Shown: positions 1 to 64,000 of the stretch, one piece after another
How positions within the stretch are numbered: position 1 is the first letter of the stretch
How the letters are laid out: each line of letters begins with the position of its first letter
Assembly (NCBI RefSeq): GCF_001861355.1
Contig: NZ_MASN01000018.1
Span: forward strand, 62,001-126,000
Source: Natrialba sp. SSL1
GTDB lineage: Archaea > Halobacteriota > Halobacteria > Halobacteriales > Natrialbaceae
Reading direction: 5' to 3'
Length of the DNA stretch: 64,000 bases
Position numbers and translations under genes: made by a program
The notes under the pieces: generated by a model
Told to the model about the DNA's origin: nothing
The model's database searches: none
The model's input: the letters and a program-made list of their open reading frames with translations, nothing else

Positions 1-1
1 C

Positions 2-1477
2 CAGCGCGACTCGGGGATTCCGTTCCCGGTCTGGTACTGTGATGAGTGTGACCACCCGATCATGGCCGAGAAAGAGGACCTGCCAGTCGATCCCCTCTCG
101 GACGAGCCGCCGGTCGACGCTTGTCCCGAGTGTGGCCACGACGAGTTCGACCCCGAAGAGGACGTCTTCGACACGTGGGCGACCTCCTCGCTGACCCCGC
201 TCATCAACGCCGGCTGGGACTGGGACGACGAGACCGAGGAGTTCCGGATGGACAAGCCGGAACTGTACCCGTTCGACCTGCGCCCCCAGGGCCACGACAT
301 CATCTCGTTCTGGCTGTTCCACACCGTCGTCAAGTGCTACGAGCATACCGGCGAGGTGCCGTTCGACGCGACGATGATCAACGGCCACGTGCTGGACGAG
401 AACCGCGAGAAGATGTCCAAGTCCAAGGGCAACGTCGTCGAACCCGACGAGGTGCTCGCCGACTACCCCGTCGACGCCGTTCGCTTCTGGGCGGCGAGCG
501 CCGCCGTCGGCGACGACTTCCCGTACCAGGAGAAGGATCTGCGCGCCGGCGAGAAGCTCCTGCGCAAGCTCTGGAACGCCTCGAAGCTCGTCGACACCCT
601 CGCTCCCGCAGACCCCGAGGAGCCGGACGAACTCGAGCCCATCGACCGCTGGCTGCTCGCCGAACTCGACGACGCCGTCGCAGAACTCACCACGCAGTTC
701 GAGGAGTACGAGTTCGCCAAGGCCCGCGACCGCCTGCGAACGTTCTTCTGGAACACCTTCTGTGACGACTACTTAGAGATCGCGAAGGGCCGCGAAGACA
801 ACCCCTCGACGCAGTACGCACTGCGGACGGCACACCGGACCTTCCTCGAGTTGTGGGCACCGTTCCTCCCGCACGTCACGGAGGAGATCTGGCAGGCTGT
901 GTACGCAGGCGAGGCGCCACGCGCCTCGGATACGTCGAGCGGTGAGCAAAGCGAGCCGCGAGACAGCAGCGACCTCGAGGCAACGAGCATCCACACCCGC
1001 TCCTGGCCCACCCCACAGGGCTACGACGCCGACCTCGCAGCCGGCGAAACCGCACTCGAGGTCATCGGCGCGCTCCGGCGCTACAAGAGCGAGAATCAGC
1101 TCCCGCTCAACGCCGACCTCGAATCGGTCGCCGTCTACGGCCCGATCGAAGGTTTCGAGGACGCCATCCAGGACGTGATGCACGTTCAGGACCTCACTGT
1201 GCTCGAGTCGGAGCCAGAGGTTACCACGGAAATCGCCTCGATCGACCTCGACTACTCGACGCTCGGGCCGAAGTTCGGCTCCAAGGTCGGCGAGATCGAC
1301 GCCGGCATCGAAAGCGGCGAGTACGAGATCGAGGCGGACGACGACGGCACCGCCACCGCGCTCCACGTCGCCGACGAGGAGCTCGAGTCCGACCTGTTCG
1401 AGATCGAACGCGAGCGCACCTACTCCGGCGAGGGTGAGATGATCGAGACGGAGTCGGCTGTGGTCGTACTCGAGTAA
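2..1477 (+). CDS. valS: Valyl-tRNA synthetase, C-terminal part (5' end outside window)
   Basis: Class I aminoacyl-tRNA synthetase that charges tRNA-Val in the cytoplasm. The reading frame is open from base 2, so the gene starts upstream. It contains a CxxC pair just before residue 20 of the visible part (YCDEC), a second zinc-type CPECG, the HDIISFW stretch of the catalytic fold, the class I signature KMSKSKGN (about base 412-435), and then the helical anticodon-binding domain (RWLLAELDD, FFWNTFCDDYLE) and a C-terminal extension. An Asp/Ser/Glu-rich stretch (about bases 910-985) interrupts the anticodon domain between WQAVYAGE and SIHTRSW and looks like an insertion relative to other ValRS. 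It ends at a TAA, 86 bp before the convergent next gene. The identity is secure; only the N-terminus is missing. Confidence 0.97.
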   Translation, partial: QRDSGIPFPVWYCDECDHPIMAEKEDLPVDPLSDEPPVDACPECGHDEFDPEEDVFDTWATSSLTPLINAGWDWDDETEEFRMDKPELYPFDLRPQGHDIISFWLFHTVVKCYEHTGEVPFDATMINGHVLDENREKMSKSKGNVVEPDEVLADYPVDAVRFWAASAAVGDDFPYQEKDLRAGEKLLRKLWNASKLVDTLAPADPEEPDELEPIDRWLLAELDDAVAELTTQFEEYEFAKARDRLRTFFWNTFCDDYLEIAKGREDNPSTQYALRTAHRTFLELWAPFLPHVTEEIWQAVYAGEAPRASDTSSGEQSEPRDSSDLEATSIHTRSWPTPQGYDADLAAGETALEVIGALRRYKSENQLPLNADLESVAVYGPIEGFEDAIQDVMHVQDLTVLESEPEVTTEIASIDLDYSTLGPKFGSKVGEIDAGIESGEYEIEADDDGTATALHVADEELESDLFEIERERTYSGEGEMIETESAVVVLE

Positions 1478-1563
1478 CTCGACCAACCGACTCGAACGAG
1501 AGCAACCCGGCTCGACTCGAGTCGTGTTTCGCCTGTCCTGAGCGGTCTCTTGATTTCTCGCAC

Positions 1564-2688
1564 CTATGGCTCGCGTGCAACAGCGACATCCTCCTCGTGC
1601 CACGTTGCCGTCGCGGTCACTCGATTCTCGTCGACGTCGACCGACTGGTCCGTCCCGGAGGCACCGAGCACGCCCGCGAGCTCGGTCTCGTCTGGATCGT
1701 CGATGACCGCCGCGAAGCTGCCCGTGGATGTCTCCTCGTCCTCGATGGTAAGTGACGAGACGATCGTCTCGGCACCCTCGAGTGCCGGGTACGCGAAGTC
1801 GACGAGCGGATCTGCGTCGTCTGCAGCGGCCGCCGACTCCGCGGGGGCACCCAACTGGCCGACGACGACATCGCCCCCGCCGGCAGTCTCGAGCGCCCAC
1901 GCGAACGACTCGGAGCCGTCGACTGCCCGATCAGCGGTCCCTCCTGCAGCGCCGATCGTCGACTCGAGTACGGCCAGCGCATCGACCGCCTCGTCGTCGA
2001 CGACGACGAGCGCATCGTCACCGACGGCGATCGCCGTCCCCGCTGTGTCTTCGACGGGCGTATACACCTCGTAGCCGTCGATCTCGTCCGTTCGCTCGAG
2101 TTGGCTGATGAACTCGGCCGCCGGCTCGGCGGTGAGGCGTTCGTCGATCTCCGCAGGGTCGATCTCGCCGAGCACGACGTACGTATCGGGCGTCTGCAGC
2201 AGGGTCGAGACGCTCGAGTCGAACATCTCGTCGTCGTCGAGGAGCCGGCCGATCCCAAACTGCGCGAGGTCGAACCCGACGAAGAGATACGCCGACAGCG
2301 CTCCCTCCGAAACCGGGGCGATCATCGGATCCGCCTCGTACTCCGGCGGGACTTCGTCGTCCGGCTGCGCCTCCTCGAGTTCGTCGCTGGCGTACTCGTC
2401 GAGTGTCGCCCAGTCGACGGCGACGAACTCGAGTTCGCGTGGGTCGTCGTCTGGAAGCCAGTGGCTGTACGCTGGGCCGTCATCGGTCGCGGTCTCGCCA
2501 TCGGCTTCGTCTGTGTCGTCCGCACCGACCTCGTCACCGTCCTGTGCAGCAACTGACCCACCGAGGAGCGCGAGGGTCGCAAGCGTCGCCGTTACACTGG
2601 TGTACTCGAGTACGGTTCGGCGGGTCGGCCAGTTCGGCTGGTCTCGCCAGTTTGGGTTAGTCGCCCGATCTGGTGGGTTCGGTGTCAT
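1564..2688 (-). CDS. Secreted Tat-signal protein, function unknown
   Basis: About 374 residues. The ATG at 2688 is preferred over the GTG at 2703 because a TATA-like CTTATTT lies about 27 nt upstream, as in haloarchaeal leaderless genes. The N-terminus has a twin Arg followed by a hydrophobic stretch (RRTVLEY, then ATLATLALLGG) ending in AQD, so it is probably exported by Tat. After an acidic linker comes a soluble domain with alternating hydrophobic strands and acidic loops, without Cys. I recognise no catalytic motif. It is convergent with valS and followed upstream by a 36-bp tandem repeat. Best described as a haloarchaeal secreted hypothetical protein. Confidence 0.75.
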   Translation of the reverse strand: MTPNPPDRATNPNWRDQPNWPTRRTVLEYTSVTATLATLALLGGSVAAQDGDEVGADDTDEADGETATDDGPAYSHWLPDDDPRELEFVAVDWATLDEYASDELEEAQPDDEVPPEYEADPMIAPVSEGALSAYLFVGFDLAQFGIGRLLDDDEMFDSSVSTLLQTPDTYVVLGEIDPAEIDERLTAEPAAEFISQLERTDEIDGYEVYTPVEDTAGTAIAVGDDALVVVDDEAVDALAVLESTIGAAGGTADRAVDGSESFAWALETAGGGDVVVGQLGAPAESAAAADDADPLVDFAYPALEGAETIVSSLTIEDEETSTGSFAAVIDDPDETELAGVLGASGTDQSVDVDENRVTATATWHEEDVAVAREP

Positions 2689-2777
2689 GGGACCCACGTA
2701 CACGTCCGGGTTCGAAATAAGACGACCCTACGGTCACCGCACGCAGACTGTCACTCCGGCCAGCACCCGAAATTGCA

Positions 2778-2868
2778 GTAGCTGACGAGCGGCGGGCAGT
2801 ACTCGAGAGTACCGTGGCTGACGAGCGTCAGGCAGTACCCGAGACTGGAGTGGCTGACGAACCGAGTC
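2778..2868. repeat. 36-bp imperfect tandem repeat, about 2.5 copies
   Basis: The motif GTGGCTGACGAG (first copy GTAGCTGACGAG) starts at 2778, 2814 and 2850, giving an exact 36-bp period; the second and third units diverge by several bases. The repeat fills the 190-bp gap between the secreted protein and the end of the ABC permease gene. It is not inside a recognised gene. Confidence 0.7.
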
Positions 2869-2895
2869 GGGTCCGAGTCACGACGGCGTGCAGCG

Positions 2896-3678
2896 TCAGA
2901 TGTCGCGCCGGACAAAGAGCGCCACCGCGAGAGCGATCAGCGCAAGAAACCCGACCAGCAGAACGCCGGCATCGAAGAGTGCGTACTCCTCGTGGACGAG
3001 GATTGCCGTCTGATCGTAGTATCGGGTCGGTGCGGCGGCACCGATCCACTCGTAGTCAGGGTCCAGACTCGAGACGCCCTCGACTAGCCACAGGACGATG
3101 ACAGCACCCAGCGCCGCCGCTCGTGCGCTTCGGACGTGGTCAATCCCGACGGAGAGGACGAGGCCGATTCCGGCACAGACGAGCAGATAGGGAACCGAGA
3201 GGAGATGGACCATCGCGAGGGCGACAGGATTGAACGATTCCCCGATAGCGAGTGCGCTGACGTAGACGATGAGTGCGACCCCGACGTTCAGCGCAACCAG
3301 GGGAACCCAGAGCGCCCCGAGCTTCTGGAGGACGACCGATTCGCGGGAGACCGGATTCGAGAGGGTGAGATCCATCGACCGGTCCTGGATATCGCCCGCG
3401 ATCAGACCGGCGCTGACGTACGCGAAGTAGATGCCGACGAGCAGAATCCAGAAGAACGAGTAGATCTCCGCCGCGATGAAGCCCTCGATCGTGTGTAGTT
3501 CTTCGATCCCAAACAGCTCGAACATGAACCCTGGGAAGGCGTCCTCCAAGACGTCCATCTCCTCCTGGACTCCGGGGAACATCGAGAAGTAGAGCGCCGA
3601 CAGCACCGCGAAGACGGCAAGCAAGATAACTGACCCACGAACCCGCTTTCTGGATTCGATGCGGAGGATGGCCGTCAT
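2896..3678 (-). CDS. ABC-2 type transporter permease (second of two)
   Basis: Integral membrane subunit, 260 aa, of an ABC exporter or copper/antibiotic-type ABC-2 system. It has an N-terminal helix (about residues 15-33), a long extracellular loop containing the GIEELHTIEGF stretch, then five further hydrophobic segments and a terminal FVRRD. It is the same length as the upstream gene and aligns with it throughout (shared HTIEGF, FAYVSAG, SRESVVLQK, LGALWVPLVAL, PYLLVCAGIG), so the two are tandem duplicates. It starts 10 bp after the upstream permease stop and is the last gene of a three-gene operon transcribed leftward. Substrate unknown. Confidence 0.9.
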   Translation of the reverse strand: MTAILRIESRKRVRGSVILLAVFAVLSALYFSMFPGVQEEMDVLEDAFPGFMFELFGIEELHTIEGFIAAEIYSFFWILLVGIYFAYVSAGLIAGDIQDRSMDLTLSNPVSRESVVLQKLGALWVPLVALNVGVALIVYVSALAIGESFNPVALAMVHLLSVPYLLVCAGIGLVLSVGIDHVRSARAAALGAVIVLWLVEGVSSLDPDYEWIGAAAPTRYYDQTAILVHEEYALFDAGVLLVGFLALIALAVALFVRRDI

Positions 3679-3688
3679 GGTCGCCCCC

Positions 3689-4471
3689 TCAGAGATCCCT
3701 CCGGACGAAGTAGGCGGTCGCGAGGCCCACCAGGGCGAGAAAGGCTGCGAGGAGGAGTCCGGCGTCGAGGAGCGCGTACTCCTCGTGGATGAGGATCGCC
3801 GTCGGATCGTAGTACCGACTCGGCGTCACCGTACCGACCCACTCGAAATCCGGGTTCAGCTGGGCGAGGCCGTCGACGAGCCAGAGAACGAACACCAGTC
3901 CCAGCGCGGCGGCCTGGGCGGTTTCGACCCGATCGAGGACGACGGAGAAGACGATCCCGATGCCGGCACAGACGAGCAGGTACGGGACGCCGAGCACGTG
4001 GACCATCGCGAGCGCAATTGGATTGACCGACTCCCCGAGAAGGGACACACCGAGCAGGAGCGTGCCGAGCAAGGCGAGCGACAGCGCGACCAGTGGAACC
4101 CACAACGCCCCGATCTTCTGGAGGACGACCGATTCACGAGAGACGGCACTCGAGAGGGTGAGATCCATGCGTCGCGTTCGAACGTCTCTCGAGATCATGC
4201 CGGCGCTAACGTAGGCGAAGTAGATTCCAGCGAGGAGCACCCAGACGAACGGGAAGATGTACCCGCCGAGAAAACCCTCGATCGTGTGGAGCTCTTCGAC
4301 GCCGAGCAGGGCCAGTATGTACTCCGGGTACACCTCCTCGAACAGCGCTGCTTCGTCCTGGATACTCGGGAAGACGACGAGAAAGAACGCCGACAGAACG
4401 ACGAGTAGGCCGGTCAGCAACAGTGTCCCGCGCAGCAGCCGCCCCGACTCGGTGCGCAAGATTGCGGTCAT
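3689..4471 (-). CDS. ABC-2 type transporter permease (first of two)
   Basis: Membrane subunit of 260 aa with about six hydrophobic segments, paralogous to the gene immediately downstream. The ATG overlaps the stop of the ATPase gene by four bases (ATGA at 4468-4471), showing translational coupling. With the ATPase and the second permease it would form an asymmetric exporter. In known ABC-2 systems of this shape (NatAB, BcrAB, NosDFY-like) the cargo ranges from ions and antibiotics to metal cofactors; nothing here decides among these. Confidence 0.9.
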   Translation of the reverse strand: MTAILRTESGRLLRGTLLLTGLLVVLSAFFLVVFPSIQDEAALFEEVYPEYILALLGVEELHTIEGFLGGYIFPFVWVLLAGIYFAYVSAGMISRDVRTRRMDLTLSSAVSRESVVLQKIGALWVPLVALSLALLGTLLLGVSLLGESVNPIALAMVHVLGVPYLLVCAGIGIVFSVVLDRVETAQAAALGLVFVLWLVDGLAQLNPDFEWVGTVTPSRYYDPTAILIHEEYALLDAGLLLAAFLALVGLATAYFVRRDL

Positions 4472-5406
4472 CCGGTCTCCTGGGAGTCGGTCCCGTAGTA
4501 GTGTTTGAACACCTCGTCCAGCTGTGGATCGCCGATATCGACGTCCGTCACGTCGTACTGCACGAGGTGCTCGAGTAGTTCGATCACCTCTCCCGTATAG
4601 GTAAATCGAGCCGTTCGGTCGACGAGTTCGACGTCGATCATCTCCGCCGTGACGAACTGGTCCGGATCGACCGGTCTCGCGAGTTGCACTCGAACGTCCT
4701 TTCCGCCTCGCTCGAGTAACTCCTCGATGGTCTCGAGTGCAACTAGCTCGCCGTCGCGGATGATCCCGACGCGGTCACAGACGCGCTGGACTTCGCTGAG
4801 AACGTGTGAGGAGAAGAAGATGGTCGTTCCAGCGTCGCGTTCGTCCTCGAGAAAGCGGTGTAACCGATCCTGCTTGAGCGGGTCCAGACCCGATGTCGGT
4901 TCGTCCATGATCACGAGATCGGGATCGTGCATGAACGCCTGGACGATACCGAGCATCCGGCGATTCCCGTGCGAGTAGGTTTCGACTGGTTTGTCGAGCG
5001 GCGGTCGAAACAGTTCGAGCAGTTCGTCCCGTCGCTCGTCTCCCCGCAGTCGGGCGAAGTACTCGAGTACCTCGCGGCCGGTTAGCCGTTCTTCGAACCC
5101 GAGCGTGTCCGGGAGGTAGCCGACGTTGGCTTTGGCCTGGGTGAGCGCTCGTCGGTCGCGAATATCTGCACCGAGCACGGTTGCGGTGCCGGCGGTCGGC
5201 TTGAGCAGGCCGAGGAGAAGCCGGATGGTCGTCGTCTTTCCTGCGCCGTTCGGCCCGAGGTAGCCGAATATCTCGCCGGGTTCGACGGCGAAGATAACTG
5301 CGTCGTTGGCCATGACGTCGCCGTACTGCTTGGTGAGGCCGTCCAACCTGATCGTGGCTGTGTCGGCAGTGGGTTCGGTCTCGTGTGCCGCAGTCTGGCC
5401 AGACAT
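4468..5406 (-). CDS. ABC transporter ATP-binding protein
   Basis: Nucleotide-binding subunit of the exporter encoded with the two permeases, 312 aa from the ATG at 5406; the upstream in-frame ATG at 5490 adds a 28-residue extension of poor quality. Walker A is GPNGAGKTT (residues 51-59), Walker B LVIMDEP (164-170), and the switch His is H201 in FFSSHVLSE. The ABC signature reads YSHGNRR (144-150) instead of LSGGQ, related to the YSKGMKQ form of NatA/BcrA-like ATPases. A C-terminal domain of about 90 residues follows, ending DEVFKHYYG, typical of this subfamily. First gene of the operon. Confidence 0.95.
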   Translation of the reverse strand: MSGQTAAHETEPTADTATIRLDGLTKQYGDVMANDAVIFAVEPGEIFGYLGPNGAGKTTTIRLLLGLLKPTAGTATVLGADIRDRRALTQAKANVGYLPDTLGFEERLTGREVLEYFARLRGDERRDELLELFRPPLDKPVETYSHGNRRMLGIVQAFMHDPDLVIMDEPTSGLDPLKQDRLHRFLEDERDAGTTIFFSSHVLSEVQRVCDRVGIIRDGELVALETIEELLERGGKDVRVQLARPVDPDQFVTAEMIDVELVDRTARFTYTGEVIELLEHLVQYDVTDVDIGDPQLDEVFKHYYGTDSQETG

Positions 5407-5709
5407 GATTGGTCCTCTCAGGATGTGACGCGATTGGATGCCGCGACGTGCTATGCTACGCGACTCGACATCGTCACCGGGCATAAACACCTGTCTCCGC
5501 TGCTACGACTGTTCACCTTCCCAACGGAACTGAGTGGGTGAGAGGCCGTGCCGTCTGTCCCCGTTGGAACGCCGTGTCAGTTACCGTCGGCAGTCGTCGC
5601 GTAGTCGCGTAGCGGCCACTAGTGAGGGAGCAACAACTGCTGTGATGGTGGTCAAACGATCGTTTCAGTTAGCCGTACTGTTTTGTTATCGAATTGCGTC
5701 AGTGACTGC
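5407..5709. promoter_or_regulatory. Divergent intergenic region with a 12-bp palindrome
   Basis: This 303-bp gap separates the leftward ABC operon from the rightward lipoprotein gene and must carry both promoters. A perfect palindrome AAACGATCGTTT lies at 5654-5665, about 45 bp upstream of the lipoprotein ATG, just ahead of a T-rich stretch (TTTTGTTATC near 5681) at the TATA distance. I see no RNA gene or further ORF here. A palindrome of this size is expected several times by chance in 64 kb, so an operator role is only a suggestion. Confidence 0.4.
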
Positions 5710-6813
5710 ATGGACAAACTCGATCGACGCCACCTGCTCGGACTCAGTGCGGCGGGCTTCGGGGCCGTTGTCGGCTGCCTGGACAGCGACCCGGAGGCAA
5801 CGGCAGAGAACGGCTCGGACGAGCCAGATGGGAACGGCAGCGAGGGCGAAGATGGAGACGGAGACGAGAACGCGAGCGGAAACGAAGACGGGAACGGAAC
5901 CGAAACCGCCCAGCACCCACCCTGTCCCGACTACGGCGATTCAGTCGACCGTGTCGTCTGCTACGACGCCATCGACCCCGAAACCGAACCCACGTACCTC
6001 GAGCCGTCGGCTCGGACCGTCGAGGAGGGAACAACGGTCGAGTTCAGCCTCACGAACGATTCGGACGAGACCCTGGCGACGAACTTCTACAACTGGCGCG
6101 TTGACAAGTACGTCGACGGAGAATGGTACCGGGTTGCGCCGCTCGGACACCCCGATCCGCTGATGTCCGTCGAACCCGGCGAGCAACACACCTGGACCGT
6201 CACCCCCGATAACGACGGTATACTGGACGGCGACCGAATCGCGTCGGGCGGCGGAACGGAGGAATTGACGCTCGTCGGCGTCGGATCAGGGACGTACGCC
6301 TTCCGCGCTCGCGGCTGGTTCGAAGACAGCCGTGACGACGAAATCCTGGCGTTCGCGACGACGTTCGAACTCGAATCCGCTGCACTCACACTCGAGCCGA
6401 CGGACGCGATCGAAGAGGTCGAACTCGAATCGGGTGACGATATCGACGGTGACGGCGACGACGCCGGCGATGATGATGGCGACAGTGCTGACGAAGATAG
6501 TGACACACTTGTCGCACACTCCACCCGTGGTGACTCCGACGACGAGTATCATCGTCTCGCCGCGTTCGAACTCGAGGTGGTCGACGAACCGAGCGACGAG
6601 GGCAATGCAGATCCCCAGCACGTCATTACGGAGCAACTGCTTCGGTTCGAACAGCTCTGGGATGCGATCGCGCTCGCGGACGAACACGACGTCTCCGCGG
6701 TTCGTCTCGAGGAGTACGACGCGACGTATCCGGTCTTCGGGCGTGGTTCAGACGGACTCTACGAGTACCAGGGACAGTACTACCGTGTTCGAACACGGGA
6801 ACTCGAGGAGTGA
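5710..6813 (+). CDS. Tat-exported lipoprotein, function unknown
   Basis: About 367 residues. The ATG at 5710 is chosen because the protein then begins MDKLDRRHLLGLSAAGFG and the lipobox VVGC follows at once, the normal haloarchaeal Tat-lipoprotein layout; the in-frame ATG at 5683 would put nine odd residues ahead. A Gly/Asp/Asn/Glu-rich spacer (about residues 30-65) separates the lipid anchor from a beta-rich domain (VEFSLTNDSDETLATNFYNWRV, split by WYRVAP and EQHTWTV), which resembles immunoglobulin-like extracellular domains. A second acidic low-complexity segment (about 240-265) leads into a C-terminal domain ending YEYQGQYYRVRTREL. Surface-anchored; function unknown. Confidence 0.85.
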   Translation: MDKLDRRHLLGLSAAGFGAVVGCLDSDPEATAENGSDEPDGNGSEGEDGDGDENASGNEDGNGTETAQHPPCPDYGDSVDRVVCYDAIDPETEPTYLEPSARTVEEGTTVEFSLTNDSDETLATNFYNWRVDKYVDGEWYRVAPLGHPDPLMSVEPGEQHTWTVTPDNDGILDGDRIASGGGTEELTLVGVGSGTYAFRARGWFEDSRDDEILAFATTFELESAALTLEPTDAIEEVELESGDDIDGDGDDAGDDDGDSADEDSDTLVAHSTRGDSDDEYHRLAAFELEVVDEPSDEGNADPQHVITEQLLRFEQLWDAIALADEHDVSAVRLEEYDATYPVFGRGSDGLYEYQGQYYRVRTRELEE

Positions 6814-6839
6814 CCGGAGCACGAACAACGAGAGACTCG

Positions 6840-7550
6840 TCAGGCTGTTGCGTGCTGCTGTTCGAGTGCAGCCTCACACTGTTTCACCCGAATCGCGAGC
6901 GCGAGAAACAGCGCGAGCAGCGTAAACGTCACTTCGCCGGCGGCGATGACGCCAAGGGCGTCGGCCTGCAGAAACATTGGTTCGTCTCGCGCGACCGGGA
7001 TTGCAGTGTGGTGCGGGTCGCCGACGATCGGGATGAAGTAGTCGACGATCAGGTTGCTGGTATACCAGCCGAGTGCAACAGCAACCCCCCAGACGGGGAA
7101 GTCGCTGATCCGGTAGAGGACGAGCGCCTGGACGACCATCCCGAGGTGACTCCAGAAGAGGAACTGGAACATCAGCGGGTGGAGATACGAGTAGGAGTCG
7201 TAGAACGCGAGCAGGGTGTACGGCGTCCAGAGCCCGAGAATGATGTTCCCGAAGAACGCGAGCGCGGTCAGCCACGGCAGTTCGTGGCCGAGTTTCCAGG
7301 CGGCGATAGCCAGCGCGATAAACAGCGTCGCCATCGGACTGTCCGGCACCCAGGGCCACATCACGGCCGGCGTCTGGGCGAACTGGCCGGAGTAGTACCA
7401 GAAGCCAAAGACCGTCCCGAGGAGGTTGATCGCCACGACGAGCCAGGCGAATCTGAGCCCGAGGTTCTCGAGTAGTCGCGGGACTGGCGCGAGGTATCGC
7501 GGCAACCGGTGGTTACGGTCGCGAATCTGCGGCCTAGTCGACGTTGACAT
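6840..7550 (-). CDS. DUF1405-like integral membrane protein
   Basis: A 236-residue protein with about seven hydrophobic segments. The WYYSGQF, MWPWVPDSP, WTPYTL and HLGMVVQA signatures and the late DYFIPIVGDPHH are those I associate with the DUF1405 family, found in Bacillus and haloarchaea, with no established function. It ends convergently, 26 bp from the lipoprotein gene. Confidence 0.8.
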   Translation of the reverse strand: MSTSTRPQIRDRNHRLPRYLAPVPRLLENLGLRFAWLVVAINLLGTVFGFWYYSGQFAQTPAVMWPWVPDSPMATLFIALAIAAWKLGHELPWLTALAFFGNIILGLWTPYTLLAFYDSYSYLHPLMFQFLFWSHLGMVVQALVLYRISDFPVWGVAVALGWYTSNLIVDYFIPIVGDPHHTAIPVARDEPMFLQADALGVIAAGEVTFTLLALFLALAIRVKQCEAALEQQHATA

Positions 7551-7748
7551 CGATTTCGTCCGGTTCGATGGGATGAATCCGCAAAACAGTAGCGGTTACC
7601 GGTAGTGGCAGAATTTCCGAACCACGTTCAAACAATACCGCGAATAAGAGAACTGTGGTTGAAAGTGAGTCAGTCTGATAAACGAGTTATAACTAACGGC
7701 TCGTCCGCAACAGATACGTGTAAGTGCCGTGGGTGAAAACGCCACACC

Positions 7749-8657
7749 ATGGCCGAGACCACAGATCTCGAAGAACTCCGACGTGGGACCGATCTCATCA
7801 AGCGCGGCTTCGCACAGATGCAAAAGGGCGGCGTCATCATGGACGTCGTCAACCCCGAACAGGCCCGGATTGCCGAAGACGCGGGCGCAGTCGCCGTCAT
7901 GGCACTCGAGGCAGTGCCGGCAGACATCCGCAAGCGCGGCGGCGTCGCCCGGATGGCAGACCCCGCGGACGTCGAGGAAATCGTCAACGAGGTCTCGATC
8001 CCGGTGATGGGCAAGGCCCGGATCGGACACACGAAAGAAGCACAGATACTCGAGTCCGTCGGCGTCGACATGATCGACGAGTCGGAGGTGCTCACCCCCG
8101 CAGACGACGCCTACCACATCGATAAGCGCGACTTTACGGCCCCGTTCGTCTGCGGCGCGCGCAATCTCGGTGAAGCACTGCGCCGGATCGAGGAGGGAGC
8201 AGCGATGATCCGGACCAAGGGAGAAGCCGGAACGGGTGACGTGAACCAGGCCGTTCACCACCAGCGGACGATCAAGGGAGAAATTCGCCAGCTGGAGGGA
8301 ATGAAACACGAGGAACGCGAGGCCTACGCCCGCGAGATCGAAGCGCCCGCGGAGCTCGTCCACGAAACCGCCGAAATGGGTCGACTGCCGGTCGTGAACT
8401 TCGCTGCAGGCGGTATCGCGACGCCAGCAGACGCGGCGCTCATGATGCACCACGAGTGTGACGGTATCTTCGTCGGCAGCGGGATCTTCGGCGCGGAGAA
8501 CCCACCGGTGATGGGTGAAGCAATCGTCGAGGCTGTGAACAACTGGGACGACGCCGACGAACTCGCAGAGATTTCGAAGAACCTCGGTAAGGGGATGAAA
8601 GGCGACGCGAACGTCGATCTTCCCGAAGAAGAGAAACTCCAGGACCGCGGCGTCTAA
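7749..8657 (+). CDS. pdxS: Pyridoxal 5'-phosphate synthase lyase subunit PdxS
   Basis: Makes PLP from ribose 5-phosphate, glyceraldehyde 3-phosphate and glutamine-derived ammonia in the DXP-independent route, as a dodecamer partnered by the glutaminase PdxT. The 302-aa (beta/alpha)8 protein has the N-terminal GGVIMDVVN, the Schiff-base Lys in [10 protein letters not shown], the second active-site Lys in RTKGEAGTG, and the phosphate loop [10 protein letters not shown] followed by GIFVGSGIF. pdxT is not in this window. A TATA-like TTATAACTAA lies about 55 bp upstream of the ATG, so a short leader is likely. Length and motifs are fully normal. Confidence 0.98.
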
Positions 8658-8771
8658 GAAGAACGCCCCTCGAACTCGGCAGTGGGTTGCGGGAGGTCGA
8701 ACGGCGAACGACGGAACGCGACGAGTCTCGTTGCAGACGACGCGGGCAGTCAGCTCCGACAGTTCGTCACG

Positions 8772-10079
8772 TTACTTCGTCTTTGCTTTGTCCTTCTCGT
8801 CTTTCTTGTCGTCTTTCGCTCCTGCTTCCTCGGCTGCCTTGCCCTTTCCGTGATCTTTGCCCTTCTTGTGAGCGTCCTTCTTCCCCTTCTTCGTCGGCTT
8901 CTTCTTGATTTTAGCCACCGCTCCGGCGTTAACCAGCCCGGCACCCTGCTTTTTCGATGGGAGCCCGAGGTCGGTCGCCGTATCGGTCATGACGTAGCGG
9001 GCTTCCTTCGCGGAGTAGCCCTTCGCCATCAGCAGCGCTGCCGTTCCGGTTACGTGCGGCGTTGCGAACGATGTCCCGGTTGCAACGCCGTACTCGCCAC
9101 TTGGTAGCGTCGAAAGGATCTCGACACCCGGTGCGGCCAGTTCGATCTCGGGACCGTAGTTCGAGAACTCCGCGAAGCCATCGTCCGGCGTCGTCGCACT
9201 CACTGCGACGACTTCCTTTGCGGATGCCGGATAGGAGACCTCCTCGCCGCCGTTGCCGGCCGAGGAAACCATCAGGAGGCCACGCTTGTGCGCGAACTGA
9301 ATCGCCCGCTGGACGAGCGTCGAGTACGGGCCGCTCAGACTCATGTTGGCGACATCACAGCCTTTGATCGCAGACCAGATGATCCCCATTGCGACGTCGG
9401 ACGCGTAGCCGACACCGTCCTGGTTCAACACCTTCACGGCGTGGAGCGTCGATTTCGGTGCAACACCGACGACGCCGAAGTCGTTATCAGCGGCGGCGAT
9501 CGTTCCGGCAACGTGCGTGCCGTGGCCGTTGTCGTCAACCCAGTTGATTTCGGGGTAGCCAACCGCGCGGTTGTACGCGATACCGTCGCCGATATTCCCG
9601 GCGAGATCCGGATGGGTCGGGTCGATTCCAGTGTTGATCACCGCAACGTTCGCACCCTTCCCGCGCTTGCCCGCAGCGCTGGCTTTCCGGGCACCGATTC
9701 GTTCGACACCCCAGGGAACGACCTGTCCGCTCCCGTTGTCGGTATCATCGTTCGTATCCGAACCCGCGTAGTACGGCTGGTCCACCGCAACGAAATCGAT
9801 GTGACCGGACTCCGCGAGCGCCTCCATCTCCTCGACCGTCGACTCGACAGTGAGGGTGTTCACCGAGTGAATCGCGTGGATCACGTTGTCCGCCGCGTCC
9901 TTGGTTTGCTTTTCTCCCATCTCGGTCGCGTATCCGACGTTGAACCGACTCGGCTCATCGTCTGCGTTAGCCTGTACGCTCGATACGCTTGCGAGCCCGC
10001 CCAGAGCGATTCCCGCACCGCTGACCGCTTTGAGCACGTTCCGTCGACCGGTACCGTTGTGCGTCATTTCATCCGACAT
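8772..10079 (-). CDS. Secreted S8-family (subtilisin-like) protein with altered catalytic Asp and Lys-rich tail
   Basis: A 435-residue halolysin-type protein. It has a Tat signal (RRNVLKAVSGAG, cleaved near SVQA at residue 37), an inhibitor-I9-like propeptide (about 45-105), then the S8 domain. Catalytic His186 (NGHGTHVAGT), oxyanion Asn276 (SSAGNGG) and nucleophile Ser337 (GTSFATPH) are all present. The position of the catalytic Asp (VID[ST]G in the family) reads VINTGID, giving Asn149; the codon is AAC on the coding strand. The last 45 residues are packed with Lys (KKKPTKKGKKDAHKKGKD), unusual for an acidic halophile proteome and possibly a wall or nucleic-acid/glycan-binding tail. Proteolytic activity is therefore uncertain. 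Confidence 0.92.
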   Translation of the reverse strand: MSDEMTHNGTGRRNVLKAVSGAGIALGGLASVSSVQANADDEPSRFNVGYATEMGEKQTKDAADNVIHAIHSVNTLTVESTVEEMEALAESGHIDFVAVDQPYYAGSDTNDDTDNGSGQVVPWGVERIGARKASAAGKRGKGANVAVINTGIDPTHPDLAGNIGDGIAYNRAVGYPEINWVDDNGHGTHVAGTIAAADNDFGVVGVAPKSTLHAVKVLNQDGVGYASDVAMGIIWSAIKGCDVANMSLSGPYSTLVQRAIQFAHKRGLLMVSSAGNGGEEVSYPASAKEVVAVSATTPDDGFAEFSNYGPEIELAAPGVEILSTLPSGEYGVATGTSFATPHVTGTAALLMAKGYSAKEARYVMTDTATDLGLPSKKQGAGLVNAGAVAKIKKKPTKKGKKDAHKKGKDHGKGKAAEEAGAKDDKKDEKDKAKTK

Positions 10080-10297
10080 GACAGTCGCACCCAGAATATC
10101 GACGTAAATTGTATAATCCCGTCTACCGATCAGTATCCGAAACCTGAACTACTCGAGTACAACACTCACTTCGAATCTAACGTGCTGGCAGAATCGAGCG
10201 TCGCGTATCGAGACGATACGTTGACGTACGTGAATGTTTCGCCGTGATAACCGGCAGATACTCCACAGACGGCGGCCAGCAGCGAGGAGCGGTCCGC

Positions 10298-10669
10298 TCA
10301 GCGATTCTCGTCGCCGGTCTTCCACCAGTCCTGAAGCGGCGGCAAGAGACCCATACGCCGGGCTAGGAGCAGCGTACAGTAGGTCACGAGCACACCACAG
10401 CCAAGTGAGAGGACCACGACCGGGGCGAGCCACGTTCCGGTAACTGCGAGCAGCGTTGCGAGTGCGAGCGCCCCGAACTGGACCGGCCAGTGCTCCCAGT
10501 ACTGGCGAGCGCGTTCCGGATCGCGAGCCGCGAGTAGTTCGAAGCCGACCGTGAGCATGCCGCCGGCGGCGAACAACAGCGGCGAGAGCGACGTGCCAGT
10601 TGCCAGCGCGAGGACGGCCAAGATCGAAAGGGTGAGTACGGCAAGCGCGGCGTCGACTCGAGTACCCAT
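10298..10669 (-). CDS. Small integral membrane protein, unknown function
   Basis: A 123-residue protein with four predicted membrane helices (starting about residues 8, 31, 64 and 83) and a short polar ERARQYWEHWP loop in the middle. It lies 26 bp downstream of thrB and on the same strand, so it may be co-transcribed. No family recognised. The roughly 215-bp gap to its left, up to the subtilase, shows no gene. Confidence 0.7.
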   Translation of the reverse strand: MGTRVDAALAVLTLSILAVLALATGTSLSPLLFAAGGMLTVGFELLAARDPERARQYWEHWPVQFGALALATLLAVTGTWLAPVVVLSLGCGVLVTYCTLLLARRMGLLPPLQDWWKTGDENR

Positions 10670-10695
10670 TTATTGTGTCTCGGCGAAGCGATCGA

Positions 10696-11583
10696 TCAGG
10701 ACTCGTCGTAAACGTGCGCTCCTTCACCGATCGCCGTCTGGTAGGCACGACTCTCGATTCCTGCGTCGTCGAACGCATCGAGCATCGCGCCGGCGACCGC
10801 GCCGCGGTCCGACTCGGTCCGGCAAATCGCGAGGATGGCGGGGCCGGCACCGCTGACGGTGACGCCAGTCGCACCGGACTCGAGTGCGGACTCGCGGACG
10901 GTGTCGTAGCCGTCGATCAGGGCGCTGCGCTCAGGGGTAACGATTTCGTCCGCCATGCCGCGACCGACGAGGTCGGGGTCGTTGCGCGTCATGCCGACGG
11001 TGAGGGTGGCGGCGTGGCCGACGGTGTCGACGACGTCACCGAGTCGGGCCTGCTCGGGGACGACACCGCGTGCGTCGCGCGTCGAGACGGTTGTCTCGGG
11101 CAGGCAGACGACGACGGGGAGTGATGCGTCGACCTGCGTGATTCCGTCGTCGGTGACGATGACGAAGCCGCCGAGCAGCGACGGCGCGACGTTATCGGCG
11201 TGGGCCGTACCGGAGACGATTGCCTCGCCCTCGGCGGCGATGGGGACGAGTTCCTTGCGCGAGCGGCCGCGGTCGTAGAGTTCGTTGAGGGCGACGGCAG
11301 CGCCGGCCGCGCTGGCAGCCGAGGATCCGAGGCCAGAGGACGGCCGGACGCCTTTGTCGATCTCGATGTGTGCGGGGGCGTCGAGTGCCTCTGCGACGGC
11401 ACCAACGGTGTTCTTCTTCGGATCTTCGGGGATGTACTCGCTGCCAGTTCCGGTGACGGTAATCGTCGTTTCGGAGGCGCGAGACACCCGAACGATATCG
11501 GCGGGTGTGCCGAGCGCGACGCCGAAAACGTCGAAGCCGCTTCCCAGGTTCGCGCTCGTCGCTGGAGCCCGCACGGTGAGCAT
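10696..11583 (-). CDS. thrB: Homoserine kinase
   Basis: GHMP-family kinase that phosphorylates L-homoserine for threonine synthesis. The 295-residue protein shows the N-terminal substrate motif RAPATSANLGSGFDVFG, the ATP-binding loop PSSGLGSSAASAAG (about residues 81-94), and the C-terminal motif GVTVSGAGPAI. Length matches archaeal ThrB. No other threonine gene is adjacent. It is followed by the small membrane protein. Confidence 0.97.
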   Translation of the reverse strand: MLTVRAPATSANLGSGFDVFGVALGTPADIVRVSRASETTITVTGTGSEYIPEDPKKNTVGAVAEALDAPAHIEIDKGVRPSSGLGSSAASAAGAAVALNELYDRGRSRKELVPIAAEGEAIVSGTAHADNVAPSLLGGFVIVTDDGITQVDASLPVVVCLPETTVSTRDARGVVPEQARLGDVVDTVGHAATLTVGMTRNDPDLVGRGMADEIVTPERSALIDGYDTVRESALESGATGVTVSGAGPAILAICRTESDRGAVAGAMLDAFDDAGIESRAYQTAIGEGAHVYDES

Positions 11584-11715
11584 GGCGAATCATTGCGACA
11601 CAGCAGGCAAAAAGGTAGCGGAGCGTGGTCGGCGACCGGTTCCGGCGGTTACAACGGTTCTGGCCGTTGGGCGTGTGTCCGCCGAACGTGTGCTGGATAG
11701 TGGCTGCGGGAGCCG

Positions 11716-14559
11716 TTACTCGTCGGAGGTGTTGTCGAACGTGAAGCCATCGTCGGCCCCGTCACCGCCACCGTCAACCTCGCCGTCCGCGGTCTCGTTT
11801 TCGGTCTCGTCCTTATCCTCGGAGCGGTCCGAGCCGGTGTCGGCATCGCCATCGCCACCGCCATCGTCGCCATCGCCCTCGCCACCCTCGGTACCCGCAT
11901 CCGCTCTCTCCGACCCGCTGACGGGGCCGAGCGGATCGCCGCCAGTGCTCGAACTCGAGTCCAGTTCGGTCTCGCCGTCGGCAGTCTCGTCACCACCCGC
12001 CTCGACAGCGAGTGGATCTGGCTGGTCCTCGACCGTGGCTGCGTCGTGATCGTCCGCTTCGGTCGATTCGTCGGCTGACTCGAACGCCGTCTCCTCGTCG
12101 AACGTGATGCCGGCGTCCGCGTCGGTGTCCGCATCCGCATCCGCATCCGCGTCCGCATCCGCATCCGCGTCCGTGGCCACGCCGTCGCCGAGACCGAGTT
12201 CCGGCTGTCCGGCCTCGAGATCCGCGTCCGGATCGAGTTCGGCTTCCTCGACATCGGTCTCGAACCGATCGAGCGCCGCCGAGAGCTGACCGGACTGCTC
12301 GGAGAGGTTCGACGCCGAGTTCGTCACCTCCGTCAGCGCCGTCGTCTGCTCTTCGGCGGCGGCAGCGACGTTCTCCGCTTCACTCGTCGTCTCCTCGGAG
12401 ACCGTCGCCGCGTCGTCGACCATCGCGACAACCTCCTGGGTCGAGGCCGCCTGCTGTTCGGTCGCCGCTGAAATCTCCTGGACGCCGACGTTCGTCTCGC
12501 GAGCGAGTTCCGCAATCTCCTCCAGGGCATCCACTGCTTCCTGCACCTGCTGACCGGCATCGACGATATCCGAACTCGTGCCCTGCACTTCCGCGGCCGA
12601 TTGTTCCGTCCGCTCACGGATGGACTCGAGTCGGTCCTCGGCTTCGTCGGCCGCTTCGGCAACGTCTTCGGAGAGCGCCTTGACCTCCTTTGCGACGACG
12701 GAGAACCCTTCTTCGTCCTCGCCGCTGGCAGATCTGGAAGCCTCGATGTTGGCGTTCAGCGCCAGCATGTTGGTCTGGCGGGCAATTTCCGAAATCGTCG
12801 CGATCAACTGGTCGATCTGCTGGACCTCTTCCTCGAGACGTTCGATCTCGTCGACCGCACCGCCGGCCTCGGCTTCGATCTCGTCCATCGCAGCGATCGC
12901 GTCCTGGGCAGCCTCCTGCCCGTCCTGGCCGGTGGTGACCGTCCGCTCGGCGATATCTGCAACCTCGTTCGAGGAGGCGGCGATCTCCTCCGTCGTGGTC
13001 GAGAGTGCGCTCATCTCCTGGTTGACCGACTGGAGCGACTGATTCTGTCGTTCCGCGCCGTCGGAAATTTCCTGGACCGACTCGGTAACCTGCTGGGAAG
13101 CCGAGCGGACTTCCTCGCTCGAGGCGGTCACCTGCTCCGAGGCTGTCGCGACGTCGGTCGCGAACTGGCTCAATTCCGCGACGGTTTGCTCGATCTCCTC
13201 GAGCATGACGTTGAAGTCCGTCGCGATGTCGGCCATCGCCTCGTTGTCGGTCTCGGTGTCCATTCGTGCAGTGAGGTCGCCGTCGGCGGCGGCCTCCATC
13301 ACGTCGCTGTACTCGTCGGCGGTCCGCTCGAGTTCGTCGTTGATCTCGGCGATGCGTTCGCGTTCGTGTTCGGCCTCCTCGCGGGCGGTTTCGGCCTCGT
13401 CGATCGTTTCGACGAGCGAGCCACGCATGTCGTCGAACGAGTCGTAGAGCACACCGATTTCGTCGATACGGCCGGATTCGACGGGTGTCTCGTACTCGCC
13501 GTCTCTGATCGCCACCGCGCGCTCGGAGAGATCGCTCAGCGAGCGAGCGGTGTTCCGGCCGAGAATCGTCCCGAAGAGACCAATGAGTGCAACCCCGGCG
13601 AAGGTGATCAGCAGGCCGAACTGGGTCGCGCTGTTGGCAAAGCCAAGTGCGTCCGCTTCATCCGTGTGGACGAGGACGGTCCACCCGTCGCCAGTCGTGT
13701 AGTAGCCGGCGACGTACCCCTCAGGATCGAAGTTGTACGGTTCGTTCTGGAGTGTCTCGCCCGGCGGATCGTCGACACGGATCGAGCCGCGTGCTTCTTC
13801 CTGACTCGCCTCGAGCACACCGTTCGTGTCCTCGTACTCCATGAGGAACGTCTGTCCTTCTTCGCCCATGCTACCGCCGAGATAGGCGTCGTCACCGACG
13901 ATCTGTCCCTGTTCGTCGACAACAGTGACGACTGTTCCCGAGTCGGCCGCGGAGACCATCCCCGTCGAGCGCTCGGCGAGATCGAAGCTGAAGATCAACG
14001 CTCCGTCGCCGCCGTCGACGCCGATGTAATAGGAGACGACCGCCTGCTCGTCGGTCGCAAGCCCGGTCTCGTCCGGCGTCGCGTACGGCTCCGTGCGCTG
14101 GACGAGATTCGTCGAGAGGTCCTCGTTGAGTTCGTCCGTATCAGGGAACTCGAGTTCCTCCACCGTCTCGGCATCGCTACCGATACCGGTGAGAACCTCG
14201 CCGGACTCCGTGTCGACGTAGAGCGCGTTGATACGCGCTTCAGAGAGATCGTAATAGACGTTCTCGAGATAGGAGTCGATCGCCGCCACGTCACCGCTGT
14301 CAGTTACCGGCGCGTCGGCCGTCGTGGCAACCTGATTCTCGTTCTGTGTGAGCCACTCCTCGAGTGCGACACCTTCCTGATACGCTGCATCCTCTCGCTC
14401 ATCGAGCGATGTTGCCTCGACGTTATCCGTGAGTAACATCGTCGAAGCCAATCCGAGGCCACCGATCGAGAGCCCGAGGACGAGGAAGACGATACCAAAC
14501 TTCACCGCGAAACTTCGTCTGATGAACGACGGTATGAGACGCCGTCCCTTCCACACCAT
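11716..14559 (-). CDS. Transmembrane methyl-accepting transducer (Htr), first paralogue
   Basis: A 947-residue haloarchaeal chemotaxis/phototaxis-type transducer. It has helix TM1 (about 20-43), a Cache-like extracellular domain (about 44-310), TM2 (about 312-335), a HAMP domain (ARSLSDLSERAVAIRDGEYE), a second HAMP-like helix pair (DVMEAAADGDLTARM), and the long signalling coiled coil with hairpin tip IARQTNMLALNANIEASRS. The tip carries SASGEDEEGF, two residues longer than the usual GEAGEGF. After the coiled coil comes a disordered acidic tail of about 200 residues with a hexanucleotide-encoded Asp-Ala run. It signals to CheA/CheW, not encoded here. It is 190 bp downstream of a paralogue that shares almost identical HAMP and signalling DNA. 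Confidence 0.95.
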   Translation of the reverse strand: MVWKGRRLIPSFIRRSFAVKFGIVFLVLGLSIGGLGLASTMLLTDNVEATSLDEREDAAYQEGVALEEWLTQNENQVATTADAPVTDSGDVAAIDSYLENVYYDLSEARINALYVDTESGEVLTGIGSDAETVEELEFPDTDELNEDLSTNLVQRTEPYATPDETGLATDEQAVVSYYIGVDGGDGALIFSFDLAERSTGMVSAADSGTVVTVVDEQGQIVGDDAYLGGSMGEEGQTFLMEYEDTNGVLEASQEEARGSIRVDDPPGETLQNEPYNFDPEGYVAGYYTTGDGWTVLVHTDEADALGFANSATQFGLLITFAGVALIGLFGTILGRNTARSLSDLSERAVAIRDGEYETPVESGRIDEIGVLYDSFDDMRGSLVETIDEAETAREEAEHERERIAEINDELERTADEYSDVMEAAADGDLTARMDTETDNEAMADIATDFNVMLEEIEQTVAELSQFATDVATASEQVTASSEEVRSASQQVTESVQEISDGAERQNQSLQSVNQEMSALSTTTEEIAASSNEVADIAERTVTTGQDGQEAAQDAIAAMDEIEAEAGGAVDEIERLEEEVQQIDQLIATISEIARQTNMLALNANIEASRSASGEDEEGFSVVAKEVKALSEDVAEAADEAEDRLESIRERTEQSAAEVQGTSSDIVDAGQQVQEAVDALEEIAELARETNVGVQEISAATEQQAASTQEVVAMVDDAATVSEETTSEAENVAAAAEEQTTALTEVTNSASNLSEQSGQLSAALDRFETDVEEAELDPDADLEAGQPELGLGDGVATDADADADADADADADTDADAGITFDEETAFESADESTEADDHDAATVEDQPDPLAVEAGGDETADGETELDSSSSTGGDPLGPVSGSERADAGTEGGEGDGDDGGGDGDADTGSDRSEDKDETENETADGEVDGGGDGADDGFTFDNTSDE
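12123..12175. repeat. Hexanucleotide repeat coding Asp-Ala run
   Basis: On the + strand the units CATCCG and CGTCCG alternate about eight times (sense strand GAT/GAC-GC). They encode Asp-Ala repeats in the cytoplasmic tail of the transducer. Copy number could vary by replication slippage without changing frame. Confidence 0.8.
12190..13405 (-). repeat. Near-identical signalling-domain segment shared with the second Htr (copy 1)
   Basis: This segment aligns base for base, with a constant offset of 3148 and no gap, to 15338-16553 in the neighbouring transducer gene. Long patches are nearly identical even at synonymous positions (for example, about three differences across 12241-12520). They are separated by short divergent patches (for example 12525-12580). 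This mosaic pattern is typical of gene conversion. Confidence 0.85.
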
Positions 14560-14565
14560 AGGTGC

Positions 14566-14599
14566 TAACGATAAGCAATGTACTTAATTCTTATCGTTA
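14566..14599. promoter_or_regulatory. Perfect 10-bp inverted repeat over the Htr promoter
   Basis: TAACGATAAG (14566-14575) and CTTATCGTTA (14590-14599) form a perfect inverted repeat with a 14-bp A/T-rich spacer. The spacer sits 23-30 bp upstream of the transducer ATG (14559, leftward), where the archaeal TATA box is expected. The arms therefore flank the core promoter and could be an operator. Confidence 0.55.
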
Positions 14600-14749
14600 A
14601 ACGTGATTATCAGTGGATACTACACCAGTCGCGTGGATTGAACAAAATAGTCGGCTGGAACGAATTGCCCACTTCGTGCAATTTGGCCGGCAGACACAGC
14701 CGTTCAATCGAACACACAAATCGATGCTACCGACCGTCCAGCGAACGCG

Positions 14750-17677
14750 TTACTCCTCGTCTGCCGTGTCACCGAACGTGAACACGTCGTCGGTGTGTGC
14801 CGCGTCTTCGCCGTCGACGTCGCGCTCGTCGTCCTCGCCGTCAGTGTCGCTCGACTCGCTCTCGGTACGCCACTCGCTGTCCGCCTCCGAACCGATGGCA
14901 GTCGCAGACTCCACATCCTCACCCTCAGCCTCACCTGCGCCGCCGATCGGTCCGAGCGGATCAACGCCGGTACTCGAGTCCGGGTCCTCGAGAGCGCTGT
15001 CGTCGGCAGGTTCGGCTGGTGTGCCAGCGTCGTCGGCGTCTGGAGCAAGCGGGTCCGATTGTTCGGTATCTTCGGCACCCGAACCAGACTGCGCAGTACC
15101 GTCGGCAAGCAGGTCAGATTCCTCGACGGGGTCGGCGAGCAGATCTGACCGCTCAGCAGGCCCACCGCGCTCGGTCTCGGTGTCGACCGGATCGAGCAGG
15201 TCATCCGTCGTAGTCGACTCGTCGACGGGTTCGAACGCTGTCTCCTCGTCGAACGTGATGCCGGTGTCTAAGTCCGTGTCCGTGTCTACGTCCCCACCCG
15301 AATCTGTGTCATCACCCACAACAGCCACGTCGTCGCCGAGATCGAGTTCTGGCTGTCCGGCCTCGAGATCCGCGTCCGGATCGAGTTCGGCCTCCTCGAC
15401 ATCGGTCTCGAACCGGTCGAGCGCCGCCGAGAGCTGACCGGACTGCTCGGAGAGGTTCGACGCCGAGTTCGTCACCTCCGTCAGCGCCGTCGTCTGCTCT
15501 TCGGCGGCGGCAGCGACGTTCTCCGCTTCACTCGTCGTCTCCTCGGAGACCGTCGCCGCGTCGTCGACCATCGCGACAACCTCCTGGGTCGAGGCCGCCT
15601 GCTGTTCGGTCGCCGCCGAAATCTCCTGGACGCCGACGTTCGTCTCGCGAGCGAGTTCCGCAATCTCCTCTAATGCCTCGACTGCCTCCTGGACGCGCTC
15701 GCCAGCGTCGACAATGTCCGAACTCGTCCCCTGCACTTCCGCGGCCGACTGTTCGGTCCGAGCGCGAATGGACTCGAGTCGGTCCTCGGCTTCGTCGGCC
15801 GCTTCGGCGACGTCTTCGGAGAGCGCCTTGACCTCCTTTGCGACGACGGAGAACCCTTCTTCGTCCTCACCGCTGGCGGAACGGGAGGCCTCGATGTTGG
15901 CGTTCAGCGCCAGCATGTTGGTCTGACGGGCGATTTCCGAAATCGTCGCGATCAACTGGTCGATCTGCTGGACCTCTTCCTCGAGACGTTCGATCTCGTC
16001 GACGGCATCGCCGGCCTCGGTTTCGATCTCGTCCATTGCCGCCATTGCACCGCGAGCGGCCTCTTGTCCCTCCTGGCCGGTCGACACCGTCTGTTCGGCG
16101 ATGTCCGCAACCTGGTTCGAGGAGGCGGCGATCTCCTCCGTCGTGGTCGAGAGCGCGCTCATCTCCTGGTTGACCGACTGGAGCGACTGATTCTGTCGTT
16201 CTGCGCCGTCGGAAATCTCCTGAATCGACTCGGTAACCTGCTGGGAAGCCGAGCGAACCTCCTCGCTCGAGGCGGTCACCTGCTCCGAGGCTGTCGCGAC
16301 GTCGCTCGCGAACTGGCTCAGTTCTGCGACGGTCTGCTCGATCTCCTCGAGCATGACGTTGAAGTCCGTCGCGATGTCGGCCATCGCCTCGTTGTCGGTA
16401 TCAGCCTCGATCCGAGCGGTGAGATCACCGTCGGCAGCGGCCTCCATTACGTCGCTGTACTCGTCGGCGGTCCGCTCGAGTTCGTCGTTGATCTCGGCGA
16501 TGCGTTCGCGCTCGCGTTCGGCCTCTTCCCGAGCGGTTTCGGCCTCGTCGATCTGTTCACGGAGTGCAACGCGCATGGAGTCGAATCCGCTGTAGAGTCG
16601 GCCGATGTTGTCGATGCGCTTGGTTTCGAGGTCGACATCGAGGTCACCGTCTTCCATCTGACCAGCTTTGTCCGTCAGGCGGTCGATCGAAACGGCCGTA
16701 TTCCGGCCGATCACCGCACCGACCATCCCGATCATGAGGACGCCGACGATCGTTGCGATGTATCCCCAGTCGTTGACCGTGTTGACGAAGCCGTAGGCCT
16801 GGTCGGTCGGTTCGTGCGTCAGGACGACCCAGTCAGTGCCGTAGACGCGGGCCGAACTGACGACGTACTCGTCGGTGTCGAACTCGTAGGTGTCGAGAAC
16901 GCTCGCGCCGTTGCCCGACACCTCCCACGTGCTCGCACCCTCCGTTCGCGCGGTGTCGAGGAGGGTGTCGTCGCCGCCGTAGGGTTCGCCGAGCGCCGCG
17001 TAGTCGTCGCCGTAGCCGGCGTTGTCGAGAACGACCTCGTTGTCGCCATCGACGACGACGGTCGCGACCTGCTCGCCGTCCTGGAACTGGCCGCCGTAGG
17101 CCTCGAGTTCAGCCGTGTAGACGATTGCCCTGTCGTCCTGTCCGGGTACGGTCAATGCGTACGTGATGACTGCGGCATCCTCACCAAGTTCGCCGTCGAG
17201 GACGTACGGTTCAGATACCCAGGGCACCTCAGCCGTTGCCTCGTCGAAGGCCGTCTCGGGAACGGACTCGAGTTCGTCCGTCGACGCGCCGCGGACATCG
17301 CTGTCGGTGCTCGCGACGATTGTGCCTTCGTCGGTGTCGGCGTAGCTGATCGAGAAGATATCGGCGTCGAGGTGTTCTTCCCAGTCGAGCAGCCGTTGTT
17401 CGATTGCGGCCGGATCGTCACTCGCGACAACGTCCGAGTGTGCGAACGTCGCGATCGTTTGTTCGTTCTGTTCGTTCCACATCTGCAGTCCCTGTGCTTC
17501 CTGTCCAGCGAAGGACGTCTGATCGGCCTGGACGCGCTCTTCGACCTCGTGTGTGATACCAGCGGTCGCCACGAACCCGATCAGCCCCACCGAAAGTCCG
17601 AGCACCAGTAACGCGATACCGAACTTGACCGCGTACCGGCGTCGGATCGCTGCAGGTACTACTCGTCGGAGATCCAT
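14750..17677 (-). CDS. Transmembrane methyl-accepting transducer (Htr), second paralogue
   Basis: A 975-residue transducer with the same architecture as its neighbour: TM1 (about 18-40), Cache-like extracellular region (about 41-300, containing FSISYADTDEGTIVAS), TM2 (near DWGYIATIVGVLMIG), HAMP (AVSIDRLTDKAGQMEDGDLD), signalling domain with tip RQTNMLALNANIEAS, and an acidic disordered tail of about 230 residues. The extracellular domains of the two Htrs differ clearly while the signalling halves are almost the same, so they probably read different stimuli into the same Che pathway. The start at 17677 has an A/T-rich TATA candidate near 17708. It is divergent from a solute-binding lipoprotein gene 270 bp away, suggesting a joint sensory unit. 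Confidence 0.95.
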   Translation of the reverse strand: MDLRRVVPAAIRRRYAVKFGIALLVLGLSVGLIGFVATAGITHEVEERVQADQTSFAGQEAQGLQMWNEQNEQTIATFAHSDVVASDDPAAIEQRLLDWEEHLDADIFSISYADTDEGTIVASTDSDVRGASTDELESVPETAFDEATAEVPWVSEPYVLDGELGEDAAVITYALTVPGQDDRAIVYTAELEAYGGQFQDGEQVATVVVDGDNEVVLDNAGYGDDYAALGEPYGGDDTLLDTARTEGASTWEVSGNGASVLDTYEFDTDEYVVSSARVYGTDWVVLTHEPTDQAYGFVNTVNDWGYIATIVGVLMIGMVGAVIGRNTAVSIDRLTDKAGQMEDGDLDVDLETKRIDNIGRLYSGFDSMRVALREQIDEAETAREEAERERERIAEINDELERTADEYSDVMEAAADGDLTARIEADTDNEAMADIATDFNVMLEEIEQTVAELSQFASDVATASEQVTASSEEVRSASQQVTESIQEISDGAERQNQSLQSVNQEMSALSTTTEEIAASSNQVADIAEQTVSTGQEGQEAARGAMAAMDEIETEAGDAVDEIERLEEEVQQIDQLIATISEIARQTNMLALNANIEASRSASGEDEEGFSVVAKEVKALSEDVAEAADEAEDRLESIRARTEQSAAEVQGTSSDIVDAGERVQEAVEALEEIAELARETNVGVQEISAATEQQAASTQEVVAMVDDAATVSEETTSEAENVAAAAEEQTTALTEVTNSASNLSEQSGQLSAALDRFETDVEEAELDPDADLEAGQPELDLGDDVAVVGDDTDSGGDVDTDTDLDTGITFDEETAFEPVDESTTTDDLLDPVDTETERGGPAERSDLLADPVEESDLLADGTAQSGSGAEDTEQSDPLAPDADDAGTPAEPADDSALEDPDSSTGVDPLGPIGGAGEAEGEDVESATAIGSEADSEWRTESESSDTDGEDDERDVDGEDAAHTDDVFTFGDTADEE
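15338..16553 (-). repeat. Near-identical signalling-domain segment shared with the first Htr (copy 2)
   Basis: Partner of 12190-13405 at a constant offset of 3148 bases. Homology drops sharply outside these limits, in the extracellular domain and in the acidic tail. Confidence 0.85.
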
Positions 17678-17947
17678 CGATATGCAACGCGTGTGATCGT
17701 TCCCACATAAATTGTCATTTGAGAGTATCAGTTCCGATAATCGGCTAGAAACGCAGTAATTACCAGTGTTTGCTGAACATGTCGGCGATATCGGAGCACG
17801 GTACGGACGGTTGTAACCCTCATGGATAGGGTGTTACTGAATTGTTAGTTTCAGCGAGCGATCCTATCAACTTCGCGGGAGCCACGGGTGTGTCACCCGT
17901 TCACCTCCGGAACCGTTAAGAAATCTAGGTCGAAAGGACATTCCAGT

Positions 17948-19372
17948 ATGACTGACTCTACCGGGGACCGGGTGACGGCGTCACCAGTCAGTGGGGACCA
18001 CAGGGAGACAGCGACACAGCAGGGACAGGGAGGTGACAACGGAAGTCGAAGTCGACCGCTTCGCCGTCGTCGATTTCTGCAGGCAACCGCTGCGACGACC
18101 GCAACGGCCTCGCTCGCCGGCTGTACGGACAGCTACGAGACGCTCGTCGAAAGCGCAACGTCCGACGAGGACGATGACACCGTCACGATCGGCGTTCTCG
18201 CGCCGAATCCGGACAGCGATTTTATCGGTCGTTCGATGGCGCAGGCGGCCCAGGTCGCTGTCGAGGAACTCAACGAAAACGGCGGGATCAACGGCCACAA
18301 GGTCGAACTCAGCGTTCGGGACACGAACGCGAGCGCGTCTGAGGCCCGTCGACAGTACCAGCAACTCATCCTGGAAGACGGCGCAGTCGCCACGACGGGC
18401 GTCTTCGATAGTCCCGCGCTCGTCAACATTATGGACGACATCGCCGAACAGGAGACGATCCACCTGACGACGGGTGCGGCTGCCGCACAGGCAACACGAC
18501 TCGTCAACGAGCAGTACGACGAGTACAAGTACCACTTCCGGGTGGGCGTCATCAACGAGTTCGATCTCGGACGGGCCAAAATCGACTTCCTCGACGACAT
18601 GGCCGACGAGATCGGCTGGGAGTCGATCGCCGCGCTCGCGGAGGACTACCAGTGGTCCGAAGGCATCTGGGAGGCGACACAGGATCGACTCGACGACCTC
18701 GACCTCGACGTCGTCATAGAGGAACGCTACCCGCCCGCAACGGACGACTTCACCGACCTCTACGACGAGGCGGCCAACGCAGGCGCTGATGCTATCCTTA
18801 TCACGGCGGCCCACACGGGCAACGAGGCTACGCTCGATTGGGCCTATCCGAACCGACCCGAACAGCAACCCCAGCCACAGCCGTTCGCGTTCGGCGGCAC
18901 GCACGTGCCGATGCAGTTGCCCTCCTACTACGAGCAGACCAACGGTGCCTGCCGATACGGGTTCGGACAGATCAACGCGACGGAACAGAGCACCACCGGC
19001 GAGCGAACCCAGGAGTTCGTCTCGACCTATCAGGACCGATTCGACGGCGAGAGCCCGGTGTACACCGGGTACGGGACCTACGATGCAGTTCTCGTCTACG
19101 CCGAAGCCGTCGAAGCCGCCGGCACGTTCGACGCGGACGATGTCGTCCCCGAACTCGAGTCCATTCAGTTCTCGGGTGCGTCGGGTCCGGTCGAGTTCTA
19201 CGATCCGACCCACGAGTTCGCCCACGACCTCGCCTACGAGGCGAGCGACCCGCTGTACTTCCAGTGGCAAGAAGACGACGACGGAACGGGCGTCCAGGAG
19301 ATTATCTGGCCGGAAGAAGAGGCGACGAGTCAGTATCAGTCGCCAGCGTGGCTCCAGTCCCCGAGTCCCTAG
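17948..19372 (+). CDS. Branched-chain amino acid/amide-type solute-binding lipoprotein
   Basis: A 474-residue periplasmic-binding-protein type 1 (LivJ/urea-type) lipoprotein. The ATG at 17948 gives a polar N-region, then Tat-type RRRRFLQATAAT and lipobox LAGC, and the mature part starts near residue 58. The fold is recognised by VTIGVLAPNPDSDFIGRSM, the AVEELNENGGINGHKVEL strand-helix, and late GYGTYDAVLVYAEAVE. No ABC permease or ATPase lies nearby. Its divergent neighbour is a transducer, so it may feed a taxis receptor as BasB does for BasT in Halobacterium; that role is inferred from context. Ligand unknown. Confidence 0.9.
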   Translation: MTDSTGDRVTASPVSGDHRETATQQGQGGDNGSRSRPLRRRRFLQATAATTATASLAGCTDSYETLVESATSDEDDDTVTIGVLAPNPDSDFIGRSMAQAAQVAVEELNENGGINGHKVELSVRDTNASASEARRQYQQLILEDGAVATTGVFDSPALVNIMDDIAEQETIHLTTGAAAAQATRLVNEQYDEYKYHFRVGVINEFDLGRAKIDFLDDMADEIGWESIAALAEDYQWSEGIWEATQDRLDDLDLDVVIEERYPPATDDFTDLYDEAANAGADAILITAAHTGNEATLDWAYPNRPEQQPQPQPFAFGGTHVPMQLPSYYEQTNGACRYGFGQINATEQSTTGERTQEFVSTYQDRFDGESPVYTGYGTYDAVLVYAEAVEAAGTFDADDVVPELESIQFSGASGPVEFYDPTHEFAHDLAYEASDPLYFQWQEDDDGTGVQEIIWPEEEATSQYQSPAWLQSPSP

Positions 19373-19375
19373 TTC

Positions 19376-20044
19376 CTAGTCGCGACTTCCGTCACTGCTG
19401 GATCCGGACGCCTCGCTACTGCTACCGTCATCGCCACCGGCGTCGGTGTCGGCGTCAACAGCCGTCTCCCCACGAACACCGACCGCCTGCGAAACGTCGA
19501 TATCGTCTGGTTCCTCCTGTCCGCCAACGACGAGTTCGCCAGACTCCGTTTCGACGTAGACGTCGTCCGCAAAGCCGCCCTCGGCGTGTGGATGCTCCGG
19601 ATCCTCGAGCTGTTCGGGCGTCGAGGGCGCTTCAGTCAGCCCTTCTGGCGGCTTGAACTGCCCCAGTGGCTCGTCGATCGTGATATCCCAGCGCTCGAAG
19701 AACTCCCGGTAGCGATCGTAGTGAGCCTCGAGTTCGTCCGCCGGGAACTCCATCATCTCCGTCCAGCCGTGGTTGTAGAAGTCGAAATTGGCCTGAATGT
19801 GCGTAATTTCGCGGGCCTCGGCCTCCGAGTAGCCGTCGTTGAGCGCCCGCAAGTACGTGTCGACTGTCGCCTCAAAGAGGTCGTCGAGGTGAGCCTCGCG
19901 CTCATCGGCGTGCTCGGGGGCAGCTTTCTTCAAAAAGACGCGGGTGTGGAGTCTGACGAGTCCCGATTTGGCGACCGATCGAACGACGGGCGTCTCGAGT
20001 GCCGTTCGCGATGCGAAGTGGCGCGCGTTCTGACGGAGTTTCAT
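19376..20044 (-). CDS. Conserved haloarchaeal protein (DUF6149-like), unknown function
   Basis: A 222-residue soluble protein. The first 150 residues are helical and conserved-looking (KLRQNARHFASRTALETP, ITHIQANFDFYNHGWTEMME). The remainder is a disordered acidic Ser/Asp/Gly tail. I link it to a haloarchaeal domain of unknown function from memory of the N-terminal MKLRQNARHFA pattern; the assignment is tentative. It ends three bases from the stop of the convergent binding-protein gene. Confidence 0.7.
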   Translation of the reverse strand: MKLRQNARHFASRTALETPVVRSVAKSGLVRLHTRVFLKKAAPEHADEREAHLDDLFEATVDTYLRALNDGYSEAEAREITHIQANFDFYNHGWTEMMEFPADELEAHYDRYREFFERWDITIDEPLGQFKPPEGLTEAPSTPEQLEDPEHPHAEGGFADDVYVETESGELVVGGQEEPDDIDVSQAVGVRGETAVDADTDAGGDDGSSSEASGSSSDGSRD

Positions 20045-20250
20045 ACGTGACCCATAGTGGTGCGACCCTAAAGAGGCGTTCGGGGCCGCTGTGCCCGCTG
20101 CGGATGCGGACCGTGTCTGTTCCCGAACACTATGTTAGCAATGTTCATGTTTAGTAGCGAATCGGTGAAGAACGTTCAGGAATTCGAGATCGAAGGGGAA
20201 AATGACTGAGATAGCAATCCACTTTAACCCGCATTACGAACGGTCGGGAT

Positions 20251-21489
20251 ATGACAGAGTACGTCATCATCGGAGACGGGATCTCGGGTAGTTCGGCCGC
20301 CGAGACCCTCCGGGAGGAAGACCCGGAGTCGACGATCACCGTCATCACCGATGAGGGGGAGCCACTGTATAATCGTATTCTCATCAAAGAGCACGCGAAA
20401 GGCAAACTTCCCGAAGCGCCGATCTCGATTCACGACGAGGAGTGGTACGACGAGCGCGATATCGATCTCTCGCTCAACACGCACGTCTCGTCGATCGACG
20501 CCGACGAGAACGTTATCCACACCCACGAGGGCGAGGATATCTCCTACGACAAGCTACTCGTCGCGACCGGTGGCACGCCGACCCAGCTACCAGTCGACCA
20601 CAGCGACGCCGACGGCATCCACCACTTCTGGACGTTCCAGGACGCCCGTCGGATCCGCGACAGCGCAGAAGCCGCAGAGGAAGGCGTTATCGTCGGTGCC
20701 GGTCTCCTCGGCATCGACTTCGCCGCAGTCTGTGGCGCACAGGGCGTCTCCGGCAAGTACCTGATGCGCGGCGACCGCTGGTGGCGCTACGCACTCTCGG
20801 AAGACGGCGCAGAGATCATGCACGAGGGGATGCGCGATGTCGGCGTCGAACCGGTCTTCGACAGCGGTGTCGACCACTTCGAGACGGACGACGAGGGAAC
20901 GGTTACGGCCGCCGTCGACCCCAACGGCGAGCGCTACGAGTGTGACTTTGCCGGCGTCGCTATCGGACTGACGTTCAACACCGAGTTCCTCCGCGGCGTC
21001 GATCTCGAGATGGACAACGGCATCGTCGTCGACGAGTACATGCAGACCAACGTCGACGACATCTACGCGGCCGGCGACATCACGCGCTTCTACGACGTAC
21101 TGCTCGGCGAGCAGGCCCAGAACGGCTCCTGGGGCTCGGCCAAGGAACAGGGTCGCGTCGCCGCGATCAACATGGCCGCAGACGACGAGGACGAGGTCTT
21201 CGAGTGGGTCTCCTCGTACTCGATTACGCACTTTGACTTCCCGTTCCTCTCGTTCGGCCACCCGACGATCGGCGACGAGCACGTCGAGCGACGCTACAGC
21301 GACACCGAATGGCGCCGCATCGCCTTCAAGGACGGCAAGGTCGTCGGCGGTGTCCTCATCGGCGACCTCTCACCACAGAGTACGCTCAAACAGCTTATGC
21401 GCGAACAGCGCGAGGTTGCCGACCAGGCAGAGGTGTTACTCGAGCAGTCCGTCGACGCCGATAAGCTCACACCTGCACAGGAACATTGA
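20251..21489 (+). CDS. FAD/NAD(P)-dependent pyridine nucleotide-disulfide-type oxidoreductase
   Basis: A 412-residue flavoprotein. The N-terminal FAD Rossmann motif begins YVIIGDGISGSSAAETL, the ATGGTP strand follows at about residue 111, the second (NAD-binding) motif is VIVGAGLLGIDFAA (about 147-160), and the FAD pyrophosphate/ribityl motif is VDDIYAAGDIT (about 266-276). A C-terminal domain follows. This is the rubredoxin reductase/nitrite reductase-large-subunit-like branch without redox-active Cys pairs. A TATA-like CTTTAACC lies about 25 bp upstream, so the mRNA is probably leaderless. Its TGA coincides with the end of an inserted IS605-family element. Electron acceptor unknown. Confidence 0.92.
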   Translation: MTEYVIIGDGISGSSAAETLREEDPESTITVITDEGEPLYNRILIKEHAKGKLPEAPISIHDEEWYDERDIDLSLNTHVSSIDADENVIHTHEGEDISYDKLLVATGGTPTQLPVDHSDADGIHHFWTFQDARRIRDSAEAAEEGVIVGAGLLGIDFAAVCGAQGVSGKYLMRGDRWWRYALSEDGAEIMHEGMRDVGVEPVFDSGVDHFETDDEGTVTAAVDPNGERYECDFAGVAIGLTFNTEFLRGVDLEMDNGIVVDEYMQTNVDDIYAAGDITRFYDVLLGEQAQNGSWGSAKEQGRVAAINMAADDEDEVFEWVSSYSITHFDFPFLSFGHPTIGDEHVERRYSDTEWRRIAFKDGKVVGGVLIGDLSPQSTLKQLMREQREVADQAEVLLEQSVDADKLTPAQEH

Positions 21490-21495
21490 CATCCT

Positions 21496-21515
21496 CCCCG
21501 CGCTGAAGCGCGGGG
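21496..21515. repeat. Right-end hairpin of the IS element
   Basis: A perfect 8-bp stem CCCCGCGC/GCGCGGGG with a TGAA loop, followed within about 30 bp by the tnpB stop. In IS605-family elements this end also encodes the 3' part of the guide (omega) RNA; here that would be transcribed leftward. Confidence 0.8.
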
Positions 21516-21543
21516 ATTCCCGACCGCGTTGGGATATTGTGGT

Positions 21544-22824
21544 TTATGACGTGACTTGTTCTTGAGGTGCGAATGCACCAGTTTCCTTGTCAAACAGGTA
21601 CGTCAATGGCTGTGCCAACCAGCCGTTACTCCTATCTCCCCCATCAGAGGCGAGACTCGGAGATACTTTCTGTCGAATGTTCTCAGCACCGTTCACGTCT
21701 GCGTTGGCTACCGTATCACACTTATCGCACACGTACAATCCGCGTTCGACACGGTTCGCGTCACGCTTGCGATCACAGCATGAACACGACTTGGACGTAT
21801 CCTCCTCGGACACCTCTTCAACCTCGATACCTTCCATCTCGGCTTTGTAGATAAGTAGATCTGTGAATCGGTCGAACGCCCACGAGTGCAAGTCGAGGTT
21901 GCCGTGTTTGCCCCAGTTCTTCGACTCGTCGTTCTCCTCGTCCTCACGGATACCGGAGAGATCGCCGACCGCGATGGTTCCCACTCCCTCGTCAACACAT
22001 CGTTCAACAATGTGCTTGGAAAGCGTATGGAAGTAGTGAGTGCGGCGAGCTGACTTCTTCTGGTTCAACCGCGTGGCTTGGTCTGAATCGGAGGCGTCAC
22101 ACCGGGCGATGTGCTTGCTGAAGTAGTAGTCGTCCTGCTTCAAGCAGTTGAGCGGATACAGTTCGCTGTGGCCGTCTTCGTAGGCGAGTGCGGCGAAGTT
22201 GTTGATACCGAGGTCAACACCCACAGTCTTCTCGCCGGGTGCTTCAGCGACTTCGATTTCGACCTTGCAGACGAAGTGAAGTTCCCACTCGTTTCCCGTC
22301 CAGACGGCCCGTACTTGTTGAACGTTCTCTACGGTCGAGAGATCGACGTCAGGGCGAGTCTGGTACTCACAGAGGATGAAGTCTGACCAGTATTCCTTGA
22401 GGTTCGAGCCTTTGGAAAGTCGGACGCGGTTATACTGGGTATCGAGTTTGAAGCCAGCAGCTTTGAACGTGACCGTTGAACGTGGGTGTTCATCGCCATG
22501 TTTGCGGTAGCCGGGCGGGTTCGCCTTCGTGTCCCCATTGCGTCGTTTACCGTACCAGCCGTTGAACGCCTCAGCGAGTTCTTGAAGGACTCGCTGACTT
22601 GACTGAGAATGTAGGTCATCGTAGCGTTCGTGGCTCTTGAGGTAGGCGGTGAGTTCGTCATGTTCTGGGATGTAGTCGATTTCATCCCAGACGCGACTGC
22701 ACGTCCACCGTCCGACGTTCCAGAGTTTCGAGGCTGTGAATCCAAGCGAATCAAGGTCGTCCGACACCTGTTGCTGGTTTTTGATAGAAACAGTGTAGGT
22801 GCGGGTGACGACCTGTTTCGCCAT
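21544..22824 (-). CDS. tnpB: TnpB/OrfB-family RNA-guided endonuclease homologue
   Basis: A 426-residue full-length protein. The N-terminal domain has the helix-turn-helix/WED-like region of OrfB (KLWNVGRWTCSRVW). The C-terminal RuvC fold shows Asp204 (VGVDLGINN) and Asp376 (NADVNGAENI), plus a zinc ribbon C347-x2-C350 / C366-x2-C369. The middle RuvC acid, normally Glu in a VxEDL motif, is Gly287 (TIAVGDLSGIR). Other acidic residues follow (REDEENDE, 293-300). The enzyme may therefore be weak or inactive as a nuclease, or use a neighbouring Glu. Neither an inactivating frameshift nor a stop is present. Confidence 0.9.
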   Translation of the reverse strand: MAKQVVTRTYTVSIKNQQQVSDDLDSLGFTASKLWNVGRWTCSRVWDEIDYIPEHDELTAYLKSHERYDDLHSQSSQRVLQELAEAFNGWYGKRRNGDTKANPPGYRKHGDEHPRSTVTFKAAGFKLDTQYNRVRLSKGSNLKEYWSDFILCEYQTRPDVDLSTVENVQQVRAVWTGNEWELHFVCKVEIEVAEAPGEKTVGVDLGINNFAALAYEDGHSELYPLNCLKQDDYYFSKHIARCDASDSDQATRLNQKKSARRTHYFHTLSKHIVERCVDEGVGTIAVGDLSGIREDEENDESKNWGKHGNLDLHSWAFDRFTDLLIYKAEMEGIEVEEVSEEDTSKSCSCCDRKRDANRVERGLYVCDKCDTVANADVNGAENIRQKVSPSLASDGGDRSNGWLAQPLTYLFDKETGAFAPQEQVTS

Positions 22825-22922
22825 ACGTAACCAATGTTGTTAAACTTACTTAATGGTTCGGAGTATCGTGGAATATCCTGCTGTGCCATCGAGCGGTGGG
22901 TTGTGTAGGGTAGTGTCGGATT

Positions 22923-22943
22923 CATCCCCGCCCTAAAGGGATG
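22923..22943. repeat. Left-end hairpin of the IS element
   Basis: CATCCC and GGGATG pair around CGCCCTAAA. The sequence on the minus strand reads as the common haloarchaeal IS1341-type end (CTCATCCCTTTAGGGCGG). It lies about 100 bp upstream of tnpB. Confidence 0.65.
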
Positions 22944-23048
22944 AGGCTTTCTCCTTGATTCTCCGTAACCGAAAGAACAGGAGCAGGAACAGCACCGTCC
23001 ACGTCTGGCCCTGATCGCCAGTTTCCGATCCTGTAACGTATCCCTACA

Positions 23049-23459
23049 CTACCGGACGATCGTCACCGGCACCGGCGCTCGCCGAGCGACCCGTTCTGCA
23101 ACGCTCCCCAACAACGCCCGTGAGACCCCTGTCCGCCCGTGACTCCCGATGATAATCCGATCGACCGGGTGCTCGCGCGCATAGTTGACGATCGCCCGCG
23201 CTGGTCGCCCCTCGATCAATTCCGTCTCGAAGGAGTGATCGCCACTGCGGTCTCGCGCCCGCTCGAACAGCTCCGTCGCCCGCTCGCGTCGCTGCTCGAG
23301 CATCGTCCCCGTCCCCAGATGACCGACCTCGCCGTACCCACTCTCCGAGAGGTCCACCACGTGCACCACCGTCAGCTCGTCGTCCGGGTGCTCGGCGAGG
23401 GCGTACTCGAGTGCAGCCCACCCAGGCTCTGACTCGTCGAGGGCGACGAGCAAGTGCAT
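23049..23459 (-). CDS. Universal stress protein (UspA family)
   Basis: A 136-residue single-domain Usp from the ATG at 23459, where the canonical first strand MHLLVALDESEPG begins; longer in-frame starts only add unrelated sequence. It ends with the nucleotide-binding motif IIIGSHGRTGVSRALLGS and the terminal strand VPVTIV. Usp proteins of this type bind ATP or act as stress chaperones/regulators. Divergent from the NrfD-like gene. Confidence 0.9.
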   Translation of the reverse strand: MHLLVALDESEPGWAALEYALAEHPDDELTVVHVVDLSESGYGEVGHLGTGTMLEQRRERATELFERARDRSGDHSFETELIEGRPARAIVNYAREHPVDRIIIGSHGRTGVSRALLGSVAERVARRAPVPVTIVR

Positions 23460-23596
23460 ACGTTCTCCTACGGGCCCATCACACTTGAGTTTGTGTATCA
23501 TACGCATGGCAGAGTCGAGTGGCGGGAGCCGACCTTGCAAGACCAACGTTCGAAACGAAAGGGATCGCCGGGGTAGGGCTGTGTGGATCATTCTCA

Positions 23597-24964
23597 ATGA
23601 GCACGAAATCCCCGTCGAAGGCCGACCTCCTGCGGCCGATTCGAGAGACGTCGACGGCGTACTACGTTCTGGTTGCCGTTGCAGCGCTCGCACTCGGTCT
23701 CTTCTTGCTCGGGTGGGCCTACCAGCTAGCGGAAGGGATGGTCGTCACCGGACTGGGTGACTGGGGAACCGGCGGCGGGGTTACCTGGGGTGTTTACATT
23801 GGAGCGTTCATCTGGTGGGTCGGCATCGCTCACGGCGGCATTATTCTCTCGGCTGCGGTGCGACTACTCGGGATGGAACGCTACATGCCAGTCGCGCGGC
23901 TGGCCGAGTTGCTCACGATCGGGGCACTCTCTGCGGCCGGATTCTACATCGTCGTCCACCTCGGGCGGCCGGATCGGATGGTGACGAGCGTCATCGGCCA
24001 CTACCACATCACCGTCCACGCATCGCCGCTCGTGTGGGACGTGACGGTTATCACGGCCTACTTCGTGCTAACGGCGACGTATCTCGGACTGACGCTCCGG
24101 TACGATATCAGCCGGCTCAGGGACGACCTTCCGGACCGGTACGGGCCGATTTACTCGCTGCTGACCATCGGCTACTCCGAGCGCGAGGACGCGGTCATCC
24201 AGCGGATGGTCTGGTGGATCGCCCTCGCGATCATCATCATGGCACCGCTGTTGCTCCACGGCGGCGTCATTCCGTGGCTGTTCGCCGTGATACCGTCGAT
24301 GCCGCGCTGGTTCGGTGCCGTTCAGGGCCCGCAGTTCCTCACCATCGCCCTCACCTCGGCGATCAGCGGCGTTATCCTTCTCTCGGCGGCGTTCCGGCGG
24401 GCCTACGACTGGGACCACATCATCACCGACGACGTCTTCCGCGGCCTCCTGCTCTGGCTCGGCTTCTTCAGCCTGCTGTTTCTCTGGCTCCAGTTACAGC
24501 AGATCACCGCCGGCGGCTTCGCCCCGCCGATCGACCTCAGCGTCGTCTGGTCCGCGACCCTCGCCGACCCCATCTACCTCACCGCCATGTCACTCGTCGG
24601 CCTCGTGCTCGCGTACATCTTCGCGCAAACGCTTCGCCCCTCGCTGTTCTCCAGGGGCCGCGCAATCGTCTGCGGTCTTGCCGTCCTCACCGCGACGCTC
24701 CTCGAGAAGGTTCTGTTCGTCGTCGAGGGAATGTACCACCCCTCGTTCGAGATTTACGCCGCCACGCCCGGCTTCTACTTCCCGAGCCTGATCGAAATCG
24801 CGTCCGTCACCGGCACGATCGGCATGGTCTCGCTGTTCTTCCTGCTCGTCGCGAAAGTCGTCCCGGTACTCGAGTTACACGCAATCGAGCATCTGCAGGT
24901 AGATCATCAGGAGGACCGAACGAGTGACCACGCGAGTCGACAGCCGGCGTCGGAAGACGAGTAA
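23597..24964 (+). CDS. nrfD: NrfD/PsrC-type membrane subunit (orphan)
   Basis: Integral membrane quinone/quinol-interacting subunit of the DMSO-reductase-family partner type, 455 aa from the ATG at 23597. About nine to ten hydrophobic segments are visible, with the family pattern GVTWGVYIGAFIWWVGIAHGG near residue 60 and HLGRPDRM about residue 125. Such proteins normally work with an Fe-S protein (NrfC/PsrB) and a molybdopterin or cytochrome catalytic subunit. Neither is adjacent: the neighbours are a Usp protein and a TIM-like protein. It either works with a complex encoded elsewhere or has lost its operon. Confidence 0.88.
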   Translation: MSTKSPSKADLLRPIRETSTAYYVLVAVAALALGLFLLGWAYQLAEGMVVTGLGDWGTGGGVTWGVYIGAFIWWVGIAHGGIILSAAVRLLGMERYMPVARLAELLTIGALSAAGFYIVVHLGRPDRMVTSVIGHYHITVHASPLVWDVTVITAYFVLTATYLGLTLRYDISRLRDDLPDRYGPIYSLLTIGYSEREDAVIQRMVWWIALAIIIMAPLLLHGGVIPWLFAVIPSMPRWFGAVQGPQFLTIALTSAISGVILLSAAFRRAYDWDHIITDDVFRGLLLWLGFFSLLFLWLQLQQITAGGFAPPIDLSVVWSATLADPIYLTAMSLVGLVLAYIFAQTLRPSLFSRGRAIVCGLAVLTATLLEKVLFVVEGMYHPSFEIYAATPGFYFPSLIEIASVTGTIGMVSLFFLLVAKVVPVLELHAIEHLQVDHQEDRTSDHASRQPASEDE

Positions 24965-25014
24965 CGCGGCGCTCGCTGGCTTCCGTCCCCGTCTCCTCCT
25001 TCCTCACCACGTCC

Positions 25015-25737
25015 TCACGGATTCGAGTCGCCGGCTGACGGCATCGCCGCTGCAATCGTTCGAAGCCACGCCTCGAACTCGTCGGGCTCAGCGGAGTCGG
25101 CGGCCTCGAGCGCCGCTGAGGCGGCACCCGTCGCGTCGACGCCGCAGTCGAACGCCTGCTCCACGTCCTCGGCGGTTCGAATGCCGCCGCCGACAAAGAC
25201 TCTGGTTTCCGGACCCGCCGCAGCGACGAACTCGACGAACGACTCGAGTACACCCGGATCCGATCGCACCATACCACCCTCGGAGGCAATGTCTTCGTGC
25301 TGTTCGAACAGCAGGCAGTCCGGCGCGGGGTCGAACGCGAGCGCCGCCGCGGCAGTCTGCTGGTCCGGGACGCAGACGATCGATTCCAGTCCGAGCGCGT
25401 CGCAGCGCTCGAGGAGTCGGCCGACGGCCGCAAGCGTGTCCTCGTTCTCGGGATGATTGATGAAGACGGCGTCAGCACCGGCGGCGGCGACTGCCTCGCA
25501 GGTCGCATCACCGATGCTCGCATCCTCGTGACGAACGGCAGTCTGCGCGACGATCGGAAGCGTGGTCTCCGACGCGACGAGGCGTATATCAGGAACCTGT
25601 GGCGCGAGCGCGAACCGACGCTCGGTGTCGGCTGCGACGCGTTCGACCGTCGCTGCGAACTCGCGCAGGTCATCACCCATGACCTCGGGGGTGGTCTTGG
25701 TGTTGACCAGAAAGAAAGGGTACTCGAGTTCGGACAT
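25015..25737 (-). CDS. Triosephosphate isomerase-like TIM-barrel protein (divergent paralogue)
   Basis: 240 residues from the ATG at 25737 (MSELEYPFFLVNTK). It has the archaeal short-TIM layout: Asn and Lys of the first strand (LVNTK), His of strand 4 (INHPEN), a Glu at the base of loop 6 (LLFEQHED) and the phosphate loop VGGGIRTAEDV. The loop 6 hinge that in archaeal TpiA reads roughly EPPELIGTG is changed to EQHEDIASEGG. Haloarchaea normally carry a different main tpiA, so this could be an isomerase or aldolase acting on another phosphosugar. The active-site set is complete, so it is probably an enzyme. Confidence 0.8.
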   Translation of the reverse strand: MSELEYPFFLVNTKTTPEVMGDDLREFAATVERVAADTERRFALAPQVPDIRLVASETTLPIVAQTAVRHEDASIGDATCEAVAAAGADAVFINHPENEDTLAAVGRLLERCDALGLESIVCVPDQQTAAAALAFDPAPDCLLFEQHEDIASEGGMVRSDPGVLESFVEFVAAAGPETRVFVGGGIRTAEDVEQAFDCGVDATGAASAALEAADSAEPDEFEAWLRTIAAAMPSAGDSNP

Positions 25738-25881
25738 ATCCGCGCATTCGACGGGCTGGTGTATCGCAGTTGTGGTCTCTGGTGCTGGGTGCTCTGCGAT
25801 CAAGGCAGGTGGGACAGCTAAGTGTGGGATCCAGAACCACACGCAGGCAAGATTGATCAGCCACTGCCCGGATGGACGACT

Positions 25882-26616
25882 ATGGTCGACAAACACGTCG
25901 TTCGCGGGAGCTATGACGACCTCGCGGAGACGTACGCTGCCGAGCGAGCGGCGGGTGAACGCGAGGCCGAACGGGCCGCGCTGGCGACGGTACTCGAGTC
26001 CCTCCCGGCTGGTGGTCGAGTGCTCGACGTTGGCTGTGGCCAGGGAACGCCGGTGTTGTCGGCGGTTGTGGACGGAGATTGGGGCGACGGCGGAGATGAA
26101 GATGGTGACAGAGACAGGGACGGTGACGGAGACCGGAACGGTGACGAGAACGGGGACAGGAACGCTGCACGCGAGTGCCAGTATGACACCATCGGGGTAG
26201 ACATCTCACGAACGCAACTCGAGTTCGCGGCGGACACCGTTCCGGCCGCGTCGCTCGCGCAGGGCGACATGACACGGCTGCCGATCAGTGCCGACTGCGT
26301 CGATGCCGGTATCGTGCTCCACTCGATCGTACATCTGCCGCTCGCAGAACACCAGACGTGTCTCGATGAACTCGCTCGCGTGCTGCGCCCCGGTGGGCGC
26401 GTCCTCGTCTCAGAGGGCATCTCGGAGTGGCAGGGGTCGAACCCGGACTGGCTCGACAGCGGCAGCGAAATGCAGTGGCACATGGCCGGCGCTGACGCGA
26501 CGCGGGAGCAACTCCGGAACGCCGGCTTCACGATCGTCGACGAGTGGGGAGCGACGGAACGCTTCGCCGATCAGGACGAGCGCTGGCAGTATCTCGTTGC
26601 AGAGCTCGACACCTGA
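25882..26616 (+). CDS. Class I SAM-dependent methyltransferase with low-complexity insertion
   Basis: 244 residues from the ATG at 25882. The SAM-binding motif I is VLDVGCGQGTPVLS, followed by the acidic end of strand 2 (TIGVDISRTQLEFA), QGDMTRLPI, and the DELARVLRPGGRVLVSEG motif of the UbiE/arsenite-methyltransferase-like group. Between strands 1 and 2 sits a 30-residue Gly/Asp/Asn/Arg insert encoded by near-repeats of GGTGACGGAGAC type. Substrate unknown. Divergent from the TIM-like gene. Confidence 0.88.
   Translation: MVDKHVVRGSYDDLAETYAAERAAGEREAERAALATVLESLPAGGRVLDVGCGQGTPVLSAVVDGDWGDGGDEDGDRDRDGDGDRNGDENGDRNAARECQYDTIGVDISRTQLEFAADTVPAASLAQGDMTRLPISADCVDAGIVLHSIVHLPLAEHQTCLDELARVLRPGGRVLVSEGISEWQGSNPDWLDSGSEMQWHMAGADATREQLRNAGFTIVDEWGATERFADQDERWQYLVAELDT
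26084..26162 (+). repeat. Degenerate GAC/GGA short repeats inside the methyltransferase gene
   Basis: Units such as GGTGACGGAGAC, GGTGACGAGAAC and GACAGGGAC recur in frame, encoding a Gly/Asp/Asn/Arg run. The surrounding enzyme sequence is continuous on both sides, so the repeats look like an expansion in a surface loop. Confidence 0.7.
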
Positions 26617-26650
26617 ACGCGAAGGGTGTGAGAGTGTAAGAGCGGCTCGT

Positions 26651-26800
26651 TCACTCCGAATACCCTTCCTGCAGGAACGTCCCGCTCGTCTCGTACATCG
26701 ACACCAGTTCCTCGATGAGTTCCTCCTGTGACTGACCCTCTTCACGGTGTTCGTCGAGGCGGTTCTTGAGCTCGTCACTGATCTCGAGTGTGTGGGTCAT
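26651..26800 (-). CDS. Small CopG/ribbon-helix-helix-like protein
   Basis: 49 residues from the ATG at 26800 (MTHTLEISDELKNRL). A short beta strand (HTLEIS), then two helices (DELKNRLDEHREE and SQEELIEELVSMYE), then FLQEGYSE. This is the size and pattern of short haloarchaeal antitoxin-like proteins; the C-terminus differs from a plain RHH dimer. No toxin partner is next to it, so the function is open. Confidence 0.65.
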   Translation of the reverse strand: MTHTLEISDELKNRLDEHREEGQSQEELIEELVSMYETSGTFLQEGYSE

Positions 26801-26910
26801 GGGAAATCGTGTTACCGAGTCGCACGCCAGTAACATAGACGTACGGCGCGCAACAGACGGCCCTGTCTGTCGGAGCGGGCGACGACCGCGGCCGGCACCA
26901 GACGGCCCGA

Positions 26911-26920
26911 CCTTTAGGCG
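26911..26920 (+). promoter_or_regulatory. TATA-like box for the PRC-barrel gene
   Basis: CCTTTAGGCG, centred about 27 nt upstream of the ATG at 26943, with a GC-rich flank otherwise. This spacing predicts a leaderless transcript. Confidence 0.5.
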
Positions 26921-26942
26921 TCGGTTCCGCATATCGGGTAGT

Positions 26943-27182
26943 ATGACAGCCACGCTAACTGACGACGAGGTCGGGAAGACGGTCGTCGACGCAGAGCAGA
27001 AGGAACTCGGAATCGTCGCGAAGGTCGACGGCGGCCGCGCTTACGTCGACCCCAACCCGTCCGTCGCCGAACACGTGCTGGCGACGGTCGGCTGGGAAGG
27101 CGAGGACGAGGAGGACTACCTCGTCACGGAGGATATGATCGCGTCGGTCGGCGACGAGATCGTGCTGCAGGGCGATCTCTAA
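26943..27182 (+). CDS. PRC-barrel-like small protein
   Basis: 79 residues beginning MTATLTDDEVGKTVVDAEQ. The pattern DDEVGKTVVD...LGIVAKVDGGRAYVDP followed by DMIASVGDEIVL is that of a PRC-barrel domain, an RNA-binding or protein-interaction beta barrel found in RimM and in haloarchaeal partners of CetZ/FtsZ. No other domain is present. The length and acidic charge fit haloarchaeal versions. Confidence 0.8.
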   Translation: MTATLTDDEVGKTVVDAEQKELGIVAKVDGGRAYVDPNPSVAEHVLATVGWEGEDEEDYLVTEDMIASVGDEIVLQGDL

Positions 27183-27184
27183 CG

Positions 27185-27781
27185 TCAACTGTTCGTCTCG
27201 GTGCTGTCTCCGTGCTGACCGCCGCCGTTCTCATCGTTCCCGTCATTCTTCTCCCCTGAGTCATCCGCCGATCCAGCCGCCGCAGCCGCCTCGTACATCG
27301 TCTCGCGCTCCTCGAAGTACACCGGCGCATCGGTCTCCGCCTCGAAGCGAATCACCCGCTCGAGTGCAGCCTGTCCGTCGGCCACCTCGGATTGCAACTC
27401 CGCAGCCAGGTCAGTGTAGTCCGCCGCGAGCTGCTGAAACGCTTCCATTCGCGTCTGTTTCGCCTCCACGAGGAACTGCTTTTCTTCGACATCGTTCTCG
27501 AGTGCCTCGATCTCGTCGAGATCCGCCTCGTCCGTTTCAGAGCCGACGCCGGTTGCGCCCGTCGTTCCCGCCGACGGAGTCGCCGTGCCGTTGACGCCAG
27601 ATGACTGGGACTCGAGTCGGGACCGAATTTCGGCCATGTCCTCGTCGATGTCGTCGAGCAGGTCGTCAGCCTCCTCGCGCATGGTTTCGACGTGGCCCGT
27701 GAGTAGTCCCGCCTGGGTTCGACAGTACTCGACGAAGTCGTCGACCGAGAGCGTGTGCCGACCGTCGCTGTCGTCGCTCAT
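27185..27781 (-). CDS. Coiled-coil protein, unknown function
   Basis: 198 residues from the ATG at 27781 (MSDDSDGRHTLSVDDF). Two helical heptad regions (about residues 15-55 and 75-160) flank a disordered Ser/Thr/Gly stretch, with a Gly/Asn/Asp-rich tail. No enzyme motif. Its stop lies two bases after that of the convergent PRC-barrel gene. A longer in-frame start at 27904 would add 41 residues of uncertain value. Confidence 0.65.
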   Translation of the reverse strand: MSDDSDGRHTLSVDDFVEYCRTQAGLLTGHVETMREEADDLLDDIDEDMAEIRSRLESQSSGVNGTATPSAGTTGATGVGSETDEADLDEIEALENDVEEKQFLVEAKQTRMEAFQQLAADYTDLAAELQSEVADGQAALERVIRFEAETDAPVYFEERETMYEAAAAAGSADDSGEKNDGNDENGGGQHGDSTETNS

Positions 27782-27967
27782 GGGTGGCCATTCGGGGTAC
27801 CGACCGAAGATACTTTGGTCGCCCCAGTCGGTTGTGTCTGGTGCTAGCAGCTGCCACGTCATTCGGCTTTCAGACTCGTTAAGTTGCTTCGGCCACTGAC
27901 ACAACTACAATGATCGAGCACCGCTTCTGCGACCGCCATTCTCGCACCAGCCGACGAGTTCACACCG

Positions 27968-30931
27968 ATGAGTAAGGATACAATCGAAGTACGCGGTGCG
28001 GAAGAGCACAACCTGAAGGATATCGACGTGACGATTCCCCGCGAGGAACTCACCGTGGTCACCGGTCTTTCGGGCTCCGGGAAGTCGTCGCTGGCGTTCG
28101 AAACTGTCTACGCCGAGGGCCAGCGCCGGTACATCGAGAGTCTCTCGGCCTACGCACGGAACTTCCTGGGCCAGATGGACAAGCCCCAGGTCGAGACCGT
28201 CGAAGGGCTCTCGCCGGCGATTTCGATCGACCAGAAGAACGCAGCGAACAATCCGCGCTCAACGGTGGGGACCGTCACGGAACTGCACGACTACCTCCGC
28301 CTGCTGTACGCCCGCGTCGGGACGCCTCACTGTCCCGAGTGTGGCCGTGAAGTCGGCGAGCAGTCGGCCCAGAATATGGTCGAACGGATTCTCGAACTCC
28401 CCGAGGGCACGAAGGCCAAACTCGCCGCACCCGTCGTCCGCGACCAGAAGGGTGCGTTCGAGGACCTCTTCGACGAGTTAGTGTCTGAAGGGTACGCTCG
28501 CGTCGAGGTCGACGGCGAGGAACACGACCTCACGCTCGACCGGCCCGAACTGGACGAAAACTTCGATCACACGATCGACGTGATCGTCGACCGCGTGAAG
28601 GTCTCGACGGAGGCGCGGCCCCGGATCGTCGACAGCGTCGAAACCGCCCTCGACGAGGCCGAGGGCGTCCTGAAGGTCATCCTCCCCGATGCACCCGAGG
28701 CGGTCGCAGCCGAACTCGGCGAAGAAGCCCGCCGAACCGGCGCGCTAGGCGACGAAGCCAAGAGCGACGACCGCTCCGTTGTCGAGTTCTCGAAGGATCT
28801 CGCCTGCACCCACTGCGGCATCGACGTCCCGGAGATCGAGACCCGCTCGTTCTCCTTCAACTCGCCACACGGAGCCTGTCCGGAGTGTGAGGGGCTCGGC
28901 GAGACGAAGGAAGTCGACGAGGACCTCGTCATTCAGGACCCCTCGAAACCCATCAAGCACGTCTTCGAGGCCTGGAGCTACAACCGCTCGTACTACAAGA
29001 CGCGCCTCGATTCCGTTGCAGAGCACTTCGACGTCTCGCTCTCGACCTCGTTCGAGGACCTGGACGCGGACATCCAACAGCAGTTCCTCTACGGCACCGG
29101 CCGCGAGGTCGTCTTCAAGCGCAGCACGAAAAACGGCATCCGGCGCAAGCAAAAGCGCTTCGAGGGCGTCATCCCGAACCTCGAACGGCGCTACCTCGAG
29201 ACCGACTCCGACTCCACCCGCGAACACATCGAGGACTACATGTCGGTCACCGAGTGCCCGGCCTGTGACGGCACCCGTCTCAAGCCCGCCTCCCGCGCCG
29301 TGCTCGTCGACGACACCGCCATCACGGAGATCAACGCGCTGTCCATCGGCGACGCACTCGACCACTTCGAGTCGATGGAAGCCGACCTCACCGAACGCGA
29401 GAAGGTCATCGCCGAGGAGATCCTGAAGGAAATCCGCGCCCGTCTCGGCTTCATGGTCGAGGTCGGACTCGAGTACCTCACGCTCGATCGGGAGGCCTCG
29501 ACGCTCTCCGGTGGGGAGAGCCAGCGCATTCGGCTGGCGACCCAGATCGGGTCCGGACTCGTCGGCGTCCTCTACGTCCTCGACGAGCCCTCGATCGGGC
29601 TCCACCAGCGGGACAACGACCGGCTGCTCGACACCCTAGAAGAGCTTCGGGATCTGGGCAACACGCTGCTGATCGTCGAGCACGACGAGGAGACGATGCG
29701 CCGTGCGGACACCGTCGTCGACATGGGTCCCGGACCGGGCAAGCGCGGCGGCGAGGTCGTCGTCAACGGCCCCGTCGATGACGTCAAAGACTGCGAGGAT
29801 TCAGTCACGGGCGACTACCTCTCCGGTCGCCGGCAGATTCCGGTGCCCGAAGAGCGACGCGACCCGGATGGCGCGCTGACGATTCTCGGCGCGCGTCAGC
29901 ACAACCTGAAGGACCTGGATGTGGACCTCCCGCTCGGTTGCTTTACCGCGATCACGGGCGTCTCGGGCTCCGGCAAATCGACGTTGATGCACGACGTGCT
30001 CTACAAGGGAATCGCCCGCCAGATGAACGACAACACGAGCGTCATCCCGGGCGATCACGACAGCCTCGACGGACTCGAGGATGTCGAGACGGTGCGCCTG
30101 ATCGACCAGTCGCCGATCGGTCGTACGCCGCGGTCCAATCCCGCGACCTACACCGGCGTCTTCGACCACATCCGCGACCTGTTCGCCCAGACCAAGCTGT
30201 CGAAACAGCGCGGCTACGAGAAGGGACGCTTCTCGTTCAACGTCAAGGAAGGACGCTGTGAGGAGTGTGGCGGCCAAGGGACGGTGAAGATCGAGATGAA
30301 CTTCCTCTCGGACGTGTACGTCCCCTGTGAGGAGTGTGACGGCGCGCGGTACAACGACGCCACGCTCGACGTCACCTACAAGGGCAAGACGATTTCCGAC
30401 GTGCTGGAGATGGAGGTCGACGAGGCCTACGAGTTCTTCGAGTCGAACTCCCAGCTCCGTCGCCGCCTCAAACTGCTGAAGGATGTCGGACTGGACTACA
30501 TGACCCTCGGCCAGCCCTCGACGACTCTCTCTGGCGGGGAAGCCCAGCGGATCAAGCTGGCCGAGGAACTCGGCAAGAAAGACAGCGGCAACACGCTCTA
30601 CTTGCTCGACGAACCGACGACAGGCCTGCACAGCGAGGACGAGCGCAAGCTGATCAACGTGCTTCACCGGCTGACGGACAACGACAACACCGTCGTCGTC
30701 ATCGAGCACGAACTCGACCTGGTGAAGAACGCCGACCACGTCATCGATCTCGGACCCGAAGGTGGCGAGAACGGCGGCGAAATCGTCGCGACGGGAACGC
30801 CGGAAGAGGTCGCCCGACTCGACGACTCTCACACCGGCCGCTACCTGCGAGATCTGCTTCCGAAGGTCGACATTGAGGGACCACGCGGCGAGCGCGTCGA
30901 GCCGGTCTCCGCGCCGATGGACGACGACTGA
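27968..30931 (+). CDS. uvrA: Excinuclease ABC subunit A
   Basis: DNA damage-sensing ATPase of bacterial-type nucleotide excision repair, acting with UvrB and UvrC. The 987-residue protein has a first Walker [10 protein letters not shown] (33-41), a zinc site starting CPECG near residue 122, a second CTHCG...CPECEG pair (about 280-307), a first signature [12 protein letters not shown], a second Walker [10 protein letters not shown] (near 665), a third zinc module CEECGGQG...CEECDG (about 764-792), and a second signature [12 protein letters not shown] with [10 protein letters not shown]. Full length and normal. uvrB and uvrC are not in the window. Confidence 0.98.
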
Positions 30932-31100
30932 GGCAGAAACTCGCGTACTGAGTGAGCGATTTCGGTCTTCTGTTCTCGATTACGAGCCGATTCTTGCACC
31001 CACGTCACGTCGAGCGGGTGTACCAGCGATTCGTTCGGAACGGCGCCTTGTTGTTGGGTAACTATTATGTAACCCAAGGTAATAGCCATCAGTGGTGTCA

Positions 31101-31337
31101 ATGAACCGACGAACCATCCTCAAACGAGCCAGCGCAGCAGGGCTGGGAGTCGCAACAATCGGTGCGGGAAGTGCCGCCGCACGAAACGACGACCCGGAGG
31201 TCCGCCGGGTCGAAATCGACGGCGAAACGTACCTCGTATTCGGCGACGCGACCGTTGACGACCTGAGCGAGGACGATCTGTGCACCTGCGACAACTGTGA
31301 CCCCGTCCTCTGTGACTGGTGTGGCCCCTGCCGATAA
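31101..31337 (+). CDS. Tiny Tat-exported Cys-rich peptide
   Basis: 78 residues from the ATG at 31101. A Tat signal (MNRRTILKRASAAGLG, with SAAARND as the likely cleavage region near residue 28), a short acidic domain with IDGETYLVFGDATV, and a C-terminal knot of six Cys in 17 residues (CTCDNCDPVLCDWCGPC). The mature peptide would be about 45-50 residues. No lipobox. The layout resembles secreted haloarchaeal micropeptides or bacteriocin (halocin-like) precursors, but there is no immunity or export gene nearby. Cys spacing could also bind a metal. Confidence 0.75.
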   Translation: MNRRTILKRASAAGLGVATIGAGSAAARNDDPEVRRVEIDGETYLVFGDATVDDLSEDDLCTCDNCDPVLCDWCGPCR

Positions 31338-31555
31338 CCACCACCCAAACACGGCCCATTTTTCGTGGCGACGATCCGGAAGCGGGAGTGCGTACTTGAT
31401 GCTCGAGTACCGCTCTATTCCCTCCCAACCTTCCCAAGCGATGCCCGAGACTCACTGCACGTCGTGACAGTGCTGCCAATCGGGGTGCTGGCAGTCAGTC
31501 CCGGTGTAGTCGGAACCGACTCCCAGAGACACTGGAACGCAGTACAAAAGATCGG

Positions 31556-31753
31556 TCAGTCGTACTTTCGAAAGCCCATATCGCGCGCCATCTCTCTGAA
31601 GGATTGGCGGCACAGCCAGATGTCGTATTTGCCGACCAGTCCCTGTTCACGACCGGTTGCACGACAGACGCGGGTAGCACCTGCTCGCTCGTCGTCTGCG
31701 TCGGTCGTTGCCGTCCGCTGCTCTTCGTCGGCCGTCTCCGGTTCGCCAGTCAT
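31556..31753 (-). CDS. Ribosomal protein uS14 paralogue with incomplete zinc ribbon
   Basis: 65 residues: a 25-residue acidic head, then the uS14 core [11 protein letters not shown] and [15 protein letters not shown]. Archaeal uS14 binds zinc with two CxxC pairs; here the pairs read CRAT (C30, T33) and CRQS (C48, S51), so one Cys of each pair is gone. It lies alone, not in the usual spc operon between rpl5 and rps8, so it is a duplicate. It may be a zinc-independent substitute, as C-minus ribosomal paralogues are in bacteria, or a decaying copy; the intact frame and conserved core favour the former. Confidence 0.85.
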
Positions 31754-31790
31754 CTTTCAACCCGAGAGATGAGCCGTAGTCACAAATGTT

Positions 31791-31820
31791 TTGTTAACTC
31801 TATAGGCCTGGTTGTTAACT
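31791..31820. promoter_or_regulatory. Twin TTGTTAACT boxes upstream of the uS14 paralogue
   Basis: TTGTTAACT occurs at 31791-31799 and 31812-31820, a 21-bp spacing (two helical turns). Each holds the palindrome GTTAAC. They lie 38-67 bp upstream of the leftward uS14 paralogue, beyond an A/T-rich TATA candidate (ACAAATGTTT at 31781-31790). Possible regulator-binding sites. Confidence 0.45.
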
Positions 31821-31918
31821 AAGGGGTGCTCACTGGACGCCCTCGACGCCAACGAAAACCCGAACGATTACCGGAGCCGACGCAAAACCCTCCCGTAGAT
31901 ACGAATGCGAGGGATTCG

Positions 31919-32323
31919 ATGACGACGGCAACGCTCCAGCGGCGACTGCTCGGCGGCGGCCTCGTGGCGCTCCTCGTTGCGGCCGGGCTGCTCACTCTGG
32001 ACGGCGCAGGCGACACACTCACTCAGTTCATCATGGGCTGGCTCGCAGCTGGTGGCGCGCTGCTGGTGATCGCCGGTCTCCAAAGTCGGTTCCCGCTCGG
32101 CGTCGCCACCCTCGGCTGGCCGAAACTCGCCGCCGCCGGACTCGCCATTCTCTCGGTCGGCTCGAGTACCGTCGGCTTTCTGCAGCTCATCGTCGCCCCC
32201 GTCGGTTGGGGCCTCCTGAACGGCATCCTCGCCGTGCTCGCCGCACTGGTGCTCGCGCTGGGTGCACTCGAGTGCTGGCTGGGCGGCGTCCTGCTCGACG
32301 AGGAGTTGTTTGCGGTCGACTGA
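31919..32323 (+). CDS. Small integral membrane protein
   Basis: 134 residues from the ATG at 31919 (MTTATLQRRLLGGGL). Four hydrophobic helices (about 9-27, 38-56, 69-85, 92-120) and a short acidic end. No recognisable family. Confidence 0.7.
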   Translation: MTTATLQRRLLGGGLVALLVAAGLLTLDGAGDTLTQFIMGWLAAGGALLVIAGLQSRFPLGVATLGWPKLAAAGLAILSVGSSTVGFLQLIVAPVGWGLLNGILAVLAALVLALGALECWLGGVLLDEELFAVD

Positions 32324-32383
32324 TCGAGTCCCGCGCTACCCATAACCATGACTCGTTTGTGTACTGACCACATAGCGCAGCAT

Positions 32384-33448
32384 ATGCGCGTCTACGTTGC
32401 ATTGCGAGACCGGTTGCTCGACTGTTCGACTGACAGCGGTAGGGAGTGGAAGACAGCGACCCGACTCGAGGGACGGGCACTCGAGTGCGTCGCCACCGCA
32501 CCTGCCGCTCCCGACCGCGTGTTCGTCGGGACCTTCGAGAGCGGACTGTTCCGGAGCACCGACGGTGGGGAGACGTTCGAGCGACTCGAGACGGACGACG
32601 TCTTCGAGAGCGATGCCGTGATGTCGCTCACGATCAGCCCGCACGATCCGGACGTGATCTACGCGGGGACGGAGCCGAGTCGGGTCTACCGCAGCACGGA
32701 CGGCGGCGAGTCCTGGGCGCACCTCGACGGCCTCACCGACCTTCCCTCGTCGTCGGAGTGGTACTTCCCGCCGCGTCCGGAGACCCACCACGTTCGCTGG
32801 CTCGAGGTGGATCCGTTCGACCCGGATCGGCTCTACGTCGGCATCGAGGCCGGCGCGTTCGTCTTGAGCGAGGACGGCGGGGAGACGTGGCGCGAGCGCC
32901 CCGAGGGGTCGCGAATCGACAACCACAGTCTGGCGACGCACCCGGATCGCGAGGGACGCGTCTACACCGCGGCCGGCGACGGCTACGCCGAAAGCGACGA
33001 CGGCGGCGAACACTGGGGCCACCCGCAGGACGGGCTCGAGCACCGCTACTGCTGGAGCGTCGTTCCCGATCCGGCGGACCCCGAGCGCGTGCTCGTCTCG
33101 AGTGCGAGCGGTGCGTCGTCGGCTCATACGGCGAGTCGGGCGGAGTCGTACGTGTATCGCAGGTCCAGGTCGGGATCGGAGTCTGAGACAGTGTCGAGAG
33201 CAGAGTCAAAATCGACAGCCGAGGGGGAGCCATGGGAGCGCCTCGACGAAGCCGGATTACCAATGGGTGAGGGTGTCGTTCGCGCCGTCTTCGCGGCTGC
33301 TGAGGAATCGGGTGACATCTACGCGGTGAACAACCAGGGACTGTTCAGGACCGAAGATTTCGGCGATTCCTGGGACCAAGTCGACATCGAGTGGCCCGAA
33401 GGGGCAGAGACGCAAACACCGCGCGGGCTGGCAGTGGTCGAGACGTAG
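32384..33448 (+). CDS. Sialidase-like/YCF48-type beta-propeller protein
   Basis: 354 residues from the ATG at 32384 (MRVYVALRDRLLD). At least five Asp-box repeats are visible: STDGGETF, STDGGESW, SEDGGETW, SDDGGEHW and TEDFGDSW, each with a preceding blade of alternating strands. No signal peptide, so it is probably cytoplasmic. A Ser/Arg/Glu-rich loop (about residues 245-285) breaks one blade. The fold is shared by neuraminidases and photosystem assembly factors; no sialidase catalytic set is evident, so binding or scaffolding is more likely. Confidence 0.85.
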   Translation: MRVYVALRDRLLDCSTDSGREWKTATRLEGRALECVATAPAAPDRVFVGTFESGLFRSTDGGETFERLETDDVFESDAVMSLTISPHDPDVIYAGTEPSRVYRSTDGGESWAHLDGLTDLPSSSEWYFPPRPETHHVRWLEVDPFDPDRLYVGIEAGAFVLSEDGGETWRERPEGSRIDNHSLATHPDREGRVYTAAGDGYAESDDGGEHWGHPQDGLEHRYCWSVVPDPADPERVLVSSASGASSAHTASRAESYVYRRSRSGSESETVSRAESKSTAEGEPWERLDEAGLPMGEGVVRAVFAAAEESGDIYAVNNQGLFRTEDFGDSWDQVDIEWPEGAETQTPRGLAVVET

Positions 33449-33471
33449 CCGGGGACAAGTGGAAGGTCGGG

Positions 33472-34296
33472 CTACGGCTCCAAGGGAGCCCAAAACCGCT
33501 CACCCGTCCGCCGATACTCGAACAACGAAACGATCATCGCGGCGTGCAGCGGCGCGATGAGCGCGCCGGTCAGAAACGTCCCGGCGAGCGGAATGCTGGA
33601 GAGGACCCAGGCACAGATACCGAGGAGCAACACCAGTCCGAGCACCGTCCAGCGCTCGCCGCGGACCACAGCCCCGCTCCGGCGGATCGCAGTCCAGGGC
33701 GACGCGCCAGCAGCGACAAGTCCGGGCGCGGGAAAGAGCAGGACCAGTACGAACAGGATGAGCACCAGGGGAACGATTCCCAGCAATCCCATGTTCTGGA
33801 GAAATTCGACCGAACTGAGCAGCCGATAGCCCAGGTCAAGCCCAACGACGAGACCGACGTACGACCGAAGCGGCCCGAAGTGTGCCTCGCCGTCCAGAAG
33901 CGCAGTGAACGTGAGCACGCTCGCAGCGCTCACCGCGAGCAGCGAGAGGACGTAGAGGCCGCCTCCCCAGACGAGATACGGGAGTTCGAGCCCGACGAGC
34001 GCCTCGAGCGGGAGCGTCGTCTGGCCGGCCGCGGTTGGGTAGCCAGCGTACTCGAGATGGATCGTCGCCTGCTCGAGGCCGCCGTACTCGAGTACCGGGA
34101 TCGGATCGTGGCGTCGCATCGTGTCGATGACTGCGAGGATGAAGCCGGCGAGTGCGAAAGGGATCAAGAGGGCGGGGTTGCTGTGGAGTCGGGAACCGGC
34201 GGCCAGGAAGGCGGCTTCGACGGACCAGTTGTGTTGGTCTGTGTCCTTCGAGTCCGGGTTCGTGTCCGAATCCGAGTCCGAGTCCATCTCTGACAC
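33472..34296 (-). CDS. Integral membrane protein, unknown function
   Basis: 274 residues with an acidic Asp/Ser head encoded by short repeats, then six or so membrane helices with a long extracellular loop after the first (about 65-100) and an RRSGAVVRGERW loop late in the protein. The frame opens with GTG at 34296; an ATG three codons later (34287) is equally plausible. Its start lies two bases from the stop of a PQQ/BamB-like relic on the same strand. Confidence 0.72.
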   Translation of the reverse strand: MSEMDSDSDSDTNPDSKDTDQHNWSVEAAFLAAGSRLHSNPALLIPFALAGFILAVIDTMRRHDPIPVLEYGGLEQATIHLEYAGYPTAAGQTTLPLEALVGLELPYLVWGGGLYVLSLLAVSAASVLTFTALLDGEAHFGPLRSYVGLVVGLDLGYRLLSSVEFLQNMGLLGIVPLVLILFVLVLLFPAPGLVAAGASPWTAIRRSGAVVRGERWTVLGLVLLLGICAWVLSSIPLAGTFLTGALIAPLHAAMIVSLFEYRRTGERFWAPLEP

Positions 34297-34298
34297 GA

Positions 34299-34390
34299 TT
34301 AACTCCCCTCCCCGAGTGCCATCAGCCCCTCGTCGCCGAAGACGTACAGCACGCCATCGGCCGCGATCGGCTGTTCGAATCGTGGCGATC
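34299..34390 (-). pseudogene. Relic of a PQQ/BamB-like beta-propeller gene (3' end only)
   Basis: About 30 codons ending in TAA read GSPRFEQPIAADGVLYVFGDEG and then a short tail, the usual last blade of PQQ-type beta-propeller proteins. Upstream of it the frame has no homologous sequence and runs antisense to the eS24 gene. It directly precedes the membrane protein gene, suggesting that the two were once an operon and the propeller was deleted when the present upstream region was joined. Confidence 0.6.
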
Positions 34391-34418
34391 CCCCGGCAGT
34401 CACTAAGCGCTTCGAAAT

Positions 34419-34429
34419 CCTTTTAGGCG
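34419..34429 (+). promoter_or_regulatory. TATA-like box of the eS24-eS31-kae1 operon
   Basis: CCTTTTAGGC, about 40 bp upstream of the eS24 ATG, which allows a leader of roughly 15 nt. It is the only A/T-rich promoter-like stretch before the three co-directional genes. Confidence 0.45.
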
Positions 34430-34463
34430 CTACACGGGGATAGTAGGGTAACTGAGTGATATC

Positions 34464-34784
34464 ATGGACGTCGACATCATCTCCGAATCGGAGAACCCCA
34501 TGTTGCACCGGACGGACGTCACGTTCGAACTGACCCACGAGGACGCCACGCCAGAGCGTCTCCAGGTCCGTGACAGTCTCGCAGCCAAACTGAACAAGGA
34601 CGCCGACGAGGTCGTCATCCGCAAACTCGAGACGAAGTTCGGGATGCGAAAGACCGTCGGCGAGGCCAAGGTCTACGAGAGCGCAGACCACGCCCGCGAT
34701 GTCGAGCAGGACCACATGCTCGAGCGAAACAAGATCGGCGTCGAGGAAGAGGCCGAGGCAGAAGCCGACGCGGAGGAAGCATAA
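34464..34784 (+). CDS. rps24e: Ribosomal protein eS24
   Basis: Small-subunit protein shared by archaea and eukaryotes. 106 residues with the family core SENPMLHRTDVTFEL and LNKDADEVVIRKLETKFG, and an Ala/Glu tail typical of halophiles. The stop TAA is followed directly by the eS31 ATG, so the two are co-translated. Confidence 0.97.
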   Translation: MDVDIISESENPMLHRTDVTFELTHEDATPERLQVRDSLAAKLNKDADEVVIRKLETKFGMRKTVGEAKVYESADHARDVEQDHMLERNKIGVEEEAEAEADAEEA

Positions 34785-34919
34785 ATGGCACGCTACGAAC
34801 TCTACGGCGACGACGGCACCACCGAAGGCGACCAGTGCCCCCGCTGTGGCGATGTCTTCCTCGCCGACCACGGCGACCGCAAGCACTGTGGCAAGTGCGG
34901 CTACACCGAGTGGGAGTAA
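34785..34919 (+). CDS. rps27ae: Ribosomal protein eS31 (S27ae)
   Basis: 44 residues. A zinc ribbon with CPRCG (C18, C21) and CGKCG (C35, C38) and the [11 protein letters not shown] start. It begins at the base after the eS24 stop. Archaeal eS31 lacks the ubiquitin part of the eukaryotic protein. Confidence 0.97.
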
Positions 34920-34938
34920 CGACGCCCACCGCTGAGTC

Positions 34939-36612
34939 GTGATCACAAGTTCAGCCACACGAACACGCGTTCTCGGCATCGAAGGCACCGCCTGGGCCGC
35001 CAGCGCGGCCGTCTTCGACACCGAGACCGACGACGTTTTTATCGAAACCGACGCTTACGAGCCAGATAGCGGCGGCATTCACCCCCGCGAGGCCGCAGAG
35101 CACATGCACGACGCCATCCCGCGCGTCGTCGAGACGGCACTCACACACGCCCGGGAGACGTTCGACGGACCCGACACGGAGCCGCCCGTAGACGCGATCG
35201 CCTTCTCGCGCGGGCCCGGTCTCGGTCCGTGCCTGCGCACAGTCGGCACGGCAGCGCGGGCACTCGCCCAGTCGCTCGACGTACCGCTTATCGGCGTGAA
35301 TCACATGGTAGCCCACCTCGAGATCGGTCGCCACACGGCCGACTTCGACTCGCCGGTCTGTCTGAACGCGAGCGGCGCGAACGCGCACCTGCTCGCGTAC
35401 CGCAACGGCCGCTATCGCGTGCTCGGGGAGACGATGGACACCGGCGTCGGCAACGCCATCGACAAGTTCACCCGCCACGTCGGCTGGTCCCATCCCGGCG
35501 GACCGAAGGTCGAGGCGGCCGCGAAAGACGGCGAACTCATCGACCTCCCCTACGTCGTGAAGGGGATGGACTTCTCCTTCTCGGGGATTATGAGCGCCGC
35601 GAAGCAGCGCTACGACGATGGGGTTCCTGTCGAAGACATCTGCTACTCGCTGCAGGAGACAATCTTCGCCATGCTGACGGAAGTCGCCGAGCGTGCACTC
35701 TCGCTGACCGGCAGCGACGAACTCGTCCTCGGTGGCGGTGTCGGACAGAACGCCCGCCTTCGCGAGATGCTCGCGGACATGTGCGCCCAGCGCGGGGCGG
35801 ACTTTCACGCACCCGAGCCGCGATTCCTGCGCGACAACGCGGGCATGATCGCCGTTCTCGGCGCGAAGATGTACGAGGCCGACGAGACGCTCGCGATCGA
35901 AGACTCGCGCGTCGATCCGAATTTCCGGCCGGATCAGGTTCCCGTCACCTGGCGCACGGACGAGCCAGAGCTCGCGGTCGGCCGCGGTGGAGACGGCGCA
36001 GGCGGGGAAACAGAACAGGTCCAGGGCGCTGAAGCCGTCGTCGACCTCGACCCCACTACCGGCCACGTCACCAAACGCCGACGTCCCAAGGCCTACCGCC
36101 ACCCCGACCTCGACGAACGTCTCCGTACGGAGCGGACCCGGCTCGAAGCCCGCCTGACGAACCTCGCCCGCCGCGAGGGCGTCCCCACACCCGTGCTCTC
36201 GGACATCGATCCGAAAGAGTCGCTACTCGAGTTCGCCTTCGTCGGCGACTGCGATCTGCGCGCGGTTCTCGACGACGAGTCGGGGAAGACACACGTCCGG
36301 AACGTGGGTCGCCATCTCGCGCGACTCCACCGGGCCGGTATCGTTCACGGGGATCCGACGACGCGAAACGTGCGGGTCGCTGCGGACCGAACCTACTTCA
36401 TCGACTTCGGCCTTGGCTACCACACCGACCACGTGGAGGACTACGCGATGGACCTGCACGTCTTCGACCAGAGCCTCGTCGGGACCGCGAACGACCCCGA
36501 GCCGCTCCGCGAAGCGGTCCGTGAGGGGTATCGCGAGGTCGGGGAGGAGCGGGTACTCGAGCGGCTGCTCGACGTCGAGGGCCGTGGGCGGTACGTCGGC
36601 GGCGAGGGTTGA
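34939..36612 (+). CDS. Bifunctional Kae1-Bud32, t6A tRNA modification
   Basis: Fusion of the threonylcarbamoyl transferase Kae1 (Tcs3/TsaD family) with the Bud32 kinase/ATPase, catalytic part of the KEOPS complex that makes t6A37 on ANN-decoding tRNAs. Kae1: metal-binding HMVAH (H122, H126), GVGNAIDKFTRHVGW, and the GGGVGQNARLREML loop (about 270-284). The junction is acidic near residue 365. Bud32: HGDPTTRNV (about 470) and DFGLG (about 488), without the usual N-lobe complexity. The start is a GTG at 34939, 19 bp after eS31, so it is in the same operon. Pcc1 and Cgi121 are elsewhere. Confidence 0.96.
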   Translation: MITSSATRTRVLGIEGTAWAASAAVFDTETDDVFIETDAYEPDSGGIHPREAAEHMHDAIPRVVETALTHARETFDGPDTEPPVDAIAFSRGPGLGPCLRTVGTAARALAQSLDVPLIGVNHMVAHLEIGRHTADFDSPVCLNASGANAHLLAYRNGRYRVLGETMDTGVGNAIDKFTRHVGWSHPGGPKVEAAAKDGELIDLPYVVKGMDFSFSGIMSAAKQRYDDGVPVEDICYSLQETIFAMLTEVAERALSLTGSDELVLGGGVGQNARLREMLADMCAQRGADFHAPEPRFLRDNAGMIAVLGAKMYEADETLAIEDSRVDPNFRPDQVPVTWRTDEPELAVGRGGDGAGGETEQVQGAEAVVDLDPTTGHVTKRRRPKAYRHPDLDERLRTERTRLEARLTNLARREGVPTPVLSDIDPKESLLEFAFVGDCDLRAVLDDESGKTHVRNVGRHLARLHRAGIVHGDPTTRNVRVAADRTYFIDFGLGYHTDHVEDYAMDLHVFDQSLVGTANDPEPLREAVREGYREVGEERVLERLLDVEGRGRYVGGEG

Positions 36613-36761
36613 CGGCCGCTCGCGACCTCATCGAGAACTGAGAATTGAGAAGCGAGGACCGAGGGCTGAGGGCCAGTTTGCGGCTTCGTTCGGGAGCGCC
36701 AGTCAGCTCACCGAGTGCCGAGACCCGGACACTCTTGTCCCGACGCGAGTAGTCACGACCG

Positions 36762-37457
36762 ATGGAGACGAGTACGACTACGAGTACCGAGACACGCAGC
36801 GACACCGACGCGACTGACGACACAGCGCCCACCGTCCTCCTCACCGGCTACGAACCCTTCGGCGATTTCGAAACCAACCCTGCCCGCCAGCTTGCCGCAC
36901 GCCTCGACGGCACCGACCTCGGCACCCACACCGTCGTCGGCCGCGAACTCCCCGTCGTGTTCGATCAGGCCGCGGACGTACTCGAGTCCGCCATCGACGA
37001 GCACAACCCAGACATCGTCTGCGCGCTCGGCCTGGCCGGCGGTCGGAACACGCTCTCGCTCGAGCGCGTGGGGATTAACCTCCGGGATACGAGCGCCTCC
37101 GGCATTCCGGACAACGAGGATCGTGAGCCTGTCGACGAGTGCGTCGTCGCGGACGGGCCGGACGCCTACTTCACGACGCTGCCGGTGCGGGAGATGAAGG
37201 AGGCGATGCAGGACGCCGGCGTGCCGACGACGCTCTCGACCGACGCCGGAACGCACTGCTGTAACAACCTGCTGTACGCCGCGCGCCACCTCGTGGAGAC
37301 GGAGACGAGTGCAGTCGACGACTGCGACGTGGGGTTCGTCCACGTTCCGTTCTCGCACGCCCAGGCGGCGGCGCGCGACGAGGGTGAACCGAGCATGGCA
37401 CTCGAGACGATGCAGGAGGGGCTGTTAGTGGGACTCGAAGCGGCGTGTTCTCGGTGA
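36762..37457 (+). CDS. pcp: Pyroglutamyl-peptidase I
   Basis: Cysteine peptidase (family C15) that removes N-terminal pyroglutamate. 231 residues with an unstructured Thr/Asp-rich head (1-23), the start VLLTGYEPFGDF, Glu in LSLERVGIN, the nucleophile in GTHCCNNLLY and the His in VHVPFSH, completing the Glu-Cys-His triad. Two adjacent Cys at the nucleophile site leave it unclear which one acts; by family alignment the second is expected. Cytoplasmic. Confidence 0.93.
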   Translation: METSTTTSTETRSDTDATDDTAPTVLLTGYEPFGDFETNPARQLAARLDGTDLGTHTVVGRELPVVFDQAADVLESAIDEHNPDIVCALGLAGGRNTLSLERVGINLRDTSASGIPDNEDREPVDECVVADGPDAYFTTLPVREMKEAMQDAGVPTTLSTDAGTHCCNNLLYAARHLVETETSAVDDCDVGFVHVPFSHAQAAARDEGEPSMALETMQEGLLVGLEAACSR

Positions 37458-37599
37458 CGGCCTGTGCGTGCTCTCGGTGACAGCCTGTGGGGGGAGGACG
37501 TGGCGAATTCGGCGAACGAGTCGAAAACCGAGAGTGACCAATTTCCACAGACGAGACGGGCACACAATACTCTTAATGGGGAAGACCGTACTGTCCCGC

Positions 37600-37884
37600 A
37601 TGGCAGATAAACCGACCTCCGGTGAGATTCTTGGCGTCCCGTACAACTTCGAACGACCGAGCTTCGGCCGCATGCTCTCGTCGTACTGGCAGCCTGGCGA
37701 AGGGATGCTCGTCGAGAAGCCCTTCGGCGTCGGGTACACGCTTAACCTCGCCAACTGGCGGTCGTGGGTCGTCGTCGCGGTCGCTGGCGCACTCCTCTGG
37801 CAGCAAGAGCAGGGTTCCTCGGCGGACACCGAGGAGGCACAGGACGAACCCGTCGAAGTGATCGTCGACGACGACGAGAACTGA
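37600..37884 (+). CDS. DUF5808-like membrane-associated protein
   Basis: 94 residues. MADKPTSGEILGVPYNFERP and the MLSSYWQPGEGMLVEKPFG stretch form the DUF5808 pattern; one hydrophobic segment follows (about 56-70) and then an acidic tail. An earlier in-frame ATG at 37576 is possible. Function unknown. Confidence 0.75.
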   Translation: MADKPTSGEILGVPYNFERPSFGRMLSSYWQPGEGMLVEKPFGVGYTLNLANWRSWVVVAVAGALLWQQEQGSSADTEEAQDEPVEVIVDDDEN

Positions 37885-38036
37885 CGCACGAGACGACCGC
37901 TTTCCTGATACCCAGTACCCCGAGCGCATCCGAACGCGTCTGTCCGTTTGGACTGGATTCCTCCCTCTAACAGACGATGGCGGCGCAGCGCGCCACGGAT
38001 CCGTTCGAAACCGCCCCTGCGGACGGCAACCGACGG

Positions 38037-38045
38037 CTATATTCC
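38037..38045 (+). promoter_or_regulatory. TATA box of rdgB
   Basis: CTATATTCC, about 27 bp upstream of the rdgB ATG at 38068, in an otherwise GC-rich region. The spacing implies a leaderless mRNA. Confidence 0.55.
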
Positions 38046-38067
38046 CGCGGCGGCCGCCGCCTCGAAC

Positions 38068-38613
38068 ATGGCTATCCGCTTCGTCACCGGTAACGACGGC
38101 AAGGCGCGCGAGGCGCGGACCTACCTCGACGGCATCGAAGTCGTCGAGCAGGTCCCCTACGACTACACCGAAATCCAGAGCGACTCGCTCGAGGAAATCG
38201 CACTCCGCGGGGCCGAAGAGGCACACGCGGAACTCGAGGGCGGAGACCCGATCCTGGTCGGCGACACGGGCCTGTTCGTCGACGCGCTCGGCGGTTTCCC
38301 GGGGCCGTACTCGGCGTACGTCGAGGACACCGTCGGCGTCGAGCGCCTCTGGCGACTCGTCGAACCAGAGGACAGCCACAGAGCCCGATTCAAGACGGTA
38401 CTCGGCTTCACGGACGGCGAGCAGACGGAGACCTTCGAGGGAACCCTCGCGGGAACCATCGTCTCGCCGCGGGGCGACGACGGCTTCGGCTACGATCCGA
38501 TCTTCGAATTCAACGGGCAGACGCTGGCCGAGATGGACGTCGAGGAGAAGAATGCGGTTTCCCACCGCGGGCGGGCGCTGGCGACGTTCTCAGACTGGTA
38601 CGCAGACCAGTAG
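38068..38613 (+). CDS. rdgB: XTP/dITP diphosphatase (RdgB/HAM1 family)
   Basis: Hydrolyses deaminated purine nucleoside triphosphates (dITP, XTP), keeping them out of DNA. 181 residues: FVTGNDGKAREA (substrate loop with N and K), EIALRGAEEA, VGDTGLFVDALGGFPGPYSA with the metal-binding Asp, and GFGYDPIFEF. Typical archaeal length. The earlier start at 37948 adds 40 residues of low quality. Confidence 0.96.
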   Translation: MAIRFVTGNDGKAREARTYLDGIEVVEQVPYDYTEIQSDSLEEIALRGAEEAHAELEGGDPILVGDTGLFVDALGGFPGPYSAYVEDTVGVERLWRLVEPEDSHRARFKTVLGFTDGEQTETFEGTLAGTIVSPRGDDGFGYDPIFEFNGQTLAEMDVEEKNAVSHRGRALATFSDWYADQ

Positions 38614-38645
38614 CGCACTCGGAGACAGGCGCCCGACTTCTTCGA

Positions 38646-39140
38646 CTACTCGCGAGGGTCGCAGTCCGGCCCCGGATACGAGCCGTCTTCGACCGTAGGG
38701 TACAGCTTTTCGGGGTCGAACACCGCCGCGAACGCGTCCGGCGTGCGTACACTGATCGAGAGCCGCGGCTGCATCGAGAGCCCCGCCTTCGCGGAGTTCA
38801 GCCGCTCGTCGGAGGAGAGCAGATGCGCCGCCTCGCCGCGGTAGGCCGAGGCCAGCGCCGGATGATCGTCGTCGGGGTGGTCGACCGCGACGCGATCGGC
38901 CTCGAGACGGTCCCGATGCGCGGCCGCCAGATCGGGGTCGGCGAGGGCGGCGACGAGTTCTTCAGTCGCCGCGAGGAGGTGGTCGCTGGCGACGAGGTCG
39001 ATCCAGGAGTGACTGCGGACCAGATCCAGCGCCCGGCGAGCGTCGCCATCGACGAACAGGTCGGCCGCGAGGACGGACGAATCCGCGACGACGCGGGTCG
39101 GATCGGGGTGGTCTGCGTTCCCGGTGGATCGGTCAGCCAT
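38646..39140 (-). CDS. PIN-domain ribonuclease-like protein (VapC-type)
   Basis: 164 residues from the ATG at 39140 (MADRSTGN); 39149 is an alternative. PIN fold: Asp in VVADSSVLAADLF, a Glu in ATEELVAALAD, and later HPALASAYRGEAAHLLSSDERL with the third acid. VapC-like toxins cut RNA. The gene overlaps the stop of a 41-residue ORF by 8 bp, the usual arrangement of a type II toxin with its antitoxin upstream, although the partner resembles no antitoxin I know. Confidence 0.8.
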   Translation of the reverse strand: MADRSTGNADHPDPTRVVADSSVLAADLFVDGDARRALDLVRSHSWIDLVASDHLLAATEELVAALADPDLAAAHRDRLEADRVAVDHPDDDHPALASAYRGEAAHLLSSDERLNSAKAGLSMQPRLSISVRTPDAFAAVFDPEKLYPTVEDGSYPGPDCDPRE

Positions 39141-39258
39141 CGGTCTCACCCGACGCCGACTCGCCGTCGGTCAGTTCCGCAGCAGTCGAACGGATTTGGT
39201 CGAGTGTGACGTCGGCGGACTCCGCGCGGTCGAAGAGCTCACCCCAAGTGGTTGGCAT
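39133..39258 (-). CDS. Small partner of the PIN protein, putative antitoxin
   Basis: 41 residues (MPTTWGELFDRAESADVTLD, then an acidic tail). A helix with acidic face, no HTH or RHH motif. It overlaps the PIN gene, which starts within its last codons. Small size, order and overlap are what support it. Confidence 0.6.
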   Translation of the reverse strand: MPTTWGELFDRAESADVTLDQIRSTAAELTDGESASGETDG

Positions 39259-39347
39259 TGGTGGCCGTTCGGAGTACGGAAAGAAAAGCCACGCGGAGAT
39301 TGGAGCCCGGGACCGCGAAAGTTGGCGGCGAGGCTGCCACTCAGCGG

Positions 39348-40451
39348 TCACTCGGAGAGCAGCCAGAACACGACCGCACCGAGGACGAATGCGACACCGA
39401 CGTTGACGACGAGTCCCACGACACCGACGCCGACGACGAGTGCGAGCGCGCGGCGATCCGTGAACGGAATCGGATCGAACGCCGCCCGGCCGAGTTCGAC
39501 GCCGACGACGACGAGCAAGACACCCAGCAGCGCCACCGGAAACGCGGCCAGCAGCGCGCCGGTCGCGACGAGCGCGAGGGCGATGTAGCCCACACCGAGC
39601 AGCACGTTCGCACCCGCAGTCCGCGCACCGAAGGCGTACTTGCCCGCGAGGCCGCCGCTGCCGTGGCACATCGGCACCCCACCGGCGGGGATCGCCGCGA
39701 GACAGGTGACGCCCATGCTCTGGGAGAGCCTGTCGGCCGACACGTCGCGGTCGTAGAGATCACCACAGAGCAGCGCGGTCGCGATGGCCGCGTTGCCGAT
39801 CGTCATTCCAAGTTGTGCGACGGTGCCCTCGAGTGCCGCGCCGGAAATCGTCGGCGAGCCTGCAGGGAAGAGTGCGAGTTCAGGGAGCCGCGGAGCGGGA
39901 ACGCCGGCTGCGAGCACTGCAGCGACGCCACCGAGTGCGAGCACGACGAGCACGCTCGACTGGCGATAGCCCAGAAGCGCGAGCAGGCAGACGAGTGCAA
40001 GACCGGCGACGGCGACGCCGGGCGCGCCGAGCGAGAGGTCGACCGCAGCCTCGAGTAGCAGGAGTGCAACCGCGAACTGCACGCCGCGGATAACGGGTTC
40101 GCCGACGACGCGCTGGAGGTACCCGACGAGGCCGAACGAGCCCACGACCAGCAGGACGCCGCCGGCGAGCAGTCCGGCCGCCGCGAGCTCGGGATAGGAA
40201 AGCGAGCCGACGATCGCCAGGCCGACGAGCGCTTTCATCGGCTCGACGGACAGCGGCATCCCGTAGTACAGCCCCCAGACGATCTGAAAGACGCCGAAGC
40301 CGACGAGCACGTGTGCGAGCGAGACGCTCGTCGTCGCAGCGAGCGCGACGAGCAGCGGCAGCACAGTAACCGAATCTCCTAGCGCACCCGTGAGTTCGCT
40401 GGCCGAGAACTCGAGTTCGGTCTGTTCGTCTTCCCTGAACGAGTACGCCAT
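39348..40451 (-). CDS. MOT1-type molybdate/sulfate permease
   Basis: 367 residues with about ten hydrophobic segments. It has both MOT1 family signatures: the FQIVWGLYYGMPLSVEPMKA region near residue 60 and the AIPAGGVPMCHGSGGLAG segment near residue 255, which carry the substrate-binding polar residues. No STAS domain. MOT1 proteins import molybdate (some sulfate) in plants and microbes. It could supply molybdopterin enzymes such as those that pair with NrfD-type subunits. Confidence 0.88.
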   Translation of the reverse strand: MAYSFREDEQTELEFSASELTGALGDSVTVLPLLVALAATTSVSLAHVLVGFGVFQIVWGLYYGMPLSVEPMKALVGLAIVGSLSYPELAAAGLLAGGVLLVVGSFGLVGYLQRVVGEPVIRGVQFAVALLLLEAAVDLSLGAPGVAVAGLALVCLLALLGYRQSSVLVVLALGGVAAVLAAGVPAPRLPELALFPAGSPTISGAALEGTVAQLGMTIGNAAIATALLCGDLYDRDVSADRLSQSMGVTCLAAIPAGGVPMCHGSGGLAGKYAFGARTAGANVLLGVGYIALALVATGALLAAFPVALLGVLLVVVGVELGRAAFDPIPFTDRRALALVVGVGVVGLVVNVGVAFVLGAVVFWLLSE

Positions 40452-40722
40452 TCGGTGGTGCTTTGCCGGGCAGCGGTTTCACTGTTTTCAGAAATCAGAC
40501 GAGGTTACGTCATCGACTTTTAGAAACTGAAATCGGTTACGATGGTTCGGCATACGTACTGAGGACTGGTGGTCCCGATCAGCGCTGCCCGCGAGCGGGA
40601 CTCGAGTACCACCGGATCATCACTCAGCACTACCGACTCCCAGTCCCTCAGGCAAACGAGTCAGCGGCCGTTGCCGACGGCGGATCAGCAGCCTGAAGAG
40701 CGGCCGCTGGGTGCGTGTTCGT

Positions 40723-41760
40723 ATGGCTGACCTCGGCAAGATAGATCGCGAGTTCTTCGAGCGACGGATCGCGCCGAATCTCGGTGCCGACCGCGACGAC
40801 GTAGCGCTCGGGCCGACCCACGGCGTCGACTTCGGCGTGCTCGACATCGGCGGGCAGGCGCTCGTCACCGCGACCGATCCGCTCTCGATCCCGCCCGCGC
40901 TCGGGTTCGAACGCGCGGCGCGGTTCGCGCTCAACCTCGTGCTCGCGGACGTGGCCGTCAGCGGCGTCGCGCCGTCACACCTCTCGGTCTGTTTCACGCT
41001 TCCCGAGACGATGTCCGACGAGGAGTTCGCGACCGTCTGGGAGACGATCCACGAGGAGTGCGTCGACCTCGGCGTGTCCGTCGTGACGGGGCACACGGCC
41101 CGATACTCGGACCCGTCTCATCCGTGGGTCGGCGCGGCGACCGCGATGGGTGTCGGCGAGCACGACGAAGTGGTCCGCCCAGACGGGGCGCGTGTCGGCG
41201 ACCGGCTCCTGCTGACGACCGGTCCCGCCGTCGAGTCTGTGGGGCTCCTGAGTACGATTTTCGCCGACGAGATCGACCTTGCGGCGGGCGTGCTCGCCGA
41301 CGCACAGGAGCGCCTCGACGAGGTGTACGCCGTTCGGGACGCGCTTACGGCAGCCGCGGCAGGCTCCGGAGCAGTCACCGCGATGCACGACGTGACCGAA
41401 GGCGGACTCGCCGGCGCGCTGAACGAGATGGCCGCCGGTGCGGGTGCTCGGTTCGCAATCGACTGCGAGGCTGTACCGATGCGCCCAGGCGTCGCCGAAC
41501 TCTGTGAGTATCTCGAAATCGACCCCTGGGCGATGACCAGCAGCGGCTCGCTTCTCATCGCGGTCGACCCCGACGGCGCTGGTGCGGTCACGGCTGCACT
41601 CGAGGACCGAGGCACTGTCGTCGCGGACATCGGTCGGGTGGAGCGCGCTGACTCCGAGGACGACGCCGCGGTAGGGGAGGTCGTCGCCGATGGAGAGCGA
41701 CTCGACCACCCGAACGAGGATCCGTCGTGGGCGGCGTACGCGGAGCTTGCAACTGAGTAG
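40723..41760 (+). CDS. AIR synthase/ThiL/HypE superfamily protein
   Basis: 345 residues from the ATG at 40723. The PurM/SelD/HypE/ThiL fold is shown by KIDREFFERRIAPNLGADR near the N-terminus, ATDPLSIPPALGFERAARFAL, LADVAVSGVAPSHLSV, and the C-terminal MHDVTEGGLAGALNEMA. Family members bind ATP and phosphorylate or activate small molecules. It stands 118 bp upstream of thiD-thiN. Since ThiL is the thiamine phosphate kinase, a role in thiamine metabolism is possible but HypE-like and other haloarchaeal versions look the same. Confidence 0.85.
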   Translation: MADLGKIDREFFERRIAPNLGADRDDVALGPTHGVDFGVLDIGGQALVTATDPLSIPPALGFERAARFALNLVLADVAVSGVAPSHLSVCFTLPETMSDEEFATVWETIHEECVDLGVSVVTGHTARYSDPSHPWVGAATAMGVGEHDEVVRPDGARVGDRLLLTTGPAVESVGLLSTIFADEIDLAAGVLADAQERLDEVYAVRDALTAAAAGSGAVTAMHDVTEGGLAGALNEMAAGAGARFAIDCEAVPMRPGVAELCEYLEIDPWAMTSSGSLLIAVDPDGAGAVTAALEDRGTVVADIGRVERADSEDDAAVGEVVADGERLDHPNEDPSWAAYAELATE

Positions 41761-41850
41761 CATAGCCTGACGTGGCTGCGGGATGTCGCGCCGAGTGACC
41801 CGAACCAGTCCGAATTACCCAATCCGCAGCGAACAGTGCACCATCATCGA

Positions 41851-41860
41851 TTTGTATAAC
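41851..41860 (+). promoter_or_regulatory. TATA box of thiD-thiN
   Basis: TTTGTATAAC, about 24 bp upstream of the ATG at 41879. The nearby run of A/T in otherwise GC-rich DNA makes this one of the clearest promoters in the window. The implied leaderless mRNA leaves no room for a riboswitch. Confidence 0.65.
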
Positions 41861-41878
41861 CAGCGAATACCAACAGCT

Positions 41879-43264
41879 ATGAGAACACCAGCACCCGACA
41901 GCCGCCCCGTCGCGCTCACGATCGCGGGCAGTGACTCCGGCGGCGGGGCCGGCATCCAGGCCGACCTCGCGACGATGACCGCCCACGGCGTCTTCGGCAC
42001 GTCGGCGATCACCGCCGTCACCGCCCAGCACACCCGCGGCGTCGAGCGTTCGTTCGCCCTCCCCGTCGAGGAGGTCACAGCGCAGATCGACGCCGTCACC
42101 GGGGACTTCGCGGTCGGCGCGGCGAAAACGGGAATGCTCGCGACAACCGAACTCGTCGAACTCGTCGCCGAGAAGGCAGCCACGTTCGAGTTCCCACTCG
42201 TCGTCGACCCCGTGATGGTCGCGACGACCGGCGATCGATTGCTGGAATCCGATGCCGAGCGCGCCTACGAGGACCTCCTGTCGGAAGCGACTCTCGCGAC
42301 GCCGAACGCGGACGAAGCCGAGGTGCTGACGGATATCGAAGTCACGGACGAGGAAAGCGCTCGCGAGGCCGGTGAGGCGATCCGTGACCTCGGCGTTGAC
42401 GCAGTACTGGTGAAGGGCGGCCACATTCCCGGTGAGACAGTCACCGACCTGCTCGTCACGGAGACGGGGACGACGACGTTCGAACACCCGCGCGTCGACA
42501 CGGCTGCGACCCACGGCTCGGGCTGTACGCTGGCGGCGGCCATCGCAGCACGGCTGGCAACTGCCGACGACCTCGAGACTGCGGTCGGCGGCGCGACTGA
42601 CTTCCTCGCTCGCGCGGTGCGCTACGCCTACGATGTCGGGGAGGGTGACGGCGCAGTGAATCACGCCGTCGATCTGCGAAATCAGGCTGCACGAGAGCCG
42701 ACGGCCGAGGAGGTTCAGGCGGTCGTCGACCGACTCGTCGATGCCGATGTCGCTGCACTCGTCCCCGAGGTTGGGATGAACGTCGTCGGCGCGACACCGT
42801 ACGCCGAATCCGTCGACGAAACGGCCGCCGTCGAGGGCCGCATCACACGAACGCTGTCGGGCATCCAGCCGAACCGCGGCGTCCGCTTCGGTGCCTCGAG
42901 CCACGTCGCCCGCTTCCTCCTCTCGGCGCGCGAATTCAGCCCCGACCTTCGGTTCGCCGTCAACTGCCGGTTCGGACCGGCTGTGGAGGCGGCACTCGAG
43001 GCACTCGAGTGGCCCATTGCCGAGTATGACCGCAGGGACGAGCCGGCGGACGTGGCTGCACGAGAGGGCGAGACGATGGGGTGGGGCGCGCAGCAGGCGT
43101 TCGGAGGCCGTGACGGCGAGAAGTCGCAGGAGTCGCAGGAGCCGCCCGCAGCCGTGATCGATCGCGGTGCAGTCGGCAAGGAGGCGATGACGAAACTCGT
43201 CGCAGCCGATCCGGCAACGCTCGCGGAGCGCGTCGTGTCGCTCGACGCAGCACTCGAGCGCTGA
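41879..43264 (+). CDS. Bifunctional HMP(-P) kinase / thiamine phosphate synthase (ThiD-ThiN)
   Basis: 461 residues. The N-terminal ribokinase-fold ThiD domain (1-about 250) has [20 protein letters not shown], the [10 protein letters not shown] region and [13 protein letters not shown] anion hole; it phosphorylates hydroxymethylpyrimidine twice. The C-terminal ThiN domain (about 280-460; [30 protein letters not shown]) couples HMP-PP and thiazole phosphate, replacing ThiE in archaea. A short Gln/Glu-Ser repeat (KSQESQEPP) lies in a loop of ThiN. Full-length fusion; no other thi gene nearby. Confidence 0.96.
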
Positions 43265-43359
43265 AGTTGTAACGATCCCGAGGCCGCGTCAGTGGCTTCC
43301 CACGGGAACAGTCGCCGCAAACCGAACGCTCATTCCCCAGCACACCGACAGCACGCCAC

Positions 43360-43695
43360 ATGGTCGAGAACCCATTCGATGTCGAAATTCGCGTCGGCGA
43401 AGTACTCGAGGCCGAGTCGTTTCCGGAAGCGAACAAGCCCAAGATGACCAAACTCTGGATCGATCTGGGTGATGAGTATGGGGAGATTCAGTCTGCGGCG
43501 CAGTACGACCACCACTACGAGCCCGAGGAACTCGAGGGACGGCGAGTGCTGTGCGCGACGAACCTGGGTACCGTCCGCATCGCGGGGTTCAAATCCGAGG
43601 CGCTGACGGTCGGCGTCCCCGACGAGGAGGAGTATCCGGTGCTGGTCGAACCGGACCGAGACGTGGACGTACCGCTCGGCGGACTGTTGTTCTGA
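43360..43695 (+). CDS. tRNA-binding OB-fold protein (CsaA/Trbp111 type)
   Basis: 111 residues with the EMAP/OB pattern: FDVEIRVGEVLEAESFPEANKPK and the RVLCATNLGTVRIAGFKSEALTVG segment. Stand-alone versions bind tRNA structure or act as chaperones (CsaA), and resemble the MetRS C-terminal domain. No enzyme motif. Confidence 0.85.
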   Translation: MVENPFDVEIRVGEVLEAESFPEANKPKMTKLWIDLGDEYGEIQSAAQYDHHYEPEELEGRRVLCATNLGTVRIAGFKSEALTVGVPDEEEYPVLVEPDRDVDVPLGGLLF

Positions 43696-43890
43696 CGCGT
43701 CTCACCGTTGTAGATCCACCAGAGCCTCGATTATCAGATGTCTGTCCATAAGACAGCGTAGCAGTAAAATTATACTCTGTCCGATATTTTGGCTGCTGTG
43801 TTGTGTCCGGTGGTATAATGGTACATAGCCACGAGAATCTGTGTCTCTTGGTGTCACGCAGTATGGTGAAAATGGACTACCTCTCGGCAA

Positions 43891-43900
43891 TAATACTTAT
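43891..43900 (+). promoter_or_regulatory. TATA box of the soluble transducer gene
   Basis: TAATACTTAT, about 26 bp upstream of the ATG at 43926. The 230-bp gap before it (43696-43925) is A/T-rich and shows no ORF. Confidence 0.6.
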
Positions 43901-43925
43901 CTCATAGACGACTAGTTCTGTGGCT

Positions 43926-45428
43926 ATGTCATTGAACAGCGACACAGCGGTATCTCGATCGGCCGGCGCCGAGACACGCCAGGACGTAACCGTCGATCGC
44001 ACGGAGGTCGACCACCTAAAGCAGTTCGTCGGGTTCGACCGCGAAGACGAACGGGTACTCGAGTCGATGGACGACCTCTTCGAGGATGTCAGTGACGACC
44101 TCGCCGTGGCCTACCACGACGCGATATCGGGGCAGCAAGCTGTCGCCGACGCGATCGATGAGCAGCCGATCAGTGACGACCAGTTTGTCCGAGAGCAGCA
44201 GACGTATCTTCGGGAATTCGGGTGTGGCGAGTACGATCACAACTTCTTCGAACGCCGCGTTGAGTCGGCCAGCATCGATCCGTTCCTCGAGGCTGGACTC
44301 GGGACCTACGTCAGTTCGTTCGGGCTGTACTACGAGCGCATTCTGTCCGAAATCGCAGACGATGTCGCAGCGACGTACACAGCGGGTGATGCCGAGGACG
44401 AGAGTGACGTTACAACCGACACTGTCGAGGAAGCCGTCCAGGAAACCGCATCACGGTCGCTTTCGTTCCTCCGGCTGGCCGCGATGGACCAGCACCTCGC
44501 GGTCGAGACGCGAACTGCGGCGCGGGCGACCCAACTCGAGGAGCACGCCGAGCGACGGGAGACGATTCGGACGGATCTCGAGGACAGTCTCGACGAACTC
44601 GCGACGGTTGCGAACCGGATCAACGACGGGACGGCGGAGATCAGCGATGTTACGGACGAACAGTCGGCCTCGATAGCCGAGATCGCGGGCGAACTCTCCG
44701 ATCTCAGCGCGACCGTCGAGGAGATCGCGTCGAACACGGAGGAGGTGAGCGCGACCACCGAACGCGCGGCGGAGGTCACGACCGAGACGACGGAGACGGC
44801 CAACGAGGCGATTTCGAAGATGCAGCGGGTCAACGACGCGGCCGGAGAGGTCACGTCGGACGTCGAGGAGCTCCGAGAGGGTGTCCAGCGGATCGACGAA
44901 ATCGTGGACGTGATCAACGACATCGCTGACCAGACGAACCTGCTCGCGCTGAACGCCTCGATTGAGGCGGCGACGGCCGGTGAGGCCGGCGACGGCTTCG
45001 CGGTCGTCGCGAACGAGGTCAAATCCTTGGCCGAGGAGTCTCAGGAAGAGGCAGCCACAATCGAACGGATGGTCGATCAAATTCAGGCGGATACCGAGGA
45101 GACGGTCGACAGCCTCGAAGAAGCGAACGAGGAGATCGAAGACGGGGTCGAACTCGTCGAGGAAACCGTCGATAACCTCGACGAGATCGAGTCAGCGATC
45201 GAGGAGTCGGCGTCCGGCATCGACGAGGTTGCGGCCGCGACCGACGATCAGGCTGCGAGTACCGAGGAGGTCGCCAGTATGGCTGATGAAGTGATGCAGA
45301 ACGCAGACGAGATCGCAGCAGAAACGGAGACGCTGGCCGAGGCGAACGAGGACGCAAACGGACAGGTGATGGACATAATCGATGCGCTCGAACGACTTGC
45401 AGAAGTCGAAGAAGCTGCGGATATCTGA
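43926..45428 (+). CDS. Soluble globin-type transducer (HemAT-like) lacking the heme-ligating His
   Basis: 500 residues from the ATG at 43926, no membrane helix. Residues about 30-165 match the globin-coupled sensor domain ([55 protein letters not shown]). The signalling region has the tip [20 protein letters not shown] and two coiled-coil arms, so it feeds CheA. In HemAT the proximal heme His lies 10 residues before the conserved Tyr of the WY[ILM]GA-type motif; here that position is Asp ([13 protein letters not shown]; residue 118), and no nearby His is available. The sensor may not bind heme. Confidence 0.88.
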
Positions 45429-45596
45429 CTACGACTACCACTTTCTCGAGGACCGAGACGCTCTCCCCGTCGGATACTGCGTGGACCGGTAGCTGACCGG
45501 GTCGATAATGTGGCGGCCGACACCAACGTGTGCAGCCCGCATCACTTCCACTGCGGATCCCGCAGGGTTTTTGGGATGGAAAGCCAGGCTCCGAGT

Positions 45597-48266
45597 ATGA
45601 CAGAGGCGACGGGCATCGTCGGGGAGTTCTTCTCGCTCAAGGAGGGCACCGACGCGGAGTTGCTGGCGATGCAGTGTGGCGATTTCTACGAGTTCTTCGG
45701 CGAGGACGCGGAAACGGTCAGCGACGAACTCGATCTCAAAGTATCCCAGAAGTCCTCGCACGGCTCGTCGTACCCGATGGCCGGCGTGCCGCTCGACGAC
45801 CTGACGCCGTATCTCAAGGCCCTGGTCGAGCGCGGCTACCGGGTCGCCGTCGCCGACCAGTACGAAACCGACTCCGGCCACGCGCGAGAGGTCGTTCGCG
45901 TCGTGACGCCCGGGACGCTACTCGAGACGAGCGACGCAGACGCGCAGTATCTGGCGGCGGTGGTCGACGGCGGCTCCGGCTCCGGCTCCGACTCCACGGC
46001 CAACGGCGCGCGCTACGGCCTCGCTTTCGCCGACGTGACCACGGGACGGTTCCTCGTCGCCGAAGCCGCAGACACCGACGAGGCGCTGACGGAACTCTAC
46101 CGTTTCGATCCCGTCGAGGTGCTTCCCGGCCCCGAGAGCCAGACGGACGACGACCTGCTCGGAACCGTCCGAGAGCGCATCGACGCGACGCTGACGCTGC
46201 ACGAGACGGAGGCCTTCGCTCCGAGACGCGCTGATCACACGGTACAGGAACAGTTCGGCAGCGAGACCGTCGACCGACTGGCGGTCGGCGAGGAAGCCAT
46301 CGCCGCCGCGGGCGCGATCCTTTCCTACGTCGAGGAGACCGGCGCGGGCGTGCTCGCCTCGATGACGCGGATCCAGTCCCACCACGGCGACGACCACGTC
46401 ACCCTCGACGCGACGACCCAGCGCAACCTCGAACTGACCGAAACGATGCAGGGCGAGCGCGACGGCTCGCTGTTCGCGACGATCGACCACACCGAGACCA
46501 GCGCCGGCGGCCGACTCCTCAAGGAGTGGCTCCAGCGCCCCCGACGCGCACTCGACACCCTCGAACAGCGCCAGGAGAGCGTCGCCGCGCTCGCCTCGGC
46601 CGCGCTCGCTCGCGACGAGATGCAGGACACGCTCGGTGAGGCCTACGACCTCGCGCGGCTGGCCTCGAAGGCGACCCACGGCAGCGCAGACGCTCGCGAC
46701 CTCGTCGCCGTGCGCGAGACGCTCGCCGTGCTGCCGGCACTCGCGGAGACAATTGAATCGACGCCCGACCTCACCGAATCGCCGCTCGCCGAAATCATCG
46801 ACCGACCGGACCGCGAGACCGCACGCGAGCTTCGGGAGGCACTCGAGAACGCCATCGCTTCGGACCCCCCGTCGACGGTCACCCAGGGCGAACTCTTCCA
46901 GTACGGCTACGACGACGACCTGGACGAGGTCATCGACCGCCACGAGGAGGTCAAGCAGTGGCTCGACACGCTCGCCGAGCGCGAGAAGCGCCAGTACTCC
47001 CTCTCGCACGTCACCGTCGACCGGAACAAGACCGACGGCTACTACATCCAGGTCGGCAAGTCCGCCGCCGACGGCGTCCCCGACCACTACGAGCAGATCA
47101 AGACGCTCAAGAACTCGAAGCGGTTCACGACCGACGAGTTAGCGGAGAAGGAACGCGACGTGCTCCGACTCGAGGAGAAACGAGGGGAACTCGAGTACGA
47201 ACTCTTCGAGGAGCTCCGGGAAGAGGTCGCCGAGCAGGCGGAACTCCTGCAGGATGTGGGGCGGGCGCTCGCGACGGTCGACGCGCTGGCGAGTCTGGCG
47301 ACCCATGCGGCCGAGAACCGGTGGGTCAAGCCCGACCTGCACCACGGTGACGCGCTCGACATCGACCAGGGTCGCCACCCCGTCGTCGAGCAGACGACCG
47401 AGTTCGTCCCGAACGATGTCCGACTGGACGGCGAGCGGCGAGGCTTCCTGGTCGTCACCGGCCCCAACATGTCCGGGAAGTCGACCTACATGCGCCAGGT
47501 CGCCTGTATCGTTCTGCTGGCCCAGATCGGGAGTTTTGTCCCGGCCAAGGAGGCCGATATCGGCCTCGTCGACGGCATCTTCACCCGCGTCGGCGCGCTC
47601 GACGAACTCGCACAGGGCCGGTCGACGTTCATGGTCGAGATGAGTGAACTCTCGAACATCCTCCACGCGGCGACCGACGAGTCGCTGGTCATCCTGGACG
47701 AAGTCGGCCGCGGTACGGCGACGTATGACGGGATTTCGATCGCCTGGGCGGCTACCGAGTACCTGCACAACGAAGTCGCAGCGAAGACGCTGTTCGCAAC
47801 GCACTACCACGAACTGACCGGGCTCGCAGAGAACCTGCCGCGCGTCGCCAACGTCCACATTGCAGCCGACGAACGCGACGGCGACGTGACCTTCCTCCGA
47901 ACCGTTCGGGACGGGCCGACGGATCGTTCGTACGGGATCCACGTCGCCGATCTGGCGGGCGTCCCCGGCCCCGTTGTCGACCGCGCGCAGGACGTTCTCG
48001 AGCGCCTCCGCGAGGAGAAGGCTATCGAGGCGAAGGGCGGAAACACGACCGAGCCTGTCCAGACGGTGTTTGACGTGGGAAGCGGCCAGTTCCGCGGCCC
48101 GGCGAACGCGGACGGTGGTGAACCGGACGACACGACAGACGAGAGTGCGCTCGACCCCGAGACCGAGGCGGTACTCGAGGACCTCGGTGACCTCGACGTG
48201 AACGCGACGCCGCCGGTTGAGCTGATGTCGAAGGTACAGGAGTGGCAAGAGCAGTTGTCCGAGTGA
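45597..48266 (+). CDS. mutS: DNA mismatch repair protein MutS
   Basis: Mismatch sensor ATPase, 889 residues from the ATG at 45597; an ATG at 45576 adds seven residues. The mismatch-reading motif GDFYEFF (near residue 27) is present, so this is a MutS1-type protein rather than MutS5/MutS2. Then the connector, lever and clamp domains, Walker A GPNMSGKST (about 621-629), Walker B LVILDEVGRGTATYDG (about 697) and THYHEL. A small Gly/Ser repeat lies in the connector region (SGSGSDSTA). mutL lies 4.1 kb downstream on the same strand with four genes between. Confidence 0.97.
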   Translation: MTEATGIVGEFFSLKEGTDAELLAMQCGDFYEFFGEDAETVSDELDLKVSQKSSHGSSYPMAGVPLDDLTPYLKALVERGYRVAVADQYETDSGHAREVVRVVTPGTLLETSDADAQYLAAVVDGGSGSGSDSTANGARYGLAFADVTTGRFLVAEAADTDEALTELYRFDPVEVLPGPESQTDDDLLGTVRERIDATLTLHETEAFAPRRADHTVQEQFGSETVDRLAVGEEAIAAAGAILSYVEETGAGVLASMTRIQSHHGDDHVTLDATTQRNLELTETMQGERDGSLFATIDHTETSAGGRLLKEWLQRPRRALDTLEQRQESVAALASAALARDEMQDTLGEAYDLARLASKATHGSADARDLVAVRETLAVLPALAETIESTPDLTESPLAEIIDRPDRETARELREALENAIASDPPSTVTQGELFQYGYDDDLDEVIDRHEEVKQWLDTLAEREKRQYSLSHVTVDRNKTDGYYIQVGKSAADGVPDHYEQIKTLKNSKRFTTDELAEKERDVLRLEEKRGELEYELFEELREEVAEQAELLQDVGRALATVDALASLATHAAENRWVKPDLHHGDALDIDQGRHPVVEQTTEFVPNDVRLDGERRGFLVVTGPNMSGKSTYMRQVACIVLLAQIGSFVPAKEADIGLVDGIFTRVGALDELAQGRSTFMVEMSELSNILHAATDESLVILDEVGRGTATYDGISIAWAATEYLHNEVAAKTLFATHYHELTGLAENLPRVANVHIAADERDGDVTFLRTVRDGPTDRSYGIHVADLAGVPGPVVDRAQDVLERLREEKAIEAKGGNTTEPVQTVFDVGSGQFRGPANADGGEPDDTTDESALDPETEAVLEDLGDLDVNATPPVELMSKVQEWQEQLSE

Positions 48267-48329
48267 GTGCTCGCCAGCGGTGTGTCACATCCATTGTACA
48301 GTCCTTGGGTGTCTGATTTTACATCGGTA

Positions 48330-48338
48330 AATCTATAC
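48330..48338 (+). promoter_or_regulatory. TATA box of the SDR gene
   Basis: AATCTATAC, about 27 bp before the ATG at 48363. Leaderless spacing. Confidence 0.5.
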
Positions 48339-48362
48339 GCCGATTCGCCATTGTATAGCACG

Positions 48363-49163
48363 ATGCACGAACCAGATTATGACGTGACAGGCGAGACCGC
48401 TATCGTCACCGGCGCGAGTCAGGGAATCGGCAAGTCGATCGCGGAGACGCTCGCCGCGAGCGGGGCGAACGTCGCGATCTGTTCGCGCTCGATCGACCGC
48501 GTCGGCCCGGTCGCGGAGGCGATTAACGACGCCGAAGACGTGCCTGGCGAGGCCCTCGCCGTCGAGTGTAACGTCCGCGAGCGCGACCAGGTCCAGTCGT
48601 TCGTCGACGACACCGTCGAGGCGTTCGGCGACATCGACATCCTCGTCAACAACGCCGGCGGCGAGTTCGTCGCGAACTTCGAGGACATCTCGGAGAACGG
48701 CTGGAAGACCATCGTCGACCTCAACCTCCACAGCACGGTTCACTGCACCCAGCTCGCCGGCGAGGTCATGCGCGAGGGCGACGGCGGCACGATCATCAAC
48801 CTCTCGTCGGTTAACGGCCAGCACGCCGCGCCGGGCGAGAGCCACTACAGTGCCTCGAAGGCGGCGATCATCCGACTGACCGAAACGCTCGCAACCGAGT
48901 GGGCCGGCGACGGCATCCGCGTCAACTGCGTCGCACCCGGCCTGATCCAGACCCCTGGCGTCGCCGAAACACTTGGCATCCAGAGCGAGGATATGCCGCC
49001 GCGCGAGAAAACCGAGCGCCGCATCGGCCACACCGAGGAAATCGCCGACGCCGTCCAGTTCCTCGCCAGCCCGGCTGCCTCGTTCATCACCGGCGAGACG
49101 CTGACCGTCAAGGGGACTCCACGCGCCGGGAACTCGATGTCGCAGGACCTGGGACTCGAGTAG
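48363..49163 (+). CDS. Short-chain dehydrogenase/reductase (FabG-like)
   Basis: 266 residues from the ATG at 48363. The cofactor motif TGASQGIGKS, DILVNNAGG, catalytic Ser in NLSSVNGQ and Tyr/Lys in HYSASKAA are intact. After the active site the PGLIQTPGVAE loop covers the substrate; this kind of classical SDR uses NAD(P)H and acts on acyl or sugar-like carbonyls. Substrate undefined. Confidence 0.9.
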   Translation: MHEPDYDVTGETAIVTGASQGIGKSIAETLAASGANVAICSRSIDRVGPVAEAINDAEDVPGEALAVECNVRERDQVQSFVDDTVEAFGDIDILVNNAGGEFVANFEDISENGWKTIVDLNLHSTVHCTQLAGEVMREGDGGTIINLSSVNGQHAAPGESHYSASKAAIIRLTETLATEWAGDGIRVNCVAPGLIQTPGVAETLGIQSEDMPPREKTERRIGHTEEIADAVQFLASPAASFITGETLTVKGTPRAGNSMSQDLGLE

Positions 49164-49219
49164 CTAGTGACGGAGACGGCGTCTCGTGCCCCTCGTACGT
49201 ACGCTACACTGTTTCCTGC

Positions 49220-50107
49220 TCACGTTGACGCGGTACCTGACGTATCCTCGGCGAACTGCTCGCGCAGCCGTGCGATTCGCCGGTGCGTCGGCGGATGCGT
49301 CGAAATCGGCGACAGGGAGTCTGTTGGAACGATACAGAACGCGTTGAAGCCGGCAACCGTCCGGAGGTCTGCATCCGGCGGCGTGGGTTCGCCGTGCAGC
49401 GTCGCGAGGGCGCTCGCGAGGGCGTACGGATCGCCCGTGATCGCGACGGCACCGCGGTCAGCAGCGTACTCGCGATACCGCGACAGGACGAGCGTCCCCG
49501 GCAGGCTGGCGAGATACACCGGGAGCCCGACGAACAGCAGGTAGGTGCCGAGCAGAAACGGCAGCCCGATCAGCCACGAACCGAACGTGAACGTCCGTCT
49601 CGCAGTCGACAGCGCGACCGCCGAGACGACCATCGGGAAGCCGGCGACGGTCATCACTGTCGAGTCGTCGTTCTTGAGGTGTGCGAGTTCGTGCGCGAGG
49701 ACCGCCTCGAGCTCGTCGTCGTCGAGCGCCCGCAGGAGTCCGGTCGTCACGCAGACGACGGTTCTGTTCCCTGTTCCGGCCGAAAGGGCGTTCGGCTCGT
49801 CCGACGGAATCACGGCGACCGGCGGCACCGGGAGGTCGGCCTGGCGAGCCAGCCGCTCGGTGGTGTCGTACAGCAGCGGATACTGCTCGCGGTCGATGGC
49901 GATTGCGTTCGTCGCCCAGTAGGCGATGTAGTCAGCCTGTGAAACGCTCGCCAAGATGATGACGGCAAAGAGCGCACAGGCCACGAGCGCCATCGTCGTC
50001 GACAGCACCGAGAGTACGATCCAGCCGAGGACGGCGTACCCGGCGAGTGTGAGGACGAGCGCCAGTAGCATCCGCCACTGGAGCCGTCTGTCGGCGGACC
50101 AATCCAT
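49220..50107 (-). CDS. HtpX-like M48 membrane metalloprotease
   Basis: 295 residues. Two N-terminal helices (about 13-32, 36-55), the zinc motif HELAHLKNDD, two more helices, and the third ligand Glu in YREYAADRGA. HtpX-type enzymes degrade damaged membrane proteins. Size and order are normal. Convergent with the SDR gene. Confidence 0.9.
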   Translation of the reverse strand: MDWSADRRLQWRMLLALVLTLAGYAVLGWIVLSVLSTTMALVACALFAVIILASVSQADYIAYWATNAIAIDREQYPLLYDTTERLARQADLPVPPVAVIPSDEPNALSAGTGNRTVVCVTTGLLRALDDDELEAVLAHELAHLKNDDSTVMTVAGFPMVVSAVALSTARRTFTFGSWLIGLPFLLGTYLLFVGLPVYLASLPGTLVLSRYREYAADRGAVAITGDPYALASALATLHGEPTPPDADLRTVAGFNAFCIVPTDSLSPISTHPPTHRRIARLREQFAEDTSGTAST

Positions 50108-50260
50108 ACGAGACGGTTACCGACACGAGTCAAATACCTAACTGAACTGGTGCCCGATCGAGTCGCATCGCACGCAGAGCGGGCTACTGCGTGCTGGAGT
50201 GGACCAACGACAGATCTCCTGCAGGCATACGCTTTTACAGATTCCGGAAGACACCCACGT

Positions 50261-51169
50261 ATGACCCTTCGACAGTCACTCACCGGAATCACCTGCCCCA
50301 TCGTTACGCCGTTCGACGAGCGCGGCACCGTCGACGAACGCGCACTCGGAGAGCTACTCGAGTACCTCCTCGCGGGCGACATCGACGGCCTCTTTCCCTG
50401 CGGGACGACCGGCGAGTTCGCCAGCCTGTCACGAGACGAGCGCCGGCGCGTGACCGAACTAACCGTCGAACAGGCCGACGGCGAGGTCCCGGTGCTGGCC
50501 GGCGCAGCCGCGACGAGCGTCGACGACGTCCTCGCCGCCATCGAGGACGCCGCCGCGGTCGGTGCCGACGCTGCGGTTGTCACACCGCCGTATTTCCACA
50601 CGGCGAACGCGCCGGCCGGCAACCAGCGGTTCTTCGAGACCATCGCAGACGAGTCGTCGCTGCCGCTGTTGCTCTACAACATTCCCACCTGCACCGGGCA
50701 GGGAATCGCGCCGGAAACTGTCGCAGCGCTCGCGAGTCGCGACGACGTGCTCGGCCTGAAGGACTCGAGTGGCGACCTCGAATACTTCCTCGAGACGATG
50801 CGCCGGACGGCCGACACCGACGCGGATTCGGACTTTCTCATGCTACAGGGGTACGACGCCCTCCTCGTCCCGGCGCTGCGGATGGGTGCCGACGGCGGCG
50901 TGAACGCGCTCTCGAACGTCGCACCCGAGGCGTACACCGACCTGTACGAGACGGCCACCGGGACTCGAGGAGCGGCGCTTCAAACCGCCGTCACCGACCT
51001 GTTCGATGCCTGCAGCGAGTACGGCTTTGCACCAGTGACGAAGACGGCACTCGAGTACCATGGCGTACTCCCCTCGGATGTGGTTCGGCCGCCGCTCGTA
51101 TCCGTTCCCGACGATGGGCGGGCGGGGATCGAGCAGGCCGTCGACGGTCTCGTACAGTCGGAAGATTGA
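50261..51169 (+). CDS. DapA/NAL-family aldolase, candidate KD(P)G aldolase
   Basis: 302 residues from the ATG at 50261 (MTLRQSLTGI). A (beta/alpha)8 class I aldolase with GTTGEFASL, the Tyr in LYNIPTCTG and the Schiff-base Lys in GLKDSSG. The Arg that in true dihydrodipicolinate synthases follows the Tyr motif (YNVPxRT) is replaced by Cys, which disfavours lysine synthesis. Since kdgK lies 6.2 kb downstream, cleavage of 2-keto-3-deoxy(phospho)gluconate is a reasonable inference. Confidence 0.85.
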   Translation: MTLRQSLTGITCPIVTPFDERGTVDERALGELLEYLLAGDIDGLFPCGTTGEFASLSRDERRRVTELTVEQADGEVPVLAGAAATSVDDVLAAIEDAAAVGADAAVVTPPYFHTANAPAGNQRFFETIADESSLPLLLYNIPTCTGQGIAPETVAALASRDDVLGLKDSSGDLEYFLETMRRTADTDADSDFLMLQGYDALLVPALRMGADGGVNALSNVAPEAYTDLYETATGTRGAALQTAVTDLFDACSEYGFAPVTKTALEYHGVLPSDVVRPPLVSVPDDGRAGIEQAVDGLVQSED

Positions 51170-51196
51170 TACGCCGAAGTGGGGACGTGTTGACAC

Positions 51197-52189
51197 ATGA
51201 GTGGCCCCGAAGCTGACTCGACGACGGGTGTCGGTGGGTTGGCTGATCTGACCGGCTCGTCCGACCAGGCCGATCTGGACATCGGCGTGAGCACGCCTGC
51301 AACCGTTGGACTCTACCTCGCCGTCGTCGCAGTGGGTGTTACCGCGCTCGTCTCGGTCGCCACGGGCGCGACCGCTGAGGTCCTGCTTACCTCCCTTCCG
51401 ACCGCGTTCACGGGAGGGGTACTCGGTGGGATTGTTCTCGCCCGAATTCGACCCACCCTCCTGTTCCGCCTCGGGCGCTTCCGGTGGCGGACGCTCGCCC
51501 TCTGGCTACCCGCGCCGCTCTTTGCCGGCAGCGCACTCGTCCTCGATTCGACGGGGCTCGTTCCAGAAACGGGGCTCACGCTCCTCCTGCTCATCCCGGC
51601 GGCTGGCGTTCTGCTGACGGGACGGCTCGCAGCACACGCCGCACACGATCTCGCCGTCGGTGCGACGGTCGATGACGGAGCGCCGATCATCGAGTGGACG
51701 TGGTACCAGTCGGGACCCAACCCGCCGCTGATTGCACTCGGTGTCGGATCGCTGCTGTTCGCTGGCCTCACGTACGCGCTTTCGGGGTCGAACAGACTCC
51801 CAACTCGGCTCGGCGCGCTCGGTGCGATCAGTCTCCTTCTCGGCTGGGCACCGACCGTTCGACTCCCATCGTCGGGTGACACGCCGACCACGCTGTTCTC
51901 GGTCCCCGACTTCGACTACGCGCGTGCCGAGATTCGTGCCTACGCGGACGGCCTCGTCGTCGAACCACGATTTCGGCCGTCCTACCGGCGCGTCGTCCCC
52001 TGGGACCGACTCACCGGCGTCCGCCTGACCGAAGACCACCTTATTCTCGAGCGGCGCTGGTGGCCGGACATCCGATGTGATCGCGCTGCCATCGACGACG
52101 TGGACGCCGTACTCGAGGCCGTCGAGACGAGCGGCCGAAAACGGGCACAGCGAGTCGACCCAGTCACGGCCGACGAACCGCAATTCTGA
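51197..52189 (+). CDS. Integral membrane protein with C-terminal PH-like domain
   Basis: 330 residues. About eight hydrophobic segments up to residue 225, then a soluble domain with FRPSYRRVVPWDRLTGVRL and DHLILERRWWPDIRC, resembling the bacterial PH/DUF-type modules that follow membrane helices. It begins 27 bp after the aldolase stop, so the two may be co-transcribed. Confidence 0.75.
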   Translation: MSGPEADSTTGVGGLADLTGSSDQADLDIGVSTPATVGLYLAVVAVGVTALVSVATGATAEVLLTSLPTAFTGGVLGGIVLARIRPTLLFRLGRFRWRTLALWLPAPLFAGSALVLDSTGLVPETGLTLLLLIPAAGVLLTGRLAAHAAHDLAVGATVDDGAPIIEWTWYQSGPNPPLIALGVGSLLFAGLTYALSGSNRLPTRLGALGAISLLLGWAPTVRLPSSGDTPTTLFSVPDFDYARAEIRAYADGLVVEPRFRPSYRRVVPWDRLTGVRLTEDHLILERRWWPDIRCDRAAIDDVDAVLEAVETSGRKRAQRVDPVTADEPQF

Positions 52190-52336
52190 CCTCCCTCGAG
52201 CCCCAGTTGGGACCATACGCCGACCGTCATCGTCCGGATCGACATCGGAGTCGTGCTCGCGCCTGTGCTCACACCCGTACACGCACTTGCATTTGCACTC
52301 GAGTCGGTCCGAACTCTCGCCAACTGTGCCCGAACT

Positions 52337-54631
52337 ATGACCGACACACAACCACCGACCGACGAAACCGAGATTCACCAGTTAGACGAGGACACCGTCG
52401 CCCGCATCGCCGCCGGCGAGGTCGTCGAGCGGCCAGCAAGCGCCGTCAAGGAACTCGTCGAGAACAGCCTCGACGCCGGCGCGTCGAGCATCGACGTCAC
52501 CGTCGAGGCCGGCGGCACCGACCTCGTCCGCGTCGCGGACGACGGCCACGGCATGACTGAAGCCGACCTTCGCGCTGCCGTCCGCCAGCACACGACGAGC
52601 AAGATCAGCGGCCTCGACGACCTTGAGTCGGGTGTTGCCACCCTCGGCTTTCGCGGCGAAGCCCTGCACACTATCGGCTCCGTCTCGCGCCTGACCATCC
52701 AGTCGCGCCCGCAGGACGGCGACGGCGCGGGCACCGAACTCGTCTACGAGGGCGGCACCGTCGAGTCGGTCTCGCCGACCGGCTGTCCCGCGGGAACGAC
52801 AGTCGAGGTCGCGGATCTCTTCTACAATACGCCCGCCCGCCGGAAGTTCCTCAAGACGACGGCGACCGAGTTCGCCCACGTCAACCGCGTCGTCACCCGC
52901 TACGCGCTCGCCAACCCCGGGGTGTCCGTCTCGCTGACCCACGATGGCCGCGAAGTGTTCTCGACGACCGGCCAGGGCGACCTCCAGGCCGCCGTGCTCG
53001 CCGTCTACGGCCGCGAGGTCGCCTCCGCGATGATCCCCGTCGAGGCCGACGGCGAGCAACTCCCGCCGGGGCCACTCGAGTCCGTCGCCGGGCTCGTCTC
53101 CCATCCCGAGACGAATCGCGCGAGCCGAGAGTACCTGGCGACGTACGTCAACGACCGTGCGGTGACCTCGGACGCGCTTCGAGAGGGGATCATGGGCGCC
53201 TACGGGACGCAACTCGGCGGCGATCGCTACCCCTTCGTCGTGCTCTTTCACGAGGTTCCCGGCGATGCCGTCGACGTAAACGTCCACCCACGAAAGCGAG
53301 AAGTCCGCTTCGACGATGACGACGCAGTGCGCCGGCAGGTCGACTCGGCGGTCGAGAGCGCGCTGCTCGAGAACGGCCTGCTTCGCTCGCGAGCGCCGCG
53401 CGGTCGCTCGGCACCGGGCGAGGCGCGGGTGACGCCGACACAGGAGGAACTTGCAGAGCGAGCGGGTGATGGAGCCAAGACGAGTGCAGCGGAACCGAGC
53501 ACGTCCGAAGGCGACGCCGACGAGTCGGGGGTACTCGAGAGCGGAGACACAGCCAGCAGGACGAACGAGGAGACAGCCACGGGCGCTGCCGGTGGCGATC
53601 GGAAACCGGCGACACCGGATCGATCGGACGACTCGCAGTCGGCAGCGTCGGTGGACGCGACGGAGTCGTCAGCGGATGAGTCGACGGAATCGGCTGACGC
53701 CGAGTTCCAGTCGGCTGCTGAGTTCCATCCAGATGACGATTCAACGGACGATGTCTCCACCGCGTCGTCCAGTTCCCCGAGCGGTGCGGGCGGTCAGGGC
53801 GATCCGGATACAGGGACAGATACAGATACAGATACAGATACGGGTGCGAATTCGTCTCCAGTTCCGGACCCGAAACCAAATCCGGAATCCGCGGCTGCCC
53901 CCTCGATGGAGACGGCGGAAGCCACCGAGACGAAGGAGGGCAGCGGCAAGTTCGACGCCGCAACGGAACAGCGAACGCTCGCAGGCGACGCCGCAACAGG
54001 CGGAGACTACGACCACGAGTTCGACTCGCTACCGCCGCTACGAGTACTCGGCCAGCTCAGCGACACCTACCTCGTCTGCGAAACCGACGACGGCCTCGCG
54101 CTGATCGACCAGCACGCCGCCGACGAACGGGTCAACTACGAACGCCTGCGTGCTGCGTTCGGTGAGGACTCGTCCGCGCAGGCGCTGGCCTCGCCGGTCG
54201 AACTCGAGTTGACCGCGGCCGAAGCGGAGGCGTTCGCAGCCTACCGTGATGCGCTCGCCCAGCTCGGATTCTACGCGGATCGGGTCGACGACCGGACGGT
54301 AGCGGTGACGACCGTGCCGGCGGTGTTCGAGAAGACGCTCGATCCGGATCAGCTTCGAGACGTGCTCGTCTCGTTCGTCGAGGGCGACCGCGAGGCGGGC
54401 GCGGAGACGGTCGACGCGCTGGCGGACGAGTTTATCGGCGACCTGGCGTGTTATCCGTCGATTACGGGCAACACGTCGCTGACGGAGGGCTCCGTCGTCG
54501 ACCTGCTCGCGGCGCTCGACGACTGTGCAAATCCGTACGCCTGCCCGCACGGGCGGCCGGTGGTCGTGCAGTTCGACGAGGCCGAAATCGAGGATCGGTT
54601 CGAGCGGGATTATCCGGGCCACAGCGGCTGA
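52337..54631 (+). CDS. mutL: DNA mismatch repair protein MutL with endonuclease motif
   Basis: 764 residues. GHKL ATPase N-terminus (VVERPASAVKELVENSLDAG, DDGHGM, GFRGEAL), transducer domain to about residue 340, a long disordered linker (about 350-570) with hexanucleotide-encoded Asp-Thr repeats, and a dimerisation/endonuclease domain. That domain carries DQHAADERVNYE (about 590), which fits the DQHA(X)2E(X)4E metal motif, and CPHGRP (736-741). It therefore can nick DNA by itself, as MutL does in organisms without MutH. Confidence 0.97.
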   Translation: MTDTQPPTDETEIHQLDEDTVARIAAGEVVERPASAVKELVENSLDAGASSIDVTVEAGGTDLVRVADDGHGMTEADLRAAVRQHTTSKISGLDDLESGVATLGFRGEALHTIGSVSRLTIQSRPQDGDGAGTELVYEGGTVESVSPTGCPAGTTVEVADLFYNTPARRKFLKTTATEFAHVNRVVTRYALANPGVSVSLTHDGREVFSTTGQGDLQAAVLAVYGREVASAMIPVEADGEQLPPGPLESVAGLVSHPETNRASREYLATYVNDRAVTSDALREGIMGAYGTQLGGDRYPFVVLFHEVPGDAVDVNVHPRKREVRFDDDDAVRRQVDSAVESALLENGLLRSRAPRGRSAPGEARVTPTQEELAERAGDGAKTSAAEPSTSEGDADESGVLESGDTASRTNEETATGAAGGDRKPATPDRSDDSQSAASVDATESSADESTESADAEFQSAAEFHPDDDSTDDVSTASSSSPSGAGGQGDPDTGTDTDTDTDTGANSSPVPDPKPNPESAAAPSMETAEATETKEGSGKFDAATEQRTLAGDAATGGDYDHEFDSLPPLRVLGQLSDTYLVCETDDGLALIDQHAADERVNYERLRAAFGEDSSAQALASPVELELTAAEAEAFAAYRDALAQLGFYADRVDDRTVAVTTVPAVFEKTLDPDQLRDVLVSFVEGDREAGAETVDALADEFIGDLACYPSITGNTSLTEGSVVDLLAALDDCANPYACPHGRPVVVQFDEAEIEDRFERDYPGHSG
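53815..53848 (+). repeat. GATACA hexanucleotide repeat in mutL
   Basis: About five tandem copies of GATACA encode alternating Asp-Thr in the disordered linker. Units change in steps of two residues, so length variation would be tolerated. Confidence 0.85.
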
Positions 54632-54657
54632 GGTGCCGCCGCATCGGTTTTTCGTCG

Positions 54658-55884
54658 CTACTCTGCGCGGTGTGGCTCCGGCTCGTCGAGTGAGCGGACT
54701 GAGCTCTCGGAGCGGCGTTCGTGGTAGTAGAGCCAGATGCTACAGAGGAGCGCGACGAGCGCTGCACCGGTCGCAATCGCGAACGCGATCTGGTAGCCGG
54801 TTTCAGTGTAGACCCGGACGCCACCGACGAGTTCGCCGGTCCAGTAGGCGTCGAGTATCCAGCCCATCACCGTTGGGAGCATCGCCGCGCCGAAGAACGC
54901 CGCACCGTTGACGGTGCCAGTCGAGAGCCCGCTGGCACTGCTCGGGTGGCGATCCTTGACCATGGCGTAGCCGAGCAGAAACGAGCCGAGCAGCGTACCG
55001 GCCATGAAGAACGCGAGCCCGACGATGGGCAGCGGCGGATTTCCGAGAATTGCGAGCACGGCGAAGCAGGCCACGAAGCCGGTCCCGCCGGCGACCATCA
55101 GTTCGACGCGCCGACCGAGACGGTCCGAAAGCCAGCCGAACGCCGGCGGCCCGATCATGATGCCGACGCCGCCAAGCAGGGTGAACGTCGAGGCGTAGGC
55201 GACCGAGACGTCGTACAGCTGGACCACGTAGGGAATCCCCCAGAGACCGAACAGCGTGAGGTTCAGCCCGGTCGTACAGAACAGCATGATGCTGACGACC
55301 CAGATCCACCGGTCGCGGAGGATATCGGAAAGGTACGTGCGAAGCTCTGCGTTCGTCAGCGTCGGCTGTCCCGGGACGCCCTCGATCGGATCGAAGCCTG
55401 CGCTTTGGGGCGTATCGCGGACGAAGAGGAAGACGCCGATGCTCGCGACGATTCCAGCGATGCCGAGCCAGGCGATCGAACTTCGCCAGCCGACCGCATC
55501 GACGGCGAGCGCGAGCGGCGTCGTCGCGAGGACGCCCCCAACGCCGGAGACGGCGAAGGTGAGCCCGCTCATCGTGGCGAACTCGTCCGCACGGTACCAG
55601 TTCGCACAAAAGCGCAGGATGCAGACGAAGATGACGCTCCCACCAAGGCCGACGAGTCCGCGGGCCGCGATTGCGCTCAGGTAGCCGTCCGCGAATGCAA
55701 ACCAGACGACGCCGACGTTCATCACCAGCCCGCCGATCGTGGCGGTCCGTCGCGGCCCGATCCGGTCGGCGAGAATGCCCGTCGGAATCTGCATGAACGC
55801 ATACACCCAGAAGAACATCGCATGCAGCGTTCCAAGCTGTGCGCCGGTCGTCCCGAACGAAACCATGAGTTCCTCCGAGAGCAC
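54658..55884 (-). CDS. MFS transporter, N-terminus interrupted by a stop at codon 4
   Basis: A 408-codon frame from the GTG at 55884 encodes about eleven membrane helices of a major facilitator protein (GILADRIGPRRTATIGG is the A-motif). The first helix is missing from that frame but is found just upstream in the same frame, with WILWLTLGAVFLLVNLNR, and no ATG/GTG/TTG before it. The ATG at 55983 in this frame is followed by CGA CTC TGA. The natural gene therefore likely starts at 55983 and carries a nonsense codon at 55972-55974. If GTG 55884 were used, the protein would lack helix 1. Confidence 0.85.
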   Translation of the reverse strand: MLSEELMVSFGTTGAQLGTLHAMFFWVYAFMQIPTGILADRIGPRRTATIGGLVMNVGVVWFAFADGYLSAIAARGLVGLGGSVIFVCILRFCANWYRADEFATMSGLTFAVSGVGGVLATTPLALAVDAVGWRSSIAWLGIAGIVASIGVFLFVRDTPQSAGFDPIEGVPGQPTLTNAELRTYLSDILRDRWIWVVSIMLFCTTGLNLTLFGLWGIPYVVQLYDVSVAYASTFTLLGGVGIMIGPPAFGWLSDRLGRRVELMVAGGTGFVACFAVLAILGNPPLPIVGLAFFMAGTLLGSFLLGYAMVKDRHPSSASGLSTGTVNGAAFFGAAMLPTVMGWILDAYWTGELVGGVRVYTETGYQIAFAIATGAALVALLCSIWLYYHERRSESSVRSLDEPEPHRAE

Positions 55885-55971
55885 CGCCGACGAGAGCCGG
55901 TTAAGATTGACGAGCAGGAAGACGGCGCCAAGCGTCAGCCACAGTATCCAGCGCCGTCGGAGCGGGTCGGC

Positions 55972-55983
55972 TCAGAGTCGCAT
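55972..55983 (-). pseudogene. Probable original start of the MFS gene with TGA at codon 4
   Basis: ATG CGA CTC TGA on the minus strand, in frame with codons for TM1 and the rest of the transporter. A single change of the TGA would restore a full 12-helix protein. Confidence 0.6.
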
Positions 55984-56126
55984 TCGCTGGGAGTCTCCGC
56001 CGAAGCACCGAAAACGTTCACGAAGCGGAAGTATGTGCCGCCCGCTCACCGTTGGTTCGCTGCTGTCGACACTGAAACGGCACTCCAGCCCGTACCGGCT
56101 GCTATAGTAGCCACTGCAAGTCAATG

Positions 56127-56162
56127 CACACCTGATCGCCAGCCTGCTCGGCGATCAGTGTG
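56127..56162. promoter_or_regulatory. Stem-loop/operator-like inverted repeat upstream of rtcA
   Basis: CTGATCGCC (56132-56140) and GGCGATCAG (56150-56158) are a perfect 9-bp inverted repeat with a 9-bp spacer. Outside it CACA/TGTG extend the pairing by four with a one-base bulge. It abuts the TATA box of rtcA (TGTAAATAGT at 56161), so a regulator bound here would meet the promoter directly. Confidence 0.6.
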
Positions 56163-56170
56163 TAAATAGT
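56161..56170 (+). promoter_or_regulatory. TATA box of rtcA
   Basis: TGTAAATAGT, centred about 26 bp upstream of the ATG at 56191. A second A/T-rich segment (TACTATATAC) runs into the ATG itself. Confidence 0.55.
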
Positions 56171-56190
56171 TGCAGTTGTTACTATATACT

Positions 56191-57309
56191 ATGACCACGC
56201 TCGAACTCGACGGCGAACACGCCGGCGGCCAGTTCCTGCGAAGCGCGCTCGCGCTCTCTGTACTCGAGTCCAGACCGATTCGAATCGAGAACATTCGCGG
56301 CGACCGGCCGACACCGGGGTTGGGCCACCAGCATCTGGCGGTCCTCGAGACGATGGCCGAACTCACCGACGCCGGGGTGTCGGGTGCCGACCACGGCGCG
56401 GAGACCGTCGCGTTCGATCCCGGAGCGTCCCGACTCGCGGGCGGGGAGTACGCCGTCGACATCGGCACCGCCGGCAGCGTGACGCTGCTGTTTGACGCCG
56501 TCCTCCCACTGGCGACCGTACTCGAGTCCCCGCTGTCGCTGACAGTAACCGGTGGGACGGACGTGGCGTGGTCGCCGCCGCTCGACTACACGCGATACGT
56601 GAAACTGCCACTGTTGCGCCGGTTCGGCCTCACTGCGACGATCGAGTGTGAGCGGCGCGGGTTCTACCCCGATGGTGGCGGACGGGCGACGCTCCACCTC
56701 GCGCCGTCCGAAATCGAGCCACTCGACGCTCCCTCGCTGGTCGAGCGGCCGGACGTGGCTGGGCTCCGCGTGTACTCGACGGAGGCCGCCGCGCTCGCAG
56801 AGCAGGATGTCGCACATCGACAGGCTGCGGGGGCGTTGAGTCGGCTCGGACTCGAGTCGGTGGGAGCTGAGACCCCCGGCACTGACTCAGCGCTCGCCGA
56901 GTGCGAGGTCGTCGAGCGGATCGAGACGACCGCGGCAAGCGCCTGTCCCGGCTCGGCGATCGTGCTCCGACTCGAGTCCGAAGACGGCGTTCCGGTCGCG
57001 GGCTGCAGCGCACTCGGCGAGCGCGGCGTGCCGGCCGAACGCGTCGGCGAGGACGCCGCGGATGCCGCAAACCAATTTGCGGACAGTGAAGCCGCCGTTG
57101 ACCGCCACCTGGCCGATCAAATCCTCGTCTTTCTCGCACTCGCCGGCGGCCGGGTTCGCGTTCCCGCCGTCACCGATCACGTCGACTCGAGTTGCGACCT
57201 TCTCGAGTCGTTCGGCGTGCCGGTCGAGCGCGTCGGTGAGGGGACGGAAGAGACAGTTGTGATCGCCGTCGAGTCGGGCGACGAAGTCGGTGAAGTCGGC
57301 GGTGTCTGA
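56191..57309 (+). CDS. rtcA: RNA 3'-terminal phosphate cyclase
   Basis: Converts 3'-phosphate RNA ends into 2',3'-cyclic phosphates through a covalent AMP-His intermediate. 372 residues from the ATG at 56191: ELDGEHAGGQFLRSALALS, RIENIRGDRPTPGLGHQHL, FYPDGGGRATLHL, and the adenylated His in RHLADQILVFLAL. Typical archaeal length. rtcB is not present. The gene faces away from the MFS gene and has an operator-like repeat at its promoter. Confidence 0.95.
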   Translation: MTTLELDGEHAGGQFLRSALALSVLESRPIRIENIRGDRPTPGLGHQHLAVLETMAELTDAGVSGADHGAETVAFDPGASRLAGGEYAVDIGTAGSVTLLFDAVLPLATVLESPLSLTVTGGTDVAWSPPLDYTRYVKLPLLRRFGLTATIECERRGFYPDGGGRATLHLAPSEIEPLDAPSLVERPDVAGLRVYSTEAAALAEQDVAHRQAAGALSRLGLESVGAETPGTDSALAECEVVERIETTAASACPGSAIVLRLESEDGVPVAGCSALGERGVPAERVGEDAADAANQFADSEAAVDRHLADQILVFLALAGGRVRVPAVTDHVDSSCDLLESFGVPVERVGEGTEETVVIAVESGDEVGEVGGV

Positions 57310-57340
57310 ACCGACAGGGATGCTCACGTGACACCAGAAC

Positions 57341-57350
57341 AACTTATACC
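57341..57350 (+). promoter_or_regulatory. TATA box of the kdgK transcript
   Basis: AACTTATACC lies about 27 bp upstream of the ATG at 57373, not of the kdgK ATG at 57417. Transcription should therefore begin at or near 57373. Confidence 0.6.
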
Positions 57351-57372
57351 GGCAGCGTCCGATTGTCGCGAT

Positions 57373-57420
57373 ATGACTCGGACAGACGGCACCGGCCGAC
57401 GGCGGAGGGTCGACCCATGA
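57373..57420 (+). CDS. Leaderless 15-codon upstream ORF before kdgK
   Basis: ATG at 57373, 15 codons, TGA at 57418-57420 overlapping the kdgK ATG (ATGA at 57417-57420). Peptide MTRTDGTGRRRRVDP with four consecutive Arg codons (CGA CGG CGG AGG). A GGAGG Shine-Dalgarno-like sequence within the mini-ORF sits about 8 nt before the kdgK start. Whether the peptide is made is unknown. Confidence 0.45.
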   Translation: MTRTDGTGRRRRVDP

Positions 57421-58370
57421 GCGAACTCGTCACCTTCGGCGAGTCGATGCTCCGACTCTCCCCACCCGGTCACGAGCGACTCGAGAACGCGACCGAACTC
57501 GAGGTCCACGCCGGCGGCGCAGAGAGCAACGTCGCCATTGCGGCGCAGCGATTTGGGACGGACTCCACCTGGCTGTCGAAGGTTCCCGAGACGCCGCTCG
57601 GCCGACGCGTGGTCGGCGAACTCAGACAGCACGGCATCGAGACGGACGTGGTCTGGAGCCACCGCGGCCGGCAGGGGACCTACTACCTGGAGCAGGGTGG
57701 CTCACCCCGCGGCACGAACGTCATCTACGACCGCGCGGACAGCGCCATCACGACCGCCTCGGCAAGCGAGTTCAATCTCGACCTGATTCAGAACGCGCAG
57801 GTGTTCTTCACCAGCGGCATCACGCCCGCGCTCTCGGACTCACTGCGAGATGCCACGGCGAACCTACTCAAGGCGGCCAGACAGGGCGGGACGACGACCG
57901 CACTCGACTTCAACTATCGGCGCAAGCTCTGGAGTCCCGAGGAGGCCGAATCGACGATGTCCCGACTGTTCCCCGGCATCGACATCCTCGTCATCGCCGC
58001 CCGCGACGCCCGCACCGTCCTCGGCTTCGAGGGCGACCCGCGCCAGCTCGCACACAAACTCGGCTCCCAGTACAACTTCACCACCGTCGTCGTCACCCGC
58101 GGCGACGAAGGCGCAATCGGTTGGCACGACAGCGTCGTCCACGACCAGGCGGCCTACGAGACTGACACCGCCGACGCCATCGGCACCGGCGACGCCTTCA
58201 CCGGCGCGTTCATCGCCCGCCGACTCGACGGCGACGACGTCCCGACGGCACTCGAGTACGCGGCCGCGACGGCGGCACTGAAGCGGACGATTCCGGGCGA
58301 CGCGGCACTGGTTACGGAGAGGGAAGTCGAGGAGGTCGTTGCGGAGCAGGGAGAGGATATTTCGCGCTGA
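57417..58370 (+). CDS. kdgK: 2-keto-3-deoxygluconate kinase (PfkB family)
   Basis: Phosphorylates KDG to KDPG in the semi-phosphorylative Entner-Doudoroff pathway of halophiles. 317 residues from the ATG at 57417: ELVTFGESMLRLSP, AGGAESNVAIAAQRFG, TALDFNYRRKLWS, and the PfkB motif DAIGTGDAFTGAFI with catalytic Asp. Translation likely depends on the overlapping mini-ORF or on the GGAGG upstream. Confidence 0.92.
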   Translation: MSELVTFGESMLRLSPPGHERLENATELEVHAGGAESNVAIAAQRFGTDSTWLSKVPETPLGRRVVGELRQHGIETDVVWSHRGRQGTYYLEQGGSPRGTNVIYDRADSAITTASASEFNLDLIQNAQVFFTSGITPALSDSLRDATANLLKAARQGGTTTALDFNYRRKLWSPEEAESTMSRLFPGIDILVIAARDARTVLGFEGDPRQLAHKLGSQYNFTTVVVTRGDEGAIGWHDSVVHDQAAYETDTADAIGTGDAFTGAFIARRLDGDDVPTALEYAAATAALKRTIPGDAALVTEREVEEVVAEQGEDISR

Positions 58371-58546
58371 CGGCTGTTGGCTGGAAGCTGGAGTTCTGTT
58401 CTGTCCGTTGTTCCGGTCTCTCCGTGATCCGCCGCTCTCCTATGTGTCTCTCCACCAACTGTGAGACACCGACTCCAAGATGCCGACTGTGAGACACCAA
58501 GACACACCAGGCCAGTACTTTTGCCGACTACGTCTGAAATTCCATT

Positions 58547-59110
58547 ATGGACTGGACTATTCGCCAGGCACCGCCGTCGGCCGCAGCGACAATCCGGGAA
58601 ATCGCACGCGAAAGCTGGCACGCCGCCTACGACGAGTTCCTCGGCGCGTCGCAGGTCGACCGGATGATCGACGACTGGTACGAACTGGACGAACTCGAGT
58701 CCGACATCGAGAACGCAGCCGACCAAGCGGGAGCGTCGTTTCTGGTCGCCGTTCCGTCCGAGGGCGACGATGCGACCAGCGACGAGCGCGCTGGGAACGC
58801 TGCAGCCGCCGTCGGCTTCGCACACGCTGGTGTCGATCCGGACGAGCCGGACACGGCACACCTCCCGCGGCTGTACGCCCGCCCAGACGTCTGGGGAGAA
58901 GGGGTCGGGACCGTATTGATGGACCGCGTTGAAGTTGACCTGCGCTCATACAGCGAGCGACTTCGACTCACCGTCCTCGCAGATAACGAGGTCGGCGTCT
59001 CGTTCTACGAATCGCGGGGCTTCGAGCAAGTTGAAACGCGATCGTCGGATCTGGAGTCCGTGGATGGCGAGGGTGTACTCGAGGAGCACATCTACGAAAA
59101 GCCGCTGTAA
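58547..59110 (+). CDS. GNAT-family N-acetyltransferase
   Basis: 187 residues. The GNAT core: WHAAYDEFLGASQVDRM, YARPDVWGEGVGTVLMDR (acetyl-CoA pyrophosphate loop) and LADNEVGVSFYESRGFEQV. Substrate unknown. A TATA-like AGTACTTTTG sits about 27 bp upstream. Its last four codons and the following intergenic DNA are part of a 353-bp direct repeat that also occurs at 61684. Confidence 0.9.
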   Translation: MDWTIRQAPPSAAATIREIARESWHAAYDEFLGASQVDRMIDDWYELDELESDIENAADQAGASFLVAVPSEGDDATSDERAGNAAAAVGFAHAGVDPDEPDTAHLPRLYARPDVWGEGVGTVLMDRVEVDLRSYSERLRLTVLADNEVGVSFYESRGFEQVETRSSDLESVDGEGVLEEHIYEKPL

Positions 59111-59449
59111 CCCGGTTCGAAGAACCAAATCGGTTTCTCAAGCGCTATAGCGCCTTTTCGGTTTCACCTACAGCGTCTTTTCCGCTTCGTCGTCGTCGAC
59201 GATTTCGATCCCGCGGTTGTTGACCGCCATCGGATCGAGGCCGACCTCCTGCAGGAACTGCTTGTACTCGCGCTCGCACTGCTCTGCGTCCTTCTGCTTA
59301 TCACTCGCGCGATCACAGAGTTCCACGAGGTTCTCGGGCACGTCGTTCTGGTAGACGATCCAGTGGTTGATCAGGTCCGAGAGGCGGCGGATCGGGCTGG
59401 TGAAGTGGCCGTAGATCTCGAAGTTCAGCGCGTGGTGGCCACCGAACGG
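59097..59449. repeat. 353-bp direct repeat, left copy
   Basis: Matches 61684-62036 with a constant offset of 2587 bases, no gaps and roughly nine substitutions, mostly synonymous in the RNase frame. It contains the last GNAT codons and stop, the intergenic hairpin, and the final 96 codons of the RNase R gene. The match stops sharply at both ends. Confidence 0.95.
59139..59157. terminator. Hairpin between converging genes (left copy)
   Basis: AAGCGCTATAGCGCCTTTT: the palindrome GCGCTATAGCGC followed by T's on the + strand, with A's on the other side. Located between the GNAT stop and the RNase stop, it may end transcripts from both sides. An identical copy lies at 61726-61744. Confidence 0.5.
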
Positions 59450-59455
59450 AGCCAT
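59168..59455 (-). pseudogene. Truncated RNase R C-terminus (relic of duplication)
   Basis: The last 94-95 codons of the RNase gene at 61755-63053, from PFGGHHALNFEIYGHF to the stop, preceded by a few unrelated codons (MEFEMA). Without the catalytic and N-terminal parts it cannot be an RNase. Synonymous differences from the intact copy show the duplication is not brand new. Confidence 0.9.
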
Positions 59456-59540
59456 CTCAAATTCCAAAAGACAAAATTTCGCCCAGTATATTTCCTATTC
59501 AAATATGTATAGTTTTCTATCTAGTAGTTGGTACAAAAGA

Positions 59541-59550
59541 CTTTTATAAT
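59541..59550 (+). promoter_or_regulatory. TATA box of the island's first gene
   Basis: CTTTTATAAT, about 27 bp upstream of the ATG at 59574. Confidence 0.65.
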
Positions 59551-59573
59551 CCCATAGTGTATTTCCAATCGTA

Positions 59574-60983
59574 ATGTCGTTAAGAAACAACGATGGCGCG
59601 GCGAAGAGACGAACCATACTCAAATCGATCGGAGCTGCAACGGGATTTAGCGTTGTGGGGAGTCCCGCCGCCGCTTATGGGACAGACTCACCTGTGGAGT
59701 TTGAGGGAATTAGCTACGACTCGAAAACAGATGTCGAGCAGGGCTTAACAAGGGCGGAGTTAGAATTTGATGACGAAGGAGTTAGCGGAGAACTGCAGAT
59801 TAGTGGGTTCCAAGTTCCTGTTGACGGTAGGACCGAACTATCTTCGGAGTCAGAATCCGACCAGTCGTATCGGTTCGAGTTGGAGGAGCAACAGTTCGAA
59901 GTAGATGGGTTGTCACTTAAAGGAGGGTTCAAAACCGACGGTGAACGACTCGGTGGCTATCTTACAAGACCAGGTCCTCTATACCATCCACTCGGCTTTT
60001 CAATGCACAACATTGAGAAAGATGTGGGTGTGGAAGCAATTCGTGGAATTTTATCCGACGACCAAGAAGTACCCTCCGAGATCGTACTCCCCGACACGGG
60101 CGTTCCGAAGTTGGAGGATAAAAAGAACACTCCAAATAAACCGCCAAGTGACGACAAAGACTCTTTCGGCGAAGATCTAACTGCATCTAGTGACGACCAC
60201 AGAATCATCCCCACTGGTAACGAGCTCAAAGCCGATAGCGAATCTTATTATCCTGATGATAACTGTGCGTTCAGCGATACCGTCACTGACTGGCGGCACT
60301 ATGATCTGACCTACAGTCTCTTTGAAAGTGACGACTTAGCACCGTATCCGGAGGAAGACGACGACTCAGTGGAGATTCAGCAGGGAGGCAACCGCGTCAT
60401 GTATCTACATGGCGTCTGGCACAATGGGAACCGACCGGAAAATGTTGTTCATGAGGACTGTACTGGGGGTGAATATCCCGCTGATGCGCTCTCGGTAGAG
60501 TACACAGTGACAACGATAGAAGATAATCTGGAGCCAAATAATATGCTTCCTGAAGAGGACGATGGAGATAGCGGAATCTCTGAGTGGGTGGATACCGGAC
60601 TAGATGTCGTCGGCGCCATTCCCAACGCTTGGACAACAGTCGGTTCGTCGGTCGTCCGACTGTTTTTGCCGGACGAGGACACGAGCTACATCACGACGAA
60701 TCTAAGTGAGCCTGTGGCAGGCGGAACTCAGTGCTACTGGGAGTTCGACCTGGATTACGGAACCGACGAGTTCCCGACCGATCGTGAAGAGGCACAGACC
60801 GTTCGTGTTACATTGGGAGAAGGCGGCAACTCCACCGGATCAACGCACGAGGTTGACGTCGGCTCCGAATATACCTATATGTACGCGAAGCACAACGATG
60901 ACTGTCCATGTACATGGTCCTGGAAAACGAGCACTACGAAAGTTTCGACCTCGTTCGAGATGGATGTTGTTGACCTAGGGTAG
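59574..60983 (+). CDS. Large Tat-exported protein of the island, unknown function
   Basis: 469 residues. Tat signal (KRRTILKSIGAATGF, cleavage near SPAAAYG at about residue 38), then an acidic beta-rich exterior domain with FDDEGVSGELQISGFQVP and six Cys, three of them as CPC/C at the C-terminus (DDCPCTWSWKT) and others in CAFSDT, DCTGGEY and QCYWEF. Less codon GC bias than neighbours. No domain recognised. The two-domain layout with a disordered Lys/Asp/Pro linker (about 180-220) suggests a secreted or surface protein. Confidence 0.8.
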   Translation: MSLRNNDGAAKRRTILKSIGAATGFSVVGSPAAAYGTDSPVEFEGISYDSKTDVEQGLTRAELEFDDEGVSGELQISGFQVPVDGRTELSSESESDQSYRFELEEQQFEVDGLSLKGGFKTDGERLGGYLTRPGPLYHPLGFSMHNIEKDVGVEAIRGILSDDQEVPSEIVLPDTGVPKLEDKKNTPNKPPSDDKDSFGEDLTASSDDHRIIPTGNELKADSESYYPDDNCAFSDTVTDWRHYDLTYSLFESDDLAPYPEEDDDSVEIQQGGNRVMYLHGVWHNGNRPENVVHEDCTGGEYPADALSVEYTVTTIEDNLEPNNMLPEEDDGDSGISEWVDTGLDVVGAIPNAWTTVGSSVVRLFLPDEDTSYITTNLSEPVAGGTQCYWEFDLDYGTDEFPTDREEAQTVRVTLGEGGNSTGSTHEVDVGSEYTYMYAKHNDDCPCTWSWKTSTTKVSTSFEMDVVDLG

Positions 60984-61101
60984 AATATAATATTATTTTA
61001 AATAACTCTGTCCAGAGATATATCTCGAGGTATATTGTGGTATATAATAGCATCAAAATACGCCCTAGATGTCTTTGTTTCCAATTTAAATAATATTGAT
61101 A

Positions 61102-61111
61102 GAAATATTAA
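61102..61111 (+). promoter_or_regulatory. TATA box of the island's lipoprotein gene
   Basis: GAAATATTAA, about 27 bp upstream of the ATG at 61137, within a 150-bp AT-rich gap (60984-61136) that shows no ORF. Confidence 0.5.
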
Positions 61112-61136
61112 TGTGTCTATGGAATAAGTATTGAAT

Positions 61137-61640
61137 ATGAATCGGCGCAGAACGTTGATCGGTATTGGAGCTGCGTTCGTAGCTACGACAGCAGGTTGTC
61201 TACAAGCAAGTGAAGATAGTAAAAAGGAAGCGACCTCCGCCACCGACGCGGTTGAACAGTATTTCCTGGCGCTGCAAGAGGACGATCAAGAAGGGGCGAA
61301 CCAGCACGCACATCCAGACGGCGAGTACTACCTCGACGATGAGAGCGATCCCGTTCTGAGCGCGGAGGGACTCACAATTGACGAAACGGAGGTCGTTGAT
61401 GTCGAAACGGGAGTCCGGCACGTGTACGAGGATCCCGACGAGGTCTCCATCGACGAACGCGTCGAAGAGGAGAGAACTGCACTCGAAGCGCTGCAGGACG
61501 AGTACGGGTTCGACGACTACGCCTACGTACGTCACGACGCCGAAGCCGAGGGGCTCACGTTTACGTCGATCTACGTCCTCTTCGAGAGCGATGACGGGTG
61601 GGTCATCTGGTCGGTGCCAACCGTTCTCCACGAACACTGA
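61137..61640 (+). CDS. Tat-exported lipoprotein, NTF2-like size
   Basis: 167 residues from the ATG at 61137 (MNRRRTLIGIG). The lipobox TAGC sits near residue 20. The rest (DAVEQYFLALQEDDQEGANQ...DGWVIWSVPTV) has the helix-then-sheet pattern of small NTF2-like domains, common in exported lipoproteins. Its codon GC is higher than that of the larger island gene. Confidence 0.8.
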   Translation: MNRRRTLIGIGAAFVATTAGCLQASEDSKKEATSATDAVEQYFLALQEDDQEGANQHAHPDGEYYLDDESDPVLSAEGLTIDETEVVDVETGVRHVYEDPDEVSIDERVEEERTALEALQDEYGFDDYAYVRHDAEAEGLTFTSIYVLFESDDGWVIWSVPTVLHEH

Positions 61641-61683
61641 GGACCTATCGGTTGTGCTGTGGATAGAAAGCCGGTGTACGTAC

Positions 61684-62036
61684 AAAAGCCGCTGTAACCC
61701 GGTTCGAAGAACCAAACCGGTTTCTCAAGCGCTATAGCGCCTTTTCGGTTTCACCTACAGCGTTTTTTCGGCTTCGTCGTCGTCGACGATTTCGATCCCG
61801 CGGTTGTTGACCGCCATCGGATCGAGGCCGACCTCCTGCAGGAACTGCTTGTACTCGCGCTCGCACTGCTCTGCGTCCTTCTGCTTATCACTCGCGCGGT
61901 CACAGAGTTCCACGAGGTTCTCCGGCACGTCGTTCTGGTAGACGATCCAGTGGTTGATCAGGTCCGAGAGGCGGCGGATCGGGCTGGTGAAGTGACCGTA
62001 AATCTCGAAGTTCAGCGCGTGGTGGCCGCCGAACGG
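61684..62036. repeat. 353-bp direct repeat, right copy
   Basis: Partner of 59097-59449. It includes AAAAGCCGCTGTAA, which is the end of the GNAT gene without the gene, so this side is where the insertion copied the GNAT end. The RNase gene is intact from here rightward. Confidence 0.95.
61726..61744. terminator. Hairpin between converging genes (right copy)
   Basis: Same AAGCGCTATAGCGCCTTTT sequence as at 59139, now between the island lipoprotein and the RNase stop. Confidence 0.5.
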
Positions 62037-63053
62037 GTCGTTCATGTACTTCGCGCGGGGCATCACCTTCATCACGGCCCACTGGATTTTGTCGAGCTGC
62101 CGGCCGGGTGCCTCCTCCAGGGTCGCGTTGACGGCCTTCCGCGGGTCCTCCCAGGTGTCGCCGGGAATCGAGACGCCGTCCAGGTCCTGAATCTCGCGCA
62201 GCGCCTCGGACCACTCGTCCGGACTTGGCTGCGGGTGAACGCGGTACATCGCCTCGACGCCGCGGTCCCACATCAGCGTGTGCGTGACGGCCTTGTTGGC
62301 CTTGAGCATACACTCCTCGATGATCGTGTGGGCGCGGTCGCGGCTCGGGTTCAGGACGAGCGAGCCGTCTTCCTTGCGCTGTTCGTGCATCCGGTCTGCG
62401 ACTTCGTGGACGAGTTTGTTCTCCTCGTGCAGCGGCGCGTCGGGATCGTCGAGTCGGCTCTCGGCCTGCGAGTACGTCAGGCGCTCGTCGGACTCGATGA
62501 CCGACTTGTAGATCTCGATGTTCTCGTAGCCGAGGTGCTCCTTGTCCAGGTGCATCTCGACGGTGTGGGCAAAGCGCTCCTCGTTCGGCACGAGCGAGCA
62601 AACCGACTCCGCCAGGATCGGCGGCAGCATGTGGATCGTATAGCCCGGCAGATAGACCGTGTTACTGCGCTCGACGGCCTCGTCCCACATCGCCGTCTCC
62701 GGGTTGACGTAGTGGGTCACGTCGGCGATGTGCACCCAGAGGACGTACTCGTCCTCGCGCTCTTCGATCGAAAGCGCGTCGTCGAAGTCTTGGGCATCGA
62801 TCGGGTCCGTCGTCCAGGTCGTCAGGTCTCGCAGATCTTTTCGGTCGTCGATCCCCTCTGAGATCTCCGATTGGACGTTCTCCGTTCGTGCTTCGGCCTC
62901 CTCGAGTACCGCCTCGGGGAACTCGTCCCGAATCTCGAACTTCTCGAAGAGGTCGTCGCGTTTGTTCTCGAGATGGCGAGCGAGGTCCTCCGAGATCTGG
63001 ACGGGACCCTGCCCTTCGGCCGTACCGGCTTCGGCCTGTGCGTCGTCGCTCAT
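61755..63053 (-). CDS. rnr: RNase R/RNase II-family exoribonuclease
   Basis: 432 residues from the ATG at 63053; the in-frame start at 63140 adds 29 poorly supported residues. RNB catalytic domain with DPIDAQDFDDALSI (D83, D89, D91, D92, the metal ligands) and later GHFTSPIRRLSDLINHW. The S1 and cold-shock domains of bacterial RNase R are missing, as in other haloarchaeal versions. The enzyme degrades RNA 3' to 5'. The last 96 codons are duplicated at 59168-59455. Confidence 0.93.
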   Translation of the reverse strand: MSDDAQAEAGTAEGQGPVQISEDLARHLENKRDDLFEKFEIRDEFPEAVLEEAEARTENVQSEISEGIDDRKDLRDLTTWTTDPIDAQDFDDALSIEEREDEYVLWVHIADVTHYVNPETAMWDEAVERSNTVYLPGYTIHMLPPILAESVCSLVPNEERFAHTVEMHLDKEHLGYENIEIYKSVIESDERLTYSQAESRLDDPDAPLHEENKLVHEVADRMHEQRKEDGSLVLNPSRDRAHTIIEECMLKANKAVTHTLMWDRGVEAMYRVHPQPSPDEWSEALREIQDLDGVSIPGDTWEDPRKAVNATLEEAPGRQLDKIQWAVMKVMPRAKYMNDPFGGHHALNFEIYGHFTSPIRRLSDLINHWIVYQNDVPENLVELCDRASDKQKDAEQCEREYKQFLQEVGLDPMAVNNRGIEIVDDDEAEKTL

Positions 63054-63161
63054 GGCGAGGGGTACGGACGAGAGGGTGAAAGTCGTGTCGGGATCGGGTT
63101 TGGTAGCGAAAGGATGTCGGTATGCCTGCGTATCTGCCACGAGACTCCCTCTTAGACGGTT

Positions 63162-64000
63162 TCAGACGGCCTGTTCTTGGCCGTCTCGACCGCCTTTCCC
63201 CTCCTGGTTGTTCTGCTCATCTCGGCCGTCTCGACCGTCTCGTCCACCCTGTTCGTTCCGTCCACCTCGCTCGTGCGTCGTCGCCACCGGCAGCGTAAAG
63301 GTAAACGTCGCGCCCTCACCCGGTTTAGATTCGACCCAGATACGCCCGTCGTGTCGTTCGACGATACGCTTACACAACGCGAGACCGATCCCCGTTCCGG
63401 AGCGCTCTTCGTGACTATGCAAACGCTGGAACACCTCGAAAATCCGCTCCTGGTCCTCTGCCCTGATACCGATTCCACTGTCATGAATCGAGAGCTGCCA
63501 CTCCGAGTCCGTTCGTTCTGCCGTAATCCTGATCTCCGGGCGCTCTTGCCCGCTGTACTCGATCGCGTTCGAAAGTAAGTTCTGGAACAACTGACGCAAC
63601 TGATCGGCATCGCCCGCCACCGTCGGCAACGACTCCGACTCGATCTGAGCGTCGTGCTCGTCGATCTTCACCTGCAGATCCTGTCTCACGTCCGCGAGCA
63701 CGTCATCCAACTCCGTCGGCGTCAGCGGATCACCCTCCGTGTCGATCCGGGAGTACTCGAGTAGCGCGTCGATCATGCTGCGCATTCGATCCGCGCCGTC
63801 GATGGCGAACGCGAGGAACTCCTCGCCGTCCTCGTCGAACTCGTTGCCGTAGCGCCGTTCGATGAGTTGGAGGTAACTCGAGACCATCCGCAGCGGCTCC
63901 TGGAGGTCGTGGGAGGCGGCGTAGGCGAACTGCTCGAGCGACTGGTTGGACGCTTCGAGCTGTGAGATGTAGTGGAGGAGGTCTTTCGACTGTTCGCGGC
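63162..64000 (-). CDS. Sensor histidine kinase, C-terminal part (continues beyond window)
   Basis: The frame runs to the window edge, so the N-terminal sensor is not seen. Visible: DHp helix with the phospho-acceptor His in FAYAASHDLQEPLRMVSS, then the ATPase domain with NLLSNAIEYS, DSGIGI and GTGIGLAL. The phytochrome-like HDLQEPLR form is common in haloarchaeal PAS/GAF kinases. A 30-residue hydrophilic tail of Gly/Arg/Asp/Gln repeats (GGRDGRDGRDEQ) follows the kinase and is encoded by short repeats; its role is unknown. Confidence 0.93.
   Translation of the reverse strand, partial: REQSKDLLHYISQLEASNQSLEQFAYAASHDLQEPLRMVSSYLQLIERRYGNEFDEDGEEFLAFAIDGADRMRSMIDALLEYSRIDTEGDPLTPTELDDVLADVRQDLQVKIDEHDAQIESESLPTVAGDADQLRQLFQNLLSNAIEYSGQERPEIRITAERTDSEWQLSIHDSGIGIRAEDQERIFEVFQRLHSHEERSGTGIGLALCKRIVERHDGRIWVESKPGEGATFTFTLPVATTHERGGRNEQGGRDGRDGRDEQNNQEGKGGRDGQEQAV

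Follow-up and report, generated by a model that had tools for sequence, protein, structure and literature searches.

Background

The aspartate of the catalytic triad is a textbook invariant of serine proteases, and its replacement by asparagine is the classic test of its role. In trypsin, the D102N mutation lowers kcat by about 10^4, with recovery to 6% of the wild-type level at pH 10.2 (PMC12018205). In subtilisin, the activity of D32A and D32G mutants can be rescued by azide or nitrite, and weakly by chloride, which fill the site (PMC7935941). Altered triads within the subtilase fold are also known from the Clostridioides difficile proteins CspC and CspA. CspC keeps Asp and has lost His (H to T) and Ser (S to G), the reverse of the protein described here (PMC6636752). 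In haloarchaea, exported S8 proteases are represented by the halolysins, Nep (Nmag_0715) and SptA. The genome paper of Natrialba magadii reports nine S8/S53 genes, including Nmag_1249, which encodes a Tat signal, and describes the Asp-His-Ser motifs as conserved throughout the set (PMC3403918).

Here we describe a secreted S8 subtilase from Natrialba sp. SSL1 in which Asn occupies the catalytic Asp position. Its gene lies at 8772..10079 on the minus strand of the window, that is, the whole 64,000-nucleotide stretch analysed (contig NZ_MASN01000018.1, positions 62,001 to 126,000), and encodes 435 amino acids, as defined by the open frame, Pfam and alignments. Our literature search found no paper on this gene and no biochemical data, and the Asn substitution appears to be undescribed. 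Judging from the sequence, the protein is a real, conserved variant of a known subtilase family.

Results

Domain architecture

The protein matches PF00082 with E=1e-56 over profile positions 1-288 of 288, above the gathering score, and belongs to the S8 family. A T7SS mycosin identity (TIGR03921) was rejected, as the score of 157 bits falls short of the cut-off of 278.75. Residues 1-42 (9954..10079, minus strand, as are all gene features below) form a Tat-type signal region beginning GTGRRNVLKAVSGAG, recognised by its twin-Arg motif. Every relative whose alignment extends to the N terminus keeps this motif; the orthologue from a Natrinema-like genome gives a weak TAT_signal match (E=0.049, below Pfam's cut-off). 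The pro-domain, residues 43-117 (9729..9953), has a subtilisin-type fold in the AlphaFold2 model, with pLDDT mostly >90. It has no match to Pfam I9 by sequence and was recognised from the structure match, which covers residues 42-117. The subtilisin catalytic domain, residues 118-389 (8913..9728), is supported by Pfam, alignment, the model and dN/dS. The remaining 46 residues, 390-435 (8775..8912), form a Lys-rich C-terminal tail (43% Lys, net charge +11), which is modelled with low confidence and is probably disordered.

The model has a mean pLDDT of 81 and fits Savinase at 1.1 A over 265 residues (Z 46.9). The best structural matches of the zymogen model are unautoprocessed pro-subtilisin E (3whi) and pro-Tk-subtilisin (2e1p), on which the predicted pro- and catalytic domains superpose together with Z of about 50. 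The N-terminal pro-domain thus matches those of pro-subtilisins, as expected for a subtilisin-type zymogen, whereas the wild-type proteins of this comparison have Asp and self-process. Relative to the Bacillus subtilisins (subtilisin BL, Savinase, BPN'; MEROPS S8A), the fold and cleft are the same at 45% identity, with His, Ser and the oxyanion Asn kept; the window protein differs by Asn149 in place of Asp32, the Tat signal and the Lys-rich tail.

Asparagine at the triad position

HMMER aligns N149 without a gap to the Asp of VAVLDTGI in subtilisin BL and other subtilisins. The superposition of the predicted model on Savinase pairs residue 118 with 1, hence 149 with 32. Both results bear out the initial annotation, which had read VINTGID at residues 147-153 with Asn for the catalytic Asp, encoded by AAC; the codon lies at 9633..9635. 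The three other residues that it had reported as retained also align as proposed with solved-structure subtilisins: His186 (9522..9524) with the catalytic His64, Asn276 (9252..9254) with the oxyanion Asn155, and Ser337 (9069..9071) with the catalytic Ser221. Accordingly, the H186GTH and GTS337 motifs and the oxyanion-hole Asn are present, while the Asp-His-Ser triad is broken by Asn at the Asp position in the window protein and in five orthologues.

It had also been proposed that the neighbouring Asp153 takes over the catalytic role. This idea finds no support, since Asp153 is the ordinary non-catalytic Asp of the VIDSGID motif, occurs in 43 of 60 Asp-bearing relatives, and therefore represents no compensating gain. 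When sites fixed in the Asn clade were compared with six Asp relatives, no compensating acidic residue specific to the clade was found. The fixed sites absent from these relatives include N149 and D219N; the latter is a further acid loss near the predicted S2 side, and N219 also occurs in some Asp-type proteins.

Distribution and origin

Using tblastn on loci from genome searches, we found the Asn in 6 of 125 genomes of the family, at 54-98% identity and in three genera: the window's genome, G003, G004, G005, G015 and G067. Within Natrialba, one subgroup, which includes N. hulunbeirensis, carries it in each of its four sampled members. The gene of G004 also stands, with the same Asn, in an independent sequence record of N. 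hulunbeirensis JCM 10989. In the public contig of this strain (L009:4980-5230), and likewise in the same gene in L010, about 100 bases of the gene are repeated after an ambiguous base (N); this looks like an assembly join, and it breaks the reading frame close to the 3' end. G005 is very probably N. magadii, G015 is inferred to be Halopiger, the same genus as G016, and a weaker pointer, plasmid similarity, makes G067 Natrinema-like.

Natrialba encodes the Asn by AAC, the Halopiger and Natrinema-like genomes by AAT, and the 60 other aligned relatives all have Asp. The alignment of homologues called for in the initial annotation thus returned a conserved Asn, not an isolated one. The same Asn in six genomes with two synonymous codons excludes a sequencing error; with three genera and purifying selection also considered, an assembly error or a recent inactivating mutation has practically no chance of being the explanation. 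A motif search of the 125 family genomes returned these six and G109, whose VVNLGFD was judged by its sequence to be a chance match. A search of 392 genomes of the order yielded no Asn members beyond those known, under the strict pattern V-[IV]-N-x-G-x-D-x-x-H-x-D, which Asn in other contexts would escape. In a tree of 29 relatives with residue 149 masked, the six Asn proteins form one side of a branch with support 88/94, and one Asp-to-Asn change suffices. The loss of the triad residue is therefore fixed in a lineage, with six members and one origin.

The Asp-type sisters come from Natronococcus sp. AD-5 (L038), G045 (L039), Halostagnicola larsenii (L040) and other Natrialba (L013-L016). They share the architecture and 46-52% identity over most of the length, and differ in having VIDTGID or VLDSGI, a strongly acidic domain, and D219 versus N219 in the Asn clade. 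The halolysins, which are likewise exported, are more distant: a Nep-like paralogue is present in the window's genome (L005), and proteins of the Nep-like type, which retain the Asp (VIDQGI), show an identity of only about 34%. Elsewhere in the order, in a genome of another family (G191, L054:187-1314), a tandem array of subtilases has a third copy of degenerate appearance, with HGTN for HGTH, GTSFAAA, and Gly aligned at the oxyanion Asn; this copy is a separate candidate pseudoprotease.

In G005, the Asn-bearing orthologue (L011) lies at 1.275 Mb and by position is probably Nmag_1249; Nmag_0714/0715 likewise agree with a pair at 0.711-0.714 Mb. For the Asn-bearing orthologue, the published claim of Asp-His-Ser in every N. 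magadii subtilisin therefore probably fails.

Locus and promoter

In Natrialba, the Asn gene has a single location, flanked by pdxS and by a small gene that adjoins a thrB-like kinase gene. In G002 and G006, the other Natrialba genomes in which this site was read, these three neighbours stand together without the subtilase, indicating that the gene was gained or lost there. Asn-type and Asp-type proteins of Natrialba occupy different loci. The neighbourhoods of the Asn gene differ among the three genera, and no conserved neighbour hinting at function was found across them. In contrast, the 40 bases 5' of the ATG are recognisably common to all three, with the TATA-like element ATACAATTT and GATATTCT, which supports orthology and a working promoter. 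In the window, the TATA-like element TTATACAATTT lies 27-37 nt 5' of the ATG (10106..10116) and is common to the Halopiger and Natrinema-like Asn orthologues.

The window also contains, on the minus strand, two tandem genes for methyl-accepting chemotaxis-type transducers (11716-14559 and 14750-17677), with near-alike signalling domains and differing sensor halves, followed by a gene for an ABC substrate-binding protein. Tandem duplicated membrane permease genes of an ABC-2 type exporter are found at 2896-4471, minus strand, with the ATPase at 4468-5490.

Selection and core changes

The catalytic domain is under purifying selection. Its dN/dS is 0.01-0.15 among the four Natrialba Asn orthologues, similar to the 0.08-0.17 of the Asp paralogue, and is lower than that of the pro-domain in nearly all Natrialba Asn pairs. 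All six Asn proteins are identical at 145 of the 262 sites of the catalytic domain, and six Asp relatives at 110, a comparison that is only indicative as the two sets differ in divergence.

As a conserved core we took the 40 positions at which conservation among Asp-type relatives is at least 90%. D149N and one further change each (V271I and G267D, respectively) are the only departures from this core in the Natrinema-like and Halopiger members, and both further sites vary in other relatives too. The Natrialba members have three to four breaks each, of which D149N, G249S and M338F are shared; one member also carries the cleft change T336S. G249S and M338F correspond to Gly127 and Met222 of subtilisin, and all three shared changes lie in the active-site cleft. 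An intact structural core with shared changes in the cleft can be read either as a remodelled active site still in use or as one that has fallen out of use and begun to decay.

Charge shift in Natrialba

The catalytic domains of the Natrialba Asn proteins have a net charge of -5 to -10 over 271 aa, compared to -26 and -29 in the Halopiger and Natrinema-like orthologues and -18 to -61 in nearly all other haloarchaeal relatives. Twenty-seven positions contribute to this shift, mostly by gain of Lys/Arg or loss of Asp/Glu, and the Lys-rich tail adds another +11 to +18 (window protein, L010, L011 and L012). The Asn proteins of Halopiger and of the Natrinema-like genome remain acidic, so the charge shift probably came later than the Asn. 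Such a loss of most of the acidic surface usual in haloarchaea, together with a Lys tail, is uncommon among their exported proteins and points to contact with a polyanion. The sole other low-acidity group seen is in L044, L045, L047 and L049, where an Arg-rich, weakly acidic upstream tandem copy stands beside a normal acidic subtilase.

Discussion

The sequences suggest that these proteins are Tat-exported haloarchaeal subtilisin zymogens with an Asn-His-Ser triad, an intact predicted pro-domain fold and cleft, and a crippled or conditional protease activity. We give this interpretation roughly even odds (a probability of about 0.5), and slightly favour it over a pure pseudoprotease. Ser337 would remain the nucleophile and His186 the base, while Asn149 could offer the His only a neutral hydrogen bond, which should lower the rate by orders of magnitude at neutral pH. 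The residual rate may suffice for self-processing of the pro-domain, which takes one turnover, as well as for extracellular cleavage that is slow or conditional. By our estimate, a rate lowered 10^4 would still allow one self-cleavage in minutes to hours. Activity should climb at alkaline pH, as it does in trypsin D102N, and in Natrialba the Lys-rich tail probably holds the protein on a polyanionic surface.

Several observations are consistent with a slow protease. His, the oxyanion Asn and Ser are kept in all six members, the core is near-intact, and purifying selection is evident. The model fits unprocessed pro-subtilisins, and the promoter block is conserved though the neighbourhoods differ. 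The precedents are trypsin D102N, which has the identical substitution, and the D32 subtilisins, altered at the same triad position; these are laboratory mutants in other backgrounds with measured activity, whereas the window protein is known from sequence. Moreover, N. magadii requires alkaline conditions (PMC3403918). On the other hand, the three shared core changes of Natrialba all lie in the cleft, which fits a loss of catalysis too; Asn does not track alkaliphily; and there are only six sequences with one origin. Natronococcus is a genus known mainly as alkaliphilic. Alkaliphily as the cause of the Asn, with Asn in alkaliphilic Natrialba and Asp in other Natrialba, is thus weakened by three facts: Asn occurs in Halopiger and Natrinema-like genomes, Asp occurs in Natronococcus sp. 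AD-5, and the Natrialba loci differ.

The strongest alternative, tentative and less probable in our judgement, is a true pseudoprotease, in which the fold is kept for binding a partner, an inhibitor or, via the Lys tail, a polyanionic surface; catalysis would be unused, and the pro-domain would stay attached or be cut by another protease. The loss of the triad Asp in all six members, the additional cleft substitutions of Natrialba (G249S, M338F and, in a single member, T336S), and the large charge shift with the Lys-rich tail all agree with this, and subtilase pseudoproteases have a precedent in CspC and CspA (PMC6636752). However, CspC loses two catalytic residues, whereas here His, Ser and the oxyanion Asn are invariant over a deep clade. 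A pseudoprotease used for binding was also the suggestion of the initial annotation. Its premise holds, as the Asn is fixed in the lineage; the step from a conserved Asn to a pseudoprotease remains tentative, because the other catalytic and oxyanion residues are invariant in six of six and the domain is under purifying selection.

Returning to the slow or conditional protease, it seems rather unlikely that this is a natural Ser-His-Asn subtilisin useful only under the conditions of the habitat (high pH, or anions at molar concentration) or for processing itself in a single turnover. A narrower form of the main reading, which we consider unlikely to a similar or slightly greater degree, is a conditional enzyme in which hydroxide at pH 9.5-11 or an anion stands in for the carboxylate. 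The hydroxide rescue of trypsin D102N and the rescue of D32G/A subtilisin by nitrite, azide and, weakly, chloride speak for it, as do hosts living in molar salt and, in N. magadii, at alkaline pH; yet Asn, unlike Gly or Ala, fills the site and leaves no obvious anion cavity, and its distribution does not follow alkaliphily. Finally, a timed zymogen in which Asn149 is deamidated to Asp after synthesis, spontaneously or enzymatically, is very improbable: its sole support is that Asn deamidation speeds up at high pH, whereas the next residue is Thr rather than Gly, making the reaction slow, and the sequence demands nothing of the kind.

Conclusions

This lineage, with at least six species in three genera, has kept Asn at the triad position over repeated speciation, under purifying selection and in waters that are hypersaline and in part alkaline. 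The question of a serine protease without Asp thereby becomes measurable on a natural enzyme. If the proteins are inactive, they would represent a new pseudoprotease family that differs cleanly, by a switch of one residue; if the conditional reading is true, they would be the evolved counterpart of the laboratory mutant trypsin D102N.

Follow-up and report, generated by a model that had tools for sequence, protein, structure and literature searches.

The small gene and its flanking signals

The window, here the whole analysed stretch of 64,000 nucleotides from Natrialba sp. SSL1, carries at 31101-31337 a short open reading frame that very probably represents a genuine gene. It runs from an ATG at 31101 to a TAA stop at 31335-31337 and comprises 78 codons. 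The following features were assigned to the gene, its product and its immediate flanks:

31056..31070, + strand: promoter-like block GGGTAACTATTATGT, about 30-45 nt 5' of the ATG, kept in 4/4 species
31101..31337, + strand: gene of the Cys-tail mini-protein, 78-aa precursor plus stop codon (homologues, codon and substitution evidence)
31101..31181, + strand: Tat-type signal peptide MNRRTILKRASAAGLGVATIGAGSAAA, residues 1-27 (read from the sequence; lipobox Cys absent)
31182..31334, + strand: predicted mature mini-protein, 51 aa, 5754 Da, pI 4.05 (composition and AlphaFold2 model)
31281..31331, + strand: six-Cys tail C61-x-C63-x2-C66-x4-C71-x2-C74-x2-C77, invariant in 4/4 homologues
31314..31334, + strand: DWCGPCR, residues 72-78, same sequence as in the active site of thioredoxin (local match to thioredoxins)
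31359..31363, + strand: T-run shortly 3' of the stop codon, presumably terminator-like, with the block ATTTTTCGTG kept in 4/4 species

On the codon model of the window, the sense frame ranked highest of the six, with a score of 7.6 against 0.3 for the next best; the best antisense frame over the gene scores 0.3, and the part encoding the signal peptide lies near zero (0.15 over 27 codons). Between the four species carrying the gene, each pair differs at 0-3 first, 0-1 second and 8-13 third codon positions. With a dN/dS of 0.04-0.16 over the six pairwise comparisons, the gene is under purifying selection, and within the mature part 0-2 non-synonymous stand against 4-7 synonymous changes per pair. 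One antisense frame is likewise open across the gene, and most of its changes are silent too (1-3 non-synonymous changes per pair), so dN/dS alone is insufficient to fix the strand. The sense strand was assigned because of the codon score, the intact Tat signal, the AT-rich box upstream and the T-run downstream. The dS of the peptide gene (0.13-0.22, resting on 7-11 silent changes per pair) is below that of the adjacent uvrA in the same pairs (0.23-0.33); this could reflect either an additional constraint on the DNA itself or a strong codon preference. No Rfam match was obtained between 30900 and 31900.

Alignment of the loci revealed that the upstream block is kept as the form GGGWAACYATTATRT in all four species, and its position would fit the TATA box of a leaderless haloarchaeal transcript. 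When the own genome was scanned with one mismatch allowed, the block was found at its own site and at one further site with a single mismatch. Beyond the ATTTTTCGTG block the sequences of the four species diverge, and the conserved unit extends from the upstream AT-rich box through the downstream T-run, with divergent DNA on either side.

Predicted export and the mature protein

The precursor begins with MNRRTILKR and shows, as judged by eye, the features of a Tat signal: an RRTIL n-region, a moderately hydrophobic stretch and an AxA-type end, GAGSAAA. The NCBIfam Tat model TIGR01409 matched weakly (E 0.79, 10.2 bits against a cut-off of 16.7), and the signal is intact in all four homologues. 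Cleavage after AAA27, placed by eye, leaves 51 residues, in agreement with a sequence-only reading of this DNA that had described a tiny Tat-exported peptide with a mature part of about 50 residues. The mature sequence, RNDDPEVRRVEIDGETYLVFGDATVDDLSEDDLCTCDNCDPVLCDWCGPCR, is acidic and hydrophilic in composition, with 15 Asp/Glu against 4 Lys/Arg, and contains both Trp and Tyr. In haloarchaeal Tat lipoproteins a spacing of 12-21 residues separates the twin Arg from the lipobox Cys (PMC2945643), while the first Cys of this precursor is residue 61. A free product is expected because a lipobox and a second membrane segment are both absent, and the features of the precursor together strongly suggest Tat export and release of the mini-protein.

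The same reading had taken Tat export to imply folding, perhaps with metal or disulfides, before secretion, which is not supported here. Tat carries 39-55% of haloarchaeal secreted proteins in one study (PMC2945643), and the genome paper of N. magadii describes it as a dominant route (PMC3403918). Because haloarchaea export mainly through Tat, use of this route is uninformative on a cofactor.

AlphaFold2, run on the four sequences, returned a model of low mean pLDDT (57.7) with a single hairpin (strands 7-12 and 15-20) and an undefined tail (pLDDT 41-50). Such an undefined tail would also match the expectation for a tail that needs metal or disulfides. A resemblance to the NAC domain (PDB 3lkx, E 0.22, residues 14-30) was dismissed, as it amounts to one short hairpin.

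The six-cysteine tail and the DWCGPCR end

Six Cys are packed into the 17 residues C61-C77 of the tail, and a single Arg closes the sequence. The earlier statement that six Cys occupy the last 17 residues thus holds for the number and the span and fails for the exact position, the literal last 17 residues of the precursor holding five. At the Cys frequency of the window (0.78%, from 51 called genes), the binomial chance of six Cys in 17 residues is 2.5e-9 per position. Of 857 stop-to-stop frames examined in all six reading frames, no other has six Cys in its last 20 residues; the runner-up has five.

The loops between the six Cys measure 1, 2, 4, 2 and 2 residues. In inhibitor cystine knots or knottins the corresponding loops span about 3-7, 3-6, 0-5, 1-4 and 4-13 residues, while CxC and CxxC with loops of 1, 2, 4, 2 and 2 are typical of chelating tails and not of disulfide knots. 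Judged by this spacing rule a cystine knot would need longer loops, and the earlier description as a six-Cys knot is not supported. The spacing would suit thiolate chelation or dithiol chemistry.

The WCGPC active-site motif of thioredoxins is present within DWCGPCR at residues 72-78. In phmmer searches thioredoxins were matched at E 0.28 (PDB 6kil) and E 0.55, with the similarity limited to the DWCGPCR stretch, and the same region locally matches three thioredoxins of the same genome. Eight thioredoxin-family proteins from the own genome were aligned, and for two of them the scores (58 and 55) lie above all 300 full shuffles. When DWCGPCR was kept and the rest shuffled, the observed score was reached by 58 and 66 of the 300 shuffles; because tail-kept shuffles reach it this often, there is no homology signal beyond DWCGPCR. 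Descent from a truncated thioredoxin is therefore unsupported by these shuffles. At thresholds up to E 10 the mature part matched neither PF00085 nor any other Pfam family.

Homologues and distribution

The peptide occurs in four of the seven Natrialba genomes, directly downstream of uvrA and at 96-99% identity. The carriers are the own genome (G000), N. magadii ATCC 43099 (G046), N. hulunbeirensis JCM 10989 (G045) and N. chahannaoensis JCM 10990 (G044). Homologues with unconserved Cys had been named beforehand as grounds for giving up the sequence-only reading; all six Cys proved invariant in the four homologues, all of them close relatives. Protein searches found no peptide in the genomes G042, G043 and G047. 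In G042 and G047 the distance from uvrA to the next gene, encoding a small membrane protein, is 84 and 85 bp, against 811-1971 bp for the same interval in the four carriers; in G043 the membrane-protein gene was not located by the motif used. The uvrA dS is 0.23-0.33 among carriers and 0.52-0.76 towards G042 and G047, and this grouping of the carriers argues for one gain or one loss and not for repeated events. The named carriers other than N. magadii are presumably alkaliphiles and the non-carriers neutrophiles. N. magadii itself is an alkaliphile (PMC3403918).

With the full protein as query, 38 of 125 genomes of the family matched at E 0.01, and the peptide was present in only four, all Natrialba; inspection of 26 of the other full-protein matches (L005-L030) revealed longer proteins throughout, with the Tat signal alone in common. 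The mature part matched 7 of 391 genomes of the class at E 0.05. Four of these matches are real, and the three weak ones (E 0.024-0.033) were judged unrelated after inspection. A profile built from the four sequences and run against the 125 family genomes at E 10 recovered the four at E ~1e-54; the next match, at E 8e-7, again falls in a signal region, that of a 503-aa protein. Among viral contigs 364 stretches fitted a pattern and none was confirmed, the phage search gave no match, and the plasmid search gave one signal-type match only (E 0.7). The genome_contigs search returned two loci, both in named species, N. hulunbeirensis and N. chahannaoensis. Within the genomes searched, the peptide is an orphan restricted to one clade of Natrialba. 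In the literature on secreted, Cys-rich, small Tat and metallothionein-like proteins of Natrialba and haloarchaea, no title or abstract describes such a peptide, most subscription journals being outside the scope of that search.

A search for the exact Cys spacing matched 115 of 391 genomes, and a reversed control was at least as frequent by eye. Among the matches listed (nine genomes repeated), most are CTG/TGC-type repeats. Nine pattern matches from nine loci were translated: four encode a large nitrilase-like protein whose length and context show it to be unrelated, and the other five were judged shadow frames, including a similar-looking tail in G007. A tenth stretch, from G118, holds no such match. 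The nitrilase-like proteins (L086, L087, L088 and L089, in four haloarchaeal genomes) are by reading about 570-590 aa long with a central CGCxxCxxCDCxxCSxC; that this cluster has exactly the Cys spacing of the peptide tail appears to be convergence.

A survey for similar genes covered 1,008,239 bases, overlapping and including 400 kb sampled from N. magadii. It yielded 270 short ORFs with a twin Arg, a start and a hydrophobic run, 25 of them Cys-rich, and by reading only the peptide itself appears to join a Tat precursor to a Cys tail.

Neighbouring genes

Pfam assigned the ten neighbouring genes to TIM-like, methyltransferase, ribbon-helix-helix-like, DUF4407-like, BNR-repeat, GPDPase-membrane-like, ribosomal S24e and degenerate S14 proteins, and two were left without a match. 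No immunity, modification/processing or sensor protein was found among these ten by Pfam, nor was a metal transporter or chaperone, or a radical SAM, LanM or YcaO-type gene, named there. The earlier suggestion of a bacteriocin or signalling peptide finds no backing in such surroundings or in the acidic, hydrophilic mature peptide.

The gene following the peptide varies: an S14 paralogue in the own genome, a PALP-family gene in N. chahannaoensis, apparently the same PALP-family gene in N. magadii (frame read by eye), and none called in N. hulunbeirensis. The N. chahannaoensis gene, cysteine-synthase-like, lies at 10508-11500 of L091 on the minus strand (E 2.6e-65) and points towards the peptide. 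The spot downstream of the peptide behaves like a small hot spot for insertions. Given this variable downstream gene, the peptide gene is part of no conserved operon, and only its place after uvrA is constant.

The S14 paralogue of the window (31556-31753, minus strand, 65 aa, PF00253, E 4e-9) has only two Cys left of the four that bind zinc (CRATG / CRQS). This C-minus form is present in four of the seven Natrialba genomes (G000, G042, G044 and G046), and the canonical C-plus S14 is present in all seven by match and identity, with clean sequences for six. In three congeners the C-minus gene adjoins a COG0523/CobW GTPase gene (PF02492, E ~1e-47):

L113, 8.3-10.4 kb: C-minus S14 and CobW pair in N. 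magadii (G046:C3, pNMAG02)
L114, 6.0-8.0 kb: C-minus S14 and CobW pair in G042 (G042:C55)
L115, 8.3-10.4 kb: C-minus S14 and CobW pair in N. chahannaoensis (G044:C78)

In bacteria, such a pairing of S14 with COG0523 has been connected with zinc starvation (PMC2770081). The C-minus S14 and CobW genes may form a haloarchaeal zinc-sparing module. The CobW promoters have in common the near-palindrome AGTAATA-N5-TATTACT (by eye). A zinc-regulon link between the peptide and the C-minus S14 was considered and rejected: the two do not co-occur, N. hulunbeirensis carrying the peptide without the C-minus S14 and G042 the C-minus S14 without the peptide, and no common promoter element is visible by eye.

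Comparison with known systems

Halocin C8, with a Cys-bearing C-terminal part, and the microhalocins, with a mature size below 10 kDa, are among the closest known systems; secretion of the peptide is predicted, and its predicted mature mass is 5754 Da. Halocin C8 is also exported by Tat, from a 283-aa precursor, ProC8, which additionally yields an immunity protein, and its mature form has 76 aa (PMC11509114). The precursor described here has only 78 aa and its product is strongly acidic and hydrophilic, whereas described halocins are hydrophobic (PMC11509114). No sequence relation to halocin C8 or the microhalocins was found by the searches run. A protease-released antagonist of Haloferax mediterranei is no parallel, because it depends on N-terminal alpha-helices and the word "cysteine" is absent from the main text of its description (PMC12893001).

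With thioredoxins the peptide shares an identical DWCGPC[R/K]; unlike them it has 51 residues, neither the thioredoxin fold nor the cis-Pro, and a similarity confined to the motif. In metallothioneins and other small metal-thiolate peptides, Cys are packed very densely in places, as CxC and CxxC. The tail of the peptide is similarly dense in CxC and CxxC, but the peptide is predicted to be exported, contains Trp and Tyr and has no family match. The CPxCG zinc-finger proteins of haloarchaea, such as Brz, a regulator of bop transcription (PMC2253796), are equally tiny and rich in CxxC; the peptide differs in having a Tat signal and no CPxCG.

The silence of Pfam and NCBIfam on the peptide is weak evidence, since two control loci also went unnamed: L026, which we take to be halocin C8-like by its layout, and L021. 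The L021 frame (1357-2193, in G030 of the same family) has 279 residues, a Tat-type signal and 14 Cys, most of them in the last 70 residues, and no Pfam or NCBIfam family. Of the two, it makes the stronger candidate for an antagonistic or structural Cys-rich peptide, ahead of the one at 31101-31337.

Possible function

The reading we favour, tentatively, is that of a free, exported, metal-binding and possibly redox-active extracellular mini-protein. Tat would export the precursor, and cleavage after AAA27 would free an acidic protein of about 51 residues, the N-terminal half of which would fold as a small beta-hairpin. The C-terminal tail would gather six thiolates in an unusually short space and could provide an extracellular thiolate site for soft metals (Zn/Cu-type), while the DWCGPCR end may also take part in thiol-disulfide exchange. 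Every functional step, from the fold through metal or redox chemistry to a physiological role, is inferred. The poor structure model (pLDDT 57.7, tail 41-50) counts against the metal-thiolate proposal, as do the absence of a metal transporter, sensor or chaperone from the ten neighbours scanned, an S14 paralogue that does not track the peptide, and a promoter block unshared save for one site with one mismatch. The thiols of the tail could also be present as three plain disulfides in an oxic, alkaline medium.

Such a peptide, stabilised by three disulfides, could serve as a small halocin or as a signal towards relatives, which we consider unlikely. Predicted to be free, Tat-exported, Cys-rich and below 10 kDa, it resembles the microhalocins, halocin C8 is likewise Tat-exported (PMC11509114), and its clade restriction is frequent in competition traits. 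This resemblance is set against an acidic, hydrophilic mature peptide (15 D/E of 51, pI 4.05) where described halocins are hydrophobic, the lack of a long immunity-bearing precursor like ProC8 (283 aa), ten scanned neighbours without an immunity-like or processing gene, and loops too short for a knottin. Bacteriocins tend towards diversification, and the mature sequence is nearly frozen across four species. If the Cys tail were instead the core of a RiPP-like modified peptide, the leader-like N-terminus and Cys-rich C-terminus would be accounted for; that leader, however, is a Tat signal, radical SAM, LanM and YcaO-type genes are unnamed among the ten neighbours, and NCBIfam gave no match, SCIFF-type profiles included, besides the weak Tat signal, which makes this origin very improbable.

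The DWCGPCR end raises the prospect of an exported miniature thiol-disulfide exchanger, in which the dithiol and a four-Cys relay would repair or reduce cell-surface proteins at high pH. The seven-residue match to thioredoxins, with scores above 300 full shuffles for two of eight proteins and the phmmer matches at E 0.28 and 0.55, would agree with it; but the tail-kept shuffles reach these scores in 58 and 66 of 300 cases, the similarity ends at the motif, 51 residues are too few for a thioredoxin fold, Pfam gives no match, and so short a motif can come from convergence. Such an exchanger is accordingly unlikely, and its most far-reaching form improbable, namely an exported minimal thioredoxin-like peptide that would carry a functional WCGPC dithiol in the smallest natural form, without a thioredoxin fold and outside a haloalkaliphilic archaeon, its four extra Cys forming a metal site or electron relay. 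That the ORF is an unexpressed conserved remnant, or the shadow of an antisense gene, hardly comes into question: the antisense frame is open and changes mostly silently, and the signal part scores only 0.15 over 27 codons, yet the sense frame as a whole reaches 7.6 against 0.3, the Tat signal is intact in 4/4, and the upstream box and downstream T-run are kept on the sense side.

If the product is just a disulfide-bonded peptide, it adds one more lineage-restricted small secreted protein. Extracellular thiol and metal chemistry at a pH near 10 and in saturating salt has received little study. A clade-specific secreted protein of 51 residues with six Cys unchanged across four species would be an easily made test object, and its WCGPC end offers a direct way to ask whether the motif works without the thioredoxin fold.
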